In this document: in pieces, positions 1 to 64,000 of the stretch
Position numbering within the stretch: position 1 is the stretch's first letter
How the letters are laid out: every line of letters starts with the position of its first letter
Source: an uncultured Bacteroidales bacterium
GTDB taxonomy: Bacteria > Bacteroidota > Bacteroidia > Bacteroidales > P3
NCBI GenBank assembly: GCA_900318175.1
Contig: ONJQ01000001.1
Location: 124,001 to 188,000, forward strand
DNA: 64,000 nucleotides
Reading direction: 5' to 3'
Notes under the pieces: model-generated
Database searches by the model: none
Seen by the model: only the letters and a program-made list of their open reading frames with translations
What the model was told of the DNA's origin: nothing
Made by a program: the position numbers and the translations under genes

Positions 1-1
1 T

Positions 2-301
2 TTTGAACGGGCCATAGCCTTCCACCGGCGCGCCCTCTCCATCAGGCCTAACGACGCCCAGGCCTACAAATACATCGGCAAAGCCTACACTGAGTGGGGC
101 AAATACGACAAGGCCATACAGAGTTTCATCCGCTCAACCAATATCAGTACCACAGACCCCGAGACCTACATGTACTTGGCCGAGCTGTACGGCAAACAGA
201 AAAAAGGGGAGCGCAAACAACAGTCGGCCTACAAAAAAGCAGCACGTTTGGGTGAGAAAGAGGCACAGGCATGGTTGGTGAAAAGGGGCATAGCATGGTG
301 A
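2..301 (+). CDS. C-terminal part of a TPR-repeat protein (partial)
   Basis: The open frame enters from the left edge and ends at a TGA, leaving 99 residues. The visible part contains TPR-like helices (AIAFHRRALSIRPNDAQAYK, then AYTEWGKYDKAIQSFIRS), with the spacing of small and aromatic residues typical of tetratricopeptide repeats. TPRs are protein-binding scaffolds. The specific role cannot be told without the N-terminus. It is followed by a 230-bp gap carrying the topA promoter, so it is probably the last gene of its transcription unit. Confidence 0.7.
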   Translation, partial: FERAIAFHRRALSIRPNDAQAYKYIGKAYTEWGKYDKAIQSFIRSTNISTTDPETYMYLAELYGKQKKGERKQQSAYKKAARLGEKEAQAWLVKRGIAW

Positions 302-407
302 GCGCCATGTCGTCCCAACGCCCTGCAACAACCCACCGACACACGGCAACAGCCCACCAGCCGCCATGGCTTCAACAGCGGCACAAAAACCATGGTTGAA
401 AAATATT

Positions 408-439
408 ATTGGTTATGTGAAAAAAAATGTGTTACTTTG
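408..439 (+). promoter_or_regulatory. Putative promoter of topA
   Basis: ATTG at 408-411 lies 20 nt before TTACTTTG at 432-439, close to the Bacteroidota vegetative consensus TTTG-N19-TAnnTTTG but with one -7 mismatch. The rest of 302-531 is AT-rich leader with no gene visible. Confidence 0.45.
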
Positions 440-531
440 CAAAATTGTTCTGGCAACACAATAAATAATATATAATAACGGAAAAGACGTACTGTTAGAC
501 TATTGAATCAATAAAAAACGAAATAATATAA

Positions 532-2889
532 ATGAAGAATTTAGTAATTGTTGAGTCACCAACCAAATCGAAAACGATTGAGAAGTTTCTGGGTGCCGAC
601 TACACAGTGCTTTCGAGCAACGGCCACATCAGAGACCTTTCAAAAAAGGAGATGAGCATCGACATAGCAAACCACTACGAGCCGCAATACCAAATCACGG
701 ACGAGAAGCACAAGCTGGTGTCGGATCTGAAGAAGGCTGTGAAGGAGGCCGAGACGGTATGGCTGGCGTCTGATGAGGACCGCGAAGGAGAGGCCATAGC
801 CTGGCACTTGCAAGAGACCCTGAAACTGGACCCCGCCACAACAAAGCGCATCGTCTTCAACGAGATTACTCAAAAGGCCATTTTGAACGCCATTGAGAAT
901 CCCCGCACCATAGACATGAACCTGGTGGATGCCCAACAGGCACGCCGGGTGCTGGACCGCATTGTGGGCTATGAAATCAGCCCCATCCTGTGGTCCAAAA
1001 TCAAACCGGCCCTGAGTGCCGGACGCGTGCAGAGCGTTGCCGTGAGGCTCATTGTGGAACGAGAAGAGGAAATAAAGAATTTTGTAAGCCAGAGTTTTTT
1101 CCGCGTCACGTCGCAGTTCCTTTCGGCCAATGGCCGCATGCAGGTGCATGCCGAGTTGAGCCGCCGCTTTGACAAGCAGGAAGAGGCCGCCGCGTTTATG
1201 AACGGACTGATGGGTTGCACCTTCAAGGTGGAGACCATCGACACCAAGCCCGCCAAACGCACCCCTGCACCGCCTTTCACCACCTCAACCCTGCAACAGG
1301 AAGCCAGCCGCAAGCTGGGATTCAGCGTGGCACGCACCATGCAGATTGCCCAGCAGCTGTATGAGAATGGTTTTATCACCTACATGCGTACCGACAGCGT
1401 GAACCTGAGCGACCTGGCGCTGGACATGATACGCGAGGAGGTGAGCTACATGTATGGCGACAACTATGTGAAGACCCGCCGCTATCAGACCAAGACCAAG
1501 GGAGCACAGGAGGCCCACGAGGCCATCCGTCCTACGGACATGAGCAAGCACGTCATCACCGCCGAGACCCCGCAGCGCAGACTGTATGAGTTGATATGGA
1601 AACGCACCATTGCCTCGCAGATGGCTGACGCCGAGATTGAGAAGACGGTGGTGGACATCAGCATCAATGACAACAACAGCCCCAAGGGGGACAAATTCGT
1701 GTGCCAGGGCGAGCAGGTGCGCTTCGACGGTTTCCTGAAAGTGTACATGGAATCGACCGACGACGAAGAGAACACCGAAAGCGAGAGCAGCCACACCCTG
1801 CCCAAGATGGTGGAAGGCATGCCCCTGAGTCTGGTTGTGGCACAGGCTGCCGAGCACCACACGCAGCATCCCCCGCGCTACACGGAGGCCAGCTTGGTGA
1901 AGAAACTGGAGGATTTGGGCATCGGCCGTCCTTCGACCTATGCACCCACCATCAGCACCATCCTGAAGCGCGAATACGTCATCAAGGAAGACCGCGAGGC
2001 GCAGCCCGTGGAGTGCACCATCATGACGCTGAAGAACGGCACCCTGGAGACCGAAAAACGGATTGAGAAGACCGGGTCGGAGAAGGGCAAACTGTTCCCC
2101 ACTGACATTGGAACGGTGGTGAACAGATTCCTGCTGGAGCACTTCTCCAACATCATGGACTACAATTTCACCGCCACAGTGGAGCGCGACTTTGACGAGA
2201 TTGCCGCTGGCAAGAAGGAATGGCGCAAGGTGATTGACAAGTTCTACGTGCCCTTCCATGAAAACATCAAGATGACGCAACAGAACAGCCAACGCACCAG
2301 CGGCGAAAGACTGGTGGGTGTGGATCCCGCCACAGGCAAAAACCTGTATGCCAAGATTGGACGCTACGGCACCTTGGTGCAGTTGGGCGACACGTCGAGC
2401 GAGGAGAAACCCAAGTTTGCCAGCATGAAGAAAGGACAGAGCATAGAAACCATCACTCTGGAGGAGGCTCTGGCCCTGTTCCAACTGCCGCGCACGGTGG
2501 GACAGTTTGAGAACGAGGACGTGGTGGTGAGCATCGGAAAGTTCGGCCCCTACGTGCGTCACAATGGCAAGTTCTATTCCCTCTCGAAAAGCGACGACCC
2601 ATACGAGATTGACCTCGACCGCTGCATTGAAATCATCAAAATCAAGCGCCAGATTGACGAGGAAAAGATGCGTCTGCGTCTACAGTTCCCCCGCACCATT
2701 GGCGAATCCGAGGGCTGCGCCATCACGGCCAACATCGGACGCTATGGCCCGTACCTGAGCTTTAAGAGCCAGAACTACAAAATTCCCAAGGGGGTTGACC
2801 CTCTCGCCCTCACCGTTGAAGAGGCAAAGGACATCATTTTCGAAGCTGAACCGAAAAAGACCAAAGGCCGCAAAAAGAAGGCAGAGTGA
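532..2889 (+). CDS. topA: DNA topoisomerase I (type IA)
   Basis: Relaxes negative supercoils by cutting and resealing one strand through a 5'-phosphotyrosine link. The protein has 785 residues. An N-terminal TOPRIM domain begins with LVIVESPTKSKTIEKFLG and carries the acidic cluster DEDREGE at about residues 81-87. The active-site tyrosine is Y284 in FITYMRTDS. C-terminal TOPRIM-associated repeats (IGRYGTLVQLG, IGKFGPYVRHN, IGRYGPYLSF) replace the zinc fingers of the E. coli enzyme, a common arrangement in Bacteroidota. The ATG follows an AT-rich leader. The stop overlaps the GTG start of the next gene by 4 nt, suggesting coupling. Confidence 0.97.
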   Translation: MKNLVIVESPTKSKTIEKFLGADYTVLSSNGHIRDLSKKEMSIDIANHYEPQYQITDEKHKLVSDLKKAVKEAETVWLASDEDREGEAIAWHLQETLKLDPATTKRIVFNEITQKAILNAIENPRTIDMNLVDAQQARRVLDRIVGYEISPILWSKIKPALSAGRVQSVAVRLIVEREEEIKNFVSQSFFRVTSQFLSANGRMQVHAELSRRFDKQEEAAAFMNGLMGCTFKVETIDTKPAKRTPAPPFTTSTLQQEASRKLGFSVARTMQIAQQLYENGFITYMRTDSVNLSDLALDMIREEVSYMYGDNYVKTRRYQTKTKGAQEAHEAIRPTDMSKHVITAETPQRRLYELIWKRTIASQMADAEIEKTVVDISINDNNSPKGDKFVCQGEQVRFDGFLKVYMESTDDEENTESESSHTLPKMVEGMPLSLVVAQAAEHHTQHPPRYTEASLVKKLEDLGIGRPSTYAPTISTILKREYVIKEDREAQPVECTIMTLKNGTLETEKRIEKTGSEKGKLFPTDIGTVVNRFLLEHFSNIMDYNFTATVERDFDEIAAGKKEWRKVIDKFYVPFHENIKMTQQNSQRTSGERLVGVDPATGKNLYAKIGRYGTLVQLGDTSSEEKPKFASMKKGQSIETITLEEALALFQLPRTVGQFENEDVVVSIGKFGPYVRHNGKFYSLSKSDDPYEIDLDRCIEIIKIKRQIDEEKMRLRLQFPRTIGESEGCAITANIGRYGPYLSFKSQNYKIPKGVDPLALTVEEAKDIIFEAEPKKTKGRKKKAE

Positions 2890-4820
2890 GACTGAGCATA
2901 ATCATAGTCAGCTACAACGTTAAGTACTTTCTTGACCAGTGTCTGGAGTCGGTATTCCGCTCTGACCTTCATCTGTCCAACGGAGAGGAATTAGAGTTGG
3001 AAGTGTTTGTGGTGGACAACGCCTCTGTCGACGGGTCGGCAGAGATGGTGCGCGAGAAGTACAGTCAAGTGCATCTGATTGCCAACAAGGACAACACGGG
3101 TTTTGCCACCGCAAACAACCAAGCCCTGCGGTTATACACCGGCGACTGGGCACTGCTGCTGAATCCCGACACCATTGTGGAGCGGGACACGTTTGTGCAA
3201 TGTGTCGATTTCTTCCTCACGCACAGCGACTGCGGCGGACTGACGGTGAAGATGATTAACGGCGAGGGGAAGTACCTGAAAGAGAGCAAGCGAGGATTCC
3301 CCACCGCAGCTGCCGCCTTCTACAAGATGAGCGGATTGATAAGGCTGTTCCCCCATTCGCGCCGTTTTGCAGCCTACTATATGGGGCATCTGCCCGACGA
3401 CGAGACCAATCCCATCGACATCCTGCCCGGAGCCTACCTGATGATAAGCCGCCCAGCGCTGGAGAAGGTGGGACTGCTGGACGAGTCATACTTCATGTAC
3501 GGCGAGGACATCGACTTCTCGTGGCGCATCAAGCTGGCTGGTTTTGAGAACTACTACATGCCCTCAGCCCGCATCATTCATTACAAAGGCGAAAGCACCA
3601 AGCATGGCAGCATGAACTACGTTTACACGTTCTACAACGCCATGTCCATCTTTGTGGAGCATTACTTCACGGGGAGCCATGCCCGCCTGTTCAACATCCT
3701 GCTGCATATCGCCATCTGGCTGCGAGCCGGCGTGGCATGGGCACGCCGGGTGGCACAGGCCATTGCCCTGCCTGTGGCAGACTTTGCCGTAGCCTTTGCC
3801 GGCTTTGTGGGCATCAAGTTGTTGTGGTCAGCCTATTGGGCTTCGAACGTCAATTACTACCCACCAGAGTATACGTGGGTCATCATCCCGTGCTATATTC
3901 TTGTTCTCATGTTCGGCAGTTGGCTTTACGGTGGCTACGTCAGGCCGATGAAGCTGTGGCGTGTGGTCAAAGGCATGGCCGTGGGCTGCTTGGTGCTGTT
4001 GCTCTTCTATTCCCTTCTGGATGAAAGCCGCCGCTATTCGCGAGCTCTGCTGCTGATGGGCTGCGCCTGGACGCTGCTGTCGTCCATCGGCATCCGTGCC
4101 CTGCTAAGTAGGCTGCGTGTGCCCGGATTCGACCTGCGACCCATGCGACAGCACTCGTGCATTATTGTGGGCGGTGAGGACGAGAGCGACCGCGTGAGAC
4201 AGTTGTACGAGGGTCTGGGCAACGCAAGGATTGTGATGCTGCCCAACGACGGGTTAGACGGTCGCAAATTGTACGATACGGTGAACTACTACAAAGCCGA
4301 CGAGGTGATTTTCTGCAGTAAAGACCTGTCGATAAGCGACATTATCGATTTGATTTCTGAACCCCAACACACACAGGGCCGACACACACAGATTGACTTC
4401 AAAATAGTGCCCACCGACAGCGACTTCATCATTGGCAGCAACAACATCAAGAGCGCCGAAGACCTCTATGCTGAAGAGCTGCGCACCATAGCCACCCCGT
4501 TGAACCGCCGCAACAAACGGCTGTTAGACATGGCGTGCGCTTTGGTGCTGATAGTGTTGACCCCTGTGCTTGTCTGGTTTCAGAAAAAACGCAAAAAATA
4601 TCTGCCCCATTGCTGGCAGGTGCTGACAGGACGCATGACGTGGGTGGGAACCGACGGCGGAGCAACCCGCAAAGGCGTTTTCGGTCCTGAAGACAGTCTT
4701 CCCCACCGAGCAAAAGCCATCAGCCCTGAACTGAAAGAACGACTACACCTACGCTACATGCGCAACTACAAACTGACCACAGACCTTCTAATCATTTTGA
4801 ACAACCTTCGCAACATCTAA
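2886..4820 (+). CDS. Multidomain glycosyltransferase: GT2, membrane segment, Rossmann-like part, degenerate sugar-transferase tail
   Basis: 644 residues starting at a GTG that overlaps the topA stop (GTGA). Residues 1-260 are a GT2 glycosyltransferase: SIIIVSYNVKYFL, VVDNASVDGS, LLNPDTIVERD and FMYGEDIDFSWR. Residues ~275-400 hold several hydrophobic helices. A Rossmann-like stretch (HSCIIVGGEDESDRVRQLY) follows. The last ~100 residues (RRNKRLLDMACALVLIVLTP, VLTGRMTWVG, NYKLTTDLLIILNN) resemble the membrane hairpin and C-terminal core of polyprenyl-phosphate sugar-1-phosphate transferases. They are short and lack recognisable catalytic acidic residues. A role in surface glycan assembly at the inner membrane is likely; donor and acceptor are unknown. 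Confidence 0.85.
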   Translation: MRLSIIIVSYNVKYFLDQCLESVFRSDLHLSNGEELELEVFVVDNASVDGSAEMVREKYSQVHLIANKDNTGFATANNQALRLYTGDWALLLNPDTIVERDTFVQCVDFFLTHSDCGGLTVKMINGEGKYLKESKRGFPTAAAAFYKMSGLIRLFPHSRRFAAYYMGHLPDDETNPIDILPGAYLMISRPALEKVGLLDESYFMYGEDIDFSWRIKLAGFENYYMPSARIIHYKGESTKHGSMNYVYTFYNAMSIFVEHYFTGSHARLFNILLHIAIWLRAGVAWARRVAQAIALPVADFAVAFAGFVGIKLLWSAYWASNVNYYPPEYTWVIIPCYILVLMFGSWLYGGYVRPMKLWRVVKGMAVGCLVLLLFYSLLDESRRYSRALLLMGCAWTLLSSIGIRALLSRLRVPGFDLRPMRQHSCIIVGGEDESDRVRQLYEGLGNARIVMLPNDGLDGRKLYDTVNYYKADEVIFCSKDLSISDIIDLISEPQHTQGRHTQIDFKIVPTDSDFIIGSNNIKSAEDLYAEELRTIATPLNRRNKRLLDMACALVLIVLTPVLVWFQKKRKKYLPHCWQVLTGRMTWVGTDGGATRKGVFGPEDSLPHRAKAISPELKERLHLRYMRNYKLTTDLLIILNNLRNI

Positions 4821-4826
4821 CCGAAT

Positions 4827-5507
4827 ATGAAAAGACTGCTAATAATCATTGTTTTCGCTTTGTTTTCCATTCCTGTCCAAGCCCAGCGCATCAATGCCTA
4901 CATCTCCGCCGGAACAATCACATCGCAAGTGGAGGGGGACGAGTTGAAAGGCTTCGGCCACTGGGGGCTGCATGGCGGTGTGGGCGCATGGATAAAGCTG
5001 GACGACAACAACACTTGGGCTCTTACTGTTGAGACAGACTATTCCTGTCGCGGAATCAGCAACCACAGTCAGAGTTCGGAGAATTATTACAACATCAATC
5101 TGGACCTGCACTATGTCGACATCCCTGTGACGGTCTTTTTCCGCGATCCCTTCGGAGGGTTGCAGATAGGGGCCGGACTGGTCTACAGCCGTTTGGTGAG
5201 CCAGCCCCACGGCTTCATCCGCTACAATCCCTACTATTTCATCCCCGACACTACCGACATGAAGTTTCTGAAAAACGACCTTGCTGCCGCTGCCGAGGCA
5301 CGCTTCACCATCTGGAAAGGACTGCAATTCAGCGCACGTTACCAATACTCAATCCTCCCGATCAAAAAAGGCTGGCGCTTTTCATTAGACGGCGATGAAT
5401 GGCAGAACAACTGCTACGGCTCCTCCATCACCATCCGTTTATTGTGGCAGTTTGGCTCCAACGACCGTTCCTATCACAACAAACGCACACACAGACGCAG
5501 AAGATAG
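4827..5507 (+). CDS. Exported outer-membrane beta-barrel family protein
   Basis: 226 residues with a clear signal peptide (MKRLLIIIVFALFSIPVQAQ). Alternating hydrophobic/polar strands and aromatic belts follow (WALTVETDYSC, NINLDLHYVDIPVTVFFRD, LQIGAGLVYSRL, LQFSARYQYSILP), the pattern of the small PorT/OMP_b-brl families of Bacteroidota. It starts 6 nt after the glycosyltransferase and ends 6 nt before coaD, so it sits inside the topA-recG transcription unit. No substrate can be inferred. Confidence 0.75.
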   Translation: MKRLLIIIVFALFSIPVQAQRINAYISAGTITSQVEGDELKGFGHWGLHGGVGAWIKLDDNNTWALTVETDYSCRGISNHSQSSENYYNINLDLHYVDIPVTVFFRDPFGGLQIGAGLVYSRLVSQPHGFIRYNPYYFIPDTTDMKFLKNDLAAAAEARFTIWKGLQFSARYQYSILPIKKGWRFSLDGDEWQNNCYGSSITIRLLWQFGSNDRSYHNKRTHRRRR

Positions 5508-5513
5508 AGAATC

Positions 5514-5951
5514 ATGACACAGAAAACAGCCCTCTTTCCCGGTTCGTTTGACCCGTTCACCTCTGGCCACGAGGCTATTGTGCAACGTGCACTGGCTTTG
5601 TTTGACCACATAGTAGTGGCCGTGGGAGTGAATACTGACAAGAAGTATATGTTCACCTCACAGCAGCGCATGCAAAAGATACGGGATTCCTTCCCGAACG
5701 ACAGTCGCGTTGAGGTAGTTGAGTACAGCGACATGACTGTCGACCTCTGCAAACGCGTGGGGGCTCATTTTATCCTGCGGGGCATCCGCAACGCCAAGGA
5801 CTTGGAATACGAGCAAACTATTGCCGCCGTGAACAAGGCCCTTGCACCCGACATAGAGACCGTGCTGTTGCTTGCCGACGACAAACACCGCGACATCAGC
5901 AGCACCCTGATAAGAGAGCAATTGGCACACCAACAAAAGGAAACAGATTAA
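5514..5951 (+). CDS. coaD: Phosphopantetheine adenylyltransferase
   Basis: Catalyses the penultimate step of coenzyme A synthesis, 4'-phosphopantetheine plus ATP to dephospho-CoA. The protein is 145 residues; the family is usually about 160. It carries the nucleotidyltransferase signature FPGSFDPFTSGH near the N-terminus, the RGIRNAKDLEYEQ substrate loop, and the C-terminal ISSTLIRE motif (family ISSSxVRE). Cytosolic. The TAA stop is in the same frame as the downstream recG sequence, only 3 nt from its presumed start. Confidence 0.95.
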   Translation: MTQKTALFPGSFDPFTSGHEAIVQRALALFDHIVVAVGVNTDKKYMFTSQQRMQKIRDSFPNDSRVEVVEYSDMTVDLCKRVGAHFILRGIRNAKDLEYEQTIAAVNKALAPDIETVLLLADDKHRDISSTLIREQLAHQQKETD

Positions 5952-5954
5952 CCC

Positions 5955-8042
5955 ATCGATACCTCCATCATATACCTGAAAGGCGTCGGGCCACAGCGTG
6001 CCGACATCCTCGCCAAAGAGCTGGACATCCACACCTTTGGCGACCTTTTGGAATACTTTCCTTTCCGCATGGTAGACCGCTCGCACGTCAGCACTCTTGC
6101 CGACTTCAATGCCGAAGAGCCATACCTTGTTTTCCGTGGACATATAGAAAACCTGCACACCGTAACCTCCGGTCGGTCCACAAGACTGGAAGCCACCTTC
6201 ACCGACGGCACCGGAGCAATGACCCTTGTCTGGTTCCAAGGGCTGAAATGGATACGTGACAGCCTGAGGAACAACACCCTCTACAACGTCATGGGCAAGC
6301 CTACCCTCTATGGGAGCAATTGGCAGATTGCCCACCCCGATATAGAGCCCGCCACGACTGGTGGCGACCAACTTGCCCATCCCCTGCTACCCGTCTATCG
6401 CACAACCGAGAAGGCCAAAGCAAAAGGGTTCTCGTCCAGAGGCATAGCCCGACTCACCGACACCCTGCTGCAACAATTGACCATGCCTCTGCCCGAATCT
6501 CTCCCGCCACATATAGTGCAGAAATACCACCTCATGGATCGCAACAACGCCCTGCGCAACATGCACTACCCAAACACCATGCAGACGTGGGGGCAAGCCC
6601 TTTTCCGTGAGAAGTTCGAAGAGCTGTTCTTTCATCAGCTGGACTACCAATACAGCCGCATCAGCCGCCGGAACCACTCGTCAGGCCGCATATTCAGCAT
6701 TATAGGCGAACACTTCAACGGCTTTTACCAAAACAACCTGCCCTTCCCCCTAACGGGTGCACAAAAACGAGTTATCAAGGAGATTCGTGAGGACATGCGC
6801 AGCGGAAGACAGATGAACCGCTTGTTGCAAGGCGATGTGGGCAGTGGGAAAACACTTGTGGCACTGCTCACCATGCTCATAGCCCTCGACAACGGCTGCC
6901 AAGCCTGCCTCATGGCTCCCACTGAGATTCTCGCATCGCAGCATTTTGCCAGTTTCCAGAAAATGCTCAAAGGACTTGACATCCACGTCGAACTACTGGT
7001 GGGTGCACTGAAAGCCAAACAAAAGAAAGAGGTGAAGCAACGTCTTGCCAACGGACAGATAGACATACTCATAGGCACACATGCCCTCATTGAGGACGAT
7101 GTGCAATTTGCCCAACTGGGCTATGTGGTTATCGACGAGCAGCACCGCTTCGGTGTTGAGCAACGAGCCAAGTTGTGGCGCAAAAGTGCAGTGCCGCCCC
7201 ATATCCTCGTCATGACCGCCACGCCCATCCCACGCACGCTGGCCATGACCCTCTATGCTGACCTCGACTGCTCCATCATTGACGAGTTGCCCCCTGGGCG
7301 TCATCCCGTAATCACCACCCATGGGACAGATGCCAAACGCATACTGCTTTTCAACTTCATGCGCCAACAAATTGCCCAAGGCCGGCAGGTCTACGTCGTC
7401 TATCCCCTCATTAACGAGAGCGAAAACTTAGACCTCAAGGACATCATGGACGGCTATGAGAGCCTGTCGCGCAGCTTTCCTCAACCTCAATACCAACTCA
7501 GCATCGTCCATGGGCAGATGTCCGCCGAGGCCAAAGCCTACGAGATGGACCGCTTCAAGCGTGGAGAAACGCAAATCATGGTTTCCACCACCGTCATTGA
7601 GGTGGGCGTGGACGTTCCCAATGCCACAGTCATGGTCATTGAGAATGCCGAACGCTTTGGGCTCAGCCAGCTTCACCAGCTTCGTGGCCGTGTGGGACGT
7701 GGGGCCAGCCAGTCATACTGCATCCTGATGACCAAGGACGACCTTAGCCGTAACAGCAAACAACGCATTCAGACCATGTGCAGCACAACCGACGGCTTTG
7801 CCATTGCCGAAGCCGACTTGCGACTGCGTGGCCCCGGCGACCTTCAAGGGTTGCAACAAAGCGGCATGCTCAACCTTCGTGTTGCCGATATTGTCGACGA
7901 CGAGCCCCTTGTCCGTGTCACCCGCGACGAGGTGCGCTCCATCCTTGATGCCGACCCAGACCTTCTTCAACCCGAAAACAGCGCCCTGCGTCTGCACCTG
8001 CAGCAAAATCCATCGCACGAACAATGGGAGAAAATCAGTTAA
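5955..8042 (+). CDS. recG: ATP-dependent DNA helicase RecG
   Basis: Remodels stalled replication forks and branch-migrates junctions. Walker A is GDVGSGKT, Walker B IDEQHRFG, and motif III MTATPIPRTLAMTLY. The C-terminal helicase motifs are ATVMVIENAERFGLSQLHQL and LRGRVGRG, and an N-terminal wedge domain is present. The first ATG is at 6048. However, RecG-conserved sequence (YLKGVGPQRADILAKELDIH) lies in the same frame between 5967 and 6047, with no ATG, GTG or TTG after the coaD stop. I place the start at the ATC at 5955, which gives 695 residues, close to E. coli RecG (693). Use of ATC is an inference; the ATG at 6048 would remove 31 conserved residues. Confidence 0.93.
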   Translation: MDTSIIYLKGVGPQRADILAKELDIHTFGDLLEYFPFRMVDRSHVSTLADFNAEEPYLVFRGHIENLHTVTSGRSTRLEATFTDGTGAMTLVWFQGLKWIRDSLRNNTLYNVMGKPTLYGSNWQIAHPDIEPATTGGDQLAHPLLPVYRTTEKAKAKGFSSRGIARLTDTLLQQLTMPLPESLPPHIVQKYHLMDRNNALRNMHYPNTMQTWGQALFREKFEELFFHQLDYQYSRISRRNHSSGRIFSIIGEHFNGFYQNNLPFPLTGAQKRVIKEIREDMRSGRQMNRLLQGDVGSGKTLVALLTMLIALDNGCQACLMAPTEILASQHFASFQKMLKGLDIHVELLVGALKAKQKKEVKQRLANGQIDILIGTHALIEDDVQFAQLGYVVIDEQHRFGVEQRAKLWRKSAVPPHILVMTATPIPRTLAMTLYADLDCSIIDELPPGRHPVITTHGTDAKRILLFNFMRQQIAQGRQVYVVYPLINESENLDLKDIMDGYESLSRSFPQPQYQLSIVHGQMSAEAKAYEMDRFKRGETQIMVSTTVIEVGVDVPNATVMVIENAERFGLSQLHQLRGRVGRGASQSYCILMTKDDLSRNSKQRIQTMCSTTDGFAIAEADLRLRGPGDLQGLQQSGMLNLRVADIVDDEPLVRVTRDEVRSILDADPDLLQPENSALRLHLQQNPSHEQWEKIS

Positions 8043-8446
8043 TCATTCACACTCACAATACACTCATGACACTCAAAGCACAACAAGGAGACTCACTCTC
8101 ATCCGGCAAACTCACTCTCTACGCCTTCGACGAGGCCGACCACCCTGTGGGCTGTGTCGAGCTATACAACTACGACCCCATCAATCGTCGGGCCGCTGTG
8201 GGCATCGTGGTCTCCAACGAATACCGCCATCGTGGCAACGGTTCTACCATGATTCAGACACTCACTGACTTCTGCCGGAAAAACACCTCGCTCCACCAAC
8301 TCTACGCCGACATTGCCGCCACCAACACCCCAAGTCTGCACATCTTCCAAAAAGCCGGCTATACCCATTGTGCTACCCTCCGCGACTGGGTAATCCGATC
8401 CGACAGGTTTATTGACACGCATCGTTATCAACTCATCCTCGAATAA
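8024..8446 (+). CDS. GNAT-family N-acetyltransferase, N-terminally short
   Basis: 140 residues. It shows the GNAT core strands VGCVELYNYDP and AAVGIVVSNEYRHRGNG (acetyl-CoA pyrophosphate loop R-x-x-G-x-G-like), then LHQLYADIAATNTPSLHIFQKAGY. The family normally has about 45-50 further residues (RxRALEPEDLDLLYxW). These are absent, and their place overlaps the recG 3' end. The start could be 8024 (19-nt overlap with recG) or the ATG at 8066. Substrate unknown. It may be a shortened but folded enzyme or a decaying copy. Confidence 0.8.
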   Translation: MGENQLIIHTHNTLMTLKAQQGDSLSSGKLTLYAFDEADHPVGCVELYNYDPINRRAAVGIVVSNEYRHRGNGSTMIQTLTDFCRKNTSLHQLYADIAATNTPSLHIFQKAGYTHCATLRDWVIRSDRFIDTHRYQLILE

Positions 8447-8454
8447 TCCAAATT

Positions 8455-9471
8455 ATGAAGACCAAACATCTCCTAACCATCATTATCATAGCCTCCATCG
8501 TCCTTCTTCTCGGAGGCGGTCTGTTCCTTGTCCGCGAACAGACCATCAGCATCTCTGAGCCCGTGCGCATCAACATCCCACCAGGAGCTGACTACAACGC
8601 CCTTACCGACTCGCTCGACGCACACGGATGCATCCCCAACCATGCTGCCTTCCACGCCATTGCACGAACCCGTGGACTACAAAAACATGTCAAACCCGGC
8701 AGCTATCTCCTGCAGCCGCACACACACATCATCCGCGTGATACAGAAGCTCTACTCCGGCAACCAAGACCCCGTGCGCATCACCATCAACAAACACCGCA
8801 CCCCCGAGCAGCTATGCCAATACCTCGGCACCCGTCTCACCCTCCGGCCGGACAGCCTCCTTGCCCTCATGCAGTCCGAGCAGACCTGCACCCACTACGG
8901 CGAAACGCCTCAAACCATCATTGGCCTCTTCCTACAGAACACCTATGAGCTCTACTGGACCACCTCCCCCACGGCCCTCTTGGACCGCATGAAACGCGAA
9001 TCGGACTACTTCTGGGAGAAGCGCAGCCGCCAGCTTGAAGCCCTCGGCCTCACCCGACAGCAAGTCCTTACCATCGCCTCCATTGTCGACGAGGAAACGA
9101 ATGCCGATGACGAGAAAGCCGACATTGCCTCGGTCTACCTCAACCGCTTGCGCGTAGGTATGCCCCTGCAAGCTGACCCGACCGTCAAGTTTGCCATCGG
9201 CGACTTCACCATACGCCGCATCAAGGGCGACATGCTTTCCTATCCCAGCCCTTACAACACCTATTTCAATGCCGGCCTTCCCCCGGGACCCATCTGTATT
9301 CCCTCTGTCGCCTCCATCGACGCAGTACTCAAAAACAAGAAAACTGACTATTTTTTCTTCTGCGCAAAGGAAGATTTCAGCGGAAGACACAATTTTGCGG
9401 CCACCTCTGCCGAACATTCTGCAAACGCCCAAAAGTTCCACAAAGCTCTAAACAACAGGAATATTCACTAA
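8455..9471 (+). CDS. mltG: Endolytic murein transglycosylase MltG (YceG-like)
   Basis: Cleaves nascent peptidoglycan strands internally and sets glycan length; anchored in the inner membrane. The 338 residues begin with one N-terminal TM helix (IIIIASIVLLLGGGLFLV). A LysM-like region (RINIPPGADYNALTDSL) and the YceG catalytic domain follow, with LTIASIVDEET, ASVYLNRLRVGMPLQADPTV and YNTYFNAGLPPGPI. It starts 8 nt after the GNAT stop and closes the run that began at topA. Confidence 0.93.
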   Translation: MKTKHLLTIIIIASIVLLLGGGLFLVREQTISISEPVRINIPPGADYNALTDSLDAHGCIPNHAAFHAIARTRGLQKHVKPGSYLLQPHTHIIRVIQKLYSGNQDPVRITINKHRTPEQLCQYLGTRLTLRPDSLLALMQSEQTCTHYGETPQTIIGLFLQNTYELYWTTSPTALLDRMKRESDYFWEKRSRQLEALGLTRQQVLTIASIVDEETNADDEKADIASVYLNRLRVGMPLQADPTVKFAIGDFTIRRIKGDMLSYPSPYNTYFNAGLPPGPICIPSVASIDAVLKNKKTDYFFFCAKEDFSGRHNFAATSAEHSANAQKFHKALNNRNIH

Positions 9472-9520
9472 TCCTTTAGAATCCATTCGAAAAAAAAATT
9501 CAAAAAAAAACCTTTTTTTC

Positions 9521-9550
9521 TTGTTAATCTAAAAAAAAGTAGTACTTTTG
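9521..9550 (+). promoter_or_regulatory. Promoter of the SRP RNA
   Basis: TTG at 9521-9523, 19 nt, then TACTTTTG at 9543-9550. This is an exact Bacteroidota TTG-N19-TAnnTTTG promoter, 5 nt before the RNA's first paired base. Confidence 0.8.
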
Positions 9551-9555
9551 CAAAT

Positions 9556-9651
9556 GGGTAAGTCTTATACGACCAGCTCCCATTGAATCCCCCAGGGTAG
9601 GAATACAGCAAGGGTGTTTGGTTGTAGCGGTGCGATATAAACAGCTTACCC
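9556..9651 (+). ncRNA. ffs: Signal recognition particle RNA (small bacterial 4.5S type)
   Basis: RNA partner of Ffh in co-translational membrane targeting. Residues 9556-9562 (GGGTAAG) pair with 9645-9651 (CTTACCC) to close the hairpin. The domain IV signature GGGTAGGAATACAGCAAGGG lies at 9594-9613 and matches the conserved Ffh-binding internal loop (GGAA, CAGCA). A run of seven T at 9652-9658 ends it. A consensus promoter lies directly upstream. The length (~96 nt) fits the small SRP RNA class. Exact ends are inferred from pairing. Confidence 0.9.
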
Positions 9652-9668
9652 TTTTTTTATTTGAGTAT

Positions 9669-10499
9669 ATGTCAACATCAATAATATTAGCCTACATCCT
9701 CATCGTAATCGGCATTGTCGGATGGGCAGTGCTCATCCCTTCAGGCAAGCACGTCGGCCCCAAATTCACATCCTACATCACCATCTTCGGAGGTGCCTTC
9801 CTCTTCGCCTCTTGTTTCATCAATCTTGTACCCCACATCTTCCTTGGCGAAGACCCCTATCGTTTTGTCACACCCAAGTGGCACTTCAAGATTGCCGCCT
9901 CCGTCATGGTAGGCTTCCTTATCCAACTGCTGCTTGAACAGCTCACCCGCGGAGCCGAGCACGGCCACAACCACTGCCCCTGCTGCGAGGAGGAGCACGA
10001 AGCCGCCGAGCATCACCACAGCCATCTCCCCCACCCCGGCCACTGCCACTCCGGCGCCGTCCATCCCATCACAGGGCTCATCATCGGCCTCTCCATCCAC
10101 GCCTTCCTCGAAGGCATGCCCCTTGTCGATCTGGATGGCGACATCCACCAAGGTCTGCTCTACGGCATTGTCCTCCACAATATCCCCATCGCTCTGGTGC
10201 TTGTCAGCCTTTTCATATCCAACCACTACGGATTCTGGCGTTCATTCGGGCTCCTCGCCCTTTTTGCCATAATGACCCCTCTTGGTTCACTCTGCAACCT
10301 CTATCTCATACCCTCTAACGAACTGTTCCAAAGCATCATCATGGGTGTTGTAGTGGGCATACTTCTTCACGTCGCTGTCAACATCCTTTTCGACCACGAC
10401 CACAATAACTTCACTGTCACTAAACTCATGCTCATTCTTCTGGCCTTCGTCGCAGCCTACTACACTCCCGGCTGCCCCGAAATCTATCCCACATTCTAA
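9669..10499 (+). CDS. ZIP-family divalent metal transporter
   Basis: 276 residues from the ATG at 9669; an upstream in-frame start would lie inside the SRP RNA. It has about eight hydrophobic helices. The ZIP metal-site motifs are in helices IV and V: GLIIGLSIHAFLEGMPL (HxxxE) and GIVLHNIPIALVL (HNxP). A histidine/cysteine-rich cytosolic loop lies between (EHGHNHCPCCEEEHEAAEHH and further HSH/HPGH clusters), typical of zinc-sensing or buffering loops. It probably imports Zn2+ or a related ion across the inner membrane; selectivity is not deducible. Confidence 0.9.
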   Translation: MSTSIILAYILIVIGIVGWAVLIPSGKHVGPKFTSYITIFGGAFLFASCFINLVPHIFLGEDPYRFVTPKWHFKIAASVMVGFLIQLLLEQLTRGAEHGHNHCPCCEEEHEAAEHHHSHLPHPGHCHSGAVHPITGLIIGLSIHAFLEGMPLVDLDGDIHQGLLYGIVLHNIPIALVLVSLFISNHYGFWRSFGLLALFAIMTPLGSLCNLYLIPSNELFQSIIMGVVVGILLHVAVNILFDHDHNNFTVTKLMLILLAFVAAYYTPGCPEIYPTF

Positions 10500-10532
10500 T
10501 CAGCATTTTTAATCTATAATTCCAAATTCGAA

Positions 10533-11642
10533 ATGACCACCGCCGAAACCATCAAAGACCTCCAACAGCGCACAGAGGCCCTGCGACGCTACCTCAATAT
10601 AGACAACCTCACCGCACAAGTGGCCGAGGAAGAGAAGCAAACCGAAGCACCCGACTTCTGGAACGACCCCAAACAAGCCCAACGCATCATGAAGGCCATC
10701 CAGACCAAGAAGGCTTGGGTCACCGCCTTCCGCGAGGTGGAAAACAGTTGTGGCGACCTTGCCGTCATGGGCGAATTCTTTGACAGCGGCGACGCCACCG
10801 AGCAAGAAGTCCTAGACCAAATTGCCATCACGCAGCCCTTAGTCGAAGCTCTCGAACTCAAAAACATGCTCCAAGGCGAAAGCGACCATTTCGACGCAGT
10901 ACTCTCCATCAATGCTGGCGCAGGTGGCGTAGAAGCACAAGACTGGGCCGAGATGCTCATGCGCATGTACATCCGATATGCCGAAACCCACAACTACCGC
11001 GTGGCAATATCCAATAGTCTTGACGGCGAAGGTGCCGGCATAAAAAGCGCCACCCTGCAGATAGAAGGCGATTATGCCTACGGCTACCTCAAGAGCGAGA
11101 CTGGTGTCCACCGGCTGGTCCGCGTCAGTCCCTTCAACGCCCAGGGCAAACGCATGACCTCCTTCGCCTCCGTCAGTGTCACTCCCCTTGTCGACGACAC
11201 CATCGAGGTCGTTGTTGATATGTCCCGCCTCAGTTGGGACACCTTCCGCAGTGGCGGAGCCGGCGGTCAGAACGTCAACAAGGTAGAGAGCGGTGTCCGT
11301 CTTCGCTATCAGTACAAGGATCCCTACACCGGTGCCGAAGAAGAAATCCTTATTGAAAATACCGAAACCCGCGACCAACCCAAGAACAAAGAAAACGCCA
11401 TGAGACTGCTCCGCTCACAGCTATACGAGCGCGAGTTACAACACCGCATGGAGGAGCAAGCCAAAATCAAAGCCTCACAGAAAAAGATTGAATGGGGCAG
11501 CCAAATACGCAGCTATGTCATGGACGACCGTCGCGTCAAAGACCACCGCACCAACTACCAAACCTCCGATGTGGCCGCTGTCATGGACGGCAAGATTGAC
11601 AACTTCATCAAAGCCTACCTCATGCAGTTCGGTGCCGAATAA
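10533..11642 (+). CDS. prfB: Peptide chain release factor 2
   Basis: Releases nascent peptides at UGA and UAA codons. 369 residues. The RF2 stop-codon tripeptide is S199-P200-F201 (VRVSPFNAQG), and the peptidyl-transferase-centre motif is GGQ at 244-246 (SGGAGGQNVNK). The frame is open from the ATG, with no early in-frame UGA after the ALRRYL region. The classical autoregulatory +1 frameshift is therefore absent. It is followed by two strong hairpins. Confidence 0.97.
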   Translation: MTTAETIKDLQQRTEALRRYLNIDNLTAQVAEEEKQTEAPDFWNDPKQAQRIMKAIQTKKAWVTAFREVENSCGDLAVMGEFFDSGDATEQEVLDQIAITQPLVEALELKNMLQGESDHFDAVLSINAGAGGVEAQDWAEMLMRMYIRYAETHNYRVAISNSLDGEGAGIKSATLQIEGDYAYGYLKSETGVHRLVRVSPFNAQGKRMTSFASVSVTPLVDDTIEVVVDMSRLSWDTFRSGGAGGQNVNKVESGVRLRYQYKDPYTGAEEEILIENTETRDQPKNKENAMRLLRSQLYERELQHRMEEQAKIKASQKKIEWGSQIRSYVMDDRRVKDHRTNYQTSDVAAVMDGKIDNFIKAYLMQFGAE

Positions 11643-11724
11643 ACATCGCTCCCATCCAGCTCGTTTCTTTAATCTTCCTGCTTATGTCTCATTCAATCAA
11701 ATGAGACATTGCGAAAATGGAATA

Positions 11725-11764
11725 TCTCTCTGAGGAGTGACGTTCCTCTACTCCTTAGAGAGGA
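11725..11764 (+). terminator. Stem-loop downstream of prfB
   Basis: TCTCT and AGGAGT (11726-11740 region) pair with ACTCCT and AGAGA (to 11764) around a GACGTTCCTCT loop. There is no T-run of its own. It lies just upstream of the stronger terminator and may help RNA stability. Confidence 0.5.
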
Positions 11765-11768
11765 TACT

Positions 11769-11796
11769 AAAGGCCTGTCGCATGACAGGCCTTTTT
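11769..11796 (+). terminator. Bidirectional intrinsic terminator between prfB and the TIR gene
   Basis: AAAGGCCTGTC and GACAGGCCTTT pair around GCAT and are followed by T5 on the plus strand, with A3 before the stem for the opposite strand. It separates the convergent prfB and TIR transcription units. Confidence 0.85.
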
Positions 11797-11797
11797 A

Positions 11798-12835
11798 TTA
11801 TTTCAGATGGTTCTTGCAGTCGGCTATATAGGTGTCTATATCGCCACCGGTAAACCCTTCCTTCTTCAGCTTCTCAAAAAGGCTCAGAGCCTCCGGGTAC
11901 CTACCTGCCTTATGGAAATAAACAGCCTTGTTGTAATCCTTGTTTACCTTAGATTTTTCTGTAGTTTTGGTGACTGGAGTAGTCTTTTCGGGCTCATCGA
12001 TTTTAGTCTCTTGGGGTTGTTTGGCGGGTTCAGTTACTGTCGGAGGAATGGAAATATCTCCCTTCGGGGCGACTTCATGAGTTTCAACTTTTGCAGTTGT
12101 CCCAACATCATTACGAGGCTTTTCCTCGGTCTTGGTTTCTGTTTTCTGTTTGGGGGTGGTCTTATCCTTCTCCACTTTATTCTTCGTCTTTGTGGGAGGT
12201 TCTGGTTCCACAATTGATTCCACCTGAGGGACAGCAACTGTGTCTATTACCAAGGAATCAACCTGAACCGAATCGGTCACAGGCGACTCGCCACCTCCAC
12301 GTGGCACCAAGAATAATAGCAGCAGACCTATAGCCACAATCGCAGCCGCACTGCCCCAAAGGGCATTGTTGCGCCACCATTTGCGGTGCATCCGCTGCCT
12401 CACCACCAAGCCCACATTTGCTTTAAAAGTGTAATCGCGATGGACAGAAGAGATCTGGATGCCGCCATTGTTCGATAGCACTTTCAGCGAACTGGGCAAA
12501 TCATCTGGCCATACGCTCACCGCTCCATCAGGAGTGATGGGTATAATCTTGCGATTATACTTGAGTGCCTCCTCGATTTCTCTGCGCACCCAGTCGCCCT
12601 CGGCTTTGCAACGAACAAGCGTATCCTTGGTCAGCAACAACACGAAGAAATCGCATGTTCTGATGGCTGGCAGTATTTTCTGAGAGAAGAAATCATCCGT
12701 GCAATCGTTAAAGTCGAAAAAAACCTTGAATTTCCTCTCTTTGAATGCATAGTAGAAAGAACGTGCCAAATCGACATTTGAAGTGCCGTCGCTTTCGTGG
12801 CGCCTGTAGCTAAGAAAGATATCATATCCTGCCAT
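11798..12835 (-). CDS. TIR-domain protein with one transmembrane helix and C-terminal TPR-like helices
   Basis: 345 residues. Residues 1-~140 are a TIR domain: YDIFLSYRR at the start, VFFDFNDC, and DWVRREIEEAL, where E86 is in the position of the NADase catalytic glutamate. One TM helix (~155-177, WGSAAAIVAIGLLLLFLVP) puts the TIR in the cytosol. A Thr/Glu/Lys/Pro-rich linker (~200-290) precedes a TPR-like end (YNKAVYFHKAGRYPEALSLF) outside the membrane. Bacterial TIRs cleave NAD or make cyclic ADP-ribose signals in anti-phage systems; activity here is inferred from the motif. It lies 71 nt downstream of the exported 619-aa gene on the same strand. Topology suggests an outside-to-inside sensor. 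Confidence 0.85.
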   Translation of the reverse strand: MAGYDIFLSYRRHESDGTSNVDLARSFYYAFKERKFKVFFDFNDCTDDFFSQKILPAIRTCDFFVLLLTKDTLVRCKAEGDWVRREIEEALKYNRKIIPITPDGAVSVWPDDLPSSLKVLSNNGGIQISSVHRDYTFKANVGLVVRQRMHRKWWRNNALWGSAAAIVAIGLLLLFLVPRGGGESPVTDSVQVDSLVIDTVAVPQVESIVEPEPPTKTKNKVEKDKTTPKQKTETKTEEKPRNDVGTTAKVETHEVAPKGDISIPPTVTEPAKQPQETKIDEPEKTTPVTKTTEKSKVNKDYNKAVYFHKAGRYPEALSLFEKLKKEGFTGGDIDTYIADCKNHLK

Positions 12836-12906
12836 ACTCTTCTTCGTGGGTTTAGGGTTATAACTATTCTGCCAAGGGATAGTGTTGTTAGGGGATGAAC
12901 TTGGGA

Positions 12907-14766
12907 TTACCGAATTATCACATCTTGCGCATCAATCATCAACGGTCCCTCTGCAAGACGCCGCCGGATGGCTTTGGAGCGTTTGGCATTCTTTACACTG
13001 TTGCTGATGCCCTCGACCAACTCGTTGATATAGATAATCGAGGCTATTCCGAATCCAACGCTACTCAGGTAATAACCAACGTTTTTGAGATAGAAAGGAT
13101 TCATGGCTGCGTCGGTCAACTCCTGAACGGGATGATCAATTCGCGTCTCCCACAGCAGACCAAAAACGCCCAGGCCTCCAAAAAGGAAGAAGGGGATAGC
13201 ACGCGAGGCCACATCGGAACGCGCCCCTTGTTGGTAGGTGCCCAGACCCGGGATAATCAGCGAGGGAGCCCAAGAAAGGCCTCTGGCCGTTTGGAAATCC
13301 ATCAGGTAGATGTCGCGGTACTGCTCAACATAGCCCTGCCGTTCAAGGTCTTTATTCACCCAACCAAAGGTGTAGACACGCTTGGTTGGCAGTCGGGGAA
13401 CCCTGTACTGTTTAAAGGTACCATCAGCCTCCAACTCGGTTTTAGAAGTGCGCACCTCATACATGAATTGATGCTCAATCGAGTCAATCATACTTTGCAT
13501 CAAACTGTCCTTGACCAGTCGGGCATCGAATTCCGAGGTGGTATAATCCCAACGGACAAGCGCAGATATGGTGTCAGCCGTACGCACATAAACATTATGC
13601 TCACGCACAGGACTAATCAAGGGGGAGTTAGCAATACTGTCCACTTCGGCTCTCAGGCTATTGATACGAGCCTCACTGGGCTTGGCGCCTCTCGCTCTCG
13701 TGTCGACCATGACAACCGAAACATCTGCCGACGTTTCATTTTCGTAATCAGTCCTCACATTGAAATCCAGACGCAACTCCTGCTTCTTATTGCCAATGTG
13801 ATTTCTGATTTCCAGATTTACCACATCCTGCAATTGCTTGCAGAGAATCTCAAACGATTGGGGACATTTGGAACGGAATGGCAACACGACATTGTTTTTG
13901 CGAGCCTCCAGAAGCTCTTTCACACGGAGCACCTTCTCGTTTTGCGGCTCCAAGGAGAGGATTGTGTCGCACAAAGGCAATGCCTTCACCCACGATTCCC
14001 CCTCGCTCTGCAGTAGCGCCATGTCCAAAAGAGCCGAATAGTGGATGGTGCGGCTCTTTTCTACAAGCTGATAGGTAATTCTTATTGAATCGTTCATGGG
14101 AGGGTAATAGTCCATGACCGAGTCCAGTGTTGAGAATGCCTCGGCAAACTTGCCAGCATTGCGCAACACATCGGCGCGTGCCATAGCCTTCTTCACCCTA
14201 TCCACAGCGGCTTTCTTTTGGGGAGTGATGTACTTTGTTATCTCGTCGACATTCTTCAACTGAACCCACAACGAGGTGTCTTGGTCTTGAAGCACCTTGC
14301 ACTCATAACGCTCTATGCGCCCTTTCACCGGCTTTGTCCCGACAAAAACGGACTTCACACTGTTAAGGGTATAGGCATGGTTCAACAAATCGCTTATAAA
14401 ATCACACTCTCCCTTGTGTTTCATCGAGAACTGCACATAATTGCTCAGGCCGTCCAACGATTCCATCAAAAGCACCTCGATATTGCCCGATTTAGAGAAA
14501 TGGTAGAAACCTGTGCGCATATAGCGCAGTGGAAAGTTGTCAACAGTATCGGTAATGGTATCCGTAATACTGCCCATTTGGTAGTCTTTCTCAGCCATAA
14601 TGTCGAAGACATCAGATATTGGAAGATGCAGCATAGTCTCCAGTGTCTCAACAGAGATGCATGGGCTGTTCTTCTTTGATTCCTGAGCGTGGGTTCGGTT
14701 GCCTGGAAGTAGTGTCATGACGAGCAGCAGGCCAGCCAATCCAAAAAGAGTATTACTATTTCGCAT
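12907..14766 (-). CDS. Exported protein of unknown function with C-terminal membrane helices
   Basis: 619 residues. A signal peptide (MRNSNTLFGLAGLLLVMTLL, then THAQ) is followed by a long soluble region. It has helical repeats around 210-300 (MARADVLRNAGKFAEAF, LPLCDTILSLEPQNEKVL) that look TPR-like, then a mixed domain. Two hydrophobic stretches near the C-terminus (AIPFFLFGGLGVFGLLW; YYLSSVGFGIASIIYI) suggest membrane association. I do not recognise the family. Being co-oriented and adjacent to the TIR-TM gene, it may be its envelope partner or sensor. A promoter with TATATTTG at 14989-14996 precedes it. Confidence 0.7.
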   Translation of the reverse strand: MRNSNTLFGLAGLLLVMTLLPGNRTHAQESKKNSPCISVETLETMLHLPISDVFDIMAEKDYQMGSITDTITDTVDNFPLRYMRTGFYHFSKSGNIEVLLMESLDGLSNYVQFSMKHKGECDFISDLLNHAYTLNSVKSVFVGTKPVKGRIERYECKVLQDQDTSLWVQLKNVDEITKYITPQKKAAVDRVKKAMARADVLRNAGKFAEAFSTLDSVMDYYPPMNDSIRITYQLVEKSRTIHYSALLDMALLQSEGESWVKALPLCDTILSLEPQNEKVLRVKELLEARKNNVVLPFRSKCPQSFEILCKQLQDVVNLEIRNHIGNKKQELRLDFNVRTDYENETSADVSVVMVDTRARGAKPSEARINSLRAEVDSIANSPLISPVREHNVYVRTADTISALVRWDYTTSEFDARLVKDSLMQSMIDSIEHQFMYEVRTSKTELEADGTFKQYRVPRLPTKRVYTFGWVNKDLERQGYVEQYRDIYLMDFQTARGLSWAPSLIIPGLGTYQQGARSDVASRAIPFFLFGGLGVFGLLWETRIDHPVQELTDAAMNPFYLKNVGYYLSSVGFGIASIIYINELVEGISNSVKNAKRSKAIRRRLAEGPLMIDAQDVIIR

Positions 14767-14988
14767 AAAAAGGCACTATTTAATTACACTTTCATTTCAA
14801 TAATCCATTGTTTATACTATTGTGTTCAAGTCCTGTTTCGGATGTCTGAAAAGACTTTTCGACCATTAATAACAAGCATTCAAGGGGAAATGAAACCATC
14901 TTTCATCATATTGCCACACACAAACGATAGCCCATTTTCCTATCCTCCACACCATTAAACGCTACCTGTCCATAATAGTATAAGTATG

Positions 14989-15017
14989 CAAATATACGTT
15001 TTTTTAAGAAATAACAA
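14989..15017 (-). promoter_or_regulatory. Leftward promoter for the 619-aa and TIR genes
   Basis: Read on the minus strand: TTG (15017-15015), 18 nt, then TATATTTG (14996-14989), a good Bacteroidota promoter. It leaves a leader of about 215 nt before the ATG at 14766. Apart from it, 14767-15056 is AT-rich with no gene seen. Confidence 0.65.
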
Positions 15018-15056
15018 CAATTATTTATTGAAAAATTCTTCTTTTTTACATTCTCG

Positions 15057-15347
15057 CTATCTCACGATATTGTACCCAAGCGACAGTATGTACTTCAAAG
15101 TCTCCAAAGCTGTTTTCCTGTCGTATTCCTTTTCTCCCTCTTCCAACTCATCATACGGTACCAGGCAGGGTGTCTCTTTCAGTTCGTCATTCCTTTTTAG
15201 GCCGTATTTCCACCCCTCGGCAATCCGCCATTTCGACCACACCTCATGCACATGCCGCGCCAAGGGTTCTGTCAGTTGCACGAGCTCCTCCGGCAGCTGT
15301 ATGTCCGTTGTGTCTACAGGGTTTGGTTTGTATGTCTTGTCTGTCAT
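15057..15347 (-). CDS. Stand-alone RyR-domain protein
   Basis: 96 residues consisting almost entirely of one RyR (ryanodine-receptor repeat) domain: LARHVHEVWSKWRIAEGWKYG, then CLVPYDELEEGEKEYDRKT and ETLKYILSLGYNIVR. The W-x-x-x-R-I-x-E-G-W and L-V-P-Y-x-x-L-x-x-x-E-K-E-Y-D signatures are those of the eukaryotic channel repeats. Bacterial RyR domains have been proposed as nucleotide-ligand sensors in conflict systems (family knowledge). It starts 12 nt after the channel gene, whose C-terminus carries a second RyR domain, so the two are almost certainly co-transcribed and may bind the same ligand. Confidence 0.9.
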   Translation of the reverse strand: MTDKTYKPNPVDTTDIQLPEELVQLTEPLARHVHEVWSKWRIAEGWKYGLKRNDELKETPCLVPYDELEEGEKEYDRKTALETLKYILSLGYNIVR

Positions 15348-15359
15348 AAGCTTGCTTGT

Positions 15360-17375
15360 TTAATTACTTATCACATCGGACAGGTTCCGCACTATGACTT
15401 TGTCGTATTCCTGCGACGATTCCAGCAACTCGCCATACGGTGCTATATCTTTATGTTCGAAGTGGTTTTTCTTCAAATCATTGACTCTCTTTTTTACCGT
15501 TTCGTCACCCTTTTCCAGTCCCTGTTTGATTCTGGCTCTCTCCTCCTGGGGCAACGGACGGAAGCCTACCAGCAGCTTCTCTATATTCCAGCGGGCATGT
15601 TCCATCTTTGCCAGTCGCTCCAAGGTGTCTACGTCAAAGGTAATCTTTTTCTTCCCATCCGTGCTCACCCCCATGCTACGGAACTTGGTGTAGATAGAAT
15701 TGGCGCCATAAAGGTTGGACATCTTGTTGGCAAACGACAGTTTCCGCCACAACTCGTCAAGCTCGTCATTCTCCGCGGGCATCATCACATAATTATTGGT
15801 TTTGCAATAAAGATAGTTGATTCTTTTTGCCGAGGTTATGCGCCCTTCCAAACGCATGTCGTAGCTGTCGGACATGGTGCCGAACGACAGGATATTGGCA
15901 TACCTGCGGACATCCTTCGCTGCCTCTATCAGGGCATTGCTCACCGGCTGATACACCCATATCAAGGGGTCGTTTACCTCCAGTTCTTCACGGCTGGCCA
16001 CGGGCCGATAGAATCCTTCAGGAAGATACAGCGCATTGGCGATGTTCTTCTCCGGCTCGTCGTCACACAAGGCAAGTGTCAGTATCTGGGCTTCATCCTT
16101 CCGCCATTTCTCAAGGCGTTCCCTAATCCAGTCGTCAACCAATTCCCCTTCCATAAACTCCCACTCCACATCCATAAAATCGCCATACTCCTTCATGTTG
16201 CCCTCTTTATCTGTCAGTTCACCATTTTTCAAGAGACACCAGTGCGACACCTTGAATAGGCCGGGATAACGTCCGCGGAAGAACTTCATCTCCCTCTCCG
16301 CATTCTTGTCAATAAACGTTATCTTGGTTCTTATCGGGTGGGCTGACCCCTCTTCGAAGTTGGGATAGTGGCACAGGTGCGCCGCGGTGCTTGCCATGGC
16401 ATAGCCCATCTGCGTCATTCCCGCAACCACCAGATGCACATACTTCTCACTATCCACGGTGATAGCTCCGCGGTCCAGCGTATAGTCTTTCCATCTTTTG
16501 TCGTCCCCAATCAATATCTGTTGGGCGATGGACTCCAAACGGTTCACTATTGTGGTCTCCATCTTGGAGGTATCCTGCTCTTCGGGCAACGCATGGAAGA
16601 GATAGGTGGACGCATTGCGCTCAAAGGTCAGATAGCATTGCGCCCTGCTGGTTGCCTCGCGGCTGCGCAAATCTTTCAGCAATTTCCAGCAGTCCACGTT
16701 GATGGAGTCATGCTCCTTTTCGTCATCCTCGCCGGTGATGTATATCAGCGAAGCCTTCTCCGCCTGGCTGAATCGCAATGACTTCTCCATGTTCCGCTCG
16801 CCGTGATAGATGGTGAGGGACACCTTTCGCTCCTCGTCCGTCAGCAGTGGCACAATCTGCACCCACAACTCCTCAGCGTCCTGATTGGTCACAATCACAA
16901 CATCCTTCTTTTTCAGTGAGGCATCGGCTGCGATGGACTTCAATATGCCCACCACTATCTTGCTCCCTCCCATCACCAGTATGTGGTCGGAGAAATAGTA
17001 GTGCAGAAAGCCTTTCCTGTGGCTTGCCGCACGGTTGCTCAACAGGTTGCTGAACGCCGATATAAGGAAAGCCGTGAAGAACATCGTTCCCACAAAGGCT
17101 ATGACCAACTGATACCAATGGGGCATGGCAGACTGCAAAGGGTAATTGCTTTGCCCCAACATCAGGTGCAGCACCTCGTCCATCCGTTCGGATGCCACAG
17201 CACTTGTCCCTTCATCTGCAGCCGTGGCTCCCCAGACCAGCCCTATCAGCCAAAAAGCCAACGTCCACGACACACAGAAACCCACCACCCAAAGGATGGG
17301 CTTCAACATCTTATTGGTACTGAACGACCGGTCAAACCGCAGCAATATCCTTTTCCAATATCTTTTCATTGTCAA
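15360..17375 (-). CDS. Two-TM, Rossmann (RCK-like) channel-type protein with C-terminal RyR domain
   Basis: 671 residues. Two membrane helices (~25-48, LKPILWVVGFCVSWTLAFW; ~88-110, YQLVIAFVGTMFFTAFLIS) flank a segment of the size of a pore region. A TrkA-N/RCK-like Rossmann fold follows (HILVMGGSKIVVGILKSIAA), then a second regulatory half (HLVVAGMTQMGYAMASTAA). This layout resembles CASTOR/POLLUX-type cation channels. The last ~90 residues are an RyR domain: MEHARWNIEKLLVGFRPLP and IAPYGELLESSQEYDKVIV. The clearest reading is a ligand-gated inner-membrane ion channel. No K+-selectivity TVGYG motif is evident, so ion type is unknown. Directly upstream of the stand-alone RyR gene. Confidence 0.85.
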   Translation of the reverse strand: MTMKRYWKRILLRFDRSFSTNKMLKPILWVVGFCVSWTLAFWLIGLVWGATAADEGTSAVASERMDEVLHLMLGQSNYPLQSAMPHWYQLVIAFVGTMFFTAFLISAFSNLLSNRAASHRKGFLHYYFSDHILVMGGSKIVVGILKSIAADASLKKKDVVIVTNQDAEELWVQIVPLLTDEERKVSLTIYHGERNMEKSLRFSQAEKASLIYITGEDDEKEHDSINVDCWKLLKDLRSREATSRAQCYLTFERNASTYLFHALPEEQDTSKMETTIVNRLESIAQQILIGDDKRWKDYTLDRGAITVDSEKYVHLVVAGMTQMGYAMASTAAHLCHYPNFEEGSAHPIRTKITFIDKNAEREMKFFRGRYPGLFKVSHWCLLKNGELTDKEGNMKEYGDFMDVEWEFMEGELVDDWIRERLEKWRKDEAQILTLALCDDEPEKNIANALYLPEGFYRPVASREELEVNDPLIWVYQPVSNALIEAAKDVRRYANILSFGTMSDSYDMRLEGRITSAKRINYLYCKTNNYVMMPAENDELDELWRKLSFANKMSNLYGANSIYTKFRSMGVSTDGKKKITFDVDTLERLAKMEHARWNIEKLLVGFRPLPQEERARIKQGLEKGDETVKKRVNDLKKNHFEHKDIAPYGELLESSQEYDKVIVRNLSDVISN

Positions 17376-17530
17376 TTATGTTTTATTTATCTTCAAATCC
17401 TTTTCCATTCAATTTCACACCCACGCATATCCCCTTGTATATGTCATGTCTACTTACCTATGTGCCAATTCATAAATCGATTTGCGCATTCACACATTTA
17501 CACATTCAAACCAGCATCGTTTGTGCAAAG

Positions 17531-19030
17531 CTAAGGACACAAAACCAGACGGAAGCCAAAGTCGCAGGAGCGGCTGTTCGGCTTGTAGCTGAAACGGAAA
17601 GACACGCGGCAGCCCCACTCTTTGTAGCCAAAGCTACCGCCACGCAGCACACGGCTAGAGCCCTCATCCGGTCCCTGAGGATTGTACTGCGCACCGATAC
17701 TATAGAACCCAAACCAGTCACTGCACCATTCCAACACATTCCCGCTCATGTCGTACAGGCCTAATTCATTTGCCTTCTTTCCTTTCACTGGATGAGTTTC
17801 GCCTCCGCTGTTCCCCATGTTCCATGCCACTTCATCTATTTCGTCGCTCCCGCTATACTTGTGTCTCTTGCTCTTGTTTCCTCCCCGCGAGGCAAATTCC
17901 CATTCCGCCTCCGTCGGTAGTCTGAACGTGCGTCCAGTCTTTTTATTCAATGCTGGGATAAACTTCTCGACAATATCATCCCATGATACAGTTTCCACTG
18001 GAAAATCGGCGTCGCCAGTAAACCTGGACGGATTATTGCCCATCACAGCCTTCCACAATGCCTGTGTCACCAGTGTCTCTCCTATATAGTAGTCGCTCAA
18101 CTCGACTTCATGCACTGGGCTTTCATCATCCAACGCTTCTCCGTCATAGTTCGGAGACTTTGGGTCACTATTTTGTGCGCCCATCATAAACGTGCCACCC
18201 TCCACATACACCATTTTGAACTCCACTCCGCCCACTTCAAACTCACCCCGTGACTCTCGCTCCTTCCTTTCACGTTCTTTTCTCTCTCGCTCCTTCCACT
18301 CTGCTATGGCCTTTACCACGTTTTCTTTCAATCTCACTTCTATGTAATCCGTAGAATTCAAATCCTCTTCTTTTATTTCAACCGTCTCTGTCGTTCGTAC
18401 TTTATCGAAACCATTTGCCACGAATTCAAATTTGTGTTTACCTCTCAGAAGGAGCAAGAGATTATCTTCATCTGCCCGCGCCAACATTTTCTCCTTCTTA
18501 AATAGCATGACATGGCAATCATAGTCAGTATCAATATGCATCTTAACGCATTGCGCTTCATTCTTATCTTTACTGCTTAAAAACAATCTCTTTTCAACCA
18601 AATACCTTATATCCGTTCCAAGTGATTTCCGTTTGACGCCTATATTGGTAATTTCAACCCCTTCAATCGCACTTAATTCTGCGGGTATATCTTTTGGTAG
18701 CGTAGGAACCTCTCCATCGGGTGAAATCAAGATGATTTTACAGGGGCTGATAAATGCCTCCATAATTTCACGCCTCACCCAGTCCTTATCGTTCTTGCAA
18801 TTGTCAAGTGAATTCTGCGTCAACATGACGATGAAGTTACGACATGAATGTATTGCAGGAATAATGGTATTAATAAAATTCCAATCGGTGCAACCCTCTT
18901 GGTCAATAAACACTTGTAAACCCTCTTTCTCAAATTCAGCCTTAATAGATCGTGCTGTCGGTATATTACGCCCTTTTTCAGCAGGGCTGTCATGGCGGTA
19001 GCTGATAAAAATATCGTATTCTTTATCCAT
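17531..19030 (-). CDS. TIR domain fused to an FGE-sulfatase / C-type-lectin-fold domain
   Basis: 499 residues. The TIR spans ~1-150 (YDIFISYRHDS, VFIDQEGCTDW, DWVRREIMEAF with candidate catalytic E88). A linker with a charged ER-rich helix (~240-255) precedes an FGE-like domain from ~258: MVYVEGGTFMMGAQ, YYIGETLVTQALWKAVMG, RLPTEAEWEFASRGG, MSGNVLEWCSDW, RVLRGGSFGYKEWGCRVSF and the ending FGFRLVLCP. FGE-fold proteins of this kind either make formylglycine or act as ligand-binding lectin folds; fused to TIR, a recognition role is more likely. The C-terminal pattern resembles variable regions of diversity-generating retroelements, though no reverse transcriptase is in the window. 155 nt upstream of the channel gene. 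Confidence 0.88.
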   Translation of the reverse strand: MDKEYDIFISYRHDSPAEKGRNIPTARSIKAEFEKEGLQVFIDQEGCTDWNFINTIIPAIHSCRNFIVMLTQNSLDNCKNDKDWVRREIMEAFISPCKIILISPDGEVPTLPKDIPAELSAIEGVEITNIGVKRKSLGTDIRYLVEKRLFLSSKDKNEAQCVKMHIDTDYDCHVMLFKKEKMLARADEDNLLLLLRGKHKFEFVANGFDKVRTTETVEIKEEDLNSTDYIEVRLKENVVKAIAEWKERERKERERKERESRGEFEVGGVEFKMVYVEGGTFMMGAQNSDPKSPNYDGEALDDESPVHEVELSDYYIGETLVTQALWKAVMGNNPSRFTGDADFPVETVSWDDIVEKFIPALNKKTGRTFRLPTEAEWEFASRGGNKSKRHKYSGSDEIDEVAWNMGNSGGETHPVKGKKANELGLYDMSGNVLEWCSDWFGFYSIGAQYNPQGPDEGSSRVLRGGSFGYKEWGCRVSFRFSYKPNSRSCDFGFRLVLCP

Positions 19031-19698
19031 ACTGCTGTGTATTCGTCAAACAATCTATTCGTTTACAAGCGGTTCAGCAATTAAAGCCGATACTCCACTT
19101 TTTTGCAAATATACAAAAAATTTTCATTTATTATAACGCATTGTTGCCGCAAAGTGAACTTCAGTTCGGGAAACCTCATCCCGCAACCGATAACAACGCC
19201 CACCTATTCACTCCCATCTGTCAACATTTATCTGACTCATTCTTGGATAAACCCGAAGCGGTCATTTGTCTTTTTCATGTGTGCATATTACAATCCGCAG
19301 GACTGGCAGAGATTGGCTGGTGTTGATCACTTCGGAGAGGTAAAACCATTCATAACACCGTACAAGCCGTAAGGCGCAGTGCGGTGATTGTCAGTAAGAA
19401 AGCGACTGCGTCCCGAAGGGACGCGACCATGAACGCTAAGAGTCCTCCCGTCCTTCCGACATAAATCCCTCAAACACATGTCTCTGTTCAATTCAACAAC
19501 GCTCGTCAAATTGCCGTTCAATACTCGTTCTATATTGATTCAATATTGAACTAATATTGAACGGGCATTCTCGGAACGTTTAACGAGCTAAGATGCAGCA
19601 TTTTAGATACAACACAATGGATACCACGCTATATTACAATGCCTTAACGCGCAAACAACTGGTGCGTTACGCCAAGACTTAGAGGGGAGAGGGGCGCA
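19031..19698 (-). promoter_or_regulatory. Long gene-poor stretch with a -7 element and palindromic ATATTGAA repeats
   Basis: 668 bp without a convincing gene. A minus-strand TATATTTG (19113-19106) with a poor -33 may drive the TIR-FGE gene. At 19517-19563 there are repeated TTCAATA/ATATTGAA words, including the perfect palindrome TTCAATATTGAA. A 21-codon frame at 19618-19681 (M-D-T-T-L-Y-Y-N-A-L to a TAG) could be a remnant of a lost gene. 19400-19430 has a short hairpin (GCGTCCCGAAGGGACGC). Confidence 0.4.
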
Positions 19699-20778
19699 TC
19701 AAAAGCGACCATAAAAGCCCACGCCCAGGTCGACCAGCCGCTGGGGCAGGTTGTCGGGATTGCCGGCGGAGTCGGCAGGGACGTTGACGGTGATGTGTGT
19801 GCGGCGGGAGGCGAAGATGCCCACGCCGCCGTTGATGTTGCTGTAGACAGGGAGCTCGTGTCCGTCGGCACTTACTTGGTGCTGTGTGCGCATGTACTGG
19901 TAAAGGTCTTCATTGCAGACAGTGAGGGTAATGTCGACGTTGTTGACGCAATAGAGGGTGTCGGTGTTGGAGGCAAGGTGCTGGCGGATGACGGAAAGGA
20001 ATTCCCGCTCGGTGAACGGCCTGACAACAAAATGGTCGCCACTGAAGGGGGCCAAGGCGGTGATGCCGGGAATGGTGATGCTGAGGGTGTCGCGGTTTTT
20101 CTGGTAATGGAAAGTGACAAAAGGTTGATAGAACCTGCCCCGCGGCAGCGGGTTCCACTCCAAGAAGCCTCGGCAGCCGACACTGAATCCGAACTCGTGG
20201 GCGCGGGTGTAGGTGGGGTTGGTGATGACCCTCTCGATAAGGCCGCGGGAGGTGGGGGTTTTGGGCAGTACGCCCACAAGGGAGGTGAAGGCGGTGGCGA
20301 GGGTGTCCATGGATGGGGAGGAGGCGTTGCCGGAGCGGCGGAGGATAACGAGTTGGAAGAGGCAGCCGGTATCGGCCAACAGGTGCTCGCCGGGCACGCA
20401 GTAGTAGAGCGGCCGTAGATGAACGCCAGCCGTGGAATCAAGGCCGAGTGGGGTCTCGGTGCAAGTGAGTTCCCAGCGGTCGGCCAGTGTGGCGTAGGCT
20501 GTGGGGTTGGCACCGATGGGAGAGGCTCCGTCCCAGGCAAGGAGATGGACTGCCACGTCAGAGGGGAGGTAGTAGTTGGAATCGGGCACAGTGGTGTAGG
20601 TATACATGTTCTCTTGCCCTTGGAAGCAACGCTGAAGGCGCACCCAGACGGTATCCTCGTCGGGGTCGATGACGCAATAGACAACAGGCACTTCGCGCCA
20701 GGGGGCGTTAGGGTCAAACTCGGCCTTGCAGGAGGTGAGGAGCAGCAGGACCGCAACGACAGGGAGAAGGCTCTTCAT
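19699..20778 (-). CDS. Lipoprotein, DUF4249-like, paralogue of the upstream gene
   Basis: 359 residues. A lipoprotein signal (MKSLLPVVAVLLLLTSCKAE) has the lipobox L-T-S-C, so it is probably anchored in the outer membrane. It shares its layout with the gene at 20858-21922: APWREVPVVYCVIDPDEDTV, SNYYLPSDVAVHLLAWDG, LYYCVPGEHLLADT, VDITLTVCNEDLYQYM, and the identical-type ending LPQRLVDLGVGFYGRF. Such proteins resemble DUF4249 lipoproteins often linked to TonB-dependent receptors. None is adjacent here. Function unknown. Confidence 0.75.
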   Translation of the reverse strand: MKSLLPVVAVLLLLTSCKAEFDPNAPWREVPVVYCVIDPDEDTVWVRLQRCFQGQENMYTYTTVPDSNYYLPSDVAVHLLAWDGASPIGANPTAYATLADRWELTCTETPLGLDSTAGVHLRPLYYCVPGEHLLADTGCLFQLVILRRSGNASSPSMDTLATAFTSLVGVLPKTPTSRGLIERVITNPTYTRAHEFGFSVGCRGFLEWNPLPRGRFYQPFVTFHYQKNRDTLSITIPGITALAPFSGDHFVVRPFTEREFLSVIRQHLASNTDTLYCVNNVDITLTVCNEDLYQYMRTQHQVSADGHELPVYSNINGGVGIFASRRTHITVNVPADSAGNPDNLPQRLVDLGVGFYGRF

Positions 20779-20857
20779 GCGGAACAGGGTTTAGAATTTG
20801 TTGATTCGTGAATGTGTTAATACATGAATCAATCTAACCATGCACACGTTCACACAT

Positions 20858-21922
20858 TCAGAAGTTCCCGTAGAAGCCTACGCCGAGGTCAACCAGTCGC
20901 TGTGGGAGGTTGGTGGGGTTGCCGAAGGAGTCGGCAGGGATGTTGACGGTGATGTGGTTACGGCGTGAAGCAAAGATGCCAACACCGCCATCGACATTGG
21001 AAAAGGTGGGTGTCTCCTGTCCGCCCATGACGGTGCGGTCGAGGGAGTTGATATAGGCGTTAAGATCCTCGTTGCAGACTGAGATGGTAATGTCGACATT
21101 GTTGACGGAGAAGAGGGTGTCCTTGTTGTCCTTTAGCTGGTTTTTGATGATAGAGAGGAAACGACTCTCACTGATTACAAGGGCATTTGAGATAAGGTCC
21201 ATAGTGCCTGAAGCAGCCTTGACATTGCCAGGGATGGTGATGCTGCAGGTGTCGCGCAGGTGCTTGTAGTAGAAGGTGATGATGGGCTGATAGCGGCGTC
21301 CACGGGGCACGGGGTTCCAATCCATCTTGCTTTCGCCTCTGGTAAAATGGAAGTGATGACCATTCAAGTGGTTGGGTCTGACGAGAATCTCCTCGACAGT
21401 ATCGCGCAGGTGGATAGAGCGCTCGCGGTAGCCGACCATGGTAGTGTTGGCGCGTGCAAGAGTGTCGCCGGAGGAATTGCGGATGATCAGAAGCTGATAG
21501 ACGCAGTCAGAGTCCGCCACAAGTTGATGACCCGGAACGCAATAGTAGAGAGGCTGCAAACCTGAGGGGAAGTTGCCTTCCGGCTTGCCGGGGCGCTCGG
21601 TGTAGGTAAACTGCCAACGGTCGCGAAGACGGCCTGTGGAGGTAAGGCTGTTATAAGGGCCACGGACGCCCTCATAGGCCAAGAGATGGACCGTGATGTC
21701 GTCGGGCAGGTAATAGTTGGAATCGGGTATCGAGGAGTAGTTATAGAGGTTTTCCTCGCCCAGATAACAGCGTTGCACACGTGCCCAAACGGTATCCTCG
21801 TCCGGGTCGAGGATGCAATAGACGGCAGGGACGTCGCGCCACGGGGCGTTGGGGCTGAAATCGACCTTGCAGGAGGTGAGGGTGAGGAGCGCGATTGCGA
21901 TGAGGATGTGTATTTTTTTCAT
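20858..21922 (-). CDS. Lipoprotein, DUF4249-like, paralogue of the downstream gene
   Basis: 354 residues with lipobox L-T-S-C (MKKIHILIAIALLTLTSCKV). It is collinear with the gene at 19699-20778 over its whole length, with many identical blocks (PDEDTVWARVQRCYLGEENL, VFSVNN-type VNNVDITISVCNEDL, GGVGIFASRRNHITVN). The pair is therefore a tandem duplication. It begins 2 nt after tcdA ends, placing both at the tail of the kam-GH2-tcdA unit. Probably outer-membrane anchored. Ligand unknown. Confidence 0.75.
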   Translation of the reverse strand: MKKIHILIAIALLTLTSCKVDFSPNAPWRDVPAVYCILDPDEDTVWARVQRCYLGEENLYNYSSIPDSNYYLPDDITVHLLAYEGVRGPYNSLTSTGRLRDRWQFTYTERPGKPEGNFPSGLQPLYYCVPGHQLVADSDCVYQLLIIRNSSGDTLARANTTMVGYRERSIHLRDTVEEILVRPNHLNGHHFHFTRGESKMDWNPVPRGRRYQPIITFYYKHLRDTCSITIPGNVKAASGTMDLISNALVISESRFLSIIKNQLKDNKDTLFSVNNVDITISVCNEDLNAYINSLDRTVMGGQETPTFSNVDGGVGIFASRRNHITVNIPADSFGNPTNLPQRLVDLGVGFYGNF

Positions 21923-21924
21923 GA

Positions 21925-22689
21925 CTATGATGGATTCTGAGCGACGGCAGGGGTGCCGACGTTGGTGTTTGATGTGTTTAACAGGATTTTTATCACTTCG
22001 GCAGCTATGTGACAGCCGAAAAGAGGCGGCATGTAGGAAATGGTGCCGACGGTGGTAAGATGATTGGTGGAGGGGTCCTGCTCTATGGCATGCGGAGGGA
22101 CAGGCTCGGAGGAGAAGACCACACGTATGCCCTTTTCCACCCCCATGCGGTGGAGGCGCTTGCGCACCATGGCGGCAAGTCGGCAGGTGTGACTTTGCGA
22201 GATGTCGGCAGCGCAGATTTGTGAGGGGTCCATCTTACCGCCACTGCCCATGCTGCTGACCACGGGAATGCCGAGACTATGGGCATGGTAGAGGAGAAAG
22301 ACCTTGGGCGAGAGGGTGTCGATGCAATCCACCACACAATCGTAATGATTGGTTTGCAGGAGGGTGAGTGTGCGTTCGTCACGCAGGAATTCTTGCAGGG
22401 CTTCCACCTGGCAGTCGGGGTTGATGTCGCGGAAACGGTCGCGAAACAGGACGGCCTTGGGCTGCCCGATGGTGGAACGGAGGGCTATGAGCTGGCGGTT
22501 GAGGTTGGTCTCGCTCACCGTGTCGCCGTCCACAAGGGTCAAATGGCCCACTCCTGCCCTACAGAGCTGTTCGGCAGCATAGCCGCCTACTCCACCCAGT
22601 CCGACAACGAGAACATGGGCCGAGGTAAGACGGTCAAGGTTGGGCTGTCCGAGGAGCAGCGCAGTGCGGGAGGAGAATGGTGTGCTCAT
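21925..22689 (-). CDS. tcdA: tRNA threonylcarbamoyladenosine dehydratase (TcdA/CsdL, ThiF/E1-like)
   Basis: ATP-dependent enzyme that cyclises t6A37 of tRNAs to ct6A. 254 residues from the ATG at 22689, which overlaps the GH2 stop by 4 nt (ATGA). A frame extends upstream, but the added 24 residues are unlike the family. The E1-like Rossmann motif is HVLVVGLGGVGGYAAEQLCR, the adenylation-site region LVDGDTVSETNLNRQL, and the TcdA-specific SSMGSGGKMDPSQI. The context gives no functional link to its neighbours beyond co-transcription. Confidence 0.92.
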   Translation of the reverse strand: MSTPFSSRTALLLGQPNLDRLTSAHVLVVGLGGVGGYAAEQLCRAGVGHLTLVDGDTVSETNLNRQLIALRSTIGQPKAVLFRDRFRDINPDCQVEALQEFLRDERTLTLLQTNHYDCVVDCIDTLSPKVFLLYHAHSLGIPVVSSMGSGGKMDPSQICAADISQSHTCRLAAMVRKRLHRMGVEKGIRVVFSSEPVPPHAIEQDPSTNHLTTVGTISYMPPLFGCHIAAEVIKILLNTSNTNVGTPAVAQNPS

Positions 22690-25600
22690 TTCTGTATCAC
22701 TTCTTCTATCTCCACTTCGTCCATCATAATCCACGGGTTTAGGCCTTTGGCGCGGTGCCACGAGGGAATATGGGGAAGCGGACGGGCAATAATCTGCACA
22801 AAGCGGACACCCTCGCGGTTGACGGGGATGGTGACCACTTGCAGCTGGGTGGTGTTCATGGCCTGGTCAGCAGGGTCGTAGGTGATGGTGGCAGGGATGG
22901 GAGCGGAAAACTCCTTGCCGTCGGCGGAGACCCGCACTTCGACCTGCTGAGGGGCAAAGACCCACGCATCGGGAACGTGGGCAAAACGGAGCACCACATT
23001 GCTCAGATTGATGCTCTTGCCCAGCTCGATGTCGGCTTGGACGGGGTGGCCGGAGAAGCCCAGCCAACCGTGGGAGAGGTCGTTGACATCGCCCTTCTCG
23101 CCATCGTAGAGGGCACGGGCGGCGTTCTTATTGTAGGGGGTGTTGGGCTTGTGGGCAAAAGTGCAGCCAACCACGTAGTCGAAAGCAAACTGCTGCGTGG
23201 CCACAAACGACGGGGGCTCACCCTTCTTGAAAGCCCGGGCGCGAACGATGGTGCTGTTCTGCACGGTGAAGGGCTTGGTGTAGAGCGTCGATTTCTCGGT
23301 GGGCATGGTGCCGTCGAGAGTGTAGCGTATCTCGGTCTTGGGAGTTGGGCACTTGATGGAAATCTGCATGGGGCCGTCGAAACGTTCGCGATTCTTGCTG
23401 ATAACGGGCATCTCGATAATGGCGGAAGTCACCTTCGGATAGATGAGGCGACGGAAGTCCTGGGCATTATTCTCCATGCAGTCAAACGGGCGCAGATGCA
23501 CCACAAAACGGTAGCGATGGTCTTTCACCAGCATGGCCTCGTCGAGGTTCATATCGGCACTGGCACCGCCTACGCCGGCGTGAGCGAAGTCGAGATTGAG
23601 AACGCTGTCGCCAAGTGAGAACTGGCACAGGGTGTCGAGAATGTCGGCATAGAGTCCCATGGTGCCATTGCGGAGAGCGAGCCAGCGCACTTCGGTATGG
23701 TTGCCGGAATGATGAGGAGCCACATTGGCTTCTGCGGTGCGAGTATTGTCGGGATAGCGGTATGTCACATCCCTGGCGGGGAGCGACTGCTGTGCAATGC
23801 GACCTGCACCGCGGCGGTCGACATAACTTTCTATGTTGCGGCCCAGCCATTCGGCGGTGTCGAGGAGGGTGCTGAAGGGTATTTGCATGCCAACACGGGC
23901 AAGGGTTTTAGCCGTTTCGGAAACGGTAATGTCATTGTTGAGCAGCACATCGCCCGTGGCAAGTACGAGGTAGGACTGGCGCACATCGAAGAGGGTGCTG
24001 TCCTTGTCGCTCCCATAACGCATAAGGACATCGATGCCAACAGAATAATTGTCAATCTTTCGGACGTTGGTGGCCAACACCTCACCCTTCAGCCGGTCGA
24101 GGCCGATACGCTGCCATTGGCGCAGACCGTTGGGGTCGGCCATGTCGTTGGGGGATGGTTCACGCATGAAATTCAATTGCATGGGGCGCGTAACCAATGG
24201 GGTGCCCTGGAAGGAGAGCATTTCCACAGTGCCTAAACTGTCGTTGAAACAGAGCGAGAAACTGTTGTTTCCGATGATGATGTGGTGCAACGTATCCTTC
24301 TCGACGGCGAGAGGCTGAACACCTGTCTGGGTCAGTTCCATCAGTGGCATATTGTCCGAAGGCAAGGGGAACTGAGCCGTGTAGAGCACCGTATTCTTGG
24401 GGATGGAGGGGGTGTTGCTGCGTTGGCGGAGTGTGAACTGGATGAAGAGTTCTTCGCCGGAATAAAGTGTGAGTTTGGGAATCTTCAGCTTGAAGTCCTT
24501 GGTTTCGCCCGGTTTGAGAGAGAGGGTCACATCACCCGCCACGATATTGGACTTCAGATTAGTGCAGATGACATAGTCCAGACGGTAATCAGCCAGCGTG
24601 CGGAAGTTGCAGAGGTTGGTAATGTCAAACTCGGCAGCGTCGGCACTGGTAGCAGTCATTTTGATGTCGAACGGGCGATAGAGGTGGGTCAACTCCGGCA
24701 TGAAGGGTCGCTGCGACAGCGTTTTCCATGCCATGCAGTCATAGAAGCCTCCTTGCACGGAGCCGTGGTCCATCACCATCTGCCACAGCGGAGCCATACC
24801 GCCAAAGGTGTTGCCCTCCATGCTGCCGTATGAGAGCATGACGAGGGGGCGCTGCTGTGCTTTGGCCAGATACTGGCGCAGCAGCTCAGTGTTGGCTCTG
24901 AGTGGCGATACAATGTCGGTATTGTCGGCAAACTGCGCTCCGGGATATAGTACAGGACGGGCAGGGTCAAGCTGGCGCAAGGTCTTGTAGGCTGAGACCA
25001 TGCAGACACCATTGTCCTGGCTCTCGCCCAAAGTCCATGCAATAATGGAGGGATGGTTCTTGTACTCCCCATAGAGCGCGCGCACGCGGTTGTTGAAAAG
25101 GTCGGCATAGTCGTTGTCCGTGGCTATTACATGTCCTTTATTATTCACTGGATGGATGTTCGCGTCCACGACGACATAAAAGCCGAGCTCGTCGCAGAGT
25201 TCATAGAACTTGGGGTCTTCGGGGATTTTACCTGATGTACGGATAGCGTTGATGTTGTTGCACTTCATCTGGACCATCTCGCCACGGAGGACCTTGGCAT
25301 CATCATCGGTCATCACACCATAATCGCGCAGAGTGATTCCCTTGAGCGTGACGGCACGGCCATTCACTGTGAGCCTCTCCTTGTAGCCTACTGTGCGGAA
25401 CCCAAAGCGGGTGCCCACCACGTCCTCCAGCTCCATCTTCTCATTGTAGAGGCGGATGACGGCGGTGTAGAGGCGCGGCGTTTCAGCCGTCCAGGGCAGC
25501 ACATCGGGCAGAGATGACGAGAGGGTCTGGGAGGTCTCGGCTCGGTTGTCAAAATAGCACCATTTGCCCACCTTTTCCACCTGTTGGCCTTTGGTGTCCC

Positions 25601-26222
25601 ACAGCTCAAGTTCAAGATAGCATTTGCCTTTGCGGCGTTGATTGAAGAGATCGGTTTCGAGCGTGTAACTACCCGTGGCACTGGCTGCGTCATATCCTGC
25701 CAACAGCGTATAGTCCTGCACATTGAGCAGCGGTTTGAGAAGCACAGCGCAATCGCCCGTAAGGCCAATGGCAGCAGCTTCGAGCAGGGCGCCCTCATCC
25801 CCCTCCGTATAGCGAAGGCTGATGGTATTGCTCTTGCCAAAGCGCACAAGGCTCGTGATATCGAATTCCGTCACTGCACCGGCATCGTGACTGACACCGA
25901 CCAGTTTATCATCGATATACAAACCATAGCCCGGACTGGCCTTGAAACGGAAGAACAGACGGAAGTCCCGCCAATCTTTAGGGAACTCGTAAGCCTGAGA
26001 ATAATTGACAGCGCCCTTGCTCCTATCCTCCTCCCAGTCCTCCATGACGGAGAGGTAATAGGGCGAGTCGTCATAACGCAGATGCTCAATGGCGTTCTCG
26101 TCGTCATACGTAATGACGTTGGCACGCGGAGCCATCCGCAAATCGTCCATACCCTCAGGCTGCTGCGCCTGAGCCGTGCCGAGACACAGCAGCAAACCTA
26201 CGGACAATACAAATCTCTTCAT
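22686..26222 (-). CDS. GH2 beta-galactosidase-like exported protein lacking the usual catalytic glutamates
   Basis: 1178 residues with signal peptide (MKRFVLSVGLLLCLGTAQAQ). Order: a jelly-roll sugar-binding domain, immunoglobulin-like domains, a GH2 TIM barrel (~310-560), a Bgal small-chain-like domain, a chitobiase-C-type segment (IRYTLDGTMPTEKSTLYTKP) and an F5/8-like C-terminus. The fold is clearly GH2 (CNNINAIRTSGKIPEDPKFY; HPSIIAWTLGES). The acid/base motif G-N-E-S is reduced to G-E-S (E400). The nucleophile motif C-E-Y-A-H-A-M-G-N reads L-S-Y-G-S-M-E-G-N, placing S464 at the expected Glu. A non-hydrolytic or altered role is inferred. It overlaps tcdA by 4 nt. Confidence 0.85.
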   Translation of the reverse strand: MKRFVLSVGLLLCLGTAQAQQPEGMDDLRMAPRANVITYDDENAIEHLRYDDSPYYLSVMEDWEEDRSKGAVNYSQAYEFPKDWRDFRLFFRFKASPGYGLYIDDKLVGVSHDAGAVTEFDITSLVRFGKSNTISLRYTEGDEGALLEAAAIGLTGDCAVLLKPLLNVQDYTLLAGYDAASATGSYTLETDLFNQRRKGKCYLELELWDTKGQQVEKVGKWCYFDNRAETSQTLSSSLPDVLPWTAETPRLYTAVIRLYNEKMELEDVVGTRFGFRTVGYKERLTVNGRAVTLKGITLRDYGVMTDDDAKVLRGEMVQMKCNNINAIRTSGKIPEDPKFYELCDELGFYVVVDANIHPVNNKGHVIATDNDYADLFNNRVRALYGEYKNHPSIIAWTLGESQDNGVCMVSAYKTLRQLDPARPVLYPGAQFADNTDIVSPLRANTELLRQYLAKAQQRPLVMLSYGSMEGNTFGGMAPLWQMVMDHGSVQGGFYDCMAWKTLSQRPFMPELTHLYRPFDIKMTATSADAAEFDITNLCNFRTLADYRLDYVICTNLKSNIVAGDVTLSLKPGETKDFKLKIPKLTLYSGEELFIQFTLRQRSNTPSIPKNTVLYTAQFPLPSDNMPLMELTQTGVQPLAVEKDTLHHIIIGNNSFSLCFNDSLGTVEMLSFQGTPLVTRPMQLNFMREPSPNDMADPNGLRQWQRIGLDRLKGEVLATNVRKIDNYSVGIDVLMRYGSDKDSTLFDVRQSYLVLATGDVLLNNDITVSETAKTLARVGMQIPFSTLLDTAEWLGRNIESYVDRRGAGRIAQQSLPARDVTYRYPDNTRTAEANVAPHHSGNHTEVRWLALRNGTMGLYADILDTLCQFSLGDSVLNLDFAHAGVGGASADMNLDEAMLVKDHRYRFVVHLRPFDCMENNAQDFRRLIYPKVTSAIIEMPVISKNRERFDGPMQISIKCPTPKTEIRYTLDGTMPTEKSTLYTKPFTVQNSTIVRARAFKKGEPPSFVATQQFAFDYVVGCTFAHKPNTPYNKNAARALYDGEKGDVNDLSHGWLGFSGHPVQADIELGKSINLSNVVLRFAHVPDAWVFAPQQVEVRVSADGKEFSAPIPATITYDPADQAMNTTQLQVVTIPVNREGVRFVQIIARPLPHIPSWHRAKGLNPWIMMDEVEIEEVIQK

Positions 26223-26257
26223 ATCAATTCACTTGGCCCCACGGCCAAGCAGGGATA

Positions 26258-26851
26258 TTAGTGTTTAAGAAAGTAACTGACGCTCACGCCAGCCTTGATG
26301 TTTTGCAGCAACAGGGGACGACGGGTGGTCAGCTCGCCATTCTCCCAGCGGCTCACACCGTCGAGATGCATACCCATGTATCCCACGTAGGCGTTGACAC
26401 ACAGATTGCGGTTGAAGGCATAGCGTGCACCCACGTTAAGACCCCAAATCACACCGCCTTCGCTAATCTTGATGGCATTCTGGCCGCCGCTGGTGGAACC
26501 CAGAGGGATAGAATAGCCCACGTAGACAGTGGAGAAAGGAGTGAGCTGACTGCGCAAGTAGTGAGTGCGGAGCTCGATAAAGACGGGCAGCTGGTTAAAA
26601 GCCCCCGAGGGGTCTTTCAGAAACTCGACACCCAGACCAATGCCAGACTCTTTACGGATTTGCCAACCTCCCACGGCGTAGAAGCCGTGGAAGGTTGCCT
26701 TGTCCGAAAAAGCAGTCTTGTTGACGTTGGTGGCAAAGTCATAGCCTGCAACACCGTAGAAACCGTGCCAGTAAGGCTCAATGTGTTTCTGCTGAGCCTG
26801 TGCCGCCATCAGGGTGACGACAGCAGCCAACAACAATAGTGCTTTTTTCAT
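26258..26851 (-). CDS. Small outer-membrane beta-barrel protein
   Basis: 197 residues with a signal peptide (MKKALLLLAAVVTLMAAQAQ). Repeated amphipathic strands follow (YWHGFYGVAGYDFAT, GFYAVGGWQIRKESGIGLGV, FSTVYVGYSIPLG, VIWGLNVGARYAFNRNLCVN), and it ends on a terminal aromatic-type strand (AGVSVSYFLKH). The pattern is that of an 8-10-strand barrel. It lies between the CoA-transferase and the GH2-like gene in the same direction. Substrate unknown. Confidence 0.75.
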   Translation of the reverse strand: MKKALLLLAAVVTLMAAQAQQKHIEPYWHGFYGVAGYDFATNVNKTAFSDKATFHGFYAVGGWQIRKESGIGLGVEFLKDPSGAFNQLPVFIELRTHYLRSQLTPFSTVYVGYSIPLGSTSGGQNAIKISEGGVIWGLNVGARYAFNRNLCVNAYVGYMGMHLDGVSRWENGELTTRRPLLLQNIKAGVSVSYFLKH

Positions 26852-26877
26852 GATATATTGTCTGTTTGGAGTAAAAA

Positions 26878-27534
26878 CTACTTCATCTCTTTCAGGTCGG
26901 GCGAGATGATGAGCGTTGCCTCAGTGGCAGCCTGCACCTGCTCGACGGTGAATTCGGGGTTGATCTCGGTAAGGACGATACCCTTGGGAGTGATTTCCAT
27001 GACACCCATCTCGGTGATAATCATGTTCACCTGGCCTTTGGCCGTGAGGGGAAGAGTGCATTTCTTCAGAATCTTGGGATTGCCCTTGGCCGTGTGCTCC
27101 ATGGCCAGGATGACCTTCTTCGCACCAACCAGCAGGTCCATGGCACCGCCCATACCGGGGGTCTTCTTGCCGGGGATCATCCAGTTGGCGAGGTCGCCCT
27201 GTTCGTCTACCTGCATGGCACCGAGGACCGACACGTTGACGTGGCCGCCACGGATGATGCCGAAGGATGTAGCACTGTCAAAAGTGCTGGCCTCGTCGGT
27301 ATAGGTGATAAAGCCACCACCAGCATTGATCAGCCAGGGGTCTTCCTTGCCCTCTTCGGGGGTGGGACCCATACCAATCATTCCGTTCTCGGACTGCAGA
27401 ATGACGTGCACGCCTTCGGGAAGGAAGTTGGGGATAAGGGTCGGGAGGCCGATACCGAGGTTGACGACATCACCGTCTTTAAGCTCTTTGGCAGCACGAC
27501 GGGCGATAAAGGGTTTAATTTCGCTTTTTTCCAT
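26878..27534 (-). CDS. 3-oxoacid CoA-transferase, subunit B
   Basis: 218 residues. The GxGxP oxyanion motif is LGIGLPTLIPNFLP. The SENGMIGMG motif holds E49, the glutamate that forms the CoA thioester in family I CoA-transferases. The closest role is butyrate/acetoacetate CoA-transferase, the last exchange step of the lysine fermentation to acetate and butyrate, which fits its place 54 nt downstream of kamE. The partner A subunit is not beside it; the next gene is an OMP. It must be encoded elsewhere, or the complex is incomplete. Confidence 0.9.
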   Translation of the reverse strand: MEKSEIKPFIARRAAKELKDGDVVNLGIGLPTLIPNFLPEGVHVILQSENGMIGMGPTPEEGKEDPWLINAGGGFITYTDEASTFDSATSFGIIRGGHVNVSVLGAMQVDEQGDLANWMIPGKKTPGMGGAMDLLVGAKKVILAMEHTAKGNPKILKKCTLPLTAKGQVNMIITEMGVMEITPKGIVLTEINPEFTVEQVQAATEATLIISPDLKEMK

Positions 27535-27588
27535 AGTTATTATTATTTTAAATAGTTTTACATTATTCTCATTATAGTGACTGCCGGA

Positions 27589-28389
27589 CTACAGACCGAA
27601 GTTCTGCACGCCGCGTTTCACAATCTCCTCGGCTATGTACGAGGCCTCGTCGTCGGCATAGGTGTTCATGCCGAAACCGGCATCGTAGCCCAGTTCCTTG
27701 GCCAGCTCGTGGCTGATACGGGGACCGCCGCAGATAAGAATGATTTTGTCGCGCAAGCCCTCGGCTTCCAGCATCTCCACCAGCTCGGTGAGGTTCTTGA
27801 TGTGGACATCCTTCTGGGTCACCGTCTGGCTGACGATAAGGGCGTCGGCATGCAGCTCAATGCCCTTGGCAATGAAGTCCTCATTAGGCACCTGGCTGCC
27901 CAGGTTGTAGGCATCAATCATGTCGTAGCGCTCCAAGCCATAGTGGCCGGCGTAGCCCTTCATGTTCATGATGGCATCGATACCCACCGTGTGGGCATCC
28001 GTACCGGTGCTGGCACCCACGATGACAAGCTTGCGGCCGATATGCTCGCGGATATACTCATCGCACTCGTGCATGTCCATCTTGCTGGATTCCACCTTGG
28101 GGACATGGATGGTGGAATAGTCCACCGTGTGGGTGCAACTGCCGTAGCAGTTGAAGAAGGTGAACCCCTTGGTCAACTCCTTGCTGTACACCACCAGCGG
28201 ATTCTCGAAACCCATCTTTTTCAGCAGCTGTTTGGCAGCCTCGATGGCCTCGTCGCCAGCGGGCACTGGCAGGGTGAAACTCAACTGGGTTTTCCCATCG
28301 TTCATTGTGTCGCCGTATGGCTTTATCTTGGTGAGGTCTAAGGTTTTGTCGTAATCCTTTGCCTCCATCGAATACAATCCTTCGCTCAT
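27589..28389 (-). CDS. kamE: D-lysine 5,6-aminomutase, beta subunit
   Basis: Adenosylcobalamin- and PLP-binding subunit of the enzyme that moves the terminal amino group of D-lysine (or beta-lysine) to C5. 266 residues. The base-off B12 motif DxHxxG is D131-A-H133-T-V-G136. K144 (NMKG) sits at the position of the PLP-linked lysine known from the clostridial enzyme. The N-terminal part carries the dimerisation domain. It lies 22 nt downstream of kamD. Confidence 0.96.
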   Translation of the reverse strand: MSEGLYSMEAKDYDKTLDLTKIKPYGDTMNDGKTQLSFTLPVPAGDEAIEAAKQLLKKMGFENPLVVYSKELTKGFTFFNCYGSCTHTVDYSTIHVPKVESSKMDMHECDEYIREHIGRKLVIVGASTGTDAHTVGIDAIMNMKGYAGHYGLERYDMIDAYNLGSQVPNEDFIAKGIELHADALIVSQTVTQKDVHIKNLTELVEMLEAEGLRDKIILICGGPRISHELAKELGYDAGFGMNTYADDEASYIAEEIVKRGVQNFGL

Positions 28390-28411
28390 TGTTGTGTGTT
28401 TTTAAGGGGTT

Positions 28412-29968
28412 TTACTTCTTACCTTTCATTATTTCGACAAACGGATTGAAATAGTTCTCCGCTTTCAGGGTGACGCCGTCTAAGCCCTTACCTCCGTTCT
28501 TGGGACGCTTCACGTCGGCAAAGATGCCCTTCTCCAGTGCGGTGAACAGGCCTTCGCTCTCCATGACTTCCAGCAGCTTGGTGGCGTCGTCCAGCACCTT
28601 CTTTGCGCGATTGCGGATGATGCCGTTCTCCTTGAATTCCACCTCTTCGCCGATGTCCTTCATGTTGTTGAAGATATACTTGGCGTTCTCGATACTGAGG
28701 TAACGGTCGCTCATAAAGGGCGTGTGGATAGCCTCGGTGGGCATACCCAGCAGCTGCAAGCCCTGGTGGGTCCACTGGCCAATGATGTTGAAGAGTGCAT
28801 CCTGGATGTGGCCGCGGAAGATGTTACCCGTCATGAACTTGGTGGGAGGCATGTACTTCAGCGGGGCCTTGGGGAAGATTTCGCGCAACATCTGAGCCTG
28901 AGCCAGCTCATACAGGAAACCGTTCTCCAGCATGGGGTCCATCTCGAAAGCGTGGCCCAAACCCTGCTGCTCCTCGGGCAGACCGGCCAGCAGAGCCAGC
29001 TGCTCGTTGATAAAGTCGGAGGCCAGCACCGTGTGGGCTTCCTCAAAGGCGTCGGCAGTGGTCAGGTAGTTATCCTCACCGGTGTTGATGATAACGCCCG
29101 CAAAGCCGTTGATGATACGGCTGAAATACTGGTCAATCAGCGTGCGCTGCATGTTGATGTCGCGGAACAGGATGCCATACAAAGCATCGTTCAGCATCAC
29201 ATCCAGACCCTCCAAAGCGCCCATGGCAGCAATCTCAGGCATGCAAAGACCGGAGCAATAGTTACACAGGCGGATGTAGCGGCCCACCTCTTCGCCCACT
29301 TCGTCCAAGGCCTTGCGCATGATGCGGAAGTTCTCCTGGGTGGCAAAGGTGCCGCCGAAACCCTCGGTGGTGGCGCCGTAGGGCACATAGTCCAGCAGGC
29401 TCTGACCCGTGGTACGGATCACGGCAATGATGTCTGCACCCTGGCGGGCACCGGCCTGTGCCTGCACCACGTCCTCGTAGATATTACCCGTGGCGACAAT
29501 GATGTACAGGTAAGGCTTGCTGCCCTCGCCGATAGTCTCAATATAGTGTTCGCGGCGTTGGCGGCGGGCACGGATGCGAGCCACATTGGCATCGATATAA
29601 GGCTGGAGAGCCTTCTTGATGTCCTCCATCTTGTGAACAGGCAGCTGGGTGATGTCCAGTTTGCCGGCAGTGATGGCCTCGGCAATCTCCTGCGGGCTCT
29701 TGCCAGTCTCCAGCACGGCGTTGCCCATAAAGAAGCACACGCCCTGCCCCAGAAGACCCTTGCTCTTCAACTCGTCAACCACAACATTGGGCAGCGGCAC
29801 CTCATTGGCGTCGATGCCGTCTATACCCAGCAGTCGGCAGATGGTGCGCTCGACAGCCACGGTAGTATAGTTGCCCACAAAATCCTGCACTTGGTCGGCA
29901 ATTTTTCGTGCCACACCCCTTGCATGCTCGACTTTTTCGAAATCAAGTCCTACTTTACTTTGCTGCAT
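28412..29968 (-). CDS. kamD: D-lysine 5,6-aminomutase, alpha subunit
   Basis: Large TIM-barrel subunit of the B12-dependent lysine aminomutase. 518 residues, the family length. Characteristic segments are RTICRLLGIDGIDANEVPLP, YIIVATGNIYEDVVQAQAGA, RQGADIIAVIRTTGQSLLDY and MSDRYLSIENAKYIFNNM. With kamE it directs lysine into the anaerobic 3,5-diaminohexanoate pathway. First gene of the leftward unit. A TAACTTTG -7 element lies about 100 nt upstream (30074-30067). Other pathway enzymes (kamA, kdd, kce, kal) are not in the window. Confidence 0.96.
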   Translation of the reverse strand: MQQSKVGLDFEKVEHARGVARKIADQVQDFVGNYTTVAVERTICRLLGIDGIDANEVPLPNVVVDELKSKGLLGQGVCFFMGNAVLETGKSPQEIAEAITAGKLDITQLPVHKMEDIKKALQPYIDANVARIRARRQRREHYIETIGEGSKPYLYIIVATGNIYEDVVQAQAGARQGADIIAVIRTTGQSLLDYVPYGATTEGFGGTFATQENFRIMRKALDEVGEEVGRYIRLCNYCSGLCMPEIAAMGALEGLDVMLNDALYGILFRDINMQRTLIDQYFSRIINGFAGVIINTGEDNYLTTADAFEEAHTVLASDFINEQLALLAGLPEEQQGLGHAFEMDPMLENGFLYELAQAQMLREIFPKAPLKYMPPTKFMTGNIFRGHIQDALFNIIGQWTHQGLQLLGMPTEAIHTPFMSDRYLSIENAKYIFNNMKDIGEEVEFKENGIIRNRAKKVLDDATKLLEVMESEGLFTALEKGIFADVKRPKNGGKGLDGVTLKAENYFNPFVEIMKGKK

Positions 29969-30494
29969 AATTGTCTATTTACTTTTACTAATATTTTATT
30001 ATTCAACCATTAACGCCCGCCATCACCCAATGCAACACGCGGTGGCGGCACATTATTTCAGACTTGCAAAGTTAATGATTTTTTTGCAATCTGAGACTTT
30101 TTATAAATAAAAAAATAAAAAAAAGGTCACCTGGGTCCTTCCGCGCTCTCGCTTACACCCCTCGGAAGCTGTGCTGCTCAACGCTTTCGGGCATGTGGCT
30201 TGACAGGTGCTTGGCGGTACTTCCCGCAGCCTTTCCACCACCTCTCCCCTCCTCTGTCGCTGCACACGCCCACAGTCGCTGTGTTCTTCCACAACACCAT
30301 CTTCGCTCCTTCCCACTCAAATCGCCCTTCGTTGTAGGTCTATTTGTCCAATGAAAAAGGAAGAAATGAGGAACAACAATTAGAGAACTGACCTATAAGG
30401 AGCGAAGAAACAGCGACCATAGGACCTCTTCAGAACGTACTGAGAGGGTATTGCCATCTGTTCTACAAGAAGATAAGTAAGATTGAGCAGCGGC
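29969..30494 (-). other. Gene-poor stretch upstream of kamD
   Basis: 526 bp. A minus-strand -7 element TAACTTTG at 30074-30067 (weak -33) probably starts the kamDE transcript. From 30121 to 30340 the sequence is GC-richer than the AT tract beside it, and read leftward it ends in GGTGACC plus T8. That could be a structured RNA or the relic of a coding region. I find no RNase P, tmRNA or 6S signature and no protein with codon-like composition. Confidence 0.35.
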
Positions 30495-31232
30495 CTACTG
30501 CTCGGTGCTGTCGGTCTCGACGGCGGTGGTTAGGGAGGCCGCGGCCTGGGTGGTGGCGTTCTTTTTGCGGGGGCGCGGCATGCGGATGTCGCTCAGGCTG
30601 TGTTTGGTGTGGAACTTGTCGAGGTCCACGTCGCCCGCTATGCCCCTGACGCGGCCCGTGCGGCTGTGCTGCCAAAGGGTGAAACGGATTTCGGGATAGC
30701 CTTCGTACTTGGCCACAAAAATGTGGTATTTAGAATACTTGCGCGTGGCGAAATGCTCTCGGTACACTTTCTCGCTTGTATAAATCATGGGCTTGACGCC
30801 GTACTCCTTCTCCATCAGTTCCAGCAACTTGTCCACCCGCCCCATGTAAAGACGGCCACTGTGGTGCCCCTCGATGTCGAGAACGGGGATAAGGTCCTGG
30901 TTCTTCTTCGACACCATCGATTTGAAATTGGCAAACTGCTGATAGGCGGTAGTCTTGCTGCTGTAAACATGGTAGCTGCCCACTAACAGGCCAGCCTTGC
31001 GCGCCGCCTTAACGTTGGTCTTGTAGTAGCCGTCGCGAATGGTGGCACCCTCGGTGGCGCGGATATAGACGAACTTGACCTTCTTGGACTTGACCACTTT
31101 CGTCCAATTGATTTTACCTTGATATTTGGAGACGTCGATACCTTGCGCCCACACCGCCGGGAATGACAGCAGCAGGAGCGCAAGGGCGACGACAAGGGTC
31201 TTGTGCCAGCGATTGTTAGAGCTCGATTTCAT
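30495..31232 (-). CDS. GH25 family lysozyme-type muramidase, exported
   Basis: Hydrolyses beta-1,4 links between MurNAc and GlcNAc. 245 residues from ATG 31232; another ATG 12 nt upstream is equally possible. The signal peptide is TLVVALALLLLSFPAVWAQG. The GH25 domain spans GIDVSKYQGKINW to GDVDLDKFH, with the first catalytic Asp in GIDVSKYQ and the D-I-E pair in IPVLDIEGHHSG. A short basic tail (RPRKKNATTQAAA) follows. It overlaps the rng 3' end slightly. Possibly cell-wall turnover or inter-bacterial competition. Confidence 0.9.
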   Translation of the reverse strand: MKSSSNNRWHKTLVVALALLLLSFPAVWAQGIDVSKYQGKINWTKVVKSKKVKFVYIRATEGATIRDGYYKTNVKAARKAGLLVGSYHVYSSKTTAYQQFANFKSMVSKKNQDLIPVLDIEGHHSGRLYMGRVDKLLELMEKEYGVKPMIYTSEKVYREHFATRKYSKYHIFVAKYEGYPEIRFTLWQHSRTGRVRGIAGDVDLDKFHTKHSLSDIRMPRPRKKNATTQAAASLTTAVETDSTEQ

Positions 31233-32766
31233 CGCCGGCGGCATTGAAGAACTTGTAGCTCAAAAGACCGTAGGTCTCCGAGGACTTGATCTTGAGCCTA
31301 ATCTTGTATTTCATCATCCACTGCAGACGGATGCTGCGCAGCCCGCGGGTAAGGTAGGCATAGACGTAGGGGTGGACGATGATGGTGAGCTGTTTCTCGT
31401 TTTGCGAGGAGGTGAGGTAGCGGAGGTTGGATTCAATCTCGTCGACCACAACCAGGCTCGACTTGATGGTGCCAGTGCCATCGCAGAAGGGGCACTTCTC
31501 CTGCACGTCGACCTCAATGGCGGGACGCACACGTTGGCGGGTGATCTGCATAAGCCCAAACTTGCTGAGAGGCAAGATGGTGTGGCGGGCCTTGTCGCGT
31601 GACATTTCTTCACACATCACCTCATAGAGTTTCTTGCGGTTTTCGGCCTTCTGCATATCAATAAAGTCGACGATGACGATGCCGCCCATATCGCGCAGAC
31701 GGAGCTGACGGGCAATCTCCTTGGCCGATTCGATGTTGACTTGGAGGGCGGTGTCCTCCTGTCCTGCGCCGGCCTTGATGTGGTTGCCGCTGTTGACGTC
31801 GATGACGTGCATGGCCTCGGTATGCTCAATGTAAAGGTAAACGCCCGAGCGGATGGTGACAATGCGGCCAAAAGCGCGCCGGATGTCGCGCATGACGCCG
31901 AACTGTTCGAAAATGGGGGTTTCGAGCTTATAGTGCTTGACGATGTCCTCCTTGTCAGGAGCCACGGAGGCGATGTATTTGCGCACCTCGTGGTAGACGG
32001 CCTCGTTGTCGACATAGATGGTGTTGAAGTCGTCGGTGAGGACATCGCGCAGCAGCGCCGAGGCGGCACTGAGTTCGGAAAGCACCTTTTGAGGGCCGGT
32101 GATGCGCTTGAGGCTCTCGGTAAGCGAGTTCCACTGATCCATCAGTTGGCGCAGGTCGGCATCGAGTTCGGCCACATCCTTGCCCTCGGCAATGGTGCGG
32201 ACTATGACACCGAAGTTGGCGGGCTTGATGCTCTGCATCAGACGGCGCAGACGACCACGCTCTTCGGCACCCTTGATTTTCTGCGAGATGGAAATGCGGT
32301 TGATGAAGGGATTGAGCACCAGATAACGGCCAGCAAAGGAGAGGTCGCCCGAGAGTTTGGGACCCTTGGTGGAGATGGGCTCCTTGGCCACTTGGCCTAC
32401 AATGAGCTGGCCGACTTTGAGAACGTTGGACAGGTTGCCCACCTTCTCAAGGGGAGGTTCGATTTTGAAGTTGTTGAGGTTACGGACAGAGGGGTCACCG
32501 TTCATGGCAAGTTTCATGTACTTGGCCAACGAATTGTAGTTGACCCCCAGATCGAGGTAGTGGACAAAGCCGTCCTTGTCCTCACCCACATCGATGAAGG
32601 CGGCATTGAGCCCCGGCATGATTTTGCGCACCTTGCCGACGTAAATGTCGCCGACATGGATTTTGTTGCCGGCCTTGTCCTTGTGCAGTTCGACCAACTG
32701 CTTGTCTTCGAGAAGTGCAAGTTGGATTTCGCTGTCGGTAGCGGATACGATTAGTTCTTTGTTCAT
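31216..32766 (-). CDS. rng: Ribonuclease G/E family endoribonuclease
   Basis: 516 residues, the RNase G length, without the long E-type scaffold tail. An N-terminal S1-like domain (GDIYVGKVRKIMPGLNAAFI, KDGFVHYLDLG) and an RNase H-like part are present. The catalytic DNase-I-like core has the acidic motifs VIDVNSGN and GGIVIVDFIDM. The zinc-link motif is CPFCDGTGT. It processes 16S rRNA 5' ends and degrades mRNA. It lies downstream of the HU/AURKAIP1 genes but is separated by a strong hairpin. Confidence 0.95.
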   Translation of the reverse strand: MNKELIVSATDSEIQLALLEDKQLVELHKDKAGNKIHVGDIYVGKVRKIMPGLNAAFIDVGEDKDGFVHYLDLGVNYNSLAKYMKLAMNGDPSVRNLNNFKIEPPLEKVGNLSNVLKVGQLIVGQVAKEPISTKGPKLSGDLSFAGRYLVLNPFINRISISQKIKGAEERGRLRRLMQSIKPANFGVIVRTIAEGKDVAELDADLRQLMDQWNSLTESLKRITGPQKVLSELSAASALLRDVLTDDFNTIYVDNEAVYHEVRKYIASVAPDKEDIVKHYKLETPIFEQFGVMRDIRRAFGRIVTIRSGVYLYIEHTEAMHVIDVNSGNHIKAGAGQEDTALQVNIESAKEIARQLRLRDMGGIVIVDFIDMQKAENRKKLYEVMCEEMSRDKARHTILPLSKFGLMQITRQRVRPAIEVDVQEKCPFCDGTGTIKSSLVVVDEIESNLRYLTSSQNEKQLTIIVHPYVYAYLTRGLRSIRLQWMMKYKIRLKIKSSETYGLLSYKFFNAAGDEIEL

Positions 32767-32780
32767 TACATTTAAAACAA

Positions 32781-32828
32781 AAACAAATTACACAACTCGA
32801 TGGGAATCCATCGGTGTGTAATTTGTTT
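32781..32828 (-). terminator. Long perfect stem-loop between the AURKAIP1/COX24 gene and rng
   Basis: AAACAAATTACACA (32781-32794) pairs with TGTGTAATTTGTTT (32815-32828). An inner GATGG/CCATC stem closes on GAAT. T-rich on both sides, so it can end transcripts in either direction. It probably terminates the HU-AURKAIP1 messenger and sits in the rng leader. Confidence 0.75.
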
Positions 32829-32867
32829 TAGATGTTAGATTGTTTGTTTTAAGACAGGAAGAGTAGC

Positions 32868-32957
32868 TTACTTCTTCTTATGTCTATTCTTGCGCAGACG
32901 TTTTTTACGCTTGTGAGTAGACATCTTGTGTCTTTTGTGTTTTTTTCCGTTAGGCAT
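32868..32957 (-). CDS. AURKAIP1/COX24-domain small ribosomal protein (bS22-like)
   Basis: Only 29 residues, almost all Lys, Arg and His (MPNGKKHKRHKMSTHKRKKR, then LRKNRHKKK). The K-x-x-x-H-K-R-K-K-R-x-R-K motif is the AURKAIP1/COX24 domain found as a tiny 30S-associated protein in mycobacteria and at the mitochondrial ribosome; it is conserved throughout Bacteroidota. It lies 19 nt downstream of HU, likely in one transcript. Confidence 0.88.
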   Translation of the reverse strand: MPNGKKHKRHKMSTHKRKKRLRKNRHKKK

Positions 32958-32976
32958 CTTACAAGAAATTAATAAG

Positions 32977-33261
32977 TTATTTTACACTCTTTTTAACGTC
33001 GTTGACGAAAGTCTTAGCGGGCTTGAACGAAGGGATGTTGTGAGCGGGGATGATGATGGTGGTGTTCTTGGAGATATTACGACCAGTCTTCTCAGCGCGC
33101 TTCTTGATGATGAAGCTGCCGAATCCGCGGAGATAAACGTTCTCACCTTCGGCGAGAGACTCCTTGACGACATTCATAAACTCTTCGACAGTGGCCTGGA
33201 TGGCGACTTTTTCGATTCCGGTTTTCTGTGCAATCTGTGCAACAATTTCTGCCTTTGTCAT
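32977..33261 (-). CDS. hup: HU-family DNA-binding protein
   Basis: 94 residues. Helical dimerisation part (MTKAEIVAQIAQKTGIEKVA), then the beta-arm signature LRGFGSFIIKKRAEKTGRN with its DNA-intercalating region reading IPAHNIPSFKPAKTF (canonical P-A-x-x-x-P-x-F-K-x-G). Nucleoid architecture, DNA bending. A promoter with TAATTTTG precedes it. Confidence 0.96.
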   Translation of the reverse strand: MTKAEIVAQIAQKTGIEKVAIQATVEEFMNVVKESLAEGENVYLRGFGSFIIKKRAEKTGRNISKNTTIIIPAHNIPSFKPAKTFVNDVKKSVK

Positions 33262-33324
33262 ATTGTATTATACTTTGTTATTAATTGTTCATTTACGCTC
33301 GCTCCTTGAGGGCGAAACAGGTTG

Positions 33325-33354
33325 CAAAATTACCAAAAAAAATTGGATTACAAA
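33325..33354 (-). promoter_or_regulatory. Promoter of HU
   Basis: On the minus strand TTTG (33354-33351), 18 nt, TAATTTTG (33332-33325), about 65 nt before the HU ATG. Confidence 0.7.
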
Positions 33355-33486
33355 AGTTTTTTTTATCCCTTTCGGACTAAATTTCAACTTTTTATGCAGA
33401 GCAATCTGATTTACAACGGTTTAAAAAATATATTTTTTCGAATAAAAACGAATAAGAAACTGAATAATAAAGGGTCATAATCGGTC

Positions 33487-34359
33487 TTATCGGGTCGGTT
33501 TTGCGTCATTTTTTATGAAGTATACGAGGAAGAGAAGCAGGGCTGCAAGGAGGCAGGGAAGGGTCACGTACCAAGGCATGCCCAAGGTTTCAGTGGGCGA
33601 GAATGAGAGGACTCCGCGATGGTTGAGAAAGAGGAGCAGGACCACCATGGAGTTGTTGAGGAAATGGGCGCAGATGTTGACGAGCATGGAGCCGGAATAG
33701 AAGAAGAGATAGCCCAGCACAATGCCCAGGAAGAAACGGGGAATAAGGCCGTAGAGGTCACCATGGGCGAGGGAGAAGATGAGAGAGGCGACAATGATGG
33801 CCACATGGGGATTGCCGAACCAGCGGTGGAGAATCTGCTGCACCCCGCCTCGGAAAAAGAGCTCCTCGCAGACGGCAGGAAGCAGCGCAACAACGAACAG
33901 CTGAAGCAGGAGGTCGGGGAAAGAGGAGAGGGAGAGCAGTTGTTCGACCTGAGCCTTGGTGAGGTCGGAGATTCGGCGCATGGTGGACTCCAGCGGGCCA
34001 AGGTTCCACCCGTCGTTCCAGGCAGAGAAACAATCACTGATGGGGGCGATGAGCAGCATGATGACCATGCCTACCACTGCCAAGCCCCAGTAGCGCCCCT
34101 GCCAATGAAAATGGAAGTAGTTACCGCCCCGAGGCTGGAAAAGAAGGACAAACAGGCACGCGGGCAGCAGAAAATTGAGCAGCTGGGAGAAGGCCTGTTG
34201 CAAAAGCTGGAAGCGGATGGCGGCATCGCCACTGCCCACCTTGGGAAAAAGGAGCATGAGACCGCTGGAAATAATAAACGAAAAAAGAAAAAGAAAAAAA
34301 AGCCCTGCCAGTTGGCTAAAGGGCTTCTTGTCAATGAAAAAGAAATTCAAATTCTTCAC
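33487..34359 (-). CDS. CPBP-family intramembrane metalloprotease (CAAX protease-like)
   Basis: 290 residues with about eight hydrophobic helices. The CPBP active-site motifs are present: EELFFRGGVQQIL (EExxxR), FSLAHGDLYGLIPRFFLG (FxxxH) and NICAHFLNNS (HxxxN). Inner membrane. Substrates of bacterial members are mostly unknown; some process bacteriocins or abortive-infection signals. Its start lies about 15 nt from the truncated tRNA end, so the phage has separated it from whatever lay upstream. Confidence 0.9.
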   Translation of the reverse strand: MKNLNFFFIDKKPFSQLAGLFFLFLFSFIISSGLMLLFPKVGSGDAAIRFQLLQQAFSQLLNFLLPACLFVLLFQPRGGNYFHFHWQGRYWGLAVVGMVIMLLIAPISDCFSAWNDGWNLGPLESTMRRISDLTKAQVEQLLSLSSFPDLLLQLFVVALLPAVCEELFFRGGVQQILHRWFGNPHVAIIVASLIFSLAHGDLYGLIPRFFLGIVLGYLFFYSGSMLVNICAHFLNNSMVVLLLFLNHRGVLSFSPTETLGMPWYVTLPCLLAALLLFLVYFIKNDAKPTR

Positions 34360-34374
34360 AATTGGAATTTTTTG

Positions 34375-34403
34375 TGACCCCGGCGGGATTCAAACCCACG
34401 AGA
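34375..34403 (-). other. 3' tRNA fragment = probable prophage attachment site
   Basis: Read leftward, GTGGG-TTTGAAT-CCCGC (34399-34383) folds as a 5-bp T-arm with a 7-nt loop. It is followed by an acceptor 3' strand CGGGGTC, discriminator A and no encoded CCA. No anticodon or D arm lies to its right; sequence there is unrelated. This is the expected left-over of phage integration at a tRNA 3' end. U56 replaces the usual C56. The intact tRNA should sit beyond the right edge. Confidence 0.7.
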
Positions 34404-34519
34404 GTTGGGGGCGGGGGATTGGTGCGGGGTCGGGTTAATGATGGTGGTGGAATCCAGCATGTTGTGTTATACAATATATTAATTACAGAGGGGTGCTTGG
34501 CACGGTTTCGGCACGGGGT

Positions 34520-34834
34520 TCATTTGTGTAACCGGCTGAATGTTCCGGAATCGAGGCCGGTTGTGCCATCGGGTAACGTCCAATAGATATCATAGGCATT
34601 ACTTTTTTTGTATCGACGATACAAAACACGAATATTAGGTTTATACTCATTGGCGTTGAAGTCCCCTATCAGTTTTTTGCGGCCACCATTTATGGAAACA
34701 GCAACATTAAGAAGGGGGCTGTCAAGTTGATTACAGATGTCAAACGCAATGAAGTTCGGGTCGCCAGTATAAGGATTGACAGTGTGCGAAATCACACTGC
34801 CCCGAACAACTGGGCAAAACTCATCATAAAGCAT
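34520..34834 (-). CDS. Hypothetical protein at the phage edge
   Basis: 104 residues (MLYDEFCPVVRGSVISHTVN start; DGTTGLDSGTFSRLHK end), without a recognisable motif, TM segment or signal. It begins 1 nt after the XRE regulator stop, so the two are translated from one message. Lower GC than the late phage genes, as usual for lysogenically expressed cargo. Function unknown. Confidence 0.6.
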   Translation of the reverse strand: MLYDEFCPVVRGSVISHTVNPYTGDPNFIAFDICNQLDSPLLNVAVSINGGRKKLIGDFNANEYKPNIRVLYRRYKKSNAYDIYWTLPDGTTGLDSGTFSRLHK

Positions 34835-34835
34835 A

Positions 34836-35177
34836 TTATTTATTCAATATTTCAATGTCGTTGTCGCCGAAGATCAGGCGAAGGACCTGGTCTTTTTTGT
34901 CTTTTTTGAGTTTGATTTGCAGGACGGCCTCAACCGCTTCGGGTTCGCACTGCGCGGGTTCCATATAGACAAGCGGATAGGTGATGATGTCGATTGCACG
35001 CATTGAAAGATGGGTTGCAAGATTTTCAACTTGCCACAAGCTAAGTTGTACCTTGCCGTTGAGGATTTTAGAAAATTGGCTTTCGGATGTACCGGCAAAT
35101 TCGGCCAAAACGGCCTGAGTTAAGTTTTTTTCTGCCATAATTTTGCGGAGATTCGCAACGATTTGTTCTGCCAACAT
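34836..35177 (-). CDS. XRE-family helix-turn-helix regulator
   Basis: 113 residues. The helix-turn-helix is LTQAVLAEFAGTSESQFSKI, with the Q at recognition-helix start and the L-N-G-K-V wing (LNGKVQLSL). The C-terminal ~45 residues are unlike standard regulators. In the leftward immunity region with the CI-like repressor, it may modulate lysogeny or the adjoining 104-aa gene. Confidence 0.85.
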   Translation of the reverse strand: MLAEQIVANLRKIMAEKNLTQAVLAEFAGTSESQFSKILNGKVQLSLWQVENLATHLSMRAIDIITYPLVYMEPAQCEPEAVEAVLQIKLKKDKKDQVLRLIFGDNDIEILNK

Positions 35178-35251
35178 GATTTTTTGATTTATGGTGGGTT
35201 AAACAGTGGTGTTATTTTAATGGGGGAATTGGCTCAGTTTTGGCACGGAAA

Positions 35252-35944
35252 CTATTTATCTATATTATTGTTTATAGGATTCTTAGGCAAATTAAACATA
35301 TCCCTCAAATCATCGTATTCTGGCATTTCTTTAATTTTTTCATATTTACCTAAATCAAAAATCAAACCCATTATTTTTTTTATATAAGCACCGGGAATGA
35401 TAAACGGTTTACGTTTTTTTATACCGTTGTGGACTAATTTTAATTCTTCACATGCTTTATCAAAATCCTTTTTTTGAGCAAGCCATAACACAAACTCAAA
35501 CCCACATACTACTACAACTATGATTGTTTCATCCTGTTTTGCATGAACAAGATTAAAAGATGTCTCTATGAAAGATGATTCTACGTTTTTAATCCTTTCA
35601 TAATACTCATGTTCAAGTGTCGCAATATGTTCATTTATATTACTAACACCTTCATATAATTCATTTATTTGTTTGGAATTTTCGGCGATATTGGTGCTTG
35701 TGTCCTTTTTTAAAACGTCCATTTCAAACTTTATGGATTCGATAATTTTTTTAAAGTCTACCACAGAATAGATGTTCCAACCAATAAGGAGAGTTACGAG
35801 AATAGATAACGAACCGATAATGATACCTTGGTAATCAAAGCATACTGCAGTTCTGGGGTTGCTGCGACAGACCACGACAATATTAACAATGGACACTATG
35901 ATGGCAAACAGCCATATCCATTTAGTGAAAATCTTTTTTGTCAT
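35252..35944 (-). CDS. Membrane-anchored coiled-coil protein (lysogenic cargo)
   Basis: 230 residues. Two N-terminal TM helices (IWLFAIIVSIVNIVVVC; GIIIGSLSILVTLLIGW) are followed by a long coiled coil (~70-140: KKDTSTNIAENSKQINELYE, ATLEHEYYERIK) and a cytosolic C-terminal part. Very AT-rich relative to the phage structural genes. It lies directly downstream of the repressor, so it should be expressed in the lysogen. Superinfection exclusion is a reasonable guess, not shown. Confidence 0.65.
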   Translation of the reverse strand: MTKKIFTKWIWLFAIIVSIVNIVVVCRSNPRTAVCFDYQGIIIGSLSILVTLLIGWNIYSVVDFKKIIESIKFEMDVLKKDTSTNIAENSKQINELYEGVSNINEHIATLEHEYYERIKNVESSFIETSFNLVHAKQDETIIVVVVCGFEFVLWLAQKKDFDKACEELKLVHNGIKKRKPFIIPGAYIKKIMGLIFDLGKYEKIKEMPEYDDLRDMFNLPKNPINNNIDK

Positions 35945-35951
35945 AAATCTA

Positions 35952-36326
35952 TTACTTAGTTAATTGGGAAATGATACTGGCTTGCATTTTGATTGTTTCT
36001 TGCTGGCTGGTAAGGAGTGCGACGAGTTCCACGGGGGCTTGTATTGTCAAATCACCGTTGCTGATATTTGTTTGCGGGGATTCGATGACATTGACGCTTT
36101 TTCCGTTTTTTTTGCGGAGCATTTCGCCTTTTTCGAGCAGAAGCCAGTCGGCGGAAAGTTCGGGATATATTGTCAAAATATGTATAATTTTATCGGTTGA
36201 CAAAGCACTTTCCCCACCCTTTCCGCTGAAATTAGAGGAGGCGATTGTAATTTTTTTGTAAAAATCCATCATCACAAGTTTTTGAGATTTAGCAAATTGT
36301 AATAATCTTTCCTTAACTTTATCCAT
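35952..36326 (-). CDS. Phage repressor-like HTH protein (CI-type immunity regulator)
   Basis: 124 residues from the ATG at 36326. The frame is open further upstream, but that would run through the operator. The N-terminal DNA-binding part is LLQFAKSQKLVMMDFYKKI, then ALSTDKIIHILTIYPELSAD and WLLLEKGEM, the usual signature of Bacteroidota phage/ICE XRE repressors. The C-terminus (LLTSQQETIKMQASIISQL) is a short leucine-rich oligomerisation helix. Reads leftward from a promoter embedded in a 16-bp inverted repeat and presumably represses both divergent promoters. Confidence 0.85.
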   Translation of the reverse strand: MDKVKERLLQFAKSQKLVMMDFYKKITIASSNFSGKGGESALSTDKIIHILTIYPELSADWLLLEKGEMLRKKNGKSVNVIESPQTNISNGDLTIQAPVELVALLTSQQETIKMQASIISQLTK

Positions 36327-36337
36327 ATTTGTAATAT

Positions 36338-36418
36338 TTTTTCTTGTTATATTAAAAATTTGTAGTATTTTTGCACTTGAATTTAAAATTAAATTTAATG
36401 CAAATATAACAAGAAAAA
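36338..36418. promoter_or_regulatory. Operator pair: 16-bp perfect inverted repeat across the genetic switch
   Basis: TTTTTCTTGTTATATT (36338-36353) is exactly inverted as AATATAACAAGAAAAA (36403-36418), with 49 bp between. Each arm overlaps an element of one divergent promoter: the left arm the -33 of the rightward one, the right arm the -7 of the leftward one. This fits cooperative repressor binding. Confidence 0.8.
36343..36373 (+). promoter_or_regulatory. Rightward early promoter
   Basis: CTTG (36343-36346), 19 nt, TATTTTTG (36366-36373): an exact Bacteroidota promoter. It should drive the early genes from 36444. The -33 lies inside the operator arm. Confidence 0.8.
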
Positions 36419-36430
36419 TCAAAACACAAA
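36401..36430 (-). promoter_or_regulatory. Leftward repressor promoter
   Basis: Minus strand TTTG (36430-36427), 18 nt, TATATTTG (36408-36401). Leads into the repressor ATG at 36326. Confidence 0.75.
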
Positions 36431-36443
36431 AATTGGAAGAATT

Positions 36444-36869
36444 ATGGAAGTACATTTTAAGCCATTTGATTTAGAAGCTGCCAAGAATGGTGAGCCCGTG
36501 ATGACAAGAGGCGGTGGAACAGTTGAGTTTATATCTTTTGATTTGAATGATAAACACCAAAAGATTGCTGCTATTATCACCGACCCAAGCGGGAGACAAC
36601 ATGTTGAATCTTATGAAACAGATGGTTCAAAAGACTATGGAGATTGTCCTTCACCAGATACATTAAAGATGGTGTCGTTTGGTAAAATGGTGAAGAAATG
36701 GGTAAATCTTTATCGAGAAAAAGGAATTGAGAAGTTGGGAAATGTTTTTTACGATACATGGGAACAAGCTGAAATGGGACAACCAAACGAACAAACATCT
36801 AAATGTATGGAATATGTTAAAGCCATACAGGTTGATATTTGGTACAAAACTACTTGTGCGGGGGAATAG
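36444..36869 (+). CDS. First early phage gene, unknown function
   Basis: 141 residues (MEVHFKPFDLEAAKNGEPVM start). No TM, no known motif. It has a hydrophilic mixed alpha/beta composition with three Cys and an aromatic-rich middle (ITDPSGRQHVESYETDG). Being first behind the rightward promoter it may be an early takeover or regulatory protein. It is followed by a GATAGAT repeat. Confidence 0.7.
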   Translation: MEVHFKPFDLEAAKNGEPVMTRGGGTVEFISFDLNDKHQKIAAIITDPSGRQHVESYETDGSKDYGDCPSPDTLKMVSFGKMVKKWVNLYREKGIEKLGNVFYDTWEQAEMGQPNEQTSKCMEYVKAIQVDIWYKTTCAGE

Positions 36870-36900
36870 AGGGGATAGATAGGATAGATTTGATAGAATA
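36865..36900 (+). repeat. GATAGAT-type 9-bp repeat before 36924
   Basis: Copies of GGATAGAT/GATAGATTT between the stop at 36869 and the ATG at 36924; first of nine such blocks in the phage. Confidence 0.75.
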
Positions 36901-36923
36901 TTAACATTAAAATATAGAAGAAT

Positions 36924-37355
36924 ATGGAAGAAGAAAACAAACTTTACGCATTTCTCTCAAACCTGGTGAATCAGGCTGAGGCACGGATGGGGTATCCTGC
37001 GGGATATGCTAACGGATATGTCGCTTTGCCGCCTACACATCCGTTCCACAATATCTATTACAGTGAGATAGACGAACATGTCTCTGTACACGGCGGGCTG
37101 ACATTCAGCCAAAGTATAGACATCATCAAACAAGACAAAGACTGGGAACAATGTACCGAGTGCATAGGATTCGAGAGCCTCAACGAGATACCTGCGGGCT
37201 ATTGGGTGGTGGGCTTCGACACGATGCGCTTCAGCGACGGGGGGCTCAACAGGGATTGGTGCATCGAGGAGACGCTACGGCTGAAGAAACAATTAGAGGC
37301 CCTGACGGGAGAGCAGCCGAGAACGGCTGCCGAGGGGAAAGGAGGCGACCAATGA
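36924..37355 (+). CDS. Conserved-type phage hypothetical
   Basis: 143 residues (MEEENKLYAFLSNLVNQAEA). The middle ITY-like core contains HVSVHGGLTFSQSIDII, WVVGFDTMRFSDGG and WCIEETLRLKKQLEALTG, typical of small phage/plasmid proteins of unknown role. The last residues EQPRTAAEG are encoded by an 18-bp palindromic repeat, showing the repeat inserted in frame at the gene end. Overlaps the next gene by 4 nt (ATGA). Confidence 0.7.
   Translation: MEEENKLYAFLSNLVNQAEARMGYPAGYANGYVALPPTHPFHNIYYSEIDEHVSVHGGLTFSQSIDIIKQDKDWEQCTECIGFESLNEIPAGYWVVGFDTMRFSDGGLNRDWCIEETLRLKKQLEALTGEQPRTAAEGKGGDQ
37313..37330 (+). repeat. 18-bp palindrome GCAGCCGAGAACGGCTGC, copy 1
   Basis: Lies in frame at the 3' end of the 36924 gene (Q-P-R-T-A-A). 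Confidence 0.85.
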
Positions 37356-37621
37356 GCTGCGATTGCATCAATAGAATAGAAAAGGATCTCCTTCAGAAGA
37401 TGACTGAGCAATACCCCGGCTATGAAGTTGTCGAGGAACCGAAGTTCGAAAATCGTACAATAATAATTGGCGACAAAGACATCTCCATGATCATAGGAAA
37501 TCCTGTGATTGGTAGAGTTCGCAAAGGAAAAGCAATAAGGATATACAAAACCCAAATGCTCCCTTCATACTGCCCGTACTGTGGAGAAAAACTAAGAAAG
37601 GAGAAAGGGGGTGAGGGATGA
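37352..37621 (+). CDS. Small zinc-ribbon-like phage protein
   Basis: 89 residues from the ATG overlapping the upstream stop. N-terminal C-D-C motif (MSCDCINRIEKDLLQK) and C-terminal C-x-x-C (LPSYCPYCGEKLRKE) resemble a split zinc ribbon with four cysteines in all. Between them are beta-strand-like segments. It has the look of a single-strand nucleic-acid- or protein-binding accessory factor; function unknown. Translationally coupled on both sides. Confidence 0.7.
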   Translation: MSCDCINRIEKDLLQKMTEQYPGYEVVEEPKFENRTIIIGDKDISMIIGNPVIGRVRKGKAIRIYKTQMLPSYCPYCGEKLRKEKGGEG

Positions 37622-37821
37622 ATATAGAATTATTCGTACAATGTTCTTACACCGTGAACGGCGAATTTGATAATGTGCCTGACGAGATTGCAAAAAAGCT
37701 CATTGATATGGATGAAGTTACAGAAAACTCAGAAGTATACGACTGGCTCAGTGACCATATCAAAGAGAGTGATGCAGCCGATTGGAGCTTTGATATTTTT
37801 AACGCGAATGAACAGGGATGA
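37618..37821 (+). CDS. Small acidic phage protein
   Basis: 67 residues (MNIELFVQCSYTVNGEFDNV), rich in Asp and Glu (DEVTENSEVYDWLSDHIKES), with no motif. Starts in a 4-nt overlap with the preceding stop and is followed by a 34-codon gene with another 4-nt overlap. Confidence 0.6.
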   Translation: MNIELFVQCSYTVNGEFDNVPDEIAKKLIDMDEVTENSEVYDWLSDHIKESDAADWSFDIFNANEQG

Positions 37822-37922
37822 CAAATAACGAACTGCGAAATACCATGTCCTGGAGCATCTTCTACGTGACCATCGGCCGCGGCAACACCGAACTGTTGAA
37901 AGAAATACAAGAAAGGAATTAG
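37818..37922 (+). CDS. 34-residue phage microprotein
   Basis: ATG 37818 overlaps the upstream stop; the frame M-T-N-N-E-L-R-N-T-M ends at TAG 37920-37922. Hydrophilic ends enclose a short IFYVTIGRGNTELL segment. Kept because the 4-nt overlap and 1-nt gap to the next ATG match the coupling style of the region. Confidence 0.5.
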   Translation: MTNNELRNTMSWSIFYVTIGRGNTELLKEIQERN

Positions 37923-37923
37923 A

Positions 37924-38091
37924 ATGATACCTTATCAAGATGCACTTTTAGAAAGAATACAAGATGCCGTCTGCGACTTTATTGATTTTACCGATAACGA
38001 AGTTAATACCTTTACGTTGACCGTCGAAATCACGGCAGACAATGGAGTCGTATTCAAGCCTAAAAAAATAGAGAAAGGAGGCGAGGGATGA
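37924..38091 (+). CDS. 55-residue phage protein
   Basis: From ATG 37924 to the TGA that overlaps the next ATG. Acidic helical start (MIPYQDALLERIQDAVCDFI), strand-like VNTFTLTVEITADNG, and a KKIEKGGEG tail formed by the common GAGAAAGGAGGCGAGGGATGA junction also seen at two neighbours. Function unknown. Confidence 0.55.
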   Translation: MIPYQDALLERIQDAVCDFIDFTDNEVNTFTLTVEITADNGVVFKPKKIEKGGEG

Positions 38092-38533
38092 ACAAAATGA
38101 AAGTATATGTCGCCAGTAGTTGGCGCAACGAACACCAGCAGTCGATTGTTGAGGAACTGCGCAAAATGGGCTTCGAGGTATATGATTTCAGGCATCCTAA
38201 CGGAGAGGCGGGATTTCAATGGAGTAGAATTGACGAAAAGTGGCAGGGCTGGAGTATGGAAGAATATAGGGAAGCCCTCAAACAGACTACGCCCAATTTG
38301 GCTTCAACAGAGATTTTGATGCAATGAAAGAGGCTGACATCTGTGTATTGTGTCTGCCGTGCGGTAGGAGTGCCCACCTCGAAGCAGGGTGGATGAAAGG
38401 TGCCGGCAAAAAGGTCATTGCGTACATTCCGCAAGACGTGAAGATTGAGCCGGAATTGATGTATGGTTTGCTTGACGGAATTGCCATCTGTATCCAAGAT
38501 ATTGAGCAGATGCTGAAAGGAGGCGAGGGATGA
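38088..38533 (+). pseudogene. DUF4406 / nucleoside 2-deoxyribosyltransferase-like gene split by a frameshift
   Basis: The first frame (38088-38327) gives MKVYVASSWRNEHQQSIVEE and FEVYDFRHPNGEAGF. The second (38324-38533) gives ICVLCLPCGRSAHLEAGWMK. Together they form one family-length enzyme. Between them, the expected residues DYAQFGFNRDFDAM are present in the second frame from about 38290, while the first frame runs out as QTTPNLASTEILMQ. A single missing base near 38285-38290 explains this. Alternatively two coupled proteins are made, since the second ATG overlaps the first stop (ATGA). The family cleaves N-glycosidic bonds of nucleotides; activity here is doubtful. Confidence 0.7.
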
Positions 38534-38796
38534 GATATGACAAACTGGGCAACGCGGTGTTGCATAGGCTTGGGAAGGGCGCGAGTTTCGCGGAGGTGTA
38601 CCTCACGGCTGTGGAGCTGGGGGTCAGCATCGAGTCGAAAGGGCCGGGACAGGTGGTGATGAGGCGGAAGACCGGGGAGGACCGGCTGGGGTATCCGATA
38701 GAAGAGACCCGGTTGGTCAGACCGGAAGTGGTGGCGGACCGGCTGAACGAAATGATGCTGGACGAGGGCATCATCAAGGAGGAGCCAGAACCATAA
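38530..38796 (+). CDS. Small phage protein of unknown function
   Basis: 88 residues (MRYDKLGNAVLHRLGKGASF). Starts in a 4-nt overlap with the preceding stop. Basic middle region (KGPGQVVMRRKTGEDRLGYP) and acidic C-terminus (LDEGIIKEEPEP). From here onward the phage GC content and AGG/CGG arginine codon use rise sharply. Confidence 0.6.
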   Translation: MRYDKLGNAVLHRLGKGASFAEVYLTAVELGVSIESKGPGQVVMRRKTGEDRLGYPIEETRLVRPEVVADRLNEMMLDEGIIKEEPEP

Positions 38797-38827
38797 TAGA
38801 GTAGATAGAATGAATAGAAACGATAGA
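38797..38827 (+). repeat. GATAGAT-type repeat before 38842
   Basis: Degenerate TAGAGTAGATAGAATGAATA, then ACGATAGA, between stop and the next ATG. Confidence 0.6.
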
Positions 38828-38841
38828 AAAAAAAGCGAGAA

Positions 38842-39039
38842 ATGGAAACGAAAGAGAAAACTACGCCTGTGACGGCGGCGAAACAGCGGCGGGACAAGTC
38901 CGTGATGGAGAGGTTCCGCGAGTTGAAAGACAAGGTAGGACGCACGGCGGCGTACTACCGGGTGTGCGAGGAGTGCGGGCTGAGCTATGCCACTGTGGTG
39001 GGGATTGTCAAAAGAATGGAGGGCAGCAAGGATGAATAA
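38842..39039 (+). CDS. Small helix-turn-helix-like phage protein
   Basis: 65 residues. VMERFRELKDKVGRTAAYYR followed by VCEECGLSYATVVGIVKRME has HTH spacing (Y-R-V-C-E-E-C-G-L-S-Y-A-T-V). Basic N-terminus. Possibly a DNA-binding regulator. Overlaps the following gene by 8 nt. Confidence 0.6.
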   Translation: METKEKTTPVTAAKQRRDKSVMERFRELKDKVGRTAAYYRVCEECGLSYATVVGIVKRMEGSKDE

Positions 39040-39418
39040 CAGGATATACATCAGCGGGAGGATCACAGGCGAGCCGGAGCGGGAGTGCCGCAGGAAGTTC
39101 GACCTGGCCGAGGCGAAGGTGGAGGATTTCGTGTTCTTCGACCACTACGGGGTGACGGTGTACCTGGCGACAGGGAAGATACGGTACCGTGCGGTGAACC
39201 CGTGGCGGCTCAGGCTGCTTGGGAAGAGGCTGGGGAGATGGCCGTGGAGCGTGGCCATGGCGGTGTGCCTGTGGAACGTGGCGCGGAGCTCGACGGTGTA
39301 CATGCTGCGGGACTGGACACGGAGCCGGGGCGCGCGGATGGAGAACACGCTGGCGCAGCTGCTGGGGAAGAACGTCATCTACGAGGAGGACGAACAGAGA
39401 GAATTGTTTTTGGGTTAA
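39032..39418 (+). CDS. DUF4406-type protein (NRIYISGRITG motif)
   Basis: 128 residues. The start NNRIYISGRITGEPERECRR is the DUF4406 opening, related to the Rossmann-like nucleoside deoxyribosyltransferase fold. The rest is very basic, Trp/Arg-rich, and lacks the usual LPDWxxSxGA motif. It instead has VAMAVCLWNVARSSTVYMLR and ARMENTLAQLLGKNVIYEED, a weak equivalent of E-x-x-x-A. The start at 39032 was chosen because the family begins there. Frequent in Bacteroidota phages; role unknown. Confidence 0.75.
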   Translation: MNNRIYISGRITGEPERECRRKFDLAEAKVEDFVFFDHYGVTVYLATGKIRYRAVNPWRLRLLGKRLGRWPWSVAMAVCLWNVARSSTVYMLRDWTRSRGARMENTLAQLLGKNVIYEEDEQRELFLG

Positions 39419-39679
39419 TACTCGGTCGGCAGAACGCCGGTCGCTGGATTCATTGGTCTGGTCTTTCATTGCCAGCGACTCCCGCCGGGGCGGTACCGGC
39501 GGGGACCACCAAGGGAACACTGCGAACACTGCGGCGTCGGATGACAGCCGGGAAAGACCGGCATGCCGGCCGAGCGCGGCCGGCGACGGGGCGAGAGGGA
39601 CACATAAATCTGGACTGACCTCCGCCGGGAGCGAGGCCCGGCGCCCCACAAGAATTAGACACACAAAAAAAAGAAAGAC
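39419..39679 (+). other. GC-rich structured spacer
   Basis: 261 bp with several inverted repeats (CCGCC/GGCGG and CCGGC/GCCGG words near 39483-39510 and 39560-39590), ending in an A-rich leader. No gene supported; may hold a structured RNA or regulatory region. Confidence 0.35.
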
Positions 39680-40057
39680 ATGAAGTATTACATTGGAAGA
39701 ATCAACACATGGAAGGCTCCGAACAATAAATGCGAGGAGCTGAACAGGGAGATTAAGACGTATGAGAACACCCTGGTGGCCGACGAGCTATCGAGGAAGG
39801 CACTGATGGAGCAGGTGCGCCAGACGGTGGAGCGGCTGAACGCGGCCTATCCACGGACAAGGAAGCTGGTGGTGGTGACGCGCCAGGGCAGTGTGATATG
39901 CCACCCGGAACAGCGAGTGTCGGACAACGACGCGGTGTTCAGCTTCGAGCTGATGCCGGTGCGGCGGAGCTACCGCTTTGCCGAAGGGGGCTGCCCCGCG
40001 ATCCCGGAGGGCTGCGCGGGGTCGCTGACGGAAGGAGGCGAGGATGGGCGGGCGTAG
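39680..40057 (+). CDS. Phage early protein, coiled-coil N-terminus
   Basis: 125 residues (MKYYIGRINTWKAPNNKCEE). Helical coiled coil NREIKTYENTLVADELSRKA, LMEQVRQTVERLN, then a strand-rich part (KLVVVTRQGSVICHPEQR). It overlaps the next gene by 14 nt. Function unknown. Confidence 0.6.
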   Translation: MKYYIGRINTWKAPNNKCEELNREIKTYENTLVADELSRKALMEQVRQTVERLNAAYPRTRKLVVVTRQGSVICHPEQRVSDNDAVFSFELMPVRRSYRFAEGGCPAIPEGCAGSLTEGGEDGRA

Positions 40058-40649
40058 GGCGGTGAGCGCGGCGGCGCAAGCCCGGCGGAAGGAGACCGCG
40101 AACTGGAAGCGGCCCTGGACGGAGCGCGAGGTGCTGCACCTGAAGCTGCTGTTCGGGCAGGGTCGGGGCGACGAGCAGATAGCGCTGACGCTGGGGAGGA
40201 CGGCATGCGGGGTGGGCTGCATGCGGAGGCGGAAAAGGCTGAACCGGCCGACCGTCATAGAGATCCGGAGGAAGCGGAACAGGTGGACGAAGGAGGAAGA
40301 GGAGTTTATCCGGCTGTGGTGGCGTGAGCTGAGCGACGAGAAGATCGGGCGGAAGCTCAGGAAGAGCGCGTGGCGGGTGCAGCGGAAGCGGCTGAGCATG
40401 GGGTTCAAGAAGGAGCGGAGGGACATTCCCGGACGGCGGAGGGGGTGGGGCTACAGAGACGAGGAGACGCTGAAGGAGCTGTACCCCCGGCACTCGGCGA
40501 AAGAGATACAGCGGTACCTGCGGGACCGGCACACGGAAAAGAGCATACAGCAGAAGGCCGCTGCGCTGGGGCTGAGGAAGGAGAAGAGGGGGCGATGCCT
40601 GACGGTGGAGGAGTACTACCGGAGGGCTAAGAGCGGGGTGGTTAGATAG
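40044..40649 (+). CDS. Myb/SANT-like repeat DNA-binding protein
   Basis: 201 very basic residues with three similar tryptophan-headed helical units: PWTEREVLHLKLLFGQGRGD (IALTLGRTACGV), RWTKEEEEFIRLWWRELSDE (IGRKLRKSAWRVQRK) and GYRDEETLKELYPRHSAKEI (YLRDRHTEKSIQQKAAALGL). Each ends in the G-R/K-x-x-x-x-V/I-x-x-K pattern of SANT/Myb or GcrA-like HTH units. Likely a sequence-specific DNA-binding factor, perhaps for the phage's own repeats. Followed by a GATAGATTT array. Confidence 0.75.
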   Translation: MGGRRAVSAAAQARRKETANWKRPWTEREVLHLKLLFGQGRGDEQIALTLGRTACGVGCMRRRKRLNRPTVIEIRRKRNRWTKEEEEFIRLWWRELSDEKIGRKLRKSAWRVQRKRLSMGFKKERRDIPGRRRGWGYRDEETLKELYPRHSAKEIQRYLRDRHTEKSIQQKAAALGLRKEKRGRCLTVEEYYRRAKSGVVR

Positions 40650-40694
40650 ATTTGATAGATTTGATAGATTTGATAGACTTAATAGATACGATAG
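40645..40694 (+). repeat. GATAGATTT 9-bp tandem repeat before 40696
   Basis: Five to six units, four nearly perfect, beginning at the stop codon of the upstream gene and ending 1 nt before the next ATG. Confidence 0.9.
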
Positions 40695-40695
40695 T

Positions 40696-41049
40696 ATGAA
40701 TTTTAGAGATTGGTATTACAATTTGGCCAGTGAGGCCGAGCGGGCGGAGGCGCGGCGGGTGGCGGAGGCCACGGCGGGGCTGCCCGAGTACGAGCGGACG
40801 CGGAAGCGGGCGCGGTACAAGGTGACGAAGCTGTGCCGCGGGCGGGGGCTGACGATCACGACGGACACGGCGAAGCACTGCATGCGGTGGCGGGTAGCGG
40901 AGGCCGCGGGGAGCGAGGAGATGCAGTTCGGGAGCGAGGAGGAGGCCAAGGCCTTTGCCCGCGAGGAGACCCGGACGGTCGCGGAGGTGCTGGGGAGCAT
41001 CGTGCCGGTGTGGTTGGTGGGACTCGACGGAAAGGCGGAGGTGATATGA
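40696..41049 (+). CDS. Phage protein of unknown function
   Basis: 117 residues (MNFRDWYYNLASEAERAEAR). Basic, Arg/Glu-rich helices, middle YKVTKLCRGRGLTITTDTAK, end IVPVWLVGLDGKAEVI. No motif recognised. Overlaps the next ATG by 4 nt. Confidence 0.6.
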   Translation: MNFRDWYYNLASEAERAEARRVAEATAGLPEYERTRKRARYKVTKLCRGRGLTITTDTAKHCMRWRVAEAAGSEEMQFGSEEEAKAFAREETRTVAEVLGSIVPVWLVGLDGKAEVI

Positions 41050-41285
41050 GACTGCTGCGGGGAGCATACGGGAGGGTGGCGGAGGCCACGGGGTACACAC
41101 CGGAACATGTGAGGGCGGTGCACAAGGGGCGGCGGCGGAACGCGATTGTCGAAGCCCTGCTGCAGGAGGAGGCCGAGAAGGCCGCGAAGGCGGCCCGTGT
41201 GCGGGAGAGGCTGAGGAAGGCGGGGCAGACACAGGGCAGCCGAGAACGGATGCAAACAAAAAGAGACACCAATGATAAACGCTGA
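41046..41285 (+). CDS. Small phage HTH-like protein
   Basis: 79 residues from ATG 41046. YGRVAEATGYTPEHVRAVHK, with KGRRRNAIVEALL, has the helix-turn-helix rhythm of a small DNA-binding protein. A charged helix and a tail partly encoded by a degenerate palindrome copy (GSRERM) follow. Overlaps the primase by 14 nt. Confidence 0.55.
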   Translation: MRLLRGAYGRVAEATGYTPEHVRAVHKGRRRNAIVEALLQEEAEKAAKAARVRERLRKAGQTQGSRERMQTKRDTNDKR

Positions 41286-44200
41286 AGATATACAGCAATT
41301 GAAGGGGAGCGACATCCGGCGCGTGGTGGAAGCGTGCGGGGTGGAGCTGAAGGAGCGCAGCGGGCGGCTGACGGCATGCTGCCCGTTCCACAACGAGAAG
41401 ACCCCGTCGTTCACGGTGAACGAGGAGGGGCACTACTACCACTGTTTCGGGTGCCACGAGCACGGGAACCCGATAGACTTTGTGATGAGGCACCGGGGGC
41501 TGGGCTTTGTGGAGGCAGTGAAGGCCGTGGCGGAGATAGTGGGGCACGAGCTGACGGAGGAGGTGCAGAGCCCCGCGGAGCAGAAGAAAGCCATAGAGAA
41601 GGAGAAGACGCGGAGGGGGCTGAAGGCCATCAACAAGGAGGCCATGCTGTGGTACCAGCGGCAGCTGGGGGAGAACCGGCTGGCGCAGGAGTATGCCTAC
41701 AGCCGTTGGAACAAGGAGACGGTGGAGCTGTGGGGGATAGGGTACGCGCCGGACAACAGCCATGCGCTGAGCGAGTACTTAGAGAGCAAGGGGTACAGAG
41801 CGGACCAGATAGAGGCCGCGGGGCTGAGCGCGACGGGGCGGAACGGCCAGCGGTACGACATATTCCGTGGGAGGCTGATGTTCCCGGTGAAGGACCAGAT
41901 GCACGAGGTGCTGGGCTTCAGCGGGCGGCAGCTGGTGATGGACGAGACGAAGGGCGGGAAGTACATCAACACGCGGACGACGGAGATCTACAAGAAGAGC
42001 GACGCGCTGTTCGGGCTGAACATGGCGGCGGCGAAGATACGGAAGAGCGGCGAGGCGGTGATAGTGGAGGGGAACCCGGACACGGTGAAGATGCACCAGA
42101 TCGGGGTGAGCAACGTGGTGGCATGCTGCGGGACGGCGATGCCGAAGGAGGTGATCGAGAAGCTGAGGGGGATGTGCCGGAGCGTGACGCTGATGTACGA
42201 CAGCGACGAAGCCGGCCAGGCCAACACCGAGAGCAACGGGCGGCGGCTGCTGGAGGCGGGGCTTACGGTCTACACGCTGACGATACCGGACAAGGCGGGG
42301 CTGACGGGGAAAGAGGCAAAACAGGACCCGGACACATTCTTCAAGGACAAGGAACACTACGACGAGTTTGGCCGGGAGAACCGGAAGCCGTGGCTGCAGT
42401 GGTGGGCGGAGAAGAACAAATGGAAGGCCAGCGACCCGTCGCGGAGCGCGAGCTTCAAGGCGGAGACGGTGCAGCTGATGAAAGGGATGCCGAGCTACGA
42501 GCGGAACGGGTACATCACGATGCTGGCCAAACTGTTCCCGATGAAGGGAGAGTGGAACGCGGCGATGAAGGAGGCATTGAGCGCGGGCAGCGGGAGCATG
42601 GAGGTGAACGAAGAGGGCTTCACGAAGGAGGAGGCCGAGACGGTGAAGCGGTGGCGGTTCTACGCAAGGAACCACCACTACTATGTGAAGAGCAGCGAGA
42701 GCGCGTTCCACGATGTGAGCAACTTCACGCTGGAACCGCTGTTCCACATAAAGAGCACCTACGACGCGCGGAGGCTGTACAGGATGACGAACGACTGCGG
42801 GGTGAGCGAGGACATGGATCTTGAGCAAAAAACCCTGACGAGCAAGCAAGCCTTCATCACGGCTGTGGAGAGCTTAGGCAACTTTCTGTTCACGGGGAGC
42901 GACGCGGACCTGGCGGTGATCAAAGGCTACCTGTACGCGAACACGAAGAGCTGCAAGAAGATTACGCAGTTAGGGTGGCAGAAGGAGGGGTTCTGGGCCT
43001 GGGCCAACGGCGCACTGACGGCAGAGGGGGCATGGGTGCCCATCAACGACCTGGGCATTGTGCAGGTGGGGGGGATGGAATACTACATCCCGGCGTGCAG
43101 CAGCGTGACGGTGATGGACGAGGGACTGTACAAACTGGAGCGCAAGACCTTACACGAAGAGAGCGGAGCCGACCTGAAGACCTGGTGCACGAAGATGCGA
43201 GCCACCTACGGCGAGAACGCGGTGGCGGCGGTGAGCTACTGCTTAGCGGCGTTGTTCCGGGACGTGTGCGTTCAGCGGTTCGACTGTTTCCCGCTGCTGT
43301 TCGTGTTCGGCCAGAAGGGAACGGGTAAGACCAAATTCGTAGTGAGTCTGATGGGGCTGATGGGAAAACCAGAGAAGGGAGAAGACCTTACAAGCATTAC
43401 CGACAGTGCCATGGGCGAGTACCTGAGCAAAGTGCGGAACGGGTACGTGCATATCGACGAATACAAGAACGACGCTCGGCCCACACAGATAGCGATGCTG
43501 AAGGGCGTGTATGACAGCCGCGGGCGCAGCAAGATGAACATGGAGCGCGGGAAGCAGCGGGAGCAGACCCCTGCGGACTGCGGCCTGATATTGAGCGGGC
43601 AGGAGATGTGCACGGCTGACAACGCACTGTTCAGCCGGACGCTATACCTGACGACCTCGAAGACGAGCTGGACAAAGGAGGAGCAAAAGACATTCGAGGA
43701 CCTGAAAGACTACGAGAAGCGGAGCCTGACGCCCATCACCAACCGGCTGCTGAGCCACCGGCGGGAGGTGGAGGAGAGGTTCGGCGCGAGCTACCAGCAA
43801 GCCTATGACGACCTGCGGCACGAGGTGGAGGTGGGGAAGATAGACGGGCGCATTGTGGAGGACTGGTGCATGGTGCTGGCGATGCAGCACACGCTGCTGG
43901 GCTGCGGGGTGGAGCTGCCATGGAGCTACAGCCAGCTGGTGGAGATTTTTGCAAACGCCATGGAGAGACAGGCGGCGAGCGTGAGCGACACGAACGAGGT
44001 GAGCGACTTCTGGCACGGCGTGGAGACGCTGCTGAGCGACGGCGAGATAGAGATGGAGTACGACATGAAGGTGTGGTACGGGAAGACAGGACTGAAGCTG
44101 ACCGTGGGCGAAGGGAAGAGCCAGCACGTGTGGGAGCCGACAAGGGCCTACGACGTGGTGGTGCTGAACCCGGCGCGGATCTTCAAGGCCTACGCGCGGA

Positions 44201-44517
44201 TGAACGCCCAGGCGAAGACGCGGGGCGGCGGGACGGTGCCGCAGGAGACGCTGCAATACTACCTGACAGCCCAAAAAGAATACCTCGGGAAGAAGACGGA
44301 GCGGTTCAGGGTGGCGCAGCGGAAGCACGACGACCCGCGGGCGGCAATGAGCTACGACATCAACGGGGTGGCGGAGCGAGTGGAGCAGACGAAGCAGAGC
44401 CGGAACACGATGGTGTTCGACTACGGGGAGCTGAAGGAGAAGTACGGAGTGGACTTCGACATAAGGGTCGAGGACGGGAGCAGAGACGACTTCGACCAAC
44501 TGACGATGGACTACTGA
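41272..44517 (+). CDS. Phage DNA primase-helicase
   Basis: 1081 residues. CHC2 zinc finger C37/H40/C58/C61 (ACCPFHNEKTPSF, YYHCFGCHEHGNPIDF). DnaG-type TOPRIM with E266 (VIVEGNPDTV) and D310-x-D312 (LMYDSDEAGQAN). C-terminal P-loop ATPase with Walker A GQKGTGKT at ~680-687 and a Walker-B-like YVHIDEYKN. Primer synthesis and strand unwinding are thus fused, as in many phage and satellite replicons. It stands as the main replication gene, with a DnaA-type protein a little downstream. Confidence 0.93.
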   Translation: MINAEDIQQLKGSDIRRVVEACGVELKERSGRLTACCPFHNEKTPSFTVNEEGHYYHCFGCHEHGNPIDFVMRHRGLGFVEAVKAVAEIVGHELTEEVQSPAEQKKAIEKEKTRRGLKAINKEAMLWYQRQLGENRLAQEYAYSRWNKETVELWGIGYAPDNSHALSEYLESKGYRADQIEAAGLSATGRNGQRYDIFRGRLMFPVKDQMHEVLGFSGRQLVMDETKGGKYINTRTTEIYKKSDALFGLNMAAAKIRKSGEAVIVEGNPDTVKMHQIGVSNVVACCGTAMPKEVIEKLRGMCRSVTLMYDSDEAGQANTESNGRRLLEAGLTVYTLTIPDKAGLTGKEAKQDPDTFFKDKEHYDEFGRENRKPWLQWWAEKNKWKASDPSRSASFKAETVQLMKGMPSYERNGYITMLAKLFPMKGEWNAAMKEALSAGSGSMEVNEEGFTKEEAETVKRWRFYARNHHYYVKSSESAFHDVSNFTLEPLFHIKSTYDARRLYRMTNDCGVSEDMDLEQKTLTSKQAFITAVESLGNFLFTGSDADLAVIKGYLYANTKSCKKITQLGWQKEGFWAWANGALTAEGAWVPINDLGIVQVGGMEYYIPACSSVTVMDEGLYKLERKTLHEESGADLKTWCTKMRATYGENAVAAVSYCLAALFRDVCVQRFDCFPLLFVFGQKGTGKTKFVVSLMGLMGKPEKGEDLTSITDSAMGEYLSKVRNGYVHIDEYKNDARPTQIAMLKGVYDSRGRSKMNMERGKQREQTPADCGLILSGQEMCTADNALFSRTLYLTTSKTSWTKEEQKTFEDLKDYEKRSLTPITNRLLSHRREVEERFGASYQQAYDDLRHEVEVGKIDGRIVEDWCMVLAMQHTLLGCGVELPWSYSQLVEIFANAMERQAASVSDTNEVSDFWHGVETLLSDGEIEMEYDMKVWYGKTGLKLTVGEGKSQHVWEPTRAYDVVVLNPARIFKAYARMNAQAKTRGGGTVPQETLQYYLTAQKEYLGKKTERFRVAQRKHDDPRAAMSYDINGVAERVEQTKQSRNTMVFDYGELKEKYGVDFDIRVEDGSRDDFDQLTMDY

Positions 44518-44556
44518 CAAATCAACAATATCAATAACTTAAAAAAAATAAAGACC

Positions 44557-44793
44557 ATGTACAAAATGCAATTCACAATCGACAAAAAGAGCTGCGACAA
44601 CGCGGACGCAGCTGTGCAAAACATGACTAACGCCGTGATGGAAGTGGGCGCCCTCGGGGGGACGGTGCAGCTGGACTGCGGCGGCATAGGGCTAAGCCTG
44701 ACCGTCAAACAGGCCAACGACCTGATGTTCTCGCTGAAGAAAGCGCAGTGGGAAGCCAAGGCGCAAAAGAGAGGGGGTGAGAGATGGAGTTGA
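44557..44793 (+). CDS. Small phage protein
   Basis: 78 residues (MYKMQFTIDKKSCDNADAAV). Strand-helix-strand-like pattern, VGALGGTVQLDCGGIGLSLT. Unknown. Overlaps the next gene by 10 nt. Confidence 0.6.
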   Translation: MYKMQFTIDKKSCDNADAAVQNMTNAVMEVGALGGTVQLDCGGIGLSLTVKQANDLMFSLKKAQWEAKAQKRGGERWS

Positions 44794-45014
44794 AGGAGGC
44801 GGTGTACGCCGCGATCAGAGAGAAAACGGGCACGGAAGACCCCTACGGGTGGTCGGTGAAGAACGACATCTGCTACGATATAGCCCTGCGGGCGGCAGAG
44901 ATAGCGGTGGGGACGGGAAAGGCCGGAGCCGCCGAGAACGGCGGCGCCCCTGTCGGAACCGGCGCCGCCGAGAACGGCGGTGCCCACAGGAAGGAGGCTG
45001 GCCATGGACGTTGA
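44784..45014 (+). CDS. Small phage protein with repeat-encoded tail
   Basis: 76 residues. The N-terminal ~50 are a plausible folded unit (MELKEAVYAAIREKTGTEDP, WSVKNDICYDIALRAAEI). The rest (AAENGGAPVGTG, AAENGGAHRKEAG) comes from palindromic repeats shared with the next gene. The tail is probably disordered and created by repeat expansion. Confidence 0.55.
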   Translation: MELKEAVYAAIREKTGTEDPYGWSVKNDICYDIALRAAEIAVGTGKAGAAENGGAPVGTGAAENGGAHRKEAGHGR

Positions 45015-45405
45015 GCTGGAGATTGTGAACCGCAGAGGCGTGCTGACGCGGAACACTATCGAGGTGGCGGCCGGGACGACCCTGACGGAGATGACGAAGG
45101 CGGCAATGCAGCTGGTTGAGATATGCCAATGGCAGCGGGTGCGCGTGGGCGTGGGGGACATGTGGAGCAGATGGATCAGTGCCGCCGATAACGGCGGCAC
45201 CCCTGTCGGAACCGTTGCCGCCGAGAACGGCGGTGCCCCTGTCGGAACCGGAGCCGTCGGGAACGGCGGTGCCCCTGTCGGAACCGGAGCCGTCGGGAAC
45301 GGCGGTGCCCCTGTCGGAACCGGAGCCGTCGGGAACGGCGGTGCCCCTGCCGGAACTGGAGCCGTCGGGAACGGCGGTGCCCACAGGAAGGAGGCGGCGC
45401 GATGA
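45004..45405 (+). CDS. Small phage protein with 12-residue tandem repeats
   Basis: 133 residues from ATG 45004. The ordered part is MDVELEIVNRRGVLTRNTIE and MTKAAMQLVEICQWQRVRVG. From ~60, five 12-residue units of GTGAVGNGGAPV type follow, then HRKEAAR. The repeat region is exact at DNA level (36 bp), suggesting recent slippage or recombination. Overlaps the DnaA-like gene by 4 nt. Confidence 0.6.
   Translation: MDVELEIVNRRGVLTRNTIEVAAGTTLTEMTKAAMQLVEICQWQRVRVGVGDMWSRWISAADNGGTPVGTVAAENGGAPVGTGAVGNGGAPVGTGAVGNGGAPVGTGAVGNGGAPAGTGAVGNGGAHRKEAAR
45205..45384 (+). repeat. 36-bp tandem repeat, five units
   Basis: Units start at 45205, 45241, 45277, 45313 and 45349 (GTCGGAACCGGAGCCGTCGG core). 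Each contains a GCCG-TCGGGAA-CGGC hairpin. In frame within 45004-45405. A partial copy precedes at 45181, and related copies occur at 44928-44990 in the neighbouring gene. Confidence 0.9.
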
Positions 45406-45851
45406 ACGGGCGTGAGATGCGGCGGCAGCGCGGAGAGACGCTGATGGGCTGGGTGGACCGGCTGGCGGACGGCGTGGGGGCGACGGACGAGGCGCGACGG
45501 GCGATGCACCTGATAGCGATGGAGAGCAGCCACGCGGGCACCGCTTCGGGGGAGGAACCGGACAGGCGGGAGCTGGCGAAGCGGATAGTGCGGGCGGCGG
45601 CGGCGGCGGCAGGGACGAGCGAGGAAGAGCTGAGGGGGAAAAGCAGAGCACAGAGGCTGGTGATGGGGCGTGTGGCGGCGGCACAGCTGCTGAGCGAACG
45701 CGGGGGGATGTCGCAGCCGGAATGCGGGAGGGAGCTGAGGCGGGACCACAGCACCATAAACTACTACCTGAAGCAGGGGGAGTGGATGAGAGAGCACGAC
45801 GCGGTATACCGCGAGATATACTGCTCGGCGGAGAAGGACTGTAAAAAATAG
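45402..45851 (+). CDS. Phage protein with DnaA domain-IV-like DNA-binding domain
   Basis: 149 residues. Residues ~85-130 match the DnaA C-terminal signature: RLVMGRVAAAQLLSERGGMS, then PECGRELRRDHSTINYYLK, with the D-H-S-T motif that reads DnaA boxes. No AAA+ ATPase domain is present. It could bind an origin or recruit/antagonise host DnaA. It lies between the primase and head genes, about 4 kb from the GTAACA iteron field. Confidence 0.85.
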   Translation: MNGREMRRQRGETLMGWVDRLADGVGATDEARRAMHLIAMESSHAGTASGEEPDRRELAKRIVRAAAAAAGTSEEELRGKSRAQRLVMGRVAAAQLLSERGGMSQPECGRELRRDHSTINYYLKQGEWMREHDAVYREIYCSAEKDCKK

Positions 45852-45882
45852 ATATGATAGATATGATAGATAAAATAGATAG
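45848..45882 (+). repeat. GATAGATAT 9-bp repeat at the start of 45854
   Basis: Three and a half units from the upstream stop codon. The repeat itself supplies in-frame ATGs (45854, 45863) for the next gene. Confidence 0.85.
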
Positions 45883-46420
45883 CACTAAACGGCGCGGGCG
45901 GCGCGACAATATGGTGACCGTCGACTGCGTGCTGACGCAGGGGGCGTGGCATGTACTGCGGAGGGACAACCCCCACGACGGGACGGGGGTGGACATCACG
46001 AAGAGCCCCTGGTACACCATGGTGAGACTGATGCTGAGGCGGGAGGAGGTGACCCGCGGCGGATACGTGGGGATGAAGCTGACGGACGGAGTGGCCGGCA
46101 AGCTGTACGTGACGTTGGACGACGTGCGGAGGCTGGGGCACTACATCTCGACCGAGAACATGGCGCACCTGAGCTGCGCGATCACGGGGAGGGAGCGGGA
46201 ACAGATCTGCGAGGAGGTGAGGATGGCGAAGGTGTTCGGAGGGTTGCCGAGGGACACGGCAATAGACTATTTCATCATGAAGCACGGGATGGAGGAGGAA
46301 ATACAGTACTCGACGCTTCGGAAATGGTACCAACGGCACTATGCCAACACGGAAGAGGGTTTTATCAAAGATTACCAGCACATAATGCACTGGAAAGCGG
46401 GTCAGAAACGGGACAAATAA
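45854..46420 (+). CDS. Phage protein of unknown function, start within a GATAGAT repeat
   Basis: 188 residues if translation starts in the repeat (M-I-D-M-I-D-K-I-D), 169 if at the ATG at 45911 (MVTVDCVLTQGAWHVLRRDN). The body has IDYFIMKHGMEEEIQYSTLR and WYQRHYANTEEGFIKDYQHI, helices that look DNA-binding-like but match no family I know. Last gene before a non-coding gap and the next unit. Confidence 0.65.
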   Translation: MIDMIDKIDSTKRRGRRDNMVTVDCVLTQGAWHVLRRDNPHDGTGVDITKSPWYTMVRLMLRREEVTRGGYVGMKLTDGVAGKLYVTLDDVRRLGHYISTENMAHLSCAITGREREQICEEVRMAKVFGGLPRDTAIDYFIMKHGMEEEIQYSTLRKWYQRHYANTEEGFIKDYQHIMHWKAGQKRDK

Positions 46421-46480
46421 TTGTGCGGAAAATGTCCCTACTGCATTTTTCGTGCAGAAAAAACGTTATTTTGGGAGAAA

Positions 46481-46516
46481 AATAGATATGATAGATATAA
46501 TAGAGAGGATAGATAG
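46481..46516 (+). repeat. GATAGATAT repeat before 46519
   Basis: Four degenerate 9-bp units ending 2 nt before the ATG at 46519. Confidence 0.8.
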
Positions 46517-46518
46517 TT

Positions 46519-46962
46519 ATGGGAAACTGTAATTTTATGGCCGGCATAGTGCGGCTGGAGATTGTGCCCGAGTGGAGCGTGGAGCGGATACGGCGGGCAG
46601 GGGGCCTGGCGAGCGTGGAGCTGGCCGAAGGCGCAGAATGGAGGATGATAGCGATGGAGGAAGGGGAGTACAGCGAGACGGCCGGGAGCGGCGACGCGAA
46701 GAGCCGGACACTGAGATGCACACTGTCAATAGGGTTGGGAGCCAACCTGCTGAGAGAGATAGAGCTGATGGCGGAGGAGCGATACGTGGCGAGGGTGACG
46801 GACGGACGTGGCGTGCAGTGGATAGTGGGCGACGAGCAGGAGCCGCTGACGCTGACATGGAGCCGGACCAACGAGGGGAAGGCCGCCGGACGGGACGAGG
46901 TGGAGGTGACGCTGAGCGGAGAGGGTCGATGGGGGGCGACGGAGGCCAGAACCGCCGGCTGA
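46519..46962 (+). CDS. Phage protein, possibly structural
   Basis: 147 residues (MGNCNFMAGIVRLEIVPEWS). Beta-rich and acidic, with LRCTLSIGLGANLLREIELM and TDGRGVQWIVGDEQEPLTLT. It looks like a small virion or decoration protein and lies directly before the protease/capsid genes. No family recognised. Confidence 0.6.
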   Translation: MGNCNFMAGIVRLEIVPEWSVERIRRAGGLASVELAEGAEWRMIAMEEGEYSETAGSGDAKSRTLRCTLSIGLGANLLREIELMAEERYVARVTDGRGVQWIVGDEQEPLTLTWSRTNEGKAAGRDEVEVTLSGEGRWGATEARTAG

Positions 46963-47052
46963 ACGACAAGGTGAAATAAGTCTACTTTTTTTTTTGCGTG
47001 TTTTGTTTTTTTTTAGGGAAAGGGTGCTGAGGCCCCCTTTTTTTGCGGAAAA

Positions 47053-47088
47053 TGTCCACGACGGAACAGGCTGCAAGTCGTATTTTTG
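47053..47088 (+). promoter_or_regulatory. Phage promoter before the head genes
   Basis: TGTCCA (47053-47058), exactly 22 nt, TATTTTTG (47081-47088) followed by CAG. Shares the architecture of the promoters at 50313 and 57677. Confidence 0.6.
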
Positions 47089-47111
47089 CAGCGAAAAAAA
47101 AACACAATAAG

Positions 47112-48188
47112 ATGAAGAGCAACATGAAGATAAAGGCGGAGGCAGGACAGGCCGGAATGCTGGAGATTTTCGGCCATATCGGCCCGGACTGGTGGGCAGA
47201 GGACCCGGAAGAGAACACCGCCAAGCGCATAAACGAGAAGCTGGAGGCACTGAAGGAGTGCGAGAGCGTGACGGTAAGGATCAACTCATTGGGTGGCGAC
47301 GTGGACACGGCCCTTGCCGTGTATGCGCTGCTAAAGGAATGCAAGAATGTGACCACTGAGGCCGTGGGGATGGTGGCCAGCGCGGCCACCATCATATTCA
47401 TGGCCGGAAGCACGAGGAAGATGAACAAGGGCGCACTGTTCCTGGTGCACAAGTGCAGCAGCTCCGTGTACTGGGGGAACGAGAACGAGCTGGAAAAGAC
47501 ACTGGAGATGCAGCGGACGGTGAACGAGACCATGACGGACATCTACACCGGGGGAGGTGTGAGCCGAGAGACCGTGGAGGAACTGATGGAGGCGAACCAC
47601 GGAGAGGGCAAGTGGATCACCGCCAAGGAGACAAAGCAGTACGGCTTTGCCACCGAGGTGAGCGAAGGCACGCGGGCGGACGCAGAAGCCCGGAGGGTGT
47701 GGAGCGCGGAAGACCTGGCCGAAGAGGGGCTGCCGATGACCGGCGGCGTGGCGGCCCGGCTGCGCGAGCTGTTCCGCGGCTGGCTGAGAGAGGAGAACGC
47801 AAACAACAATAACAACCAAAAAAGCAACGAGATGAAGGAAACGCAAACCCCTGCCCAGGAGGAGGCCACGCCGACCGTGCAGGAAGAACAGACCGGAGCA
47901 GAAGCCGGGCAGAGCAGCCAGGCAGAGGAGCCGGAGACAGCCCGCGCCGAGCGCGACCGCCTGAGGGCGGAAGTGGCCGAGAAGACCGCCGAGAACCAGC
48001 AGCTGAGAGCCCGCGTGGCAAAGCTGGAAGCAGTGGTGGCCGCCAGCCCCGAGGGGGCAGAGCAGCCGAACGGCGACGACGCACAAGCAGGAGAGGGCGA
48101 AGAGAAATTCGCCGACTGGCTGAAGCGGCAGAGCTACCACGCTGAAGTGGAAGCCGAGCTGAAAAGACGCAGAACATTAAACAATTAA
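47112..48188 (+). CDS. ClpP-type prohead protease fused to a scaffold region
   Basis: 358 residues from ATG 47112; an upstream ATG at 47052 would overlap the promoter. The ClpP/S14-like serine protease (~1-200) has VRINSLGGDVDTALAVYALL, the S90 nucleophile in GMVASAATIIFMAG and His in FLVHKCSSSV. From ~240 it becomes a Gln/Glu/Ala-rich coiled coil (ERDRLRAEVAEKTAENQQLR) typical of a scaffolding moiety. Digestion of the scaffold during head maturation is inferred from the family. Confidence 0.9.
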   Translation: MKSNMKIKAEAGQAGMLEIFGHIGPDWWAEDPEENTAKRINEKLEALKECESVTVRINSLGGDVDTALAVYALLKECKNVTTEAVGMVASAATIIFMAGSTRKMNKGALFLVHKCSSSVYWGNENELEKTLEMQRTVNETMTDIYTGGGVSRETVEELMEANHGEGKWITAKETKQYGFATEVSEGTRADAEARRVWSAEDLAEEGLPMTGGVAARLRELFRGWLREENANNNNNQKSNEMKETQTPAQEEATPTVQEEQTGAEAGQSSQAEEPETARAERDRLRAEVAEKTAENQQLRARVAKLEAVVAASPEGAEQPNGDDAQAGEGEEKFADWLKRQSYHAEVEAELKRRRTLNN

Positions 48189-48201
48189 AAAGCAAAAACA
48201 G

Positions 48202-49176
48202 ATGAGCATCACAGTAACAGACATCGTTCAGCAGTACGGAGCGTACTACGAGAACGCAGGGCAGAACCGCACCCGCCTGTTGGGCGTGCCGTTCCGCAAG
48301 AGCCAGACACTGGCCATCCCGGGCATCCGCCACATCGACACCGAAGACACGGTGTACAAGCTGGCCAATCCTATCTACAAAAGCCTCCTTCAGCAGTACC
48401 AGAAGAGCTTCACCGCCAAGGGGGGAGTGGACTTCCACCCGAACGAGATCAGACTGCGCCGCATGAAGATCGACGATTCGTTCTACCCGAGCGACATTGT
48501 GGAGACCTGGCTGGGCTGGCTGGCAGGAGACAGCAGCCGGAACCAGGAGGACTGGCCGCTGGTGCGTTGGCTTTTCGAAGAGTACTACGCCAACCAGATT
48601 GCCGAGGACAAGGAACTGCTGGCCGTGTACAAGGGCGTGTATGAAGCCCCGACCGACGGTACCGCCGGCAGCGGCGAGAAGGTGTTCGACGGGTTGAGAA
48701 AGCAGCTTCAGCTGGGAGCGGCCGACACGGCCTACCCCATCAACGTCATCGACGGCATCGACGAGCTGTCGGCAGCCACCTGCTTCGACCAGATTGAGAA
48801 GTTCGACGAGAGTATCAGCGACCAGTTCGAGAACAGCCGCCTGATCATCTGCGTGTCGCCGGCCATGGCCCGCGCCTACCGCAAGGCAAGACGAGACAGC
48901 GGCATCTACACTATCGAGCTGGGCCAGGAACCCGGCACGAAGATCGACTTCACCGAGCACACACTGGTGGGGCTGCCCTCGATGATCGGCACCAACGACA
49001 TCTTTGCCACCCTGCCCGAGAACATCATCCACCTGATGAAGTTCAAGGACACCCCGAACAACATAGACCTTCAGAAGGACAAGCGCGAGATCTGCGTGCT
49101 GATGGACTGGATGGAGGCCGTGGGCTTCGGCGTGAACAAACTTGTGTGGACCACCCGCGAGACAATCACCGATTAA
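48202..49176 (+). CDS. Major capsid protein
   Basis: 324 residues starting 13 nt after the protease-scaffold. Position and length fit an HK97-fold coat protein. Segments: YGAYYENAGQNRTRLLGVPF (N-arm), LIICVSPAMARAYRKARRDS (spine-helix/P-domain-like, frequent in Bacteroidota phage coats), GTNDIFATLPENIIHLMKFK and CVLMDWMEAVGFGVNKLVWT. Codon use is C-ending and more even than in neighbours, as expected of a highly expressed protein. Identification rests on context plus these patterns. Confidence 0.85.
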   Translation: MSITVTDIVQQYGAYYENAGQNRTRLLGVPFRKSQTLAIPGIRHIDTEDTVYKLANPIYKSLLQQYQKSFTAKGGVDFHPNEIRLRRMKIDDSFYPSDIVETWLGWLAGDSSRNQEDWPLVRWLFEEYYANQIAEDKELLAVYKGVYEAPTDGTAGSGEKVFDGLRKQLQLGAADTAYPINVIDGIDELSAATCFDQIEKFDESISDQFENSRLIICVSPAMARAYRKARRDSGIYTIELGQEPGTKIDFTEHTLVGLPSMIGTNDIFATLPENIIHLMKFKDTPNNIDLQKDKREICVLMDWMEAVGFGVNKLVWTTRETITD

Positions 49177-49201
49177 CGACCAAAAGAAAGGATAACAAAA
49201 A

Positions 49202-49828
49202 ATGGCAAGAACTTGTAACATCAACCTTCAGGGGCTGAACCAGCTGGATGCCTGTAGAAACAACCTGAGCGGCGTGCGCGCGCTGTGGGTGGCCGCCCAG
49301 AAAGACGTGGAAACGATCAACGCTGTGCTGGCAGAGACGGTGACCGACCTTGCCGCCATGGTGACGCTGGACACGAGCGGCCTGACGGACAAGCACGCCA
49401 TCGAATGCAAGACGGGCAAGGGGTTTGTGGGCATCTACTGTGCCGACGACATGGGCGAGCTGAAGTACGCCACGCAGGGTACCATCACGGGCTGCAAGAG
49501 CCTGAAGGCAACCCTGGACATCTACCACCCCGGCTTCAAGCGCGTGGCCTTAGGCGCGCTGGCCTACTTCAACAACCAGGAGACTGTGATCGTGGTCAAG
49601 CTGAACAACGGCGAGATCCACCTGCTGGGAGACCAGGACCGCGGTGCCAAGCTGCAAGACGGCATGGAGGGCACCAGCGGCAAGGCCAGCGAGGACGACA
49701 ACGGCGTGAACTTCATCTGGGAGTACAACTGCCCGGCACCGCGCATCTTCGACGAGGACTGGGACCCGAAGGACACAACGACCGGACTGCCCATCCTGAC
49801 CGCGGAGACCGTGACCGAGGGAGAATAG
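49202..49828 (+). CDS. Phage structural protein after the capsid gene (major tail or head-decoration candidate)
   Basis: 208 residues (MARTCNINLQGLNQLDACRN), beta-rich: GKGFVGIYCADDMGELKYAT, SLKATLDIYHPGFKRVALGA, TVIVVKLNNGEIHLLGDQDR. C-ending codons like the capsid gene suggest high expression. Tail-tube proteins have this length and beta content, but decoration or head-closure proteins cannot be excluded. It is followed by a strong terminator, so head genes form one transcript. Confidence 0.65.
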   Translation: MARTCNINLQGLNQLDACRNNLSGVRALWVAAQKDVETINAVLAETVTDLAAMVTLDTSGLTDKHAIECKTGKGFVGIYCADDMGELKYATQGTITGCKSLKATLDIYHPGFKRVALGALAYFNNQETVIVVKLNNGEIHLLGDQDRGAKLQDGMEGTSGKASEDDNGVNFIWEYNCPAPRIFDEDWDPKDTTTGLPILTAETVTEGE

Positions 49829-49851
49829 TAAAACCTTCCATATTCGCTTCG

Positions 49852-49889
49852 GGGGCTGCCATACATGTGTGGCAGCCCCTCTTTTTTTT
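49852..49889 (+). terminator. Intrinsic terminator after the head genes
   Basis: GGGGCTGCCA pairs with TGGCAGCCCC around TACATGTG (49852-49879) and is followed by TCT8. Ends the 47.1-49.8 kb transcript. Confidence 0.93.
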
Positions 49890-50040
49890 GTCCCCTGCAC
49901 AGCAAAGTAGGGACATTTTTTGCACAAAATGCAGGTGTGGCGTTTTGTGGCATTTTTTTTTAAAAAAATATAAAACACTGAACCACAATGGCAAGTTGGA
50001 ATTGCACTCGCATTTAAGGCCGTTTTGGCGAAAAAAGCGT

Positions 50041-50300
50041 GTAACAGCTGTAACAACCTGTAACACGCATTATATTTTATTGATTTATATTGAAATAAAT
50101 CGAAAAATAGTCGATTAAAAGTTGTAACATTGTGTAACACGATGTAACATTTTAACAAAGATTTAAGGGACATTTTTTTTTAGCGCAGCCGAGAACGGCT
50201 GCCTGTTACAGGCTGTTACTGCTTCTGGTGGGATTGTTACAAACGTTAGGTGTTGTGGCTGTGGGTGTTGCAGAGGTGTTACGGGTGTTACACGTGTTAC
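50041..50300. repeat. GTAACA / TGTTAC iteron field, candidate origin or operator cluster
   Basis: Within the 549-bp gap 49829-50377. Direct GTAACA words lie at 50041, 50050, 50060, 50124, 50134 and 50144 (plus a degenerate one near 50153), about 10 bp apart. Inverted TGTTAC words lie at 50204, 50214, 50235, 50277, 50286 and 50295. An AT-rich segment (50066-50120) lies in the first half. One copy of the 18-bp palindrome is at 50185. The layout resembles an iteron-type origin or a multi-site operator. Confidence 0.65.
50185..50202 (+). repeat. 18-bp palindrome, copy 3 (intergenic)
   Basis: Perfect GCAGCCGAGAACGGCTGC lying inside the iteron field. Confidence 0.85.
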
Positions 50301-50312
50301 ACGGTTTTTGAT

Positions 50313-50348
50313 TGTCCCTTGGGGGTTTGAAAAAAATTTATATCTTTG
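50313..50348 (+). promoter_or_regulatory. Phage promoter for the terminase unit
   Basis: TGTCCC (50313-50318), 22 nt, TATCTTTG (50341-50348), then CA. Downstream ATG at 50378. A TTG at -33 also fits the host consensus. Confidence 0.75.
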
Positions 50349-50377
50349 CAAAGTGTAAATAATTAAAATTCAATAAT

Positions 50378-51124
50378 ATGAAAACTGAGGTCACAGATTG
50401 GCTTGAAAGAGGCGGGGATTATGGCGAGGGAGTAGAGCTGTTGAGGAAATATAGCCGGAACCGGATGCTGGTGCGCCGCTATGAGCGCAGCCAGGAGCGG
50501 TACCTTGGTGGCACCCTGCGTGCGCTGCTGGCGCGGATGGCCGGGGTACAGCCGGGAGCGGGTGGAGGGCAGCCGAGCACGGCTGCCGGGGTTGAGGGGC
50601 AGCCGAGAACGGCTGCCGGGGTGCCGGAGGTTGTGGCAGCGGCCAAGAGCCTGCTGCATGAGCTGTGGGTGGCGATGACCGAGAAGCAGGAGGAGCTGCG
50701 CGCTGTGGGCGAAGGCAACAGCGACGCTGAGGTTAAGGAGCGGAAGCGCATCATGGCTGAACGTGACCCCATCATCAAGGACTACAATGACCTGTATGAG
50801 CTTAAGGAGGCATACTTTGAGAGCGGGGAGGTGCCGGCCGGCCTTGAGGACCTGGTGAGACGGCTGAGAGGCGAGGCCACGGAGGCCACGGCGAAGAGCC
50901 TATGGGCCGGCATGAGCGACCTGGAGCTGACCAAGGCGAGGAAGGCAAAGAAGATGCAGCTGACCCGCTGCGAGAACCAGCTGAACTACCAGTCGAACCG
51001 CCGCGAGGCCGAGCGCAAGCCGATGCCCGACGGGCCCAAGCGGCACCAGATAGAGAGCAAGCACAAGACCCTACAGGCCGAGCTGCGGGATATGGATCTG
51101 GAGATTGAGAGGAGGGGAATTTGA
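50378..51124 (+). CDS. Phage protein upstream of terminase, helical
   Basis: 248 residues (MKTEVTDWLERGGDYGEGVE). Almost wholly helical; C-terminal coiled coil (LTRCENQLNYQSNRREAERK; HKTLQAELRDMDLEIERRG). Two copies of the 18-bp palindrome are read in frame as GQPSTAAG and GQPRTAAG near residues 63-80, an insertion in a flexible linker. Its position suggests a role in DNA packaging. The family is not recognised. Confidence 0.65.
   Translation: MKTEVTDWLERGGDYGEGVELLRKYSRNRMLVRRYERSQERYLGGTLRALLARMAGVQPGAGGGQPSTAAGVEGQPRTAAGVPEVVAAAKSLLHELWVAMTEKQEELRAVGEGNSDAEVKERKRIMAERDPIIKDYNDLYELKEAYFESGEVPAGLEDLVRRLRGEATEATAKSLWAGMSDLELTKARKAKKMQLTRCENQLNYQSNRREAERKPMPDGPKRHQIESKHKTLQAELRDMDLEIERRGI
50569..50616 (+). 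repeat. 18-bp palindrome, copies 4 and 5, in frame
   Basis: GCAGCCGAGCACGGCTGC at 50569-50586 and GCAGCCGAGAACGGCTGC at 50599-50616, 30 bp apart inside the 50378 gene. Confidence 0.9.
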
Positions 51125-51131
51125 GAACAGG

Positions 51132-51149
51132 GCAGCCGAGAACGGCTGC
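51132..51149 (+). repeat. 18-bp palindrome, copy 6 (intergenic)
   Basis: Perfect copy between the stop at 51124 and the ATG at 51172. Confidence 0.9.
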
Positions 51150-51171
51150 CGGGAATTGGGATTTGAGAAAT

Positions 51172-51672
51172 ATGGCAGAAGAGAAGACCGATAGTAATAA
51201 TAACCTGCTGGAGCAGGTGAGGGAGTGCGGACGGCTGGCCATGGCGTTGGAGGATGTGGCGGTGCTGGCGGGGCTGCCGCTGTCGGAGGTTTTTGCCGAC
51301 TTCGAGGCGCACGGGGAGCTGTACACGGCCTACCGGCGGGGACAGGTGGAGACGAAGATGGCGTTGCGCGGCGCGGTGCTGCGCAAGGCCAGGAGCGGCG
51401 AGCCGGGAGCCGTGGAGGAGATGAACAGATACATGCGAGAATTAGACATCATGCAATATGGAAACACAACAGAAGAGGAAGCTGGGGACGTGCCAGCCGG
51501 TGAAGGCGGGGACGCTGGAGAGCATAACGGTGGTGGATGTGAACGTGGTGAGGGAGGCACTGAGCTGCGGGAAGGTGACGAGCCTGTCGCCGGAGAGGCA
51601 GCACATGCTGAGGGCATTGCGGACGGCGTGGGGGCTGATGGAGCGGTACCCGCAGAAGCAGCAGTGCGCTAA
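51172..51672 (+). CDS. Putative terminase small-subunit-like / HTH protein with long overlap
   Basis: 166 residues from ATG 51172. The first ~95 look real: LLEQVRECGRLAMALEDVAV and LAGLPLSEVFADFEAHGELY carry an HTH rhythm, followed by YRRGQVETKMALRGAVLRKA. After M95 it turns into Gly/Glu/Ala-rich low complexity exactly where the next gene is encoded in the +1 frame. The C-terminal 70 residues may be an overprinted tail, or a +1 shift may join it to 51458-52078. This N-terminus resembles phage small-terminase DNA-binding heads. Confidence 0.55.
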   Translation: MAEEKTDSNNNLLEQVRECGRLAMALEDVAVLAGLPLSEVFADFEAHGELYTAYRRGQVETKMALRGAVLRKARSGEPGAVEEMNRYMRELDIMQYGNTTEEEAGDVPAGEGGDAGEHNGGGCERGEGGTELREGDEPVAGEAAHAEGIADGVGADGAVPAEAAVR

Positions 51673-52078
51673 CCACCTTGCAGAGCTGCTTGACATCCCC
51701 AAGAGCACGGCATGGACATACGTGGACTTTGCGCGGAAGACGTGGGGCGACCTTCAGGACGTTACCCAGTCGTTCCTGTCGGCGTATCTTAGCAACTGGC
51801 TGATGAAGATGATCAGCGATCCTGGCACGGGCGACGCTATCCGCGCCAAGTGCCTGGCCACGCTGGAGAAGCACATCTCCAACATGCCTCAGAGCGAAGT
51901 GGACCCCGAGTCGGCGGGTGCCAAACAGGTTTTCATCCAGTTCAACGTGAACGGGGTGAACTACTCCTTGCCGCAGGGCGCGCTGGAGAAACTGGGGGTC
52001 GTGGTGAAGGAAGAGATGCTTGACGCGCTGGCCGTGGAGGTGGACGCGCAACAGGCGGCGGCGATTATGGAGAGTTAA
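51458..52078 (+). CDS. Putative terminase small subunit / packaging partner
   Basis: 206 residues. METQQKRKLGTCQPVKAGTL start; MLRALRTAWGLMERYPQKQQ; an HTH-like NHLAELLDIPKSTAWTYVDF; helical DVTQSFLSAYLSNWLMKMIS; and an oligomerisation-like C-terminus (VFIQFNVNGVNYSLPQGALE). It lies 42 nt before the large terminase, the usual place of TerS. It overlaps the preceding frame by 215 nt. Confidence 0.7.
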   Translation: METQQKRKLGTCQPVKAGTLESITVVDVNVVREALSCGKVTSLSPERQHMLRALRTAWGLMERYPQKQQCANHLAELLDIPKSTAWTYVDFARKTWGDLQDVTQSFLSAYLSNWLMKMISDPGTGDAIRAKCLATLEKHISNMPQSEVDPESAGAKQVFIQFNVNGVNYSLPQGALEKLGVVVKEEMLDALAVEVDAQQAAAIMES

Positions 52079-52119
52079 TTTTTTCACCGGCCGAAAACGG
52101 ACGGGATGTATTATGGAAT

Positions 52120-53883
52120 ATGGAAAAGATAAGTGTCAGCGGGAATATGGCGCAGCTCCCGAAGCTGCTGCTTAACGCTAAGTATATGGTGAGCGTGGAG
52201 GGGCGCGGCACCGGCAAGAGCTATGATATCGGCTTCATGATGGCGCGGATAATCCACGATATGCCGCGGAGCGTGACCACACTGACTGGCAAGAGTTACG
52301 GGCAGCTGCTGACCAGGACGCTGCCGAGCAGCCTGAAGCTGCTGAACGCGATGGGGTGGGTGAAGGATAAGACCTATGTGATAGGCAAGAAGCCTCCGAG
52401 CGGGTTCAGGCAGCCGTATGAGGCCATCAACAAGTTCGACAACGTGATCACGTTCGTGAACGGAACGGCCTTTGCGATGGTGTCGCAAAGCGAGCCGGGT
52501 AGCGGACGCGGAGCCAACAGCGACTTCGAGATCGTCGACGAAGCCCTGCTGCTGGACCGCGAGCAATACAACAACGAGGTGGCCCCCACGAACCGCGGCA
52601 ACAATGACCGGTTCGGGAAAAAGAGCCCGAACCCCGTGCCGTACCACCACGGCTTCAAGTACTGCTCGTCGATGCCAACGAACAAGGAGGGTCGGTGGCT
52701 GCTGGAGTATGGCGAGTATTACCAGAGGGAGCGGGGGGTGAAGCTGTTCTCCGAGTGGAACAGGATAGTGACGCTGCAAGTGGCGTTGCTGGATGTGGTG
52801 CGGGCGTACCGCGCGGCGAAGGAGGGCGGCACGGAGGCACAGGCGGCGGAGGCTGTGGGGGAGTTCCGTGCGCAGTGGGCGGAGATAGCGCGACTGCGGC
52901 GGCGGATAGTTCCTTTCGTGAGCCGGGACGGCGTGCTGTTCACCCTGGCTAACGCTTATGATAACATTGACATGCTGGGGATGGACTACCTGCTGAGCAA
53001 CCAGCAGAAGCTGCCTTACCTTATCTTTATGACGGAGATCATGAACATGTTCTATGATAAGGTGGAGGATTGCTTCTATGCGCTGAAGGAGGCCAAGCAT
53101 GTGTACTACAACGCATACGACAACGCGCGGGTGCTGGCGGCGGCCAGCGAGCACGGGTATGCCCTGTCGACGGAGGACTACCAGAGTTGCGAGTATGACC
53201 GCGACTGCTTGCCCACGGAACCGCTGGAGGTATGTTTCGATTGGGGCAGCTCAATCTGCCTCATGGTGGTGCACCAGGAGCGGCATTGGGATTACGTGGA
53301 GGATTGCGCGTCGGAGCAGGTGTGCCAGACGCAGATAAACGAGTTCTTTGTGAAGCCGGACAAGATGGACGGGATGATGATAACGGACTTAATCCTAAAG
53401 TTCAATAAATACTATCTTAATCACGGAAACAGAACGGTTTACTTCTATAAGGACCGTTACGGCGACCATAGGAACCCCAACGTGCGGAACAACGAAACGT
53501 TCAATGAAATGGCCATTCGGGAACTGGTGGCTGCCGGGTGGCGTGTCGTGCCGAGGATGCACCCGGGGATGGAGCCTCCGCAGAGCGACAAGTACAACCT
53601 ATGGGCGCGGATATTGTCGGAGACCTCCCCTACCCTGCCGAAGTTCCGCATTAACGGCAACCGGTGCAAATACACCTTGATTTCGATGTACAACACCAAG
53701 GTGAAGACGGTGGACAGGGAGTTCAAGAAGGACAAGAGTTCGGAGCGTGCAAGCAGCGGAGTTCCAGCGGAAGAGGCTACTCACTTCGGAGATGCCGTCG
53801 ATAAGCTGATATGGACCAAATACGGGGCAGCCATATCGACCAGGCACGGCGGCGCGGGATATGTGCGATGGAAAAAGAGTTAG
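52120..53883 (+). CDS. Terminase large subunit
   Basis: 587 residues. ATPase: Walker A G28-R-G-T-G-K-S34 (VSVEGRGTGKSYD), Walker-B-like DFEIVDEALLL and a coupling region YHHGFKYCSSMPTNKEGRWL. C-terminal RNase-H-like nuclease: VCFDWGSSICLMVVHQE (first Asp), FYKDRYGDHRN (central acidic pair) and EEATHFGDAVDKLIWTKYG (late acidic residue). Cuts and pumps concatemeric DNA through the portal. Start ATG 52120. A curved-DNA repeat array follows 27 bp downstream of its stop. Confidence 0.93.
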   Translation: MEKISVSGNMAQLPKLLLNAKYMVSVEGRGTGKSYDIGFMMARIIHDMPRSVTTLTGKSYGQLLTRTLPSSLKLLNAMGWVKDKTYVIGKKPPSGFRQPYEAINKFDNVITFVNGTAFAMVSQSEPGSGRGANSDFEIVDEALLLDREQYNNEVAPTNRGNNDRFGKKSPNPVPYHHGFKYCSSMPTNKEGRWLLEYGEYYQRERGVKLFSEWNRIVTLQVALLDVVRAYRAAKEGGTEAQAAEAVGEFRAQWAEIARLRRRIVPFVSRDGVLFTLANAYDNIDMLGMDYLLSNQQKLPYLIFMTEIMNMFYDKVEDCFYALKEAKHVYYNAYDNARVLAAASEHGYALSTEDYQSCEYDRDCLPTEPLEVCFDWGSSICLMVVHQERHWDYVEDCASEQVCQTQINEFFVKPDKMDGMMITDLILKFNKYYLNHGNRTVYFYKDRYGDHRNPNVRNNETFNEMAIRELVAAGWRVVPRMHPGMEPPQSDKYNLWARILSETSPTLPKFRINGNRCKYTLISMYNTKVKTVDREFKKDKSSERASSGVPAEEATHFGDAVDKLIWTKYGAAISTRHGGAGYVRWKKS

Positions 53884-53910
53884 TAACTATTTTCGCGCCA
53901 GTGCGAAACT

Positions 53911-54027
53911 GGCCAAAAAAAGGCCAAAAAAGGGTCAAATGAAGGCCAATATGGCCAAAAAAAGGCCAAAAAATGACCAAATAAAGGCCAATATGGCCAA
54001 ATAAAGGCTAAAAAAGGGCCAAAAAAT
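53911..54027. repeat. 11-bp GGCCAAAAAAA phased A-tract array
   Basis: Eleven head-to-tail units starting at 53911, 53922, 53933, 53944, 53953, 53964, 53975, 53986, 53995, 54006 and 54017. Unit 4 and unit 8 are shortened to GGCCAATAT (9 bp), giving a 42-bp super-repeat (11+11+11+9). A-tracts in helical phase predict strong intrinsic curvature. The rest of 53884-54361 is T-rich with no confident gene. Confidence 0.9.
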
Positions 54028-54361
54028 CAAGCAAGGGTTTGGGCTGTGCGCCTGTGGGTGGTTTTCGGATCCGGGATTTTTCTTTTCGGGCCGGTGGCTC
54101 CTTGGGTGCTTGTTTCATCGGCGGATAGTTTTTTTTGCAGCTCGTTTCTGTTTTGGTTGAGATGAGTTTTGCTTTTGTGTTGATTTTCTATTATTTGTGT
54201 TTTTAGCAAGATTTTTCTTCTGGCTCTGGAAAAATGTGACGAACGGCGGTGCGGAGTGGGACGAATGGCGGTGCAAAATTGTCTTTCGCCGCGTTTTTTT
54301 TCGGTTTTTTGCCGATTTTCCGCCGGACGGTATCCCCTTCGGAGTGACCCGCCGCGGGTTG

Positions 54362-54541
54362 TCAGTATTCTGTGAGGCTTATGATTGTGCGGGTCTCCTC
54401 AACGGCGATATAATCGAGCGGGTAGAGCTGGCGCAGCCGCTGCGCCTCCTTGCGGCACTGTGGCAGGGTGTCAACCATCCATGTTGTTCCGTCCCAGATG
54501 ACGCGGTAGGTTGTTCGTTCTTGTATCTTCTTTTTTTTCAT
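54362..54541 (-). CDS. 59-residue basic protein of the leftward cargo unit
   Basis: Frame from ATG 54541 to TGA 54364-54362: MKKKKIQERTTYRVIWDGTT, then WMVDTLPQCRKEAQRLRQLY, then PLDYIAVEETRTIISLTEY. Compact alternating strand-helix-strand pattern, length complete, good codon composition. Too short for a family call. It follows the J-domain gene on the same strand and may share its message. Confidence 0.65.
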   Translation of the reverse strand: MKKKKIQERTTYRVIWDGTTWMVDTLPQCRKEAQRLRQLYPLDYIAVEETRTIISLTEY

Positions 54542-54578
54542 GGGTTTATATTTTTTTGTGTCACCCTTCCCGCTTCGA

Positions 54579-54667
54579 CACCCTGACGGGAGGCGAGGCG
54601 GGCGGCGTGGGGTTGTTCCTTCCCGGGTCGTTGTCCGCTCGTCGCTGCATCGTTACCCGTCAGGGTG
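54579..54667. repeat. 12-bp inverted repeat between cargo genes
   Basis: CACCCTGACGGG (54579-54590) is repeated inverted as CCCGTCAGGGTG (54656-54667), with 65 bp between. Possible long-range hairpin in the leftward transcript. Confidence 0.7.
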
Positions 54668-54773
54668 ACGGGGAGCGATGCTGTAACGATGTAGTAACGG
54701 TGCAGGGGTGAACGTTGCCGGGGCTATTCGTCCACGCGGCGCAGATGGAGCCCTGAGGCGGGGTGATGCTGCT

Positions 54774-56738
54774 TTATAACATGGACATAATGCCTTTGCG
54801 CAGTTGCTCGACTTGTGCGGCCCAATAGGCCAAGCCGAAACCGTCGACGGTTTCGGTTGGGTGTTTTAGCAGGTGCAGCGCGTTGGCCTTTGCGGTCTTC
54901 AGCCGGGCGGATAGGCTGACAATATCGGTGTCGGGTTCTGGCTCTGGTTCCGGCTGGGGTTCTGGTTCTGGCTCCGGCTGGGGTTCTGGTTCCGGCTGAG
55001 GTTCTGGTTCCGGTTCCGGCTGGGGTTCTGGCTCCGGCTGGGGTGCTGGTACTGGCTGGGGTGCTGCTGTAGGATCCTGGCCAAACCAGCGGCGCAGGCG
55101 GTCGACGGCTTCGGGGTCGGTGGCTTGCCACTGTTGCGCGTCCTTGTTCCAGGTTGCGCCGTGTGCCTTGATGGCTCGACGGTTGCGGAAGGTGGTGCGG
55201 GGGTCGCCTGTAACGGCCACGCCGCCGGGGATGTCCTCCAGGGTGAGACCTTCGGCGGGTGCTGCGTCGGGGTCGGGGTCGGGGGCGGTGGTGTCGGCCT
55301 TGTTGGTCTTTTCGGCCTTGTCGGTGGTGTCGGCCTTGTTGGTCTGCTTGTGTTCCCGTTCGGCGCGCTGGCGGTCGATGTCGGCCAGTTCGGCGCGCAG
55401 GGCGGCGACGGTGTCGGCGGTTATGCCTGTTATCCGGCATCCGTCTATATCCAGCCCGCAGGAGGCAAACTTTGCCCGGCGGGATGTCTCTGCTTTGTAG
55501 TTTGTGAAATACAGCGGCGCGTAGAACTTGGCTCCGTCGTGGGTGTATGGGCCACATATACGGATGGAAAATAACATATTGCCGCAAAGCTCTGACCAGT
55601 CGCACGGCTGCCAGTCATACGACCCTTTGCCGTTGGGGGTCTGGGTTGCAAAAATATTCTGCCCTAATGCCTTCTTTATGGCCTTCATCGTGGGGCCGTA
55701 GTTGGGGCGGAACTGTGGCGGGTTGTCCTTCTTTGTTGTGGTGATGGGGTAGATCTCCCGCATTAGGCGCATGATCCTGTCTGAGGTGGTTAAATATTCG
55801 TATTCGTCGGTACAGTTTTTTATCTCATGTGTATAATTGAGTATGTGAAAACCGTTAGGGGTGTAGCCACAGGCCTTTACCAGGCGGAAATATTCTTGGA
55901 ATGTGATAGAAAATTCGCCGGTGGTGGTCCAGTGGCTGAAGATGGCAGCGGCGGCGGCTTCCAGTTGTGCGGTGCCCTCGTCGCTGAGGGTTCGCGTCAG
56001 GTCCAGGCTCGTTATATGGTTGCCGGCTTGGCCGAAGGCCTCCCTCCATGGGGATGTTGTTGTGTCCTCGTTGTATGTGCCATAGTCACAATATGGATCG
56101 CACGAATAGAACGCCGGGATAAATAACTGCAATTCCTTGGCGGTGTCCTTCATGGCTTGGACGGTGGGCCCGTCTTCCCATGACACGGAAAATTTTTCTT
56201 TCCAACATTCGTTGGTGATCTTTACAGTAGGGTTGCAGCCGGGAAAATAGGTTTCTACCACCTTTTTTATGTTGCGTTTGGTGGCGGCGGTGTAGGCGGC
56301 TGCAGACTTTTTTTCGTTGTGTCGCTTGCTGGTGATGCTTTCCGGGATGCGCTCCAGCTTTTGAGACCATGCGCGGACGGCAGCGGCGGCGACTTCTTGC
56401 GCCTTGCGTGCGCGTTCTGCTTCCTGTGCAGCCTCTTCGCGGCGGCGTGCAGCCTCTTCGCGCTTGCGGCGTTCGTCCTCTTCGCGCTGCTGCTGCTCTT
56501 CGGCCTTCTTCCTGGCTTGGTATTGTTCCCACTGGCGGCGCATGTAGTCCGATGTGCTTTCGGCACTGGAATATTTGCGGCCCGTGCCGGTGGTGGCCAA
56601 TAGTGTAGAGTATTCGGCCATCATGGCCTTAAACTCTTCCGCGTTGCCGCCGTGGTCGGGGTGCAGGTGGTTGGCGAGTTCTCTAAATTCTTTTTTTAGC
56701 TCTTCGGCTGTGTAGCTTGATTTTTTGAAGTATTTCAT
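54774..56738 (-). CDS. J-domain protein with DUF5710-like module and (PE/PQ) repeat, phage cargo
   Basis: 654 residues on the strand opposite to the virion genes. The N-terminal J domain spans 8-55 with H26-P27-D28 ([11 protein letters not shown]), so it can engage DnaK. A charged helix follows ([20 protein letters not shown]). A large central region shows no known motif ([32 protein letters not shown]). Then [20 protein letters not shown] with WFGQDP, a module resembling the DUF5710 unit seen in ArdC-type antirestriction and plasmid primase proteins. [13 protein letters not shown] repeat precedes a helical C-terminus. Anti-defence or replication accessory is inferred. Confidence 0.8.
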
Positions 56739-56813
56739 TGTATTGTTGTTTTTATAATTGGGGGGTGCCGGGTCTCGCTCCCGGGCGGCCTCTTCGACTC
56801 ACCCCCTTTCGGG

Positions 56814-57269
56814 CTATCGGGTCCAGAATGGTTGAATGATCCGGTATCCCCTGAAGGGTCTAACCTCGACGGCTTCAAGGTTTGCTACGGGGTGAGCGGT
56901 CTGCCAGTTGTACACTGGTAGCCACTTGGAGTTGTGCCGGGAGGGGGTCAGCCATTCGGTCAGGGTCTTAGCATAGATCCTGTTCCCGTCGCGGAACACG
57001 TACCAGCGCACGCCTTCGGGATCGGTGTAGATGCTGCCTTGCATCTGGTCGGCCATGTCGGCCAGCGCGCGCCGGTCGGTCTTGTCAAGTCCGCGCGTGT
57101 ATATGTCCGTGGCCATTAGTGCCTGGATATATAAGTGTGTATAATATACTGCACCCATCATGCAACCCGTTCGGGTGTCGCATTGGATCCTGCAGCCTTC
57201 TGGCATCTGCTTTTTCGTCGCGGCCAGTGCCTGGCTGAACTTTTCGTGTGTTCTTTCGTGGTGTGTCAT
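56814..57269 (-). CDS. First gene of the leftward phage cargo unit, unknown function
   Basis: 151 residues (MTHHERTHEKFSQALAATKK). Cys pair and short strands in CRIQCDTRTGCMMGAVYYTH; aromatic-rich end (NSKWLPVYNWQTAHPVANLE; RIIQPFWTR). No family recognised. It is preceded by its own leftward promoter and followed after 75 nt by the J-domain gene, so the two form a unit. Confidence 0.65.
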   Translation of the reverse strand: MTHHERTHEKFSQALAATKKQMPEGCRIQCDTRTGCMMGAVYYTHLYIQALMATDIYTRGLDKTDRRALADMADQMQGSIYTDPEGVRWYVFRDGNRIYAKTLTEWLTPSRHNSKWLPVYNWQTAHPVANLEAVEVRPFRGYRIIQPFWTR

Positions 57270-57327
57270 TTTGTTTTTGGGTGTTTGTGGCGGGCGGTCC
57301 CGCCTGATTATTTATTGTTTTCGGCGG

Positions 57328-57359
57328 CAAAGGTACGGCAATTTATTCGTTCCGTGCAA
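57328..57359 (-). promoter_or_regulatory. Leftward promoter of the cargo unit
   Basis: Minus strand TTG (57359-57357), 21 nt, TACCTTTG (57335-57328). Exact -7, spacing slightly long. Independent of the lytic promoters, so the cargo could be expressed in the lysogen. The remainder of 57270-57734 is G/T-rich with no gene. Confidence 0.65.
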
Positions 57360-57676
57360 CTGGGTGGGACACAAAGCCGGGAGTGTGGGACGAAATGCTG
57401 TGCGCAGATCCGGCACCGGCGCGGGGTTGTGGCGGGGTGCGGCATCCGTTCACATATCACTGAGGATGACGGTGTTGTGCGCACACCGCTCGGTAGGGCA
57501 TGCCCCCGAATGGGGAGTATCGAAAGGGGTGGAGTTGTTGAAAAAACGGGTTGAGGGACAGTGTGTTAGGTGTTTTGGGGCGGGTGGCTATATGTTTGAG
57601 GGCGAGTAGGTTGTGGTGTTTTATAATATTGTGTGTTTCAGTGTGTTGTGTGGTTATTTGGGGATGGGTTAGAGGG

Positions 57677-57712
57677 TGTCCCTTCGGGTTTTTGGGAATG
57701 GTTGTATCTTTG
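57677..57712 (+). promoter_or_regulatory. Phage promoter of the portal-neck-tail unit
   Basis: TGTCCC (57677-57682), 22 nt, TATCTTTG (57705-57712), then CAG. Gene starts at 57735. Confidence 0.75.
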
Positions 57713-57734
57713 CAGTGTATAAAAAGGATTATTT

Positions 57735-58013
57735 ATGGCAAAGGTTAGACGAATGGACGTGCTGCGGGAGATGGAGCTGCGGGAGGATGGCAAAGGGAAC
57801 GGGGTTTACTTTTCCATCAAGTTTGTGCAGGGGAACGGCGAGTTGGTGTATTTTGCGCGGGCGCGTAGTTGCGGGCTGCGTGGCGACATGAAGCGGACGC
57901 GGAAGCGGGGTGTGATGCCGGTGGACACTGCCGGGAACGATGTTTCGCCTCACCCCTACCCTGTGGGGATAGACAATATTCTGTTGTTCAACGGGGATGA
58001 TGTGGTGTTTTGA
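57735..58013 (+). CDS. Small phage protein before the portal
   Basis: 92 residues (MAKVRRMDVLREMELREDGK). Basic, strand-rich: GVYFSIKFVQGNGELVYFAR, then GVMPVDTAGNDVSPHPYPVG and IDNILLFNGDDVVF. No match recognised. Its place directly before the portal suggests a head-assembly accessory. 16 nt from the portal ATG. Confidence 0.65.
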   Translation: MAKVRRMDVLREMELREDGKGNGVYFSIKFVQGNGELVYFARARSCGLRGDMKRTRKRGVMPVDTAGNDVSPHPYPVGIDNILLFNGDDVVF

Positions 58014-58029
58014 TTGAAAAGAATTAGTT

Positions 58030-59391
58030 ATGGAGATACTTAGCAATCAGTCGGGTTTGCCGTTGATGGCGGTGGGGAAGCGGGTTGTGGCTTTCACTAC
58101 CGGCGGTGGCGGCGTGGATCCTGTAGAGAAGTTGCCGGACGGACGGCCGAAGTTGACTTTCACTGTTGGGAAGCGGGAGTATGTGTGTTGGGGAGGCGGC
58201 AATGCGTACCCAGAGAAGGCTGATGAGACGATACGGAGCTGCGGGGTGTTGCAGACTGCGCTGGGGTTCAAGGCGCGGACGTGTTTCGGGCAGGGGGTGT
58301 TGCCTTATGTCCGAAAGGGTTTCGACGCGGATGGGGAGCCGGTGCTGGTGCCTGTGGCTGACGGTGAGTTGCTGGATTTTTTGGGCAGCTATACGTTCAG
58401 GGCATATATGGAGGGTGCGCTGCGGGACTTGTTCAAGTTCGGCAATGCTTTCCCTGTGTTTTACTTCAACAAGGACGGGCGGATTGTGCGGCTTTCGGCT
58501 GTGAACGCCCGCCACTGCCGAATTAGCCGGGACAAGAAGAGCTTGCTGGTTTACCCGGATTTCCAGTATGCTGCCCAGCCGATAACGGCTGGGAGTTACC
58601 GTGTGTTCGACATGCTTGACGAGGATGACCCGTTTCTTGACTTTGAGCGTCGGAAGGTGTTGGGGAAGCTTGGAAGCAAGCCTCTTGCCTTCCCGCGGCT
58701 AAAGAATTATTTTTCGAACAATGATTTTTACGGGGCTCCTGACTGGGAGGCTGCGTTGCGGAGCGGGTGGATAGATATAGCCAAGCAGGTGCCTGTGTTC
58801 CTGAAGCATGCGTACGAAAACGCTATGAGTCTGATGTGGCACATCCAGATCCCTGCGAGCTGGTATGACTGGAAGTTTCCAAAGGAAGACTATAGTAACG
58901 ACAGTGACGGGGAGGCTGCGCGGAAGGCGGACATTGAGGGTTTCTGGGACGAGTTGGAGCGCGAGCTTTGCGGGCAGGAGAATGCGAACAAGGCTATCTT
59001 TTCGGACTATGGGTGTGACGGTTACGGCCACGAGGCCGACAAGTGGATTATCGAGCGACTGAAGAATGAGATAGACGCGAAGGAGCGTCTGACCACTTCG
59101 GCGGCTGCGAACAACGAGATTTTGTTTGCGGTGTTGATCAATCCTGCCACGCTTGGGGCCGGGATGCCCGGCGGGGCCTATGCCGGACAGGCTGGCAGCG
59201 GGAGCGACATCCGGGAGAGTTACTTGGTGAGCATCGTGAGCAACTACGTGGAGAAACAGCAGGTGCTGGACCCTGTGCTGCTGGCGTTGCGGCACAATTA
59301 TCCGGCATTGGGGTCGGTGGTGCTGAAGTATAAGGAGACGATTCTTACCACGCTGAATACTGGCAACAGTGTCGGGGAGGTGGAGAGTTGA
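58030..59391 (+). CDS. Portal protein
   Basis: 453 residues. Large alpha/beta protein between terminase and neck genes, with portal-like features: CGVLQTALGFKARTCFGQGV (wing start), EGALRDLFKFGNAFPVFYFN, then LEDEDD-type acidic loop LDEDDPFLDFERRKVLGKLG. The stem-like DIAKQVPVFLKHAYENAMSL and a C-terminal crown (EKQQVLDPVLLALRHNYPAL) follow. It should form the dodecameric ring through which the large terminase pumps DNA. Call rests on position, length and these general features. Confidence 0.8.
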   Translation: MEILSNQSGLPLMAVGKRVVAFTTGGGGVDPVEKLPDGRPKLTFTVGKREYVCWGGGNAYPEKADETIRSCGVLQTALGFKARTCFGQGVLPYVRKGFDADGEPVLVPVADGELLDFLGSYTFRAYMEGALRDLFKFGNAFPVFYFNKDGRIVRLSAVNARHCRISRDKKSLLVYPDFQYAAQPITAGSYRVFDMLDEDDPFLDFERRKVLGKLGSKPLAFPRLKNYFSNNDFYGAPDWEAALRSGWIDIAKQVPVFLKHAYENAMSLMWHIQIPASWYDWKFPKEDYSNDSDGEAARKADIEGFWDELERELCGQENANKAIFSDYGCDGYGHEADKWIIERLKNEIDAKERLTTSAAANNEILFAVLINPATLGAGMPGGAYAGQAGSGSDIRESYLVSIVSNYVEKQQVLDPVLLALRHNYPALGSVVLKYKETILTTLNTGNSVGEVES

Positions 59392-59428
59392 TAGATTTGA
59401 TGGATTTGATAGATACTATAGATACGAT
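59390..59428 (+). repeat. GATAGATTT repeat before 59429
   Basis: About four units between the portal stop (TGA begins the repeat) and ATG 59429. Confidence 0.85.
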
Positions 59429-60433
59429 ATGAATGTCTTGTTTTTTCGGGCTGATGAGAATGATCTGGCTGAGGAGTTCAAGCGGTTTCTGCCGGTGAAT
59501 GTCACTACCAGTTTCGTCACCTTGGAGCCGGCCTTGGTCCTGGCCGAGACTAAGTTTATTCGGGCGGTTCTTGGCGCGCCGCTGCTGGAGCGTCTGGCCA
59601 CGTATTTTGCCGAGGGTGCGCATGATGACGAGAAGATGAACCGTGCTGTGGAGCTTGTGCAGTCGGCGGAGTTGCGGCTTGCGTATTGGGACAGCTTTGA
59701 CCAATTGGCTGTGACTATCACGGATCACGGCTTGGAGGACACCATGGGGGACAACCGGGTGTACCGATACCAGGCGGACGGGTTGCGCGAGAGTTTGCAG
59801 CGTCAGGGTTTTGAGATGCTGGAGTTGTTGGTTGAGTTCCTTGAAGAGGAGCGGGATTATTTCCCGGAGTGGGGTGCGAGTGAGGCTTGCACCTGGAATA
59901 TAAAGAGTGTGATACAGGATTCCCGACGTTTTTTTGCGATTGTTGGGTTGAAGCGGGATTTCCGCCTGTTCCTGAGGGTGCGGGAGTATATCACTAACAC
60001 TGAGCGCATGGAGCTGCCGTTCCGCATTGGGGGTGCTTTGGCGGAGATGCTGACCGGGCACACGGAGGATGTTGGGGAGGGCTCACGGTGCTTCCAGTTG
60101 TACCCGATGGTGCAGATGTTTGTGGCGTTCTGGGCGTTGGCGGACGGTCTGCCGGTGCTTCAGGGGACGGTGACCGCGGACGGGGTGTTGCAGATGCAGG
60201 AGAGTGCGAGTTACTCGATGAGCGGGCGTACCAACGTGCTGGCAGGGGACAAGGTGCTGGAGTCTATGCAGGGGAGGTTCCGCAGTAGTGCCGAGTACTA
60301 CGCGGGGCGGATGGTGGAGTACTTGAATGCCCACAGTGTGGAGTTTCCCGAGTGGACGGTGCGCCGGGAGACGTCCGGGGGGTACCGTGTGCATGACCGG
60401 TGCAACCGCGGGAAGAGGAGCTTTCATGTTTGA
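59429..60433 (+). CDS. DUF6712-like head-tail (neck) protein
   Basis: 334 residues from ATG 59429; an in-frame start upstream would read through the repeat. Helical, with LAEEFKRFLPVNVTTSFVTL, LAETKFIRAVLGAPLLERLA, LAYWDSFDQLAVTITDHGLE (the shared core of this Bacteroidota phage family), QRQGFEMLELLVEFLEEERD and VREYITNTERMELPFRIGGA. Likely a connector or neck component, as it follows the portal. Confidence 0.75.
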   Translation: MNVLFFRADENDLAEEFKRFLPVNVTTSFVTLEPALVLAETKFIRAVLGAPLLERLATYFAEGAHDDEKMNRAVELVQSAELRLAYWDSFDQLAVTITDHGLEDTMGDNRVYRYQADGLRESLQRQGFEMLELLVEFLEEERDYFPEWGASEACTWNIKSVIQDSRRFFAIVGLKRDFRLFLRVREYITNTERMELPFRIGGALAEMLTGHTEDVGEGSRCFQLYPMVQMFVAFWALADGLPVLQGTVTADGVLQMQESASYSMSGRTNVLAGDKVLESMQGRFRSSAEYYAGRMVEYLNAHSVEFPEWTVRRETSGGYRVHDRCNRGKRSFHV

Positions 60434-60440
60434 GGGGGTG

Positions 60441-60458
60441 GCAGCCGAGCACGGCTGC
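60441..60458 (+). repeat. 18-bp palindrome, copy 7 (intergenic)
   Basis: GCAGCCGAGCACGGCTGC, 8 nt after the stop at 60433. Confidence 0.9.
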
Positions 60459-60501
60459 CTGAGATTGGGAGAATGGGAATGAATCAATACAATAATAAAC
60501 C

Positions 60502-61116
60502 ATGGGGGACTATCTTGTAGATGTTACTAATTATATGGCGGGGTTGGCGGCGTTGCACACGTCGCTGAACCACCGTCCGCCTGCCAACAGGCATTTTTTC
60601 AGGGGTGAGCTGGAGGAGTTCTACAATAAGCTGCGGAGCGACGTGAAGTTTCCCTGCATGATACTGGAGGGGAGCGAGATTGACTATGAGGGGCAGATCT
60701 ACAACCTGACGAAGGTACGGCACTGTGCGTTCATGATCGTGGACAGCATAGAGCGGATGCGGGACTATGAGGAGATCCAGGAGCGGATGAGCCGGTGCGA
60801 GCGTATCGGAGAACAGATTATGGGGCGCATTATCAGGGAGGCGGGGGACTCTGCTTCGGGGAGTCCCTTTTCGCGGTTGCTGATAAGCGAGATGTCGGCT
60901 GAGTACTGGCACAACGAGCCCCAGAAGTATGTGGCATTCCGTATGCGGTTTACGGTGAAGGGAAATGTGCAGCTGTGCGGAGAGGGGATATGGAGCGATG
61001 AGGTTACGCCTGACCCGCCTACACCGCCTGAGCCGCCTGTGGAAGGGGCTGTGCTGGTGAGTGAGGCTGGCAGGGTGCTTGCTACTGAAGTGGGGGAGTT
61101 TATTGGGGTTGAGTAG
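60502..61116 (+). CDS. Neck / tail-completion candidate
   Basis: 204 residues. The helical first part MGDYLVDVTNYMAGLAALHT is followed by FPCMILEGSEIDYEGQIYNL, MIVDSIERMRDYEEIQERMS (a pattern seen in tail-completion/DUF-type virion proteins). A Pro-rich hinge (PDPPTPPEPPVEG) precedes a short C-terminal strand tail. Between neck protein and tail-chaperone-like gene. Confidence 0.65.
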   Translation: MGDYLVDVTNYMAGLAALHTSLNHRPPANRHFFRGELEEFYNKLRSDVKFPCMILEGSEIDYEGQIYNLTKVRHCAFMIVDSIERMRDYEEIQERMSRCERIGEQIMGRIIREAGDSASGSPFSRLLISEMSAEYWHNEPQKYVAFRMRFTVKGNVQLCGEGIWSDEVTPDPPTPPEPPVEGAVLVSEAGRVLATEVGEFIGVE

Positions 61117-61152
61117 AGTTTATAGAGGTGATAGGTTTTATAGATTAGATAG
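61116..61152 (+). repeat. GATAGAT-type repeat before 61153
   Basis: Degenerate units TATAGAGGTGATAGGTTTTA, then TAGATTAGATAG, directly abutting the ATG. Confidence 0.75.
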
Positions 61153-61947
61153 ATGAAGGATATTCTTATACGGATTGGCACTGAGGAGTTCCGGTACCAG
61201 TGCCCTGAGAAGTGGAGCGAGGTTACGCAGCGTCAGTGGCTGGCTGTTGTGGGGCAGTTGCTTACTTACGGGGAGGTCACGGCCCTTGGAGTCCGCGCTA
61301 TACTGGGGATGCAGGTCAGCGAGGCTGTGCGGCTGATGCCCCTGGATTGGAGCGTGCTTGCCGCCGAGCTGGCGTGGATGAAGGATTTGGAGAGTGTGGA
61401 CCGTTGGATGGTGGAGGAGGTGGAGCTGGAGGATGGCCGGAAGTGCTACCCCCCGGCGGCGAACTTCGATGATATGACATGGGAGGAATGGATGTTCGCC
61501 GACACGTCGGCGAGCCGGAAGGCGTGGGATGTGGTGTCGGCTTGTATGTACCGCCCGCTGCGGGAGGGAGCCGGCGAGGAGGAGGACGAGCGGTTGCCGT
61601 TCAGCCGTTACGGGGTGTCGTCGCGGTTGCCGATGTTCAGCGGGTTGTCGCCGCTGCTGCTTCGGGCCATCGAGGTGAACTATGTGCTTTTGCGGCGGCG
61701 GGTGACGGACTTGTACCCGAATGTGTTCCGTGGCGGGAGGCGGAGAGTCAAGGTGGTGAAGGAACAGCCTGACGCTGCTGTGGGCACTGACTGGGTGACG
61801 GTTTACCGGCGGTTGCTGGGGGAGCATGTGTGGGAGGAGGAGAGGTTGCTGAAGCTTCCGGTGAACACGGTGCTGTACCGGCTTGATGTGATGGTGAAGG
61901 AGGGACGGGAGAGAGAGAGGGAGATGCGTCGGGCCCGGCGGAGATAG
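61153..61947 (+). CDS. Tail-region protein (assembly-chaperone position)
   Basis: 264 residues (MKDILIRIGTEEFRYQCPEK). Helical, acidic start, very basic end (REREREMRRARRR). VGQLLTYGEVTALGVRAILG and DRWMVEEVELEDGRKCYPP look like an assembly chaperone or tail-tip adaptor of Bacteroidota phages, which often lies before the tape measure. No frameshift pair is seen. Stop is followed by a GATAGATAT array. Confidence 0.6.
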   Translation: MKDILIRIGTEEFRYQCPEKWSEVTQRQWLAVVGQLLTYGEVTALGVRAILGMQVSEAVRLMPLDWSVLAAELAWMKDLESVDRWMVEEVELEDGRKCYPPAANFDDMTWEEWMFADTSASRKAWDVVSACMYRPLREGAGEEEDERLPFSRYGVSSRLPMFSGLSPLLLRAIEVNYVLLRRRVTDLYPNVFRGGRRRVKVVKEQPDAAVGTDWVTVYRRLLGEHVWEEERLLKLPVNTVLYRLDVMVKEGREREREMRRARRR

Positions 61948-61951
61948 GGAT

Positions 61952-61992
61952 TATAGATATGATAGATATGATAGATATGATAGATATGATAG
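61952..61992 (+). repeat. GATAGATAT tandem repeat, four in-frame ATGs
   Basis: At least four perfect 9-bp units; each carries an ATG (61959, 61968, 61977, 61986) in the frame of the following gene. Confidence 0.9.
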
Positions 61993-62564
61993 GGAAAAGA
62001 CAGGTTATTATTTCTATTACTGGGAGTTGTGATGACTCCTCGGGGCTGGCCGAGTGGTCTGCCTTGCTGCCTCCTGGTGCCCGACTGGCGTTGCCTCATT
62101 ATTTTGTTGGGCGGGACGGCACGGTGGAGGCGTGCAAAGGGCTTGCCGAGGCTACTGAGTGGCTTGGGGGGCGCGATGAGAGCCGTGTGCACGTGGCGTT
62201 GTGCAATGCCGGGCCACTGCGGCGCAGCGGGGACCGTTTTTTTTCCGCTGCCGGCGAGGCGGTGCTGCATTTCTACGAGTTCTGCACCCAGAGCCCTTAC
62301 CGTGGCCATGTGTATTATGAGCTGATAACGCCTAAGCAGATTGCCGCTCTTGAAGGGTTGTGCCGGGAGTTGATAGGCCGTCTTGGCATCCAGTACCGGT
62401 ACGATGCCACGCTGGGGAGTTTGAGCCCCCGCTGCCTTGGCGGCGAGGCCGGGGTTTGGCTGGCGAGCGGGCTTGTGAAGGGGCGTATCGACCCCCACCC
62501 TCAGACGGAACTGATAAAGATGATGATGCGGCTGACGGATACGGCGGCCGAGAACGGCTGCTGA
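61986..62564 (+). CDS. N-acetylmuramoyl-L-alanine amidase-like (Amidase_2 family)
   Basis: 192 residues from the last repeat-borne ATG; earlier in-frame ATGs at 61959-61977 add only M-I-D repeats. ALPHYFVGRDGTVEACKGLA matches the zinc-site/strand region of Amidase_2 (H-Y/F-V-I-x-R-D-G-T), and RIDPHPQTELIKMM fits the C-terminal D-P-x-P motif. Middle His (ESRVHVALCNAG) is plausible for the second ligand. It cuts the sugar-peptide bond. It could be the endolysin or a virion hydrolase, given its place in the tail genes. Confidence 0.75.
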   Translation: MIGKRQVIISITGSCDDSSGLAEWSALLPPGARLALPHYFVGRDGTVEACKGLAEATEWLGGRDESRVHVALCNAGPLRRSGDRFFSAAGEAVLHFYEFCTQSPYRGHVYYELITPKQIAALEGLCRELIGRLGIQYRYDATLGSLSPRCLGGEAGVWLASGLVKGRIDPHPQTELIKMMMRLTDTAAENGC

Positions 62565-62590
62565 AAAACAGGGCAGCCGAGAACGGCTGC
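62544..62590 (+). repeat. 18-bp palindromes, copies 8 and 9
   Basis: GCGGCCGAGAACGGCTGC (62544-62561) at the 3' end of the amidase gene, and a perfect copy at 62573-62590, 21 bp before the M15 gene. Confidence 0.9.
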
Positions 62591-62610
62591 CTTAAAAAAA
62601 AGGAAAAGAT

Positions 62611-63084
62611 ATGAAGTATTTTAGCTTGGATGAGCTGTGCCTGTCGAACCGGGCGGCAAGGATGGGGGTCAAGAATGAGCCCAATGACGAGGAGCGGGAG
62701 AATCTTGTGGCGTTGGTGGATAATGTGCTGGACCCGGCGCGGGCCGAGATAGGGCACGCAGTAGGGGTGTCGAGCGGGTACCGCTGCAAGCGGGTGAACG
62801 ATGCTATACCCGGGAGCAGCAAGACCTCGCAGCACGTGAAGGGTGAGGCTGCAGACCTTGTGGCGGGAGGACCCCACGAGAACCTGCGGCTGGCACAGAT
62901 TATCGTCCGCCAGGGGAAGTTCGACCAGTTGATACTGGAGAATGTGGGTCGGAAGGACTTGTGGCCGGCGTGGGTGCATGTGTCGTACAAGCGTAGCGGC
63001 CAGAACCGCGGGCAGATCTTGAAGCGGGTAGCCGGTGTGCCGGGATATTCAGTGGTGAGTTCAAGTGCTGTGCTGAATGGGTAG
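62611..63084 (+). CDS. M15-family zinc D-Ala-D-Ala carboxypeptidase-type hydrolase
   Basis: 157 residues. SSGYRCKRVNDAIPGSSKTS followed by Q-H75-V-K-G-E-A-A-D82 and W-V-H123-V-S-Y: H75, D82 and H123 form the zinc triad of peptidase M15 (Hedgehog/DD-peptidase fold). No signal peptide. Often annotated as phage endolysin in Bacteroidota. With the amidase directly upstream, the phage carries two cell-wall hydrolases in tandem. Overlaps the next gene by 8 nt. Confidence 0.9.
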   Translation: MKYFSLDELCLSNRAARMGVKNEPNDEERENLVALVDNVLDPARAEIGHAVGVSSGYRCKRVNDAIPGSSKTSQHVKGEAADLVAGGPHENLRLAQIIVRQGKFDQLILENVGRKDLWPAWVHVSYKRSGQNRGQILKRVAGVPGYSVVSSSAVLNG

Positions 63085-63547
63085 GTATGTAAGGATCACG
63101 GAGGTGTCCCCGGGTGGCGCGCTGCTTGACACTGCCGGCTATAATGCGGCGGTGCGGAAGTGGGGCCGTCAGTTCCGCGGGATGGTGAAGCGGACGGCTT
63201 CAGGGTTCCATGACGGAAAGCTGGAGCAGCGCGGGGAGCTGACGCATACGTATCGGAGCGGTCCCAAGGCCGGGAAGGAGGAGGGTCGCCTTGTTGACAG
63301 CCTGAAGATGCAGTACAAGCAGGATGTCGGCGGGGAGATAGACCGCGTGAGCTTGCGGCTGCTTCGGCACGGTATCTTCCGGGAGTACGGGGTGGGCAAC
63401 GGCACTCCGAAGTCGAAGGTGGGGATGACGAAGCGAACAAAGAGTGCATGGGTGAGCGACCCACTGGAACAGCACGAGGGGGAGTTGGTGGAGATTGTGG
63501 CTGAGCATGGGGCTGAGATGGTGCTTAGGGGGTTTTGGGTGAAATAG
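63077..63547 (+). CDS. HK97-gp10-like / minor tail protein
   Basis: 156 residues starting in an 8-nt overlap with the M15 gene. AAVRKWGRQFRGMVKRTASG, then VDSLKMQYKQDVGGEIDRVS, FGIF-like LLRHGIFREYGVGNG and KSAWVSDPLEQHEGELVEIV resemble phage tail-completion proteins of the gp10 type. Last gene before the tape measure. Confidence 0.65.
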   Translation: MGRYVRITEVSPGGALLDTAGYNAAVRKWGRQFRGMVKRTASGFHDGKLEQRGELTHTYRSGPKAGKEEGRLVDSLKMQYKQDVGGEIDRVSLRLLRHGIFREYGVGNGTPKSKVGMTKRTKSAWVSDPLEQHEGELVEIVAEHGAEMVLRGFWVK

Positions 63548-63585
63548 ATTTTATAGATTTGATAGATTTTATAGATTTGATAGGT
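63544..63585 (+). repeat. GATAGATTT tandem repeat before the tape measure
   Basis: About four and a half units from the stop at 63547 to 1 nt before ATG 63587. Confidence 0.9.
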
Positions 63586-63586
63586 T

Positions 63587-64000
63587 ATGGCTGGATTGAA
63601 TGAAAAAATCAACATCTACATTAATGGCAAGGAGGTACAGAATACTATCAAGAGCCTCACTGCTGAGATGAAGAAACTGAGAGCCGAGCAGGCGAAGCTG
63701 CCTATCGGGAGCGATGAGTATATAGCCCACGCGAAGCGGATACGTCAGATTGACGGTATCCTGCGGGAGCAGCGGAGGGCTGTGACAGAGATGGGCGATG
63801 CCTGGCAGAACGCACTGCGGACGATGAGCCGGATAGGTAACACGATTGGCGGTCTGCGTGCCTTCGGTGCCATGGTGAAGGCCACAGGTGACAGTATCAA
63901 CAATATCGTGGAGACTGCGGCGCAGTTGGATGATGCCTACGCAAAGGTGCGGAAGACTACCGGCCTGAGCACGGAGGAAGTGGCGGCGCTGAACGAGTCG
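63587..64000 (+). CDS. Tape measure protein (5' end, continues past the window)
   Basis: 138 residues visible. Opening INIYINGKEVQNTIKSLTAE followed by coiled coil (RIRQIDGILREQRRAVTEMG) and KVRKTTGLSTEEVAALNES, the standard N-terminus of tail tape-measure proteins (TP901-type, Bacteroidota). It sets tail length, so a long (siphovirus- or myovirus-like) tail is implied. The rest of the gene, lysis/tail-fibre functions and any integrase lie to the right. Confidence 0.88.
   Translation, partial: MAGLNEKINIYINGKEVQNTIKSLTAEMKKLRAEQAKLPIGSDEYIAHAKRIRQIDGILREQRRAVTEMGDAWQNALRTMSRIGNTIGGLRAFGAMVKATGDSINNIVETAAQLDDAYAKVRKTTGLSTEEVAALNES

Follow-up and report, generated by a model that had tools for sequence, protein, structure and literature searches.

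A candidate modular, Thoeris-like gene cluster of Bacteroidales joining TIR proteins to a channel-like protein with a RyR domain

Thoeris is an anti-phage system in which a TIR protein, ThsB, makes a cADPR or His-ADPR signal and ThsA is the sensor-effector; ThsA-type effectors are SIR2-SLOG and Macro-TM proteins, and some known Thoeris types use membrane effectors. Phages carry RyR-domain proteins that cleave or sequester 2'cADPR and 3'cADPR: RyDEP, a dimeric anti-Thoeris protein, cleaves cADPR and its homologues sequester it, and the RyDEP residues touching the ligand are H75, W78, H100 and D117 (PMC13232231). The role of RyR domains of bacterial hosts is left open in the accessible portions of that 2026 preprint. 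DUF4062 (Swarozyc) proteins were recently reported to be TIR-like NADases depleting NAD to ADPR, for which the accessible portions of their source describe no channel partner (PMC13174449).

Exploring a 64,000-nt stretch of an uncultured Bacteroidales bacterium (GCA_900318175.1, contig ONJQ01000001.1, positions 124,001-188,000 of the forward strand; hereafter the window), we examined a cluster in which a first-pass annotation had described five genes on one strand. Open reading frames and Pfam matches agreed with that description: the minus strand carries all five, in the order TIR-FGE, CHAN, free RyR, P619 and TIR-TM (Table 1). Pfam matches over cut-off in the five proteins were two TIR_2, one FGE-sulfatase and one RyR. 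Both TIR domains reported earlier thus stand, each with the putative catalytic glutamate in the catalytic column, and so does the free RyR protein, which starts 12 bp behind CHAN and matches PF02026 with 118.4 bits against a cut-off of 27.4. The prfB-side site varies among relatives: the gap measures about 170 bp in L157, whose prfB is 93% identical, while the same gap holds apparent efflux genes in L156 and the cluster in L154. The gene labels prfB, tig and efflux are presumptive, in part read from motifs.

Table 1. Features of the cluster and its surroundings, in window positions
Feature	Position	Strand	Remarks
TIR-FGE, 499 aa	17531..19030	-	TIR at the N-terminus (W-V-R-R-E); FGE-sulfatase (C-type-lectin-like) domain at the C-terminus
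CHAN, 669 aa from ATG (671 from TTG 17375)	15360..17369	-	RyR at the C-terminus, after two TM helices and an RCK gating-ring fold
RyR domain of CHAN, divergent, residues 572-669	15360..15656	-	H591, W594, H639, D656
Free RyR protein, 96 aa	15057..15347	-	H34, W37, D76; T59 at the RyDEP H100 position
P619	12907..14766	-	export-like hydrophobic N-terminus; hydrophobic segment near 519
TIR-TM, 345 aa	11798..12835	-	W-V-R-R-E in the N-terminal TIR; a single hydrophobic segment at ~156-175; TPR-like C-terminus
Promoter-like TATATTTGCA 5' of TIR-FGE	19104..19113	-
Promoter-like TAGCTTTGCA 5' of CHAN	17524..17533	-	clear upstream element not seen
Promoter-like TATATTTGCA 5' of P619	14987..14996	-
Gap filled by the cluster	11643..19698		flanked by a prfB-like gene (10533-11642) and by one for a lipoprotein (19699-20778)

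The five genes had also been taken as one set, and this did not hold. Neither one operon of all five genes nor a fixed system found support, given the three promoter-like sites and the five-gene order, seen in only three genomes: the window, L052/L154 (apparently one genome) and L085, which has one extra small gene. Moreover, P619 and TIR-TM form a separate module and the partner domains of the TIRs vary, as described below. Diversification of the FGE end by a DGR was considered and rejected as well, since the own genome (~92% complete) held no template repeat for the variable 3' end; the best other match was 47 bp over the conserved FGE motif. In another genome (G035), a tandem pair of TIR-FGE genes lies ahead of the channel (L036:12030-15170), which suggests duplication and divergence of the sensor arm.

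The cluster resembles Thoeris in that a TIR with the catalytic glutamate, and with predicted activity, lies beside a protein joining a signal-sensor domain to an effector; unlike Thoeris, the presumed sensor in the window is a RyR domain and the presumed effector an RCK channel. No SIR2, SLOG or Macro domain was found by Pfam in the five proteins, and neither NCBIfam nor PADLOC found a Thoeris effector. Among Thoeris TIR models, type III ThcB4 of NCBIfam scored 39.5 bits against a cut-off of 220, and the PADLOC ThsB matches reached 16.0-18.9 bits. Given the lack of SIR2, SLOG and Macro domains by Pfam and the missed curated Thoeris cut-off, we did not file the cluster as a named Thoeris type. 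The RyR domains share with RyDEP the fold of PF02026 and, among the ligand residues, H, W and D (plus the second H in the channel domain); they differ in belonging to host genes, in being joined to a channel or encoded next to one, and in standing beside TIRs instead of opposing them, and the free RyR of the window has T for H100. The fold and the ligand residues are shared with the R12 repeats of animal ryanodine receptors (PMC13232231, accessible portions), which carry them as repeats in tandem within a giant calcium channel, in contrast to the one divergent RyR on an RCK channel here. CHAN resembles CASTOR and GsuK channels in its RCK ring after two TM helices, and differs from CASTOR/POLLUX (DMI1) and GsuK in its C-terminal RyR and in the TxGYG filter, found in none of 39 family members. 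As with Swarozyc, DUF4062 proteins occur in or near some RyR or CHAN loci (L048, L070 and L124 by Pfam; L046, L090, L109, L113 and L118 by motif only); the window, by contrast, has none.

On balance we lean towards a modular, Thoeris-like immune signalling cluster in which a TIR product opens CHAN via its RyR domain. As the best explanation it rests on gene content, predicted folds, the conserved pocket, the TIR glutamate and the coupling of TIR and RyR genes, from which we infer the chemistry, the gating, the trigger and the outcome. Weighing against it are the 45 of 80 RyR loci and the tandem-RyR loci in which no TIR was found, the missing TxGYG filter, the T at H100 in the free RyR, the below-cut-off RyR of the window's CHAN and the deviating pockets of L062 and L107, all detailed below. 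The sensors would sit on the TIR proteins: TIR-FGE (presumably a cytosolic sensor and signal maker) and, at the envelope, TIR-TM together with P619; the trigger would most likely be phage. Once triggered, the TIRs would convert NAD into an ADP-ribose derivative, most likely 2'- or 3'-cyclic ADPR; the C-terminal RyR of CHAN would bind it, the RCK ring would open the two-TM pore, and the open pore would halt or kill the cell. The free RyR may serve as the second half of a ligand clamp, given that RyDEP is a dimer, or as a buffer that sets the threshold. That RyR domains could bind TIR products had been proposed from the window alone, and it accords with the phage proteins that bind or cleave 2' and 3'cADPR (PMC13232231, accessible portions).

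Could the locus belong to an already described Thoeris type and hence be known? We regard this as rather unlikely. Yirmiya et al. 2025 is cited for type VI Thoeris signalling through 2'cADPR by PMC13232231, the accessible text of which names no bacterial RyR effector. Our literature searches found no bacterial TIR/RyR-channel pair; Yirmiya et al. 2025, which could contain it, and two Burroughs/Aravind papers lay outside their reach. In agreement with the earlier remark that no named system has this gene set, no model for a system of this kind that CHAN would match is found in PADLOC-DB 2023 or NCBIfam June 2026. CHAN of the window has no match over cut-off in Pfam, NCBIfam or PADLOC; of 18 CHAN relatives, two matched an NCBIfam K-channel model and none matched PADLOC.

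CHAN had been described as a two-TM channel-like protein with a C-terminal RyR, and the predicted folds bear this out: an RCK gating ring follows two TM helices, the arrangement of an RCK-gated channel. Its C-terminus scored 14.9 bits against PF02026, under the 27.4 cut-off; profile-profile comparison and the predicted fold back a RyR domain, and in the relatives L193, L194 and L196 RyR is above the Pfam cut-off. Since the K+ selectivity filter TxGYG was found in none of the 39 CHAN proteins of the family, some of which lack the N-terminus, the pore is deduced from the fold only. Sequence searches of the PDB with CHAN or P619 gave nothing useful. The H, W, H and D aligned to the RyDEP ligand residues are invariant in 24 channel RyR domains, the window's included, that were hand-picked from a longer list with CHAN-B, Clostridial, partial and some divergent rows left out; among the rows left out, the first H is replaced by Q in L062, and L107 deviates at several pocket positions. 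Elsewhere, a 1210-aa CHAN protein with an apparent FGE domain at its end adjoins a TIR gene (L187:7552-11184), channel and sensor domains being recombined in it.

Examination of 95 rows of free or fused RyR domains (strong profile matches, overlapping loci included) showed that H, W and D are invariant and that, at the H100 position, 51 rows have H, 35 T, eight N and one V. All four residues of a RyDEP-type glycosidase (H75, W78, H100, D117) are found in the RyR of CHAN, and in the window's free RyR T takes the place of H100; because of this T the free RyR may bind rather than cleave its ligand. These residues bear on a different role, in which the free and channel RyR domains act as a brake that sequesters or hydrolyses the TIR product, so that the host is protected or the signal ended, with the TIRs acting through NAD depletion and the channel of secondary importance. 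Such a role would suit the cleavage of cADPR by RyDEP and its sequestration by RyDEP homologues (PMC13232231, accessible portions), as well as the catalytic-pair H and D, both kept in 95 of 95 rows. A RyR built into an RCK channel, and in Candidatus Methanoperedens fused to SLATT/DUF4231-type membrane segments (L118:9995-11374, about 2 kb from a TIR gene), is easier to reconcile with an effector sensor, and the T at H100 in the window's free RyR also speaks against a brake; we therefore consider this role improbable.

Free RyR genes 61-63% identical to that of the window occur on four phage contigs (L132-L135). They have H, W, H and D all present, their nearest bacterial RyR on a quick tree is from Clostridia (L098), and they are possibly anti-defence proteins like RyDEP. 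At two other loci (L122:10552-12291 and L123:8460-9936), an apparent sigma-factor gene and an anti-sigma-like protein with a RyR end, both labelled by eye, lie beside a free RyR, which suggests that this sensor also serves in transcription.

The reading of RyR as the sensor of a TIR signal draws on the association of the two genes, which the first-pass annotation had proposed. It had named a lack of TIR and RyR co-occurrence in related genomes as evidence against the idea; this was checked and co-occurrence was found. The own genome (2.9 Mb, 91.8% complete) has two TIR_2 matches, and both flank its sole PF02026 match. Among the best 80 of 234 RyR relatives, whose loci we retrieved, a TIR lies in the same directon in 27 and anywhere in the retrieved DNA in 35. 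The retrieved DNA of the other 45 of these 80 has no TIR, with the reservation that contigs of metagenome-assembled genomes end early and that many of these loci stop at contig ends. In 34 of the 80 the CHAN profile matched either the RyR protein or another protein of its directon, and 12 further RyR loci have a neighbour with at least two hydrophobic segments and a RyR-like C-terminal profile (by reading; a looser count gives 56). TIRs in the loci were called by an iterated custom profile and genome-wide TIRs by PF13676. Measured in 40 of the 80 genomes, 21 of 115 TIRs fall within the 0.63% of sequence around RyR, and 12 of 40 loci have a TIR where 0.72 would be expected. In the full set of 80 loci, TIRs are on the RyR strand by 43:6, compared with 387:259 for other ORFs of at least 200 aa. 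P values here are only descriptive, since loci share ancestry and the locus sets overlap (L054, L073, L079, L109, L116 and L123 appear to be G103, G092, G099, G110, G035 and G014).

TIRs near RyR are not one inherited gene. At 40% identity, 17 of 24 TIR clusters include a TIR from a RyR directon, and the partner domains of TIRs at RyR loci vary (FGE, WD40, WG, Sel1 and Fib_succ_major). On a poorly resolved RyR tree the TIR label changes 19 times, three of these changes being forced by well-supported branches. In a Ruminococcaceae MAG, RyR (1.3e-35) and TIR (3.4e-20) are found in one 521-aa ORF, open at the 5' end of the contig (L071:1-1566), and a second TIR gene follows this fusion. All 61 aligned TIR domains (the window and L032-L136) keep the glutamate of the catalytic column, from which it is likely, as judged by this residue, that the TIRs are enzymatic.

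Other genes are found at RyR loci too. Card1-type endonuclease and AAA-M41 protease genes (L077:3267-4520, L096:5718-9905, L063:6327-9752 and L094:10512-14015) hint that RyR may also be accompanied by further effectors or sensors. Nor is RyR invariably accompanied by a TIR: most of the PF02026 matches in genus g71 stand in tandem at the end of ~890-aa proteins, in about 20 genomes, and none of the three tandem-RyR loci L190-L192 has a TIR; the protein at L190:4229-6898 has, besides RyR, weak AAA matches only.

As a control we compared RCK channels with and without RyR in a phylum-wide sample of 395 genomes, where the channel-profile search matched mostly RyR-less channels. Five bear RyR (L193, L194, L195, L196 and L200, the RyR of L195 being below the Pfam cut-off) and 19 are RyR-less (L197-L199 and L201-L212, 620-664 aa; L213-L216, 385-394 aa, three of these four with TxGYGD); channel matches in G154, G164, G428, G431 and G438 and RyR matches in G244 and most g71 genomes were left out. 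A same-strand TIR at most three genes away accompanies all five RyR-bearing channels, directly adjacent in four (the 105-aa TIR ORF of L200 looks broken), whereas none of the 19 RyR-less channels has one within four genes on each side. In L194 and L196 the RyR-channel gene and a TIR-WD40 gene make up a two-gene module. The chance of the 5/5 versus 0/19 contrast is 1/C(24,5), about 2e-5 with kinship ignored; by genus it stands at 4/4 versus 0/12, two genera being in both sets. Furthermore, G161 and G182 hold both kinds of channel, and the TIR is found only at the RyR-bearing copy.

TIR and RyR genes may adjoin in defence islands for other reasons, the TIRs being self-contained NAD depleters and CHAN-RyR a channel for ion balance tuned by ATP, ADP or NAD; this is consistent with the TIR, nSTAND, Card1-type and other conflict genes around these loci, with the variable prfB-side site and with the nucleotides that RCK rings commonly bind (structure entries of GsuK include ADP and NAD), but we give it little credence in view of the 43:6 strand bias, the RyR-TIR fusion and the TIRs beside RyR-bearing and not RyR-less channels, also within single genomes. 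Together, the same-directon counts, the strand bias, the fusion and the RyR-less control uphold the association of TIR with RyR and channel genes.

A census of the family agrees with a TIR signal acting through the RyR of CHAN. CHAN relatives occur in 31 of 149 family genomes, at 39 loci. Thirty of these are of the window's general kind, and in their retrieved DNA 15 have a TIR (that of L181 on the other strand), 14 another RyR and 21 either. The other nine are CHAN-B paralogues, a class set by eye from tails and neighbours, which have lost the equivalents of H100 and D117; none of them has another RyR and one has a TIR, on the opposite strand (Fisher test of CHAN-B against the rest: 0.04 for TIR, 0.01 for RyR and 0.003 for either). 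The second CHAN of the own genome belongs to CHAN-B and its RyR pocket is degraded; it lies about 24 kb past the window end (L041:8436-10457; G000:C45:212438-214426), where a trigger-factor-like gene and a gene for a small exported protein precede it, and may be a housekeeping offshoot. In L042, L044 and L045 the TM part has been lost as well.

The pairing of P619 with a membrane TIR, noted earlier in the window, recurs: P619 relatives are present in 11 of 149 family genomes (the own included), and a same-strand TIR gene follows in all 11, so that P619 and TIR-TM are a module of their own. CHAN is also present in each of the 11 (hypergeometric 6e-9, kinship ignored), and in L184 and L185 P619, TIR and CHAN stand in a row on one strand.

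A wider proposal, which we advance tentatively and would expect to fail somewhat sooner than to hold, is a bacterial pathway from cADPR to a RyR channel, in which infection would prompt TIRs to produce an isomer of cyclic ADPR, and this isomer would open an RCK channel via RyR. It would operate in Bacteroidales and relatives, with related TM-RyR partners in Clostridia and with freely swapped sensors, and phages would answer it with free RyR proteins.

TIR enzymes of the NAD-cutting type beside a channel-like protein with a RyR domain suggest an alarm that opens a channel by an NAD-derived signal. The locus family offers a testable host counterpart to phage RyR, a channel-like protein that has signal-binding residues and travels with TIRs. 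If the proposal is true, ion flow through RCK channels would join the outputs of TIR signalling, and the locus would provide a small bacterial model in which to ask if cADPR works through RyR domains and by what mechanism, a pairing of messenger and domain long discussed for animal ryanodine receptors.
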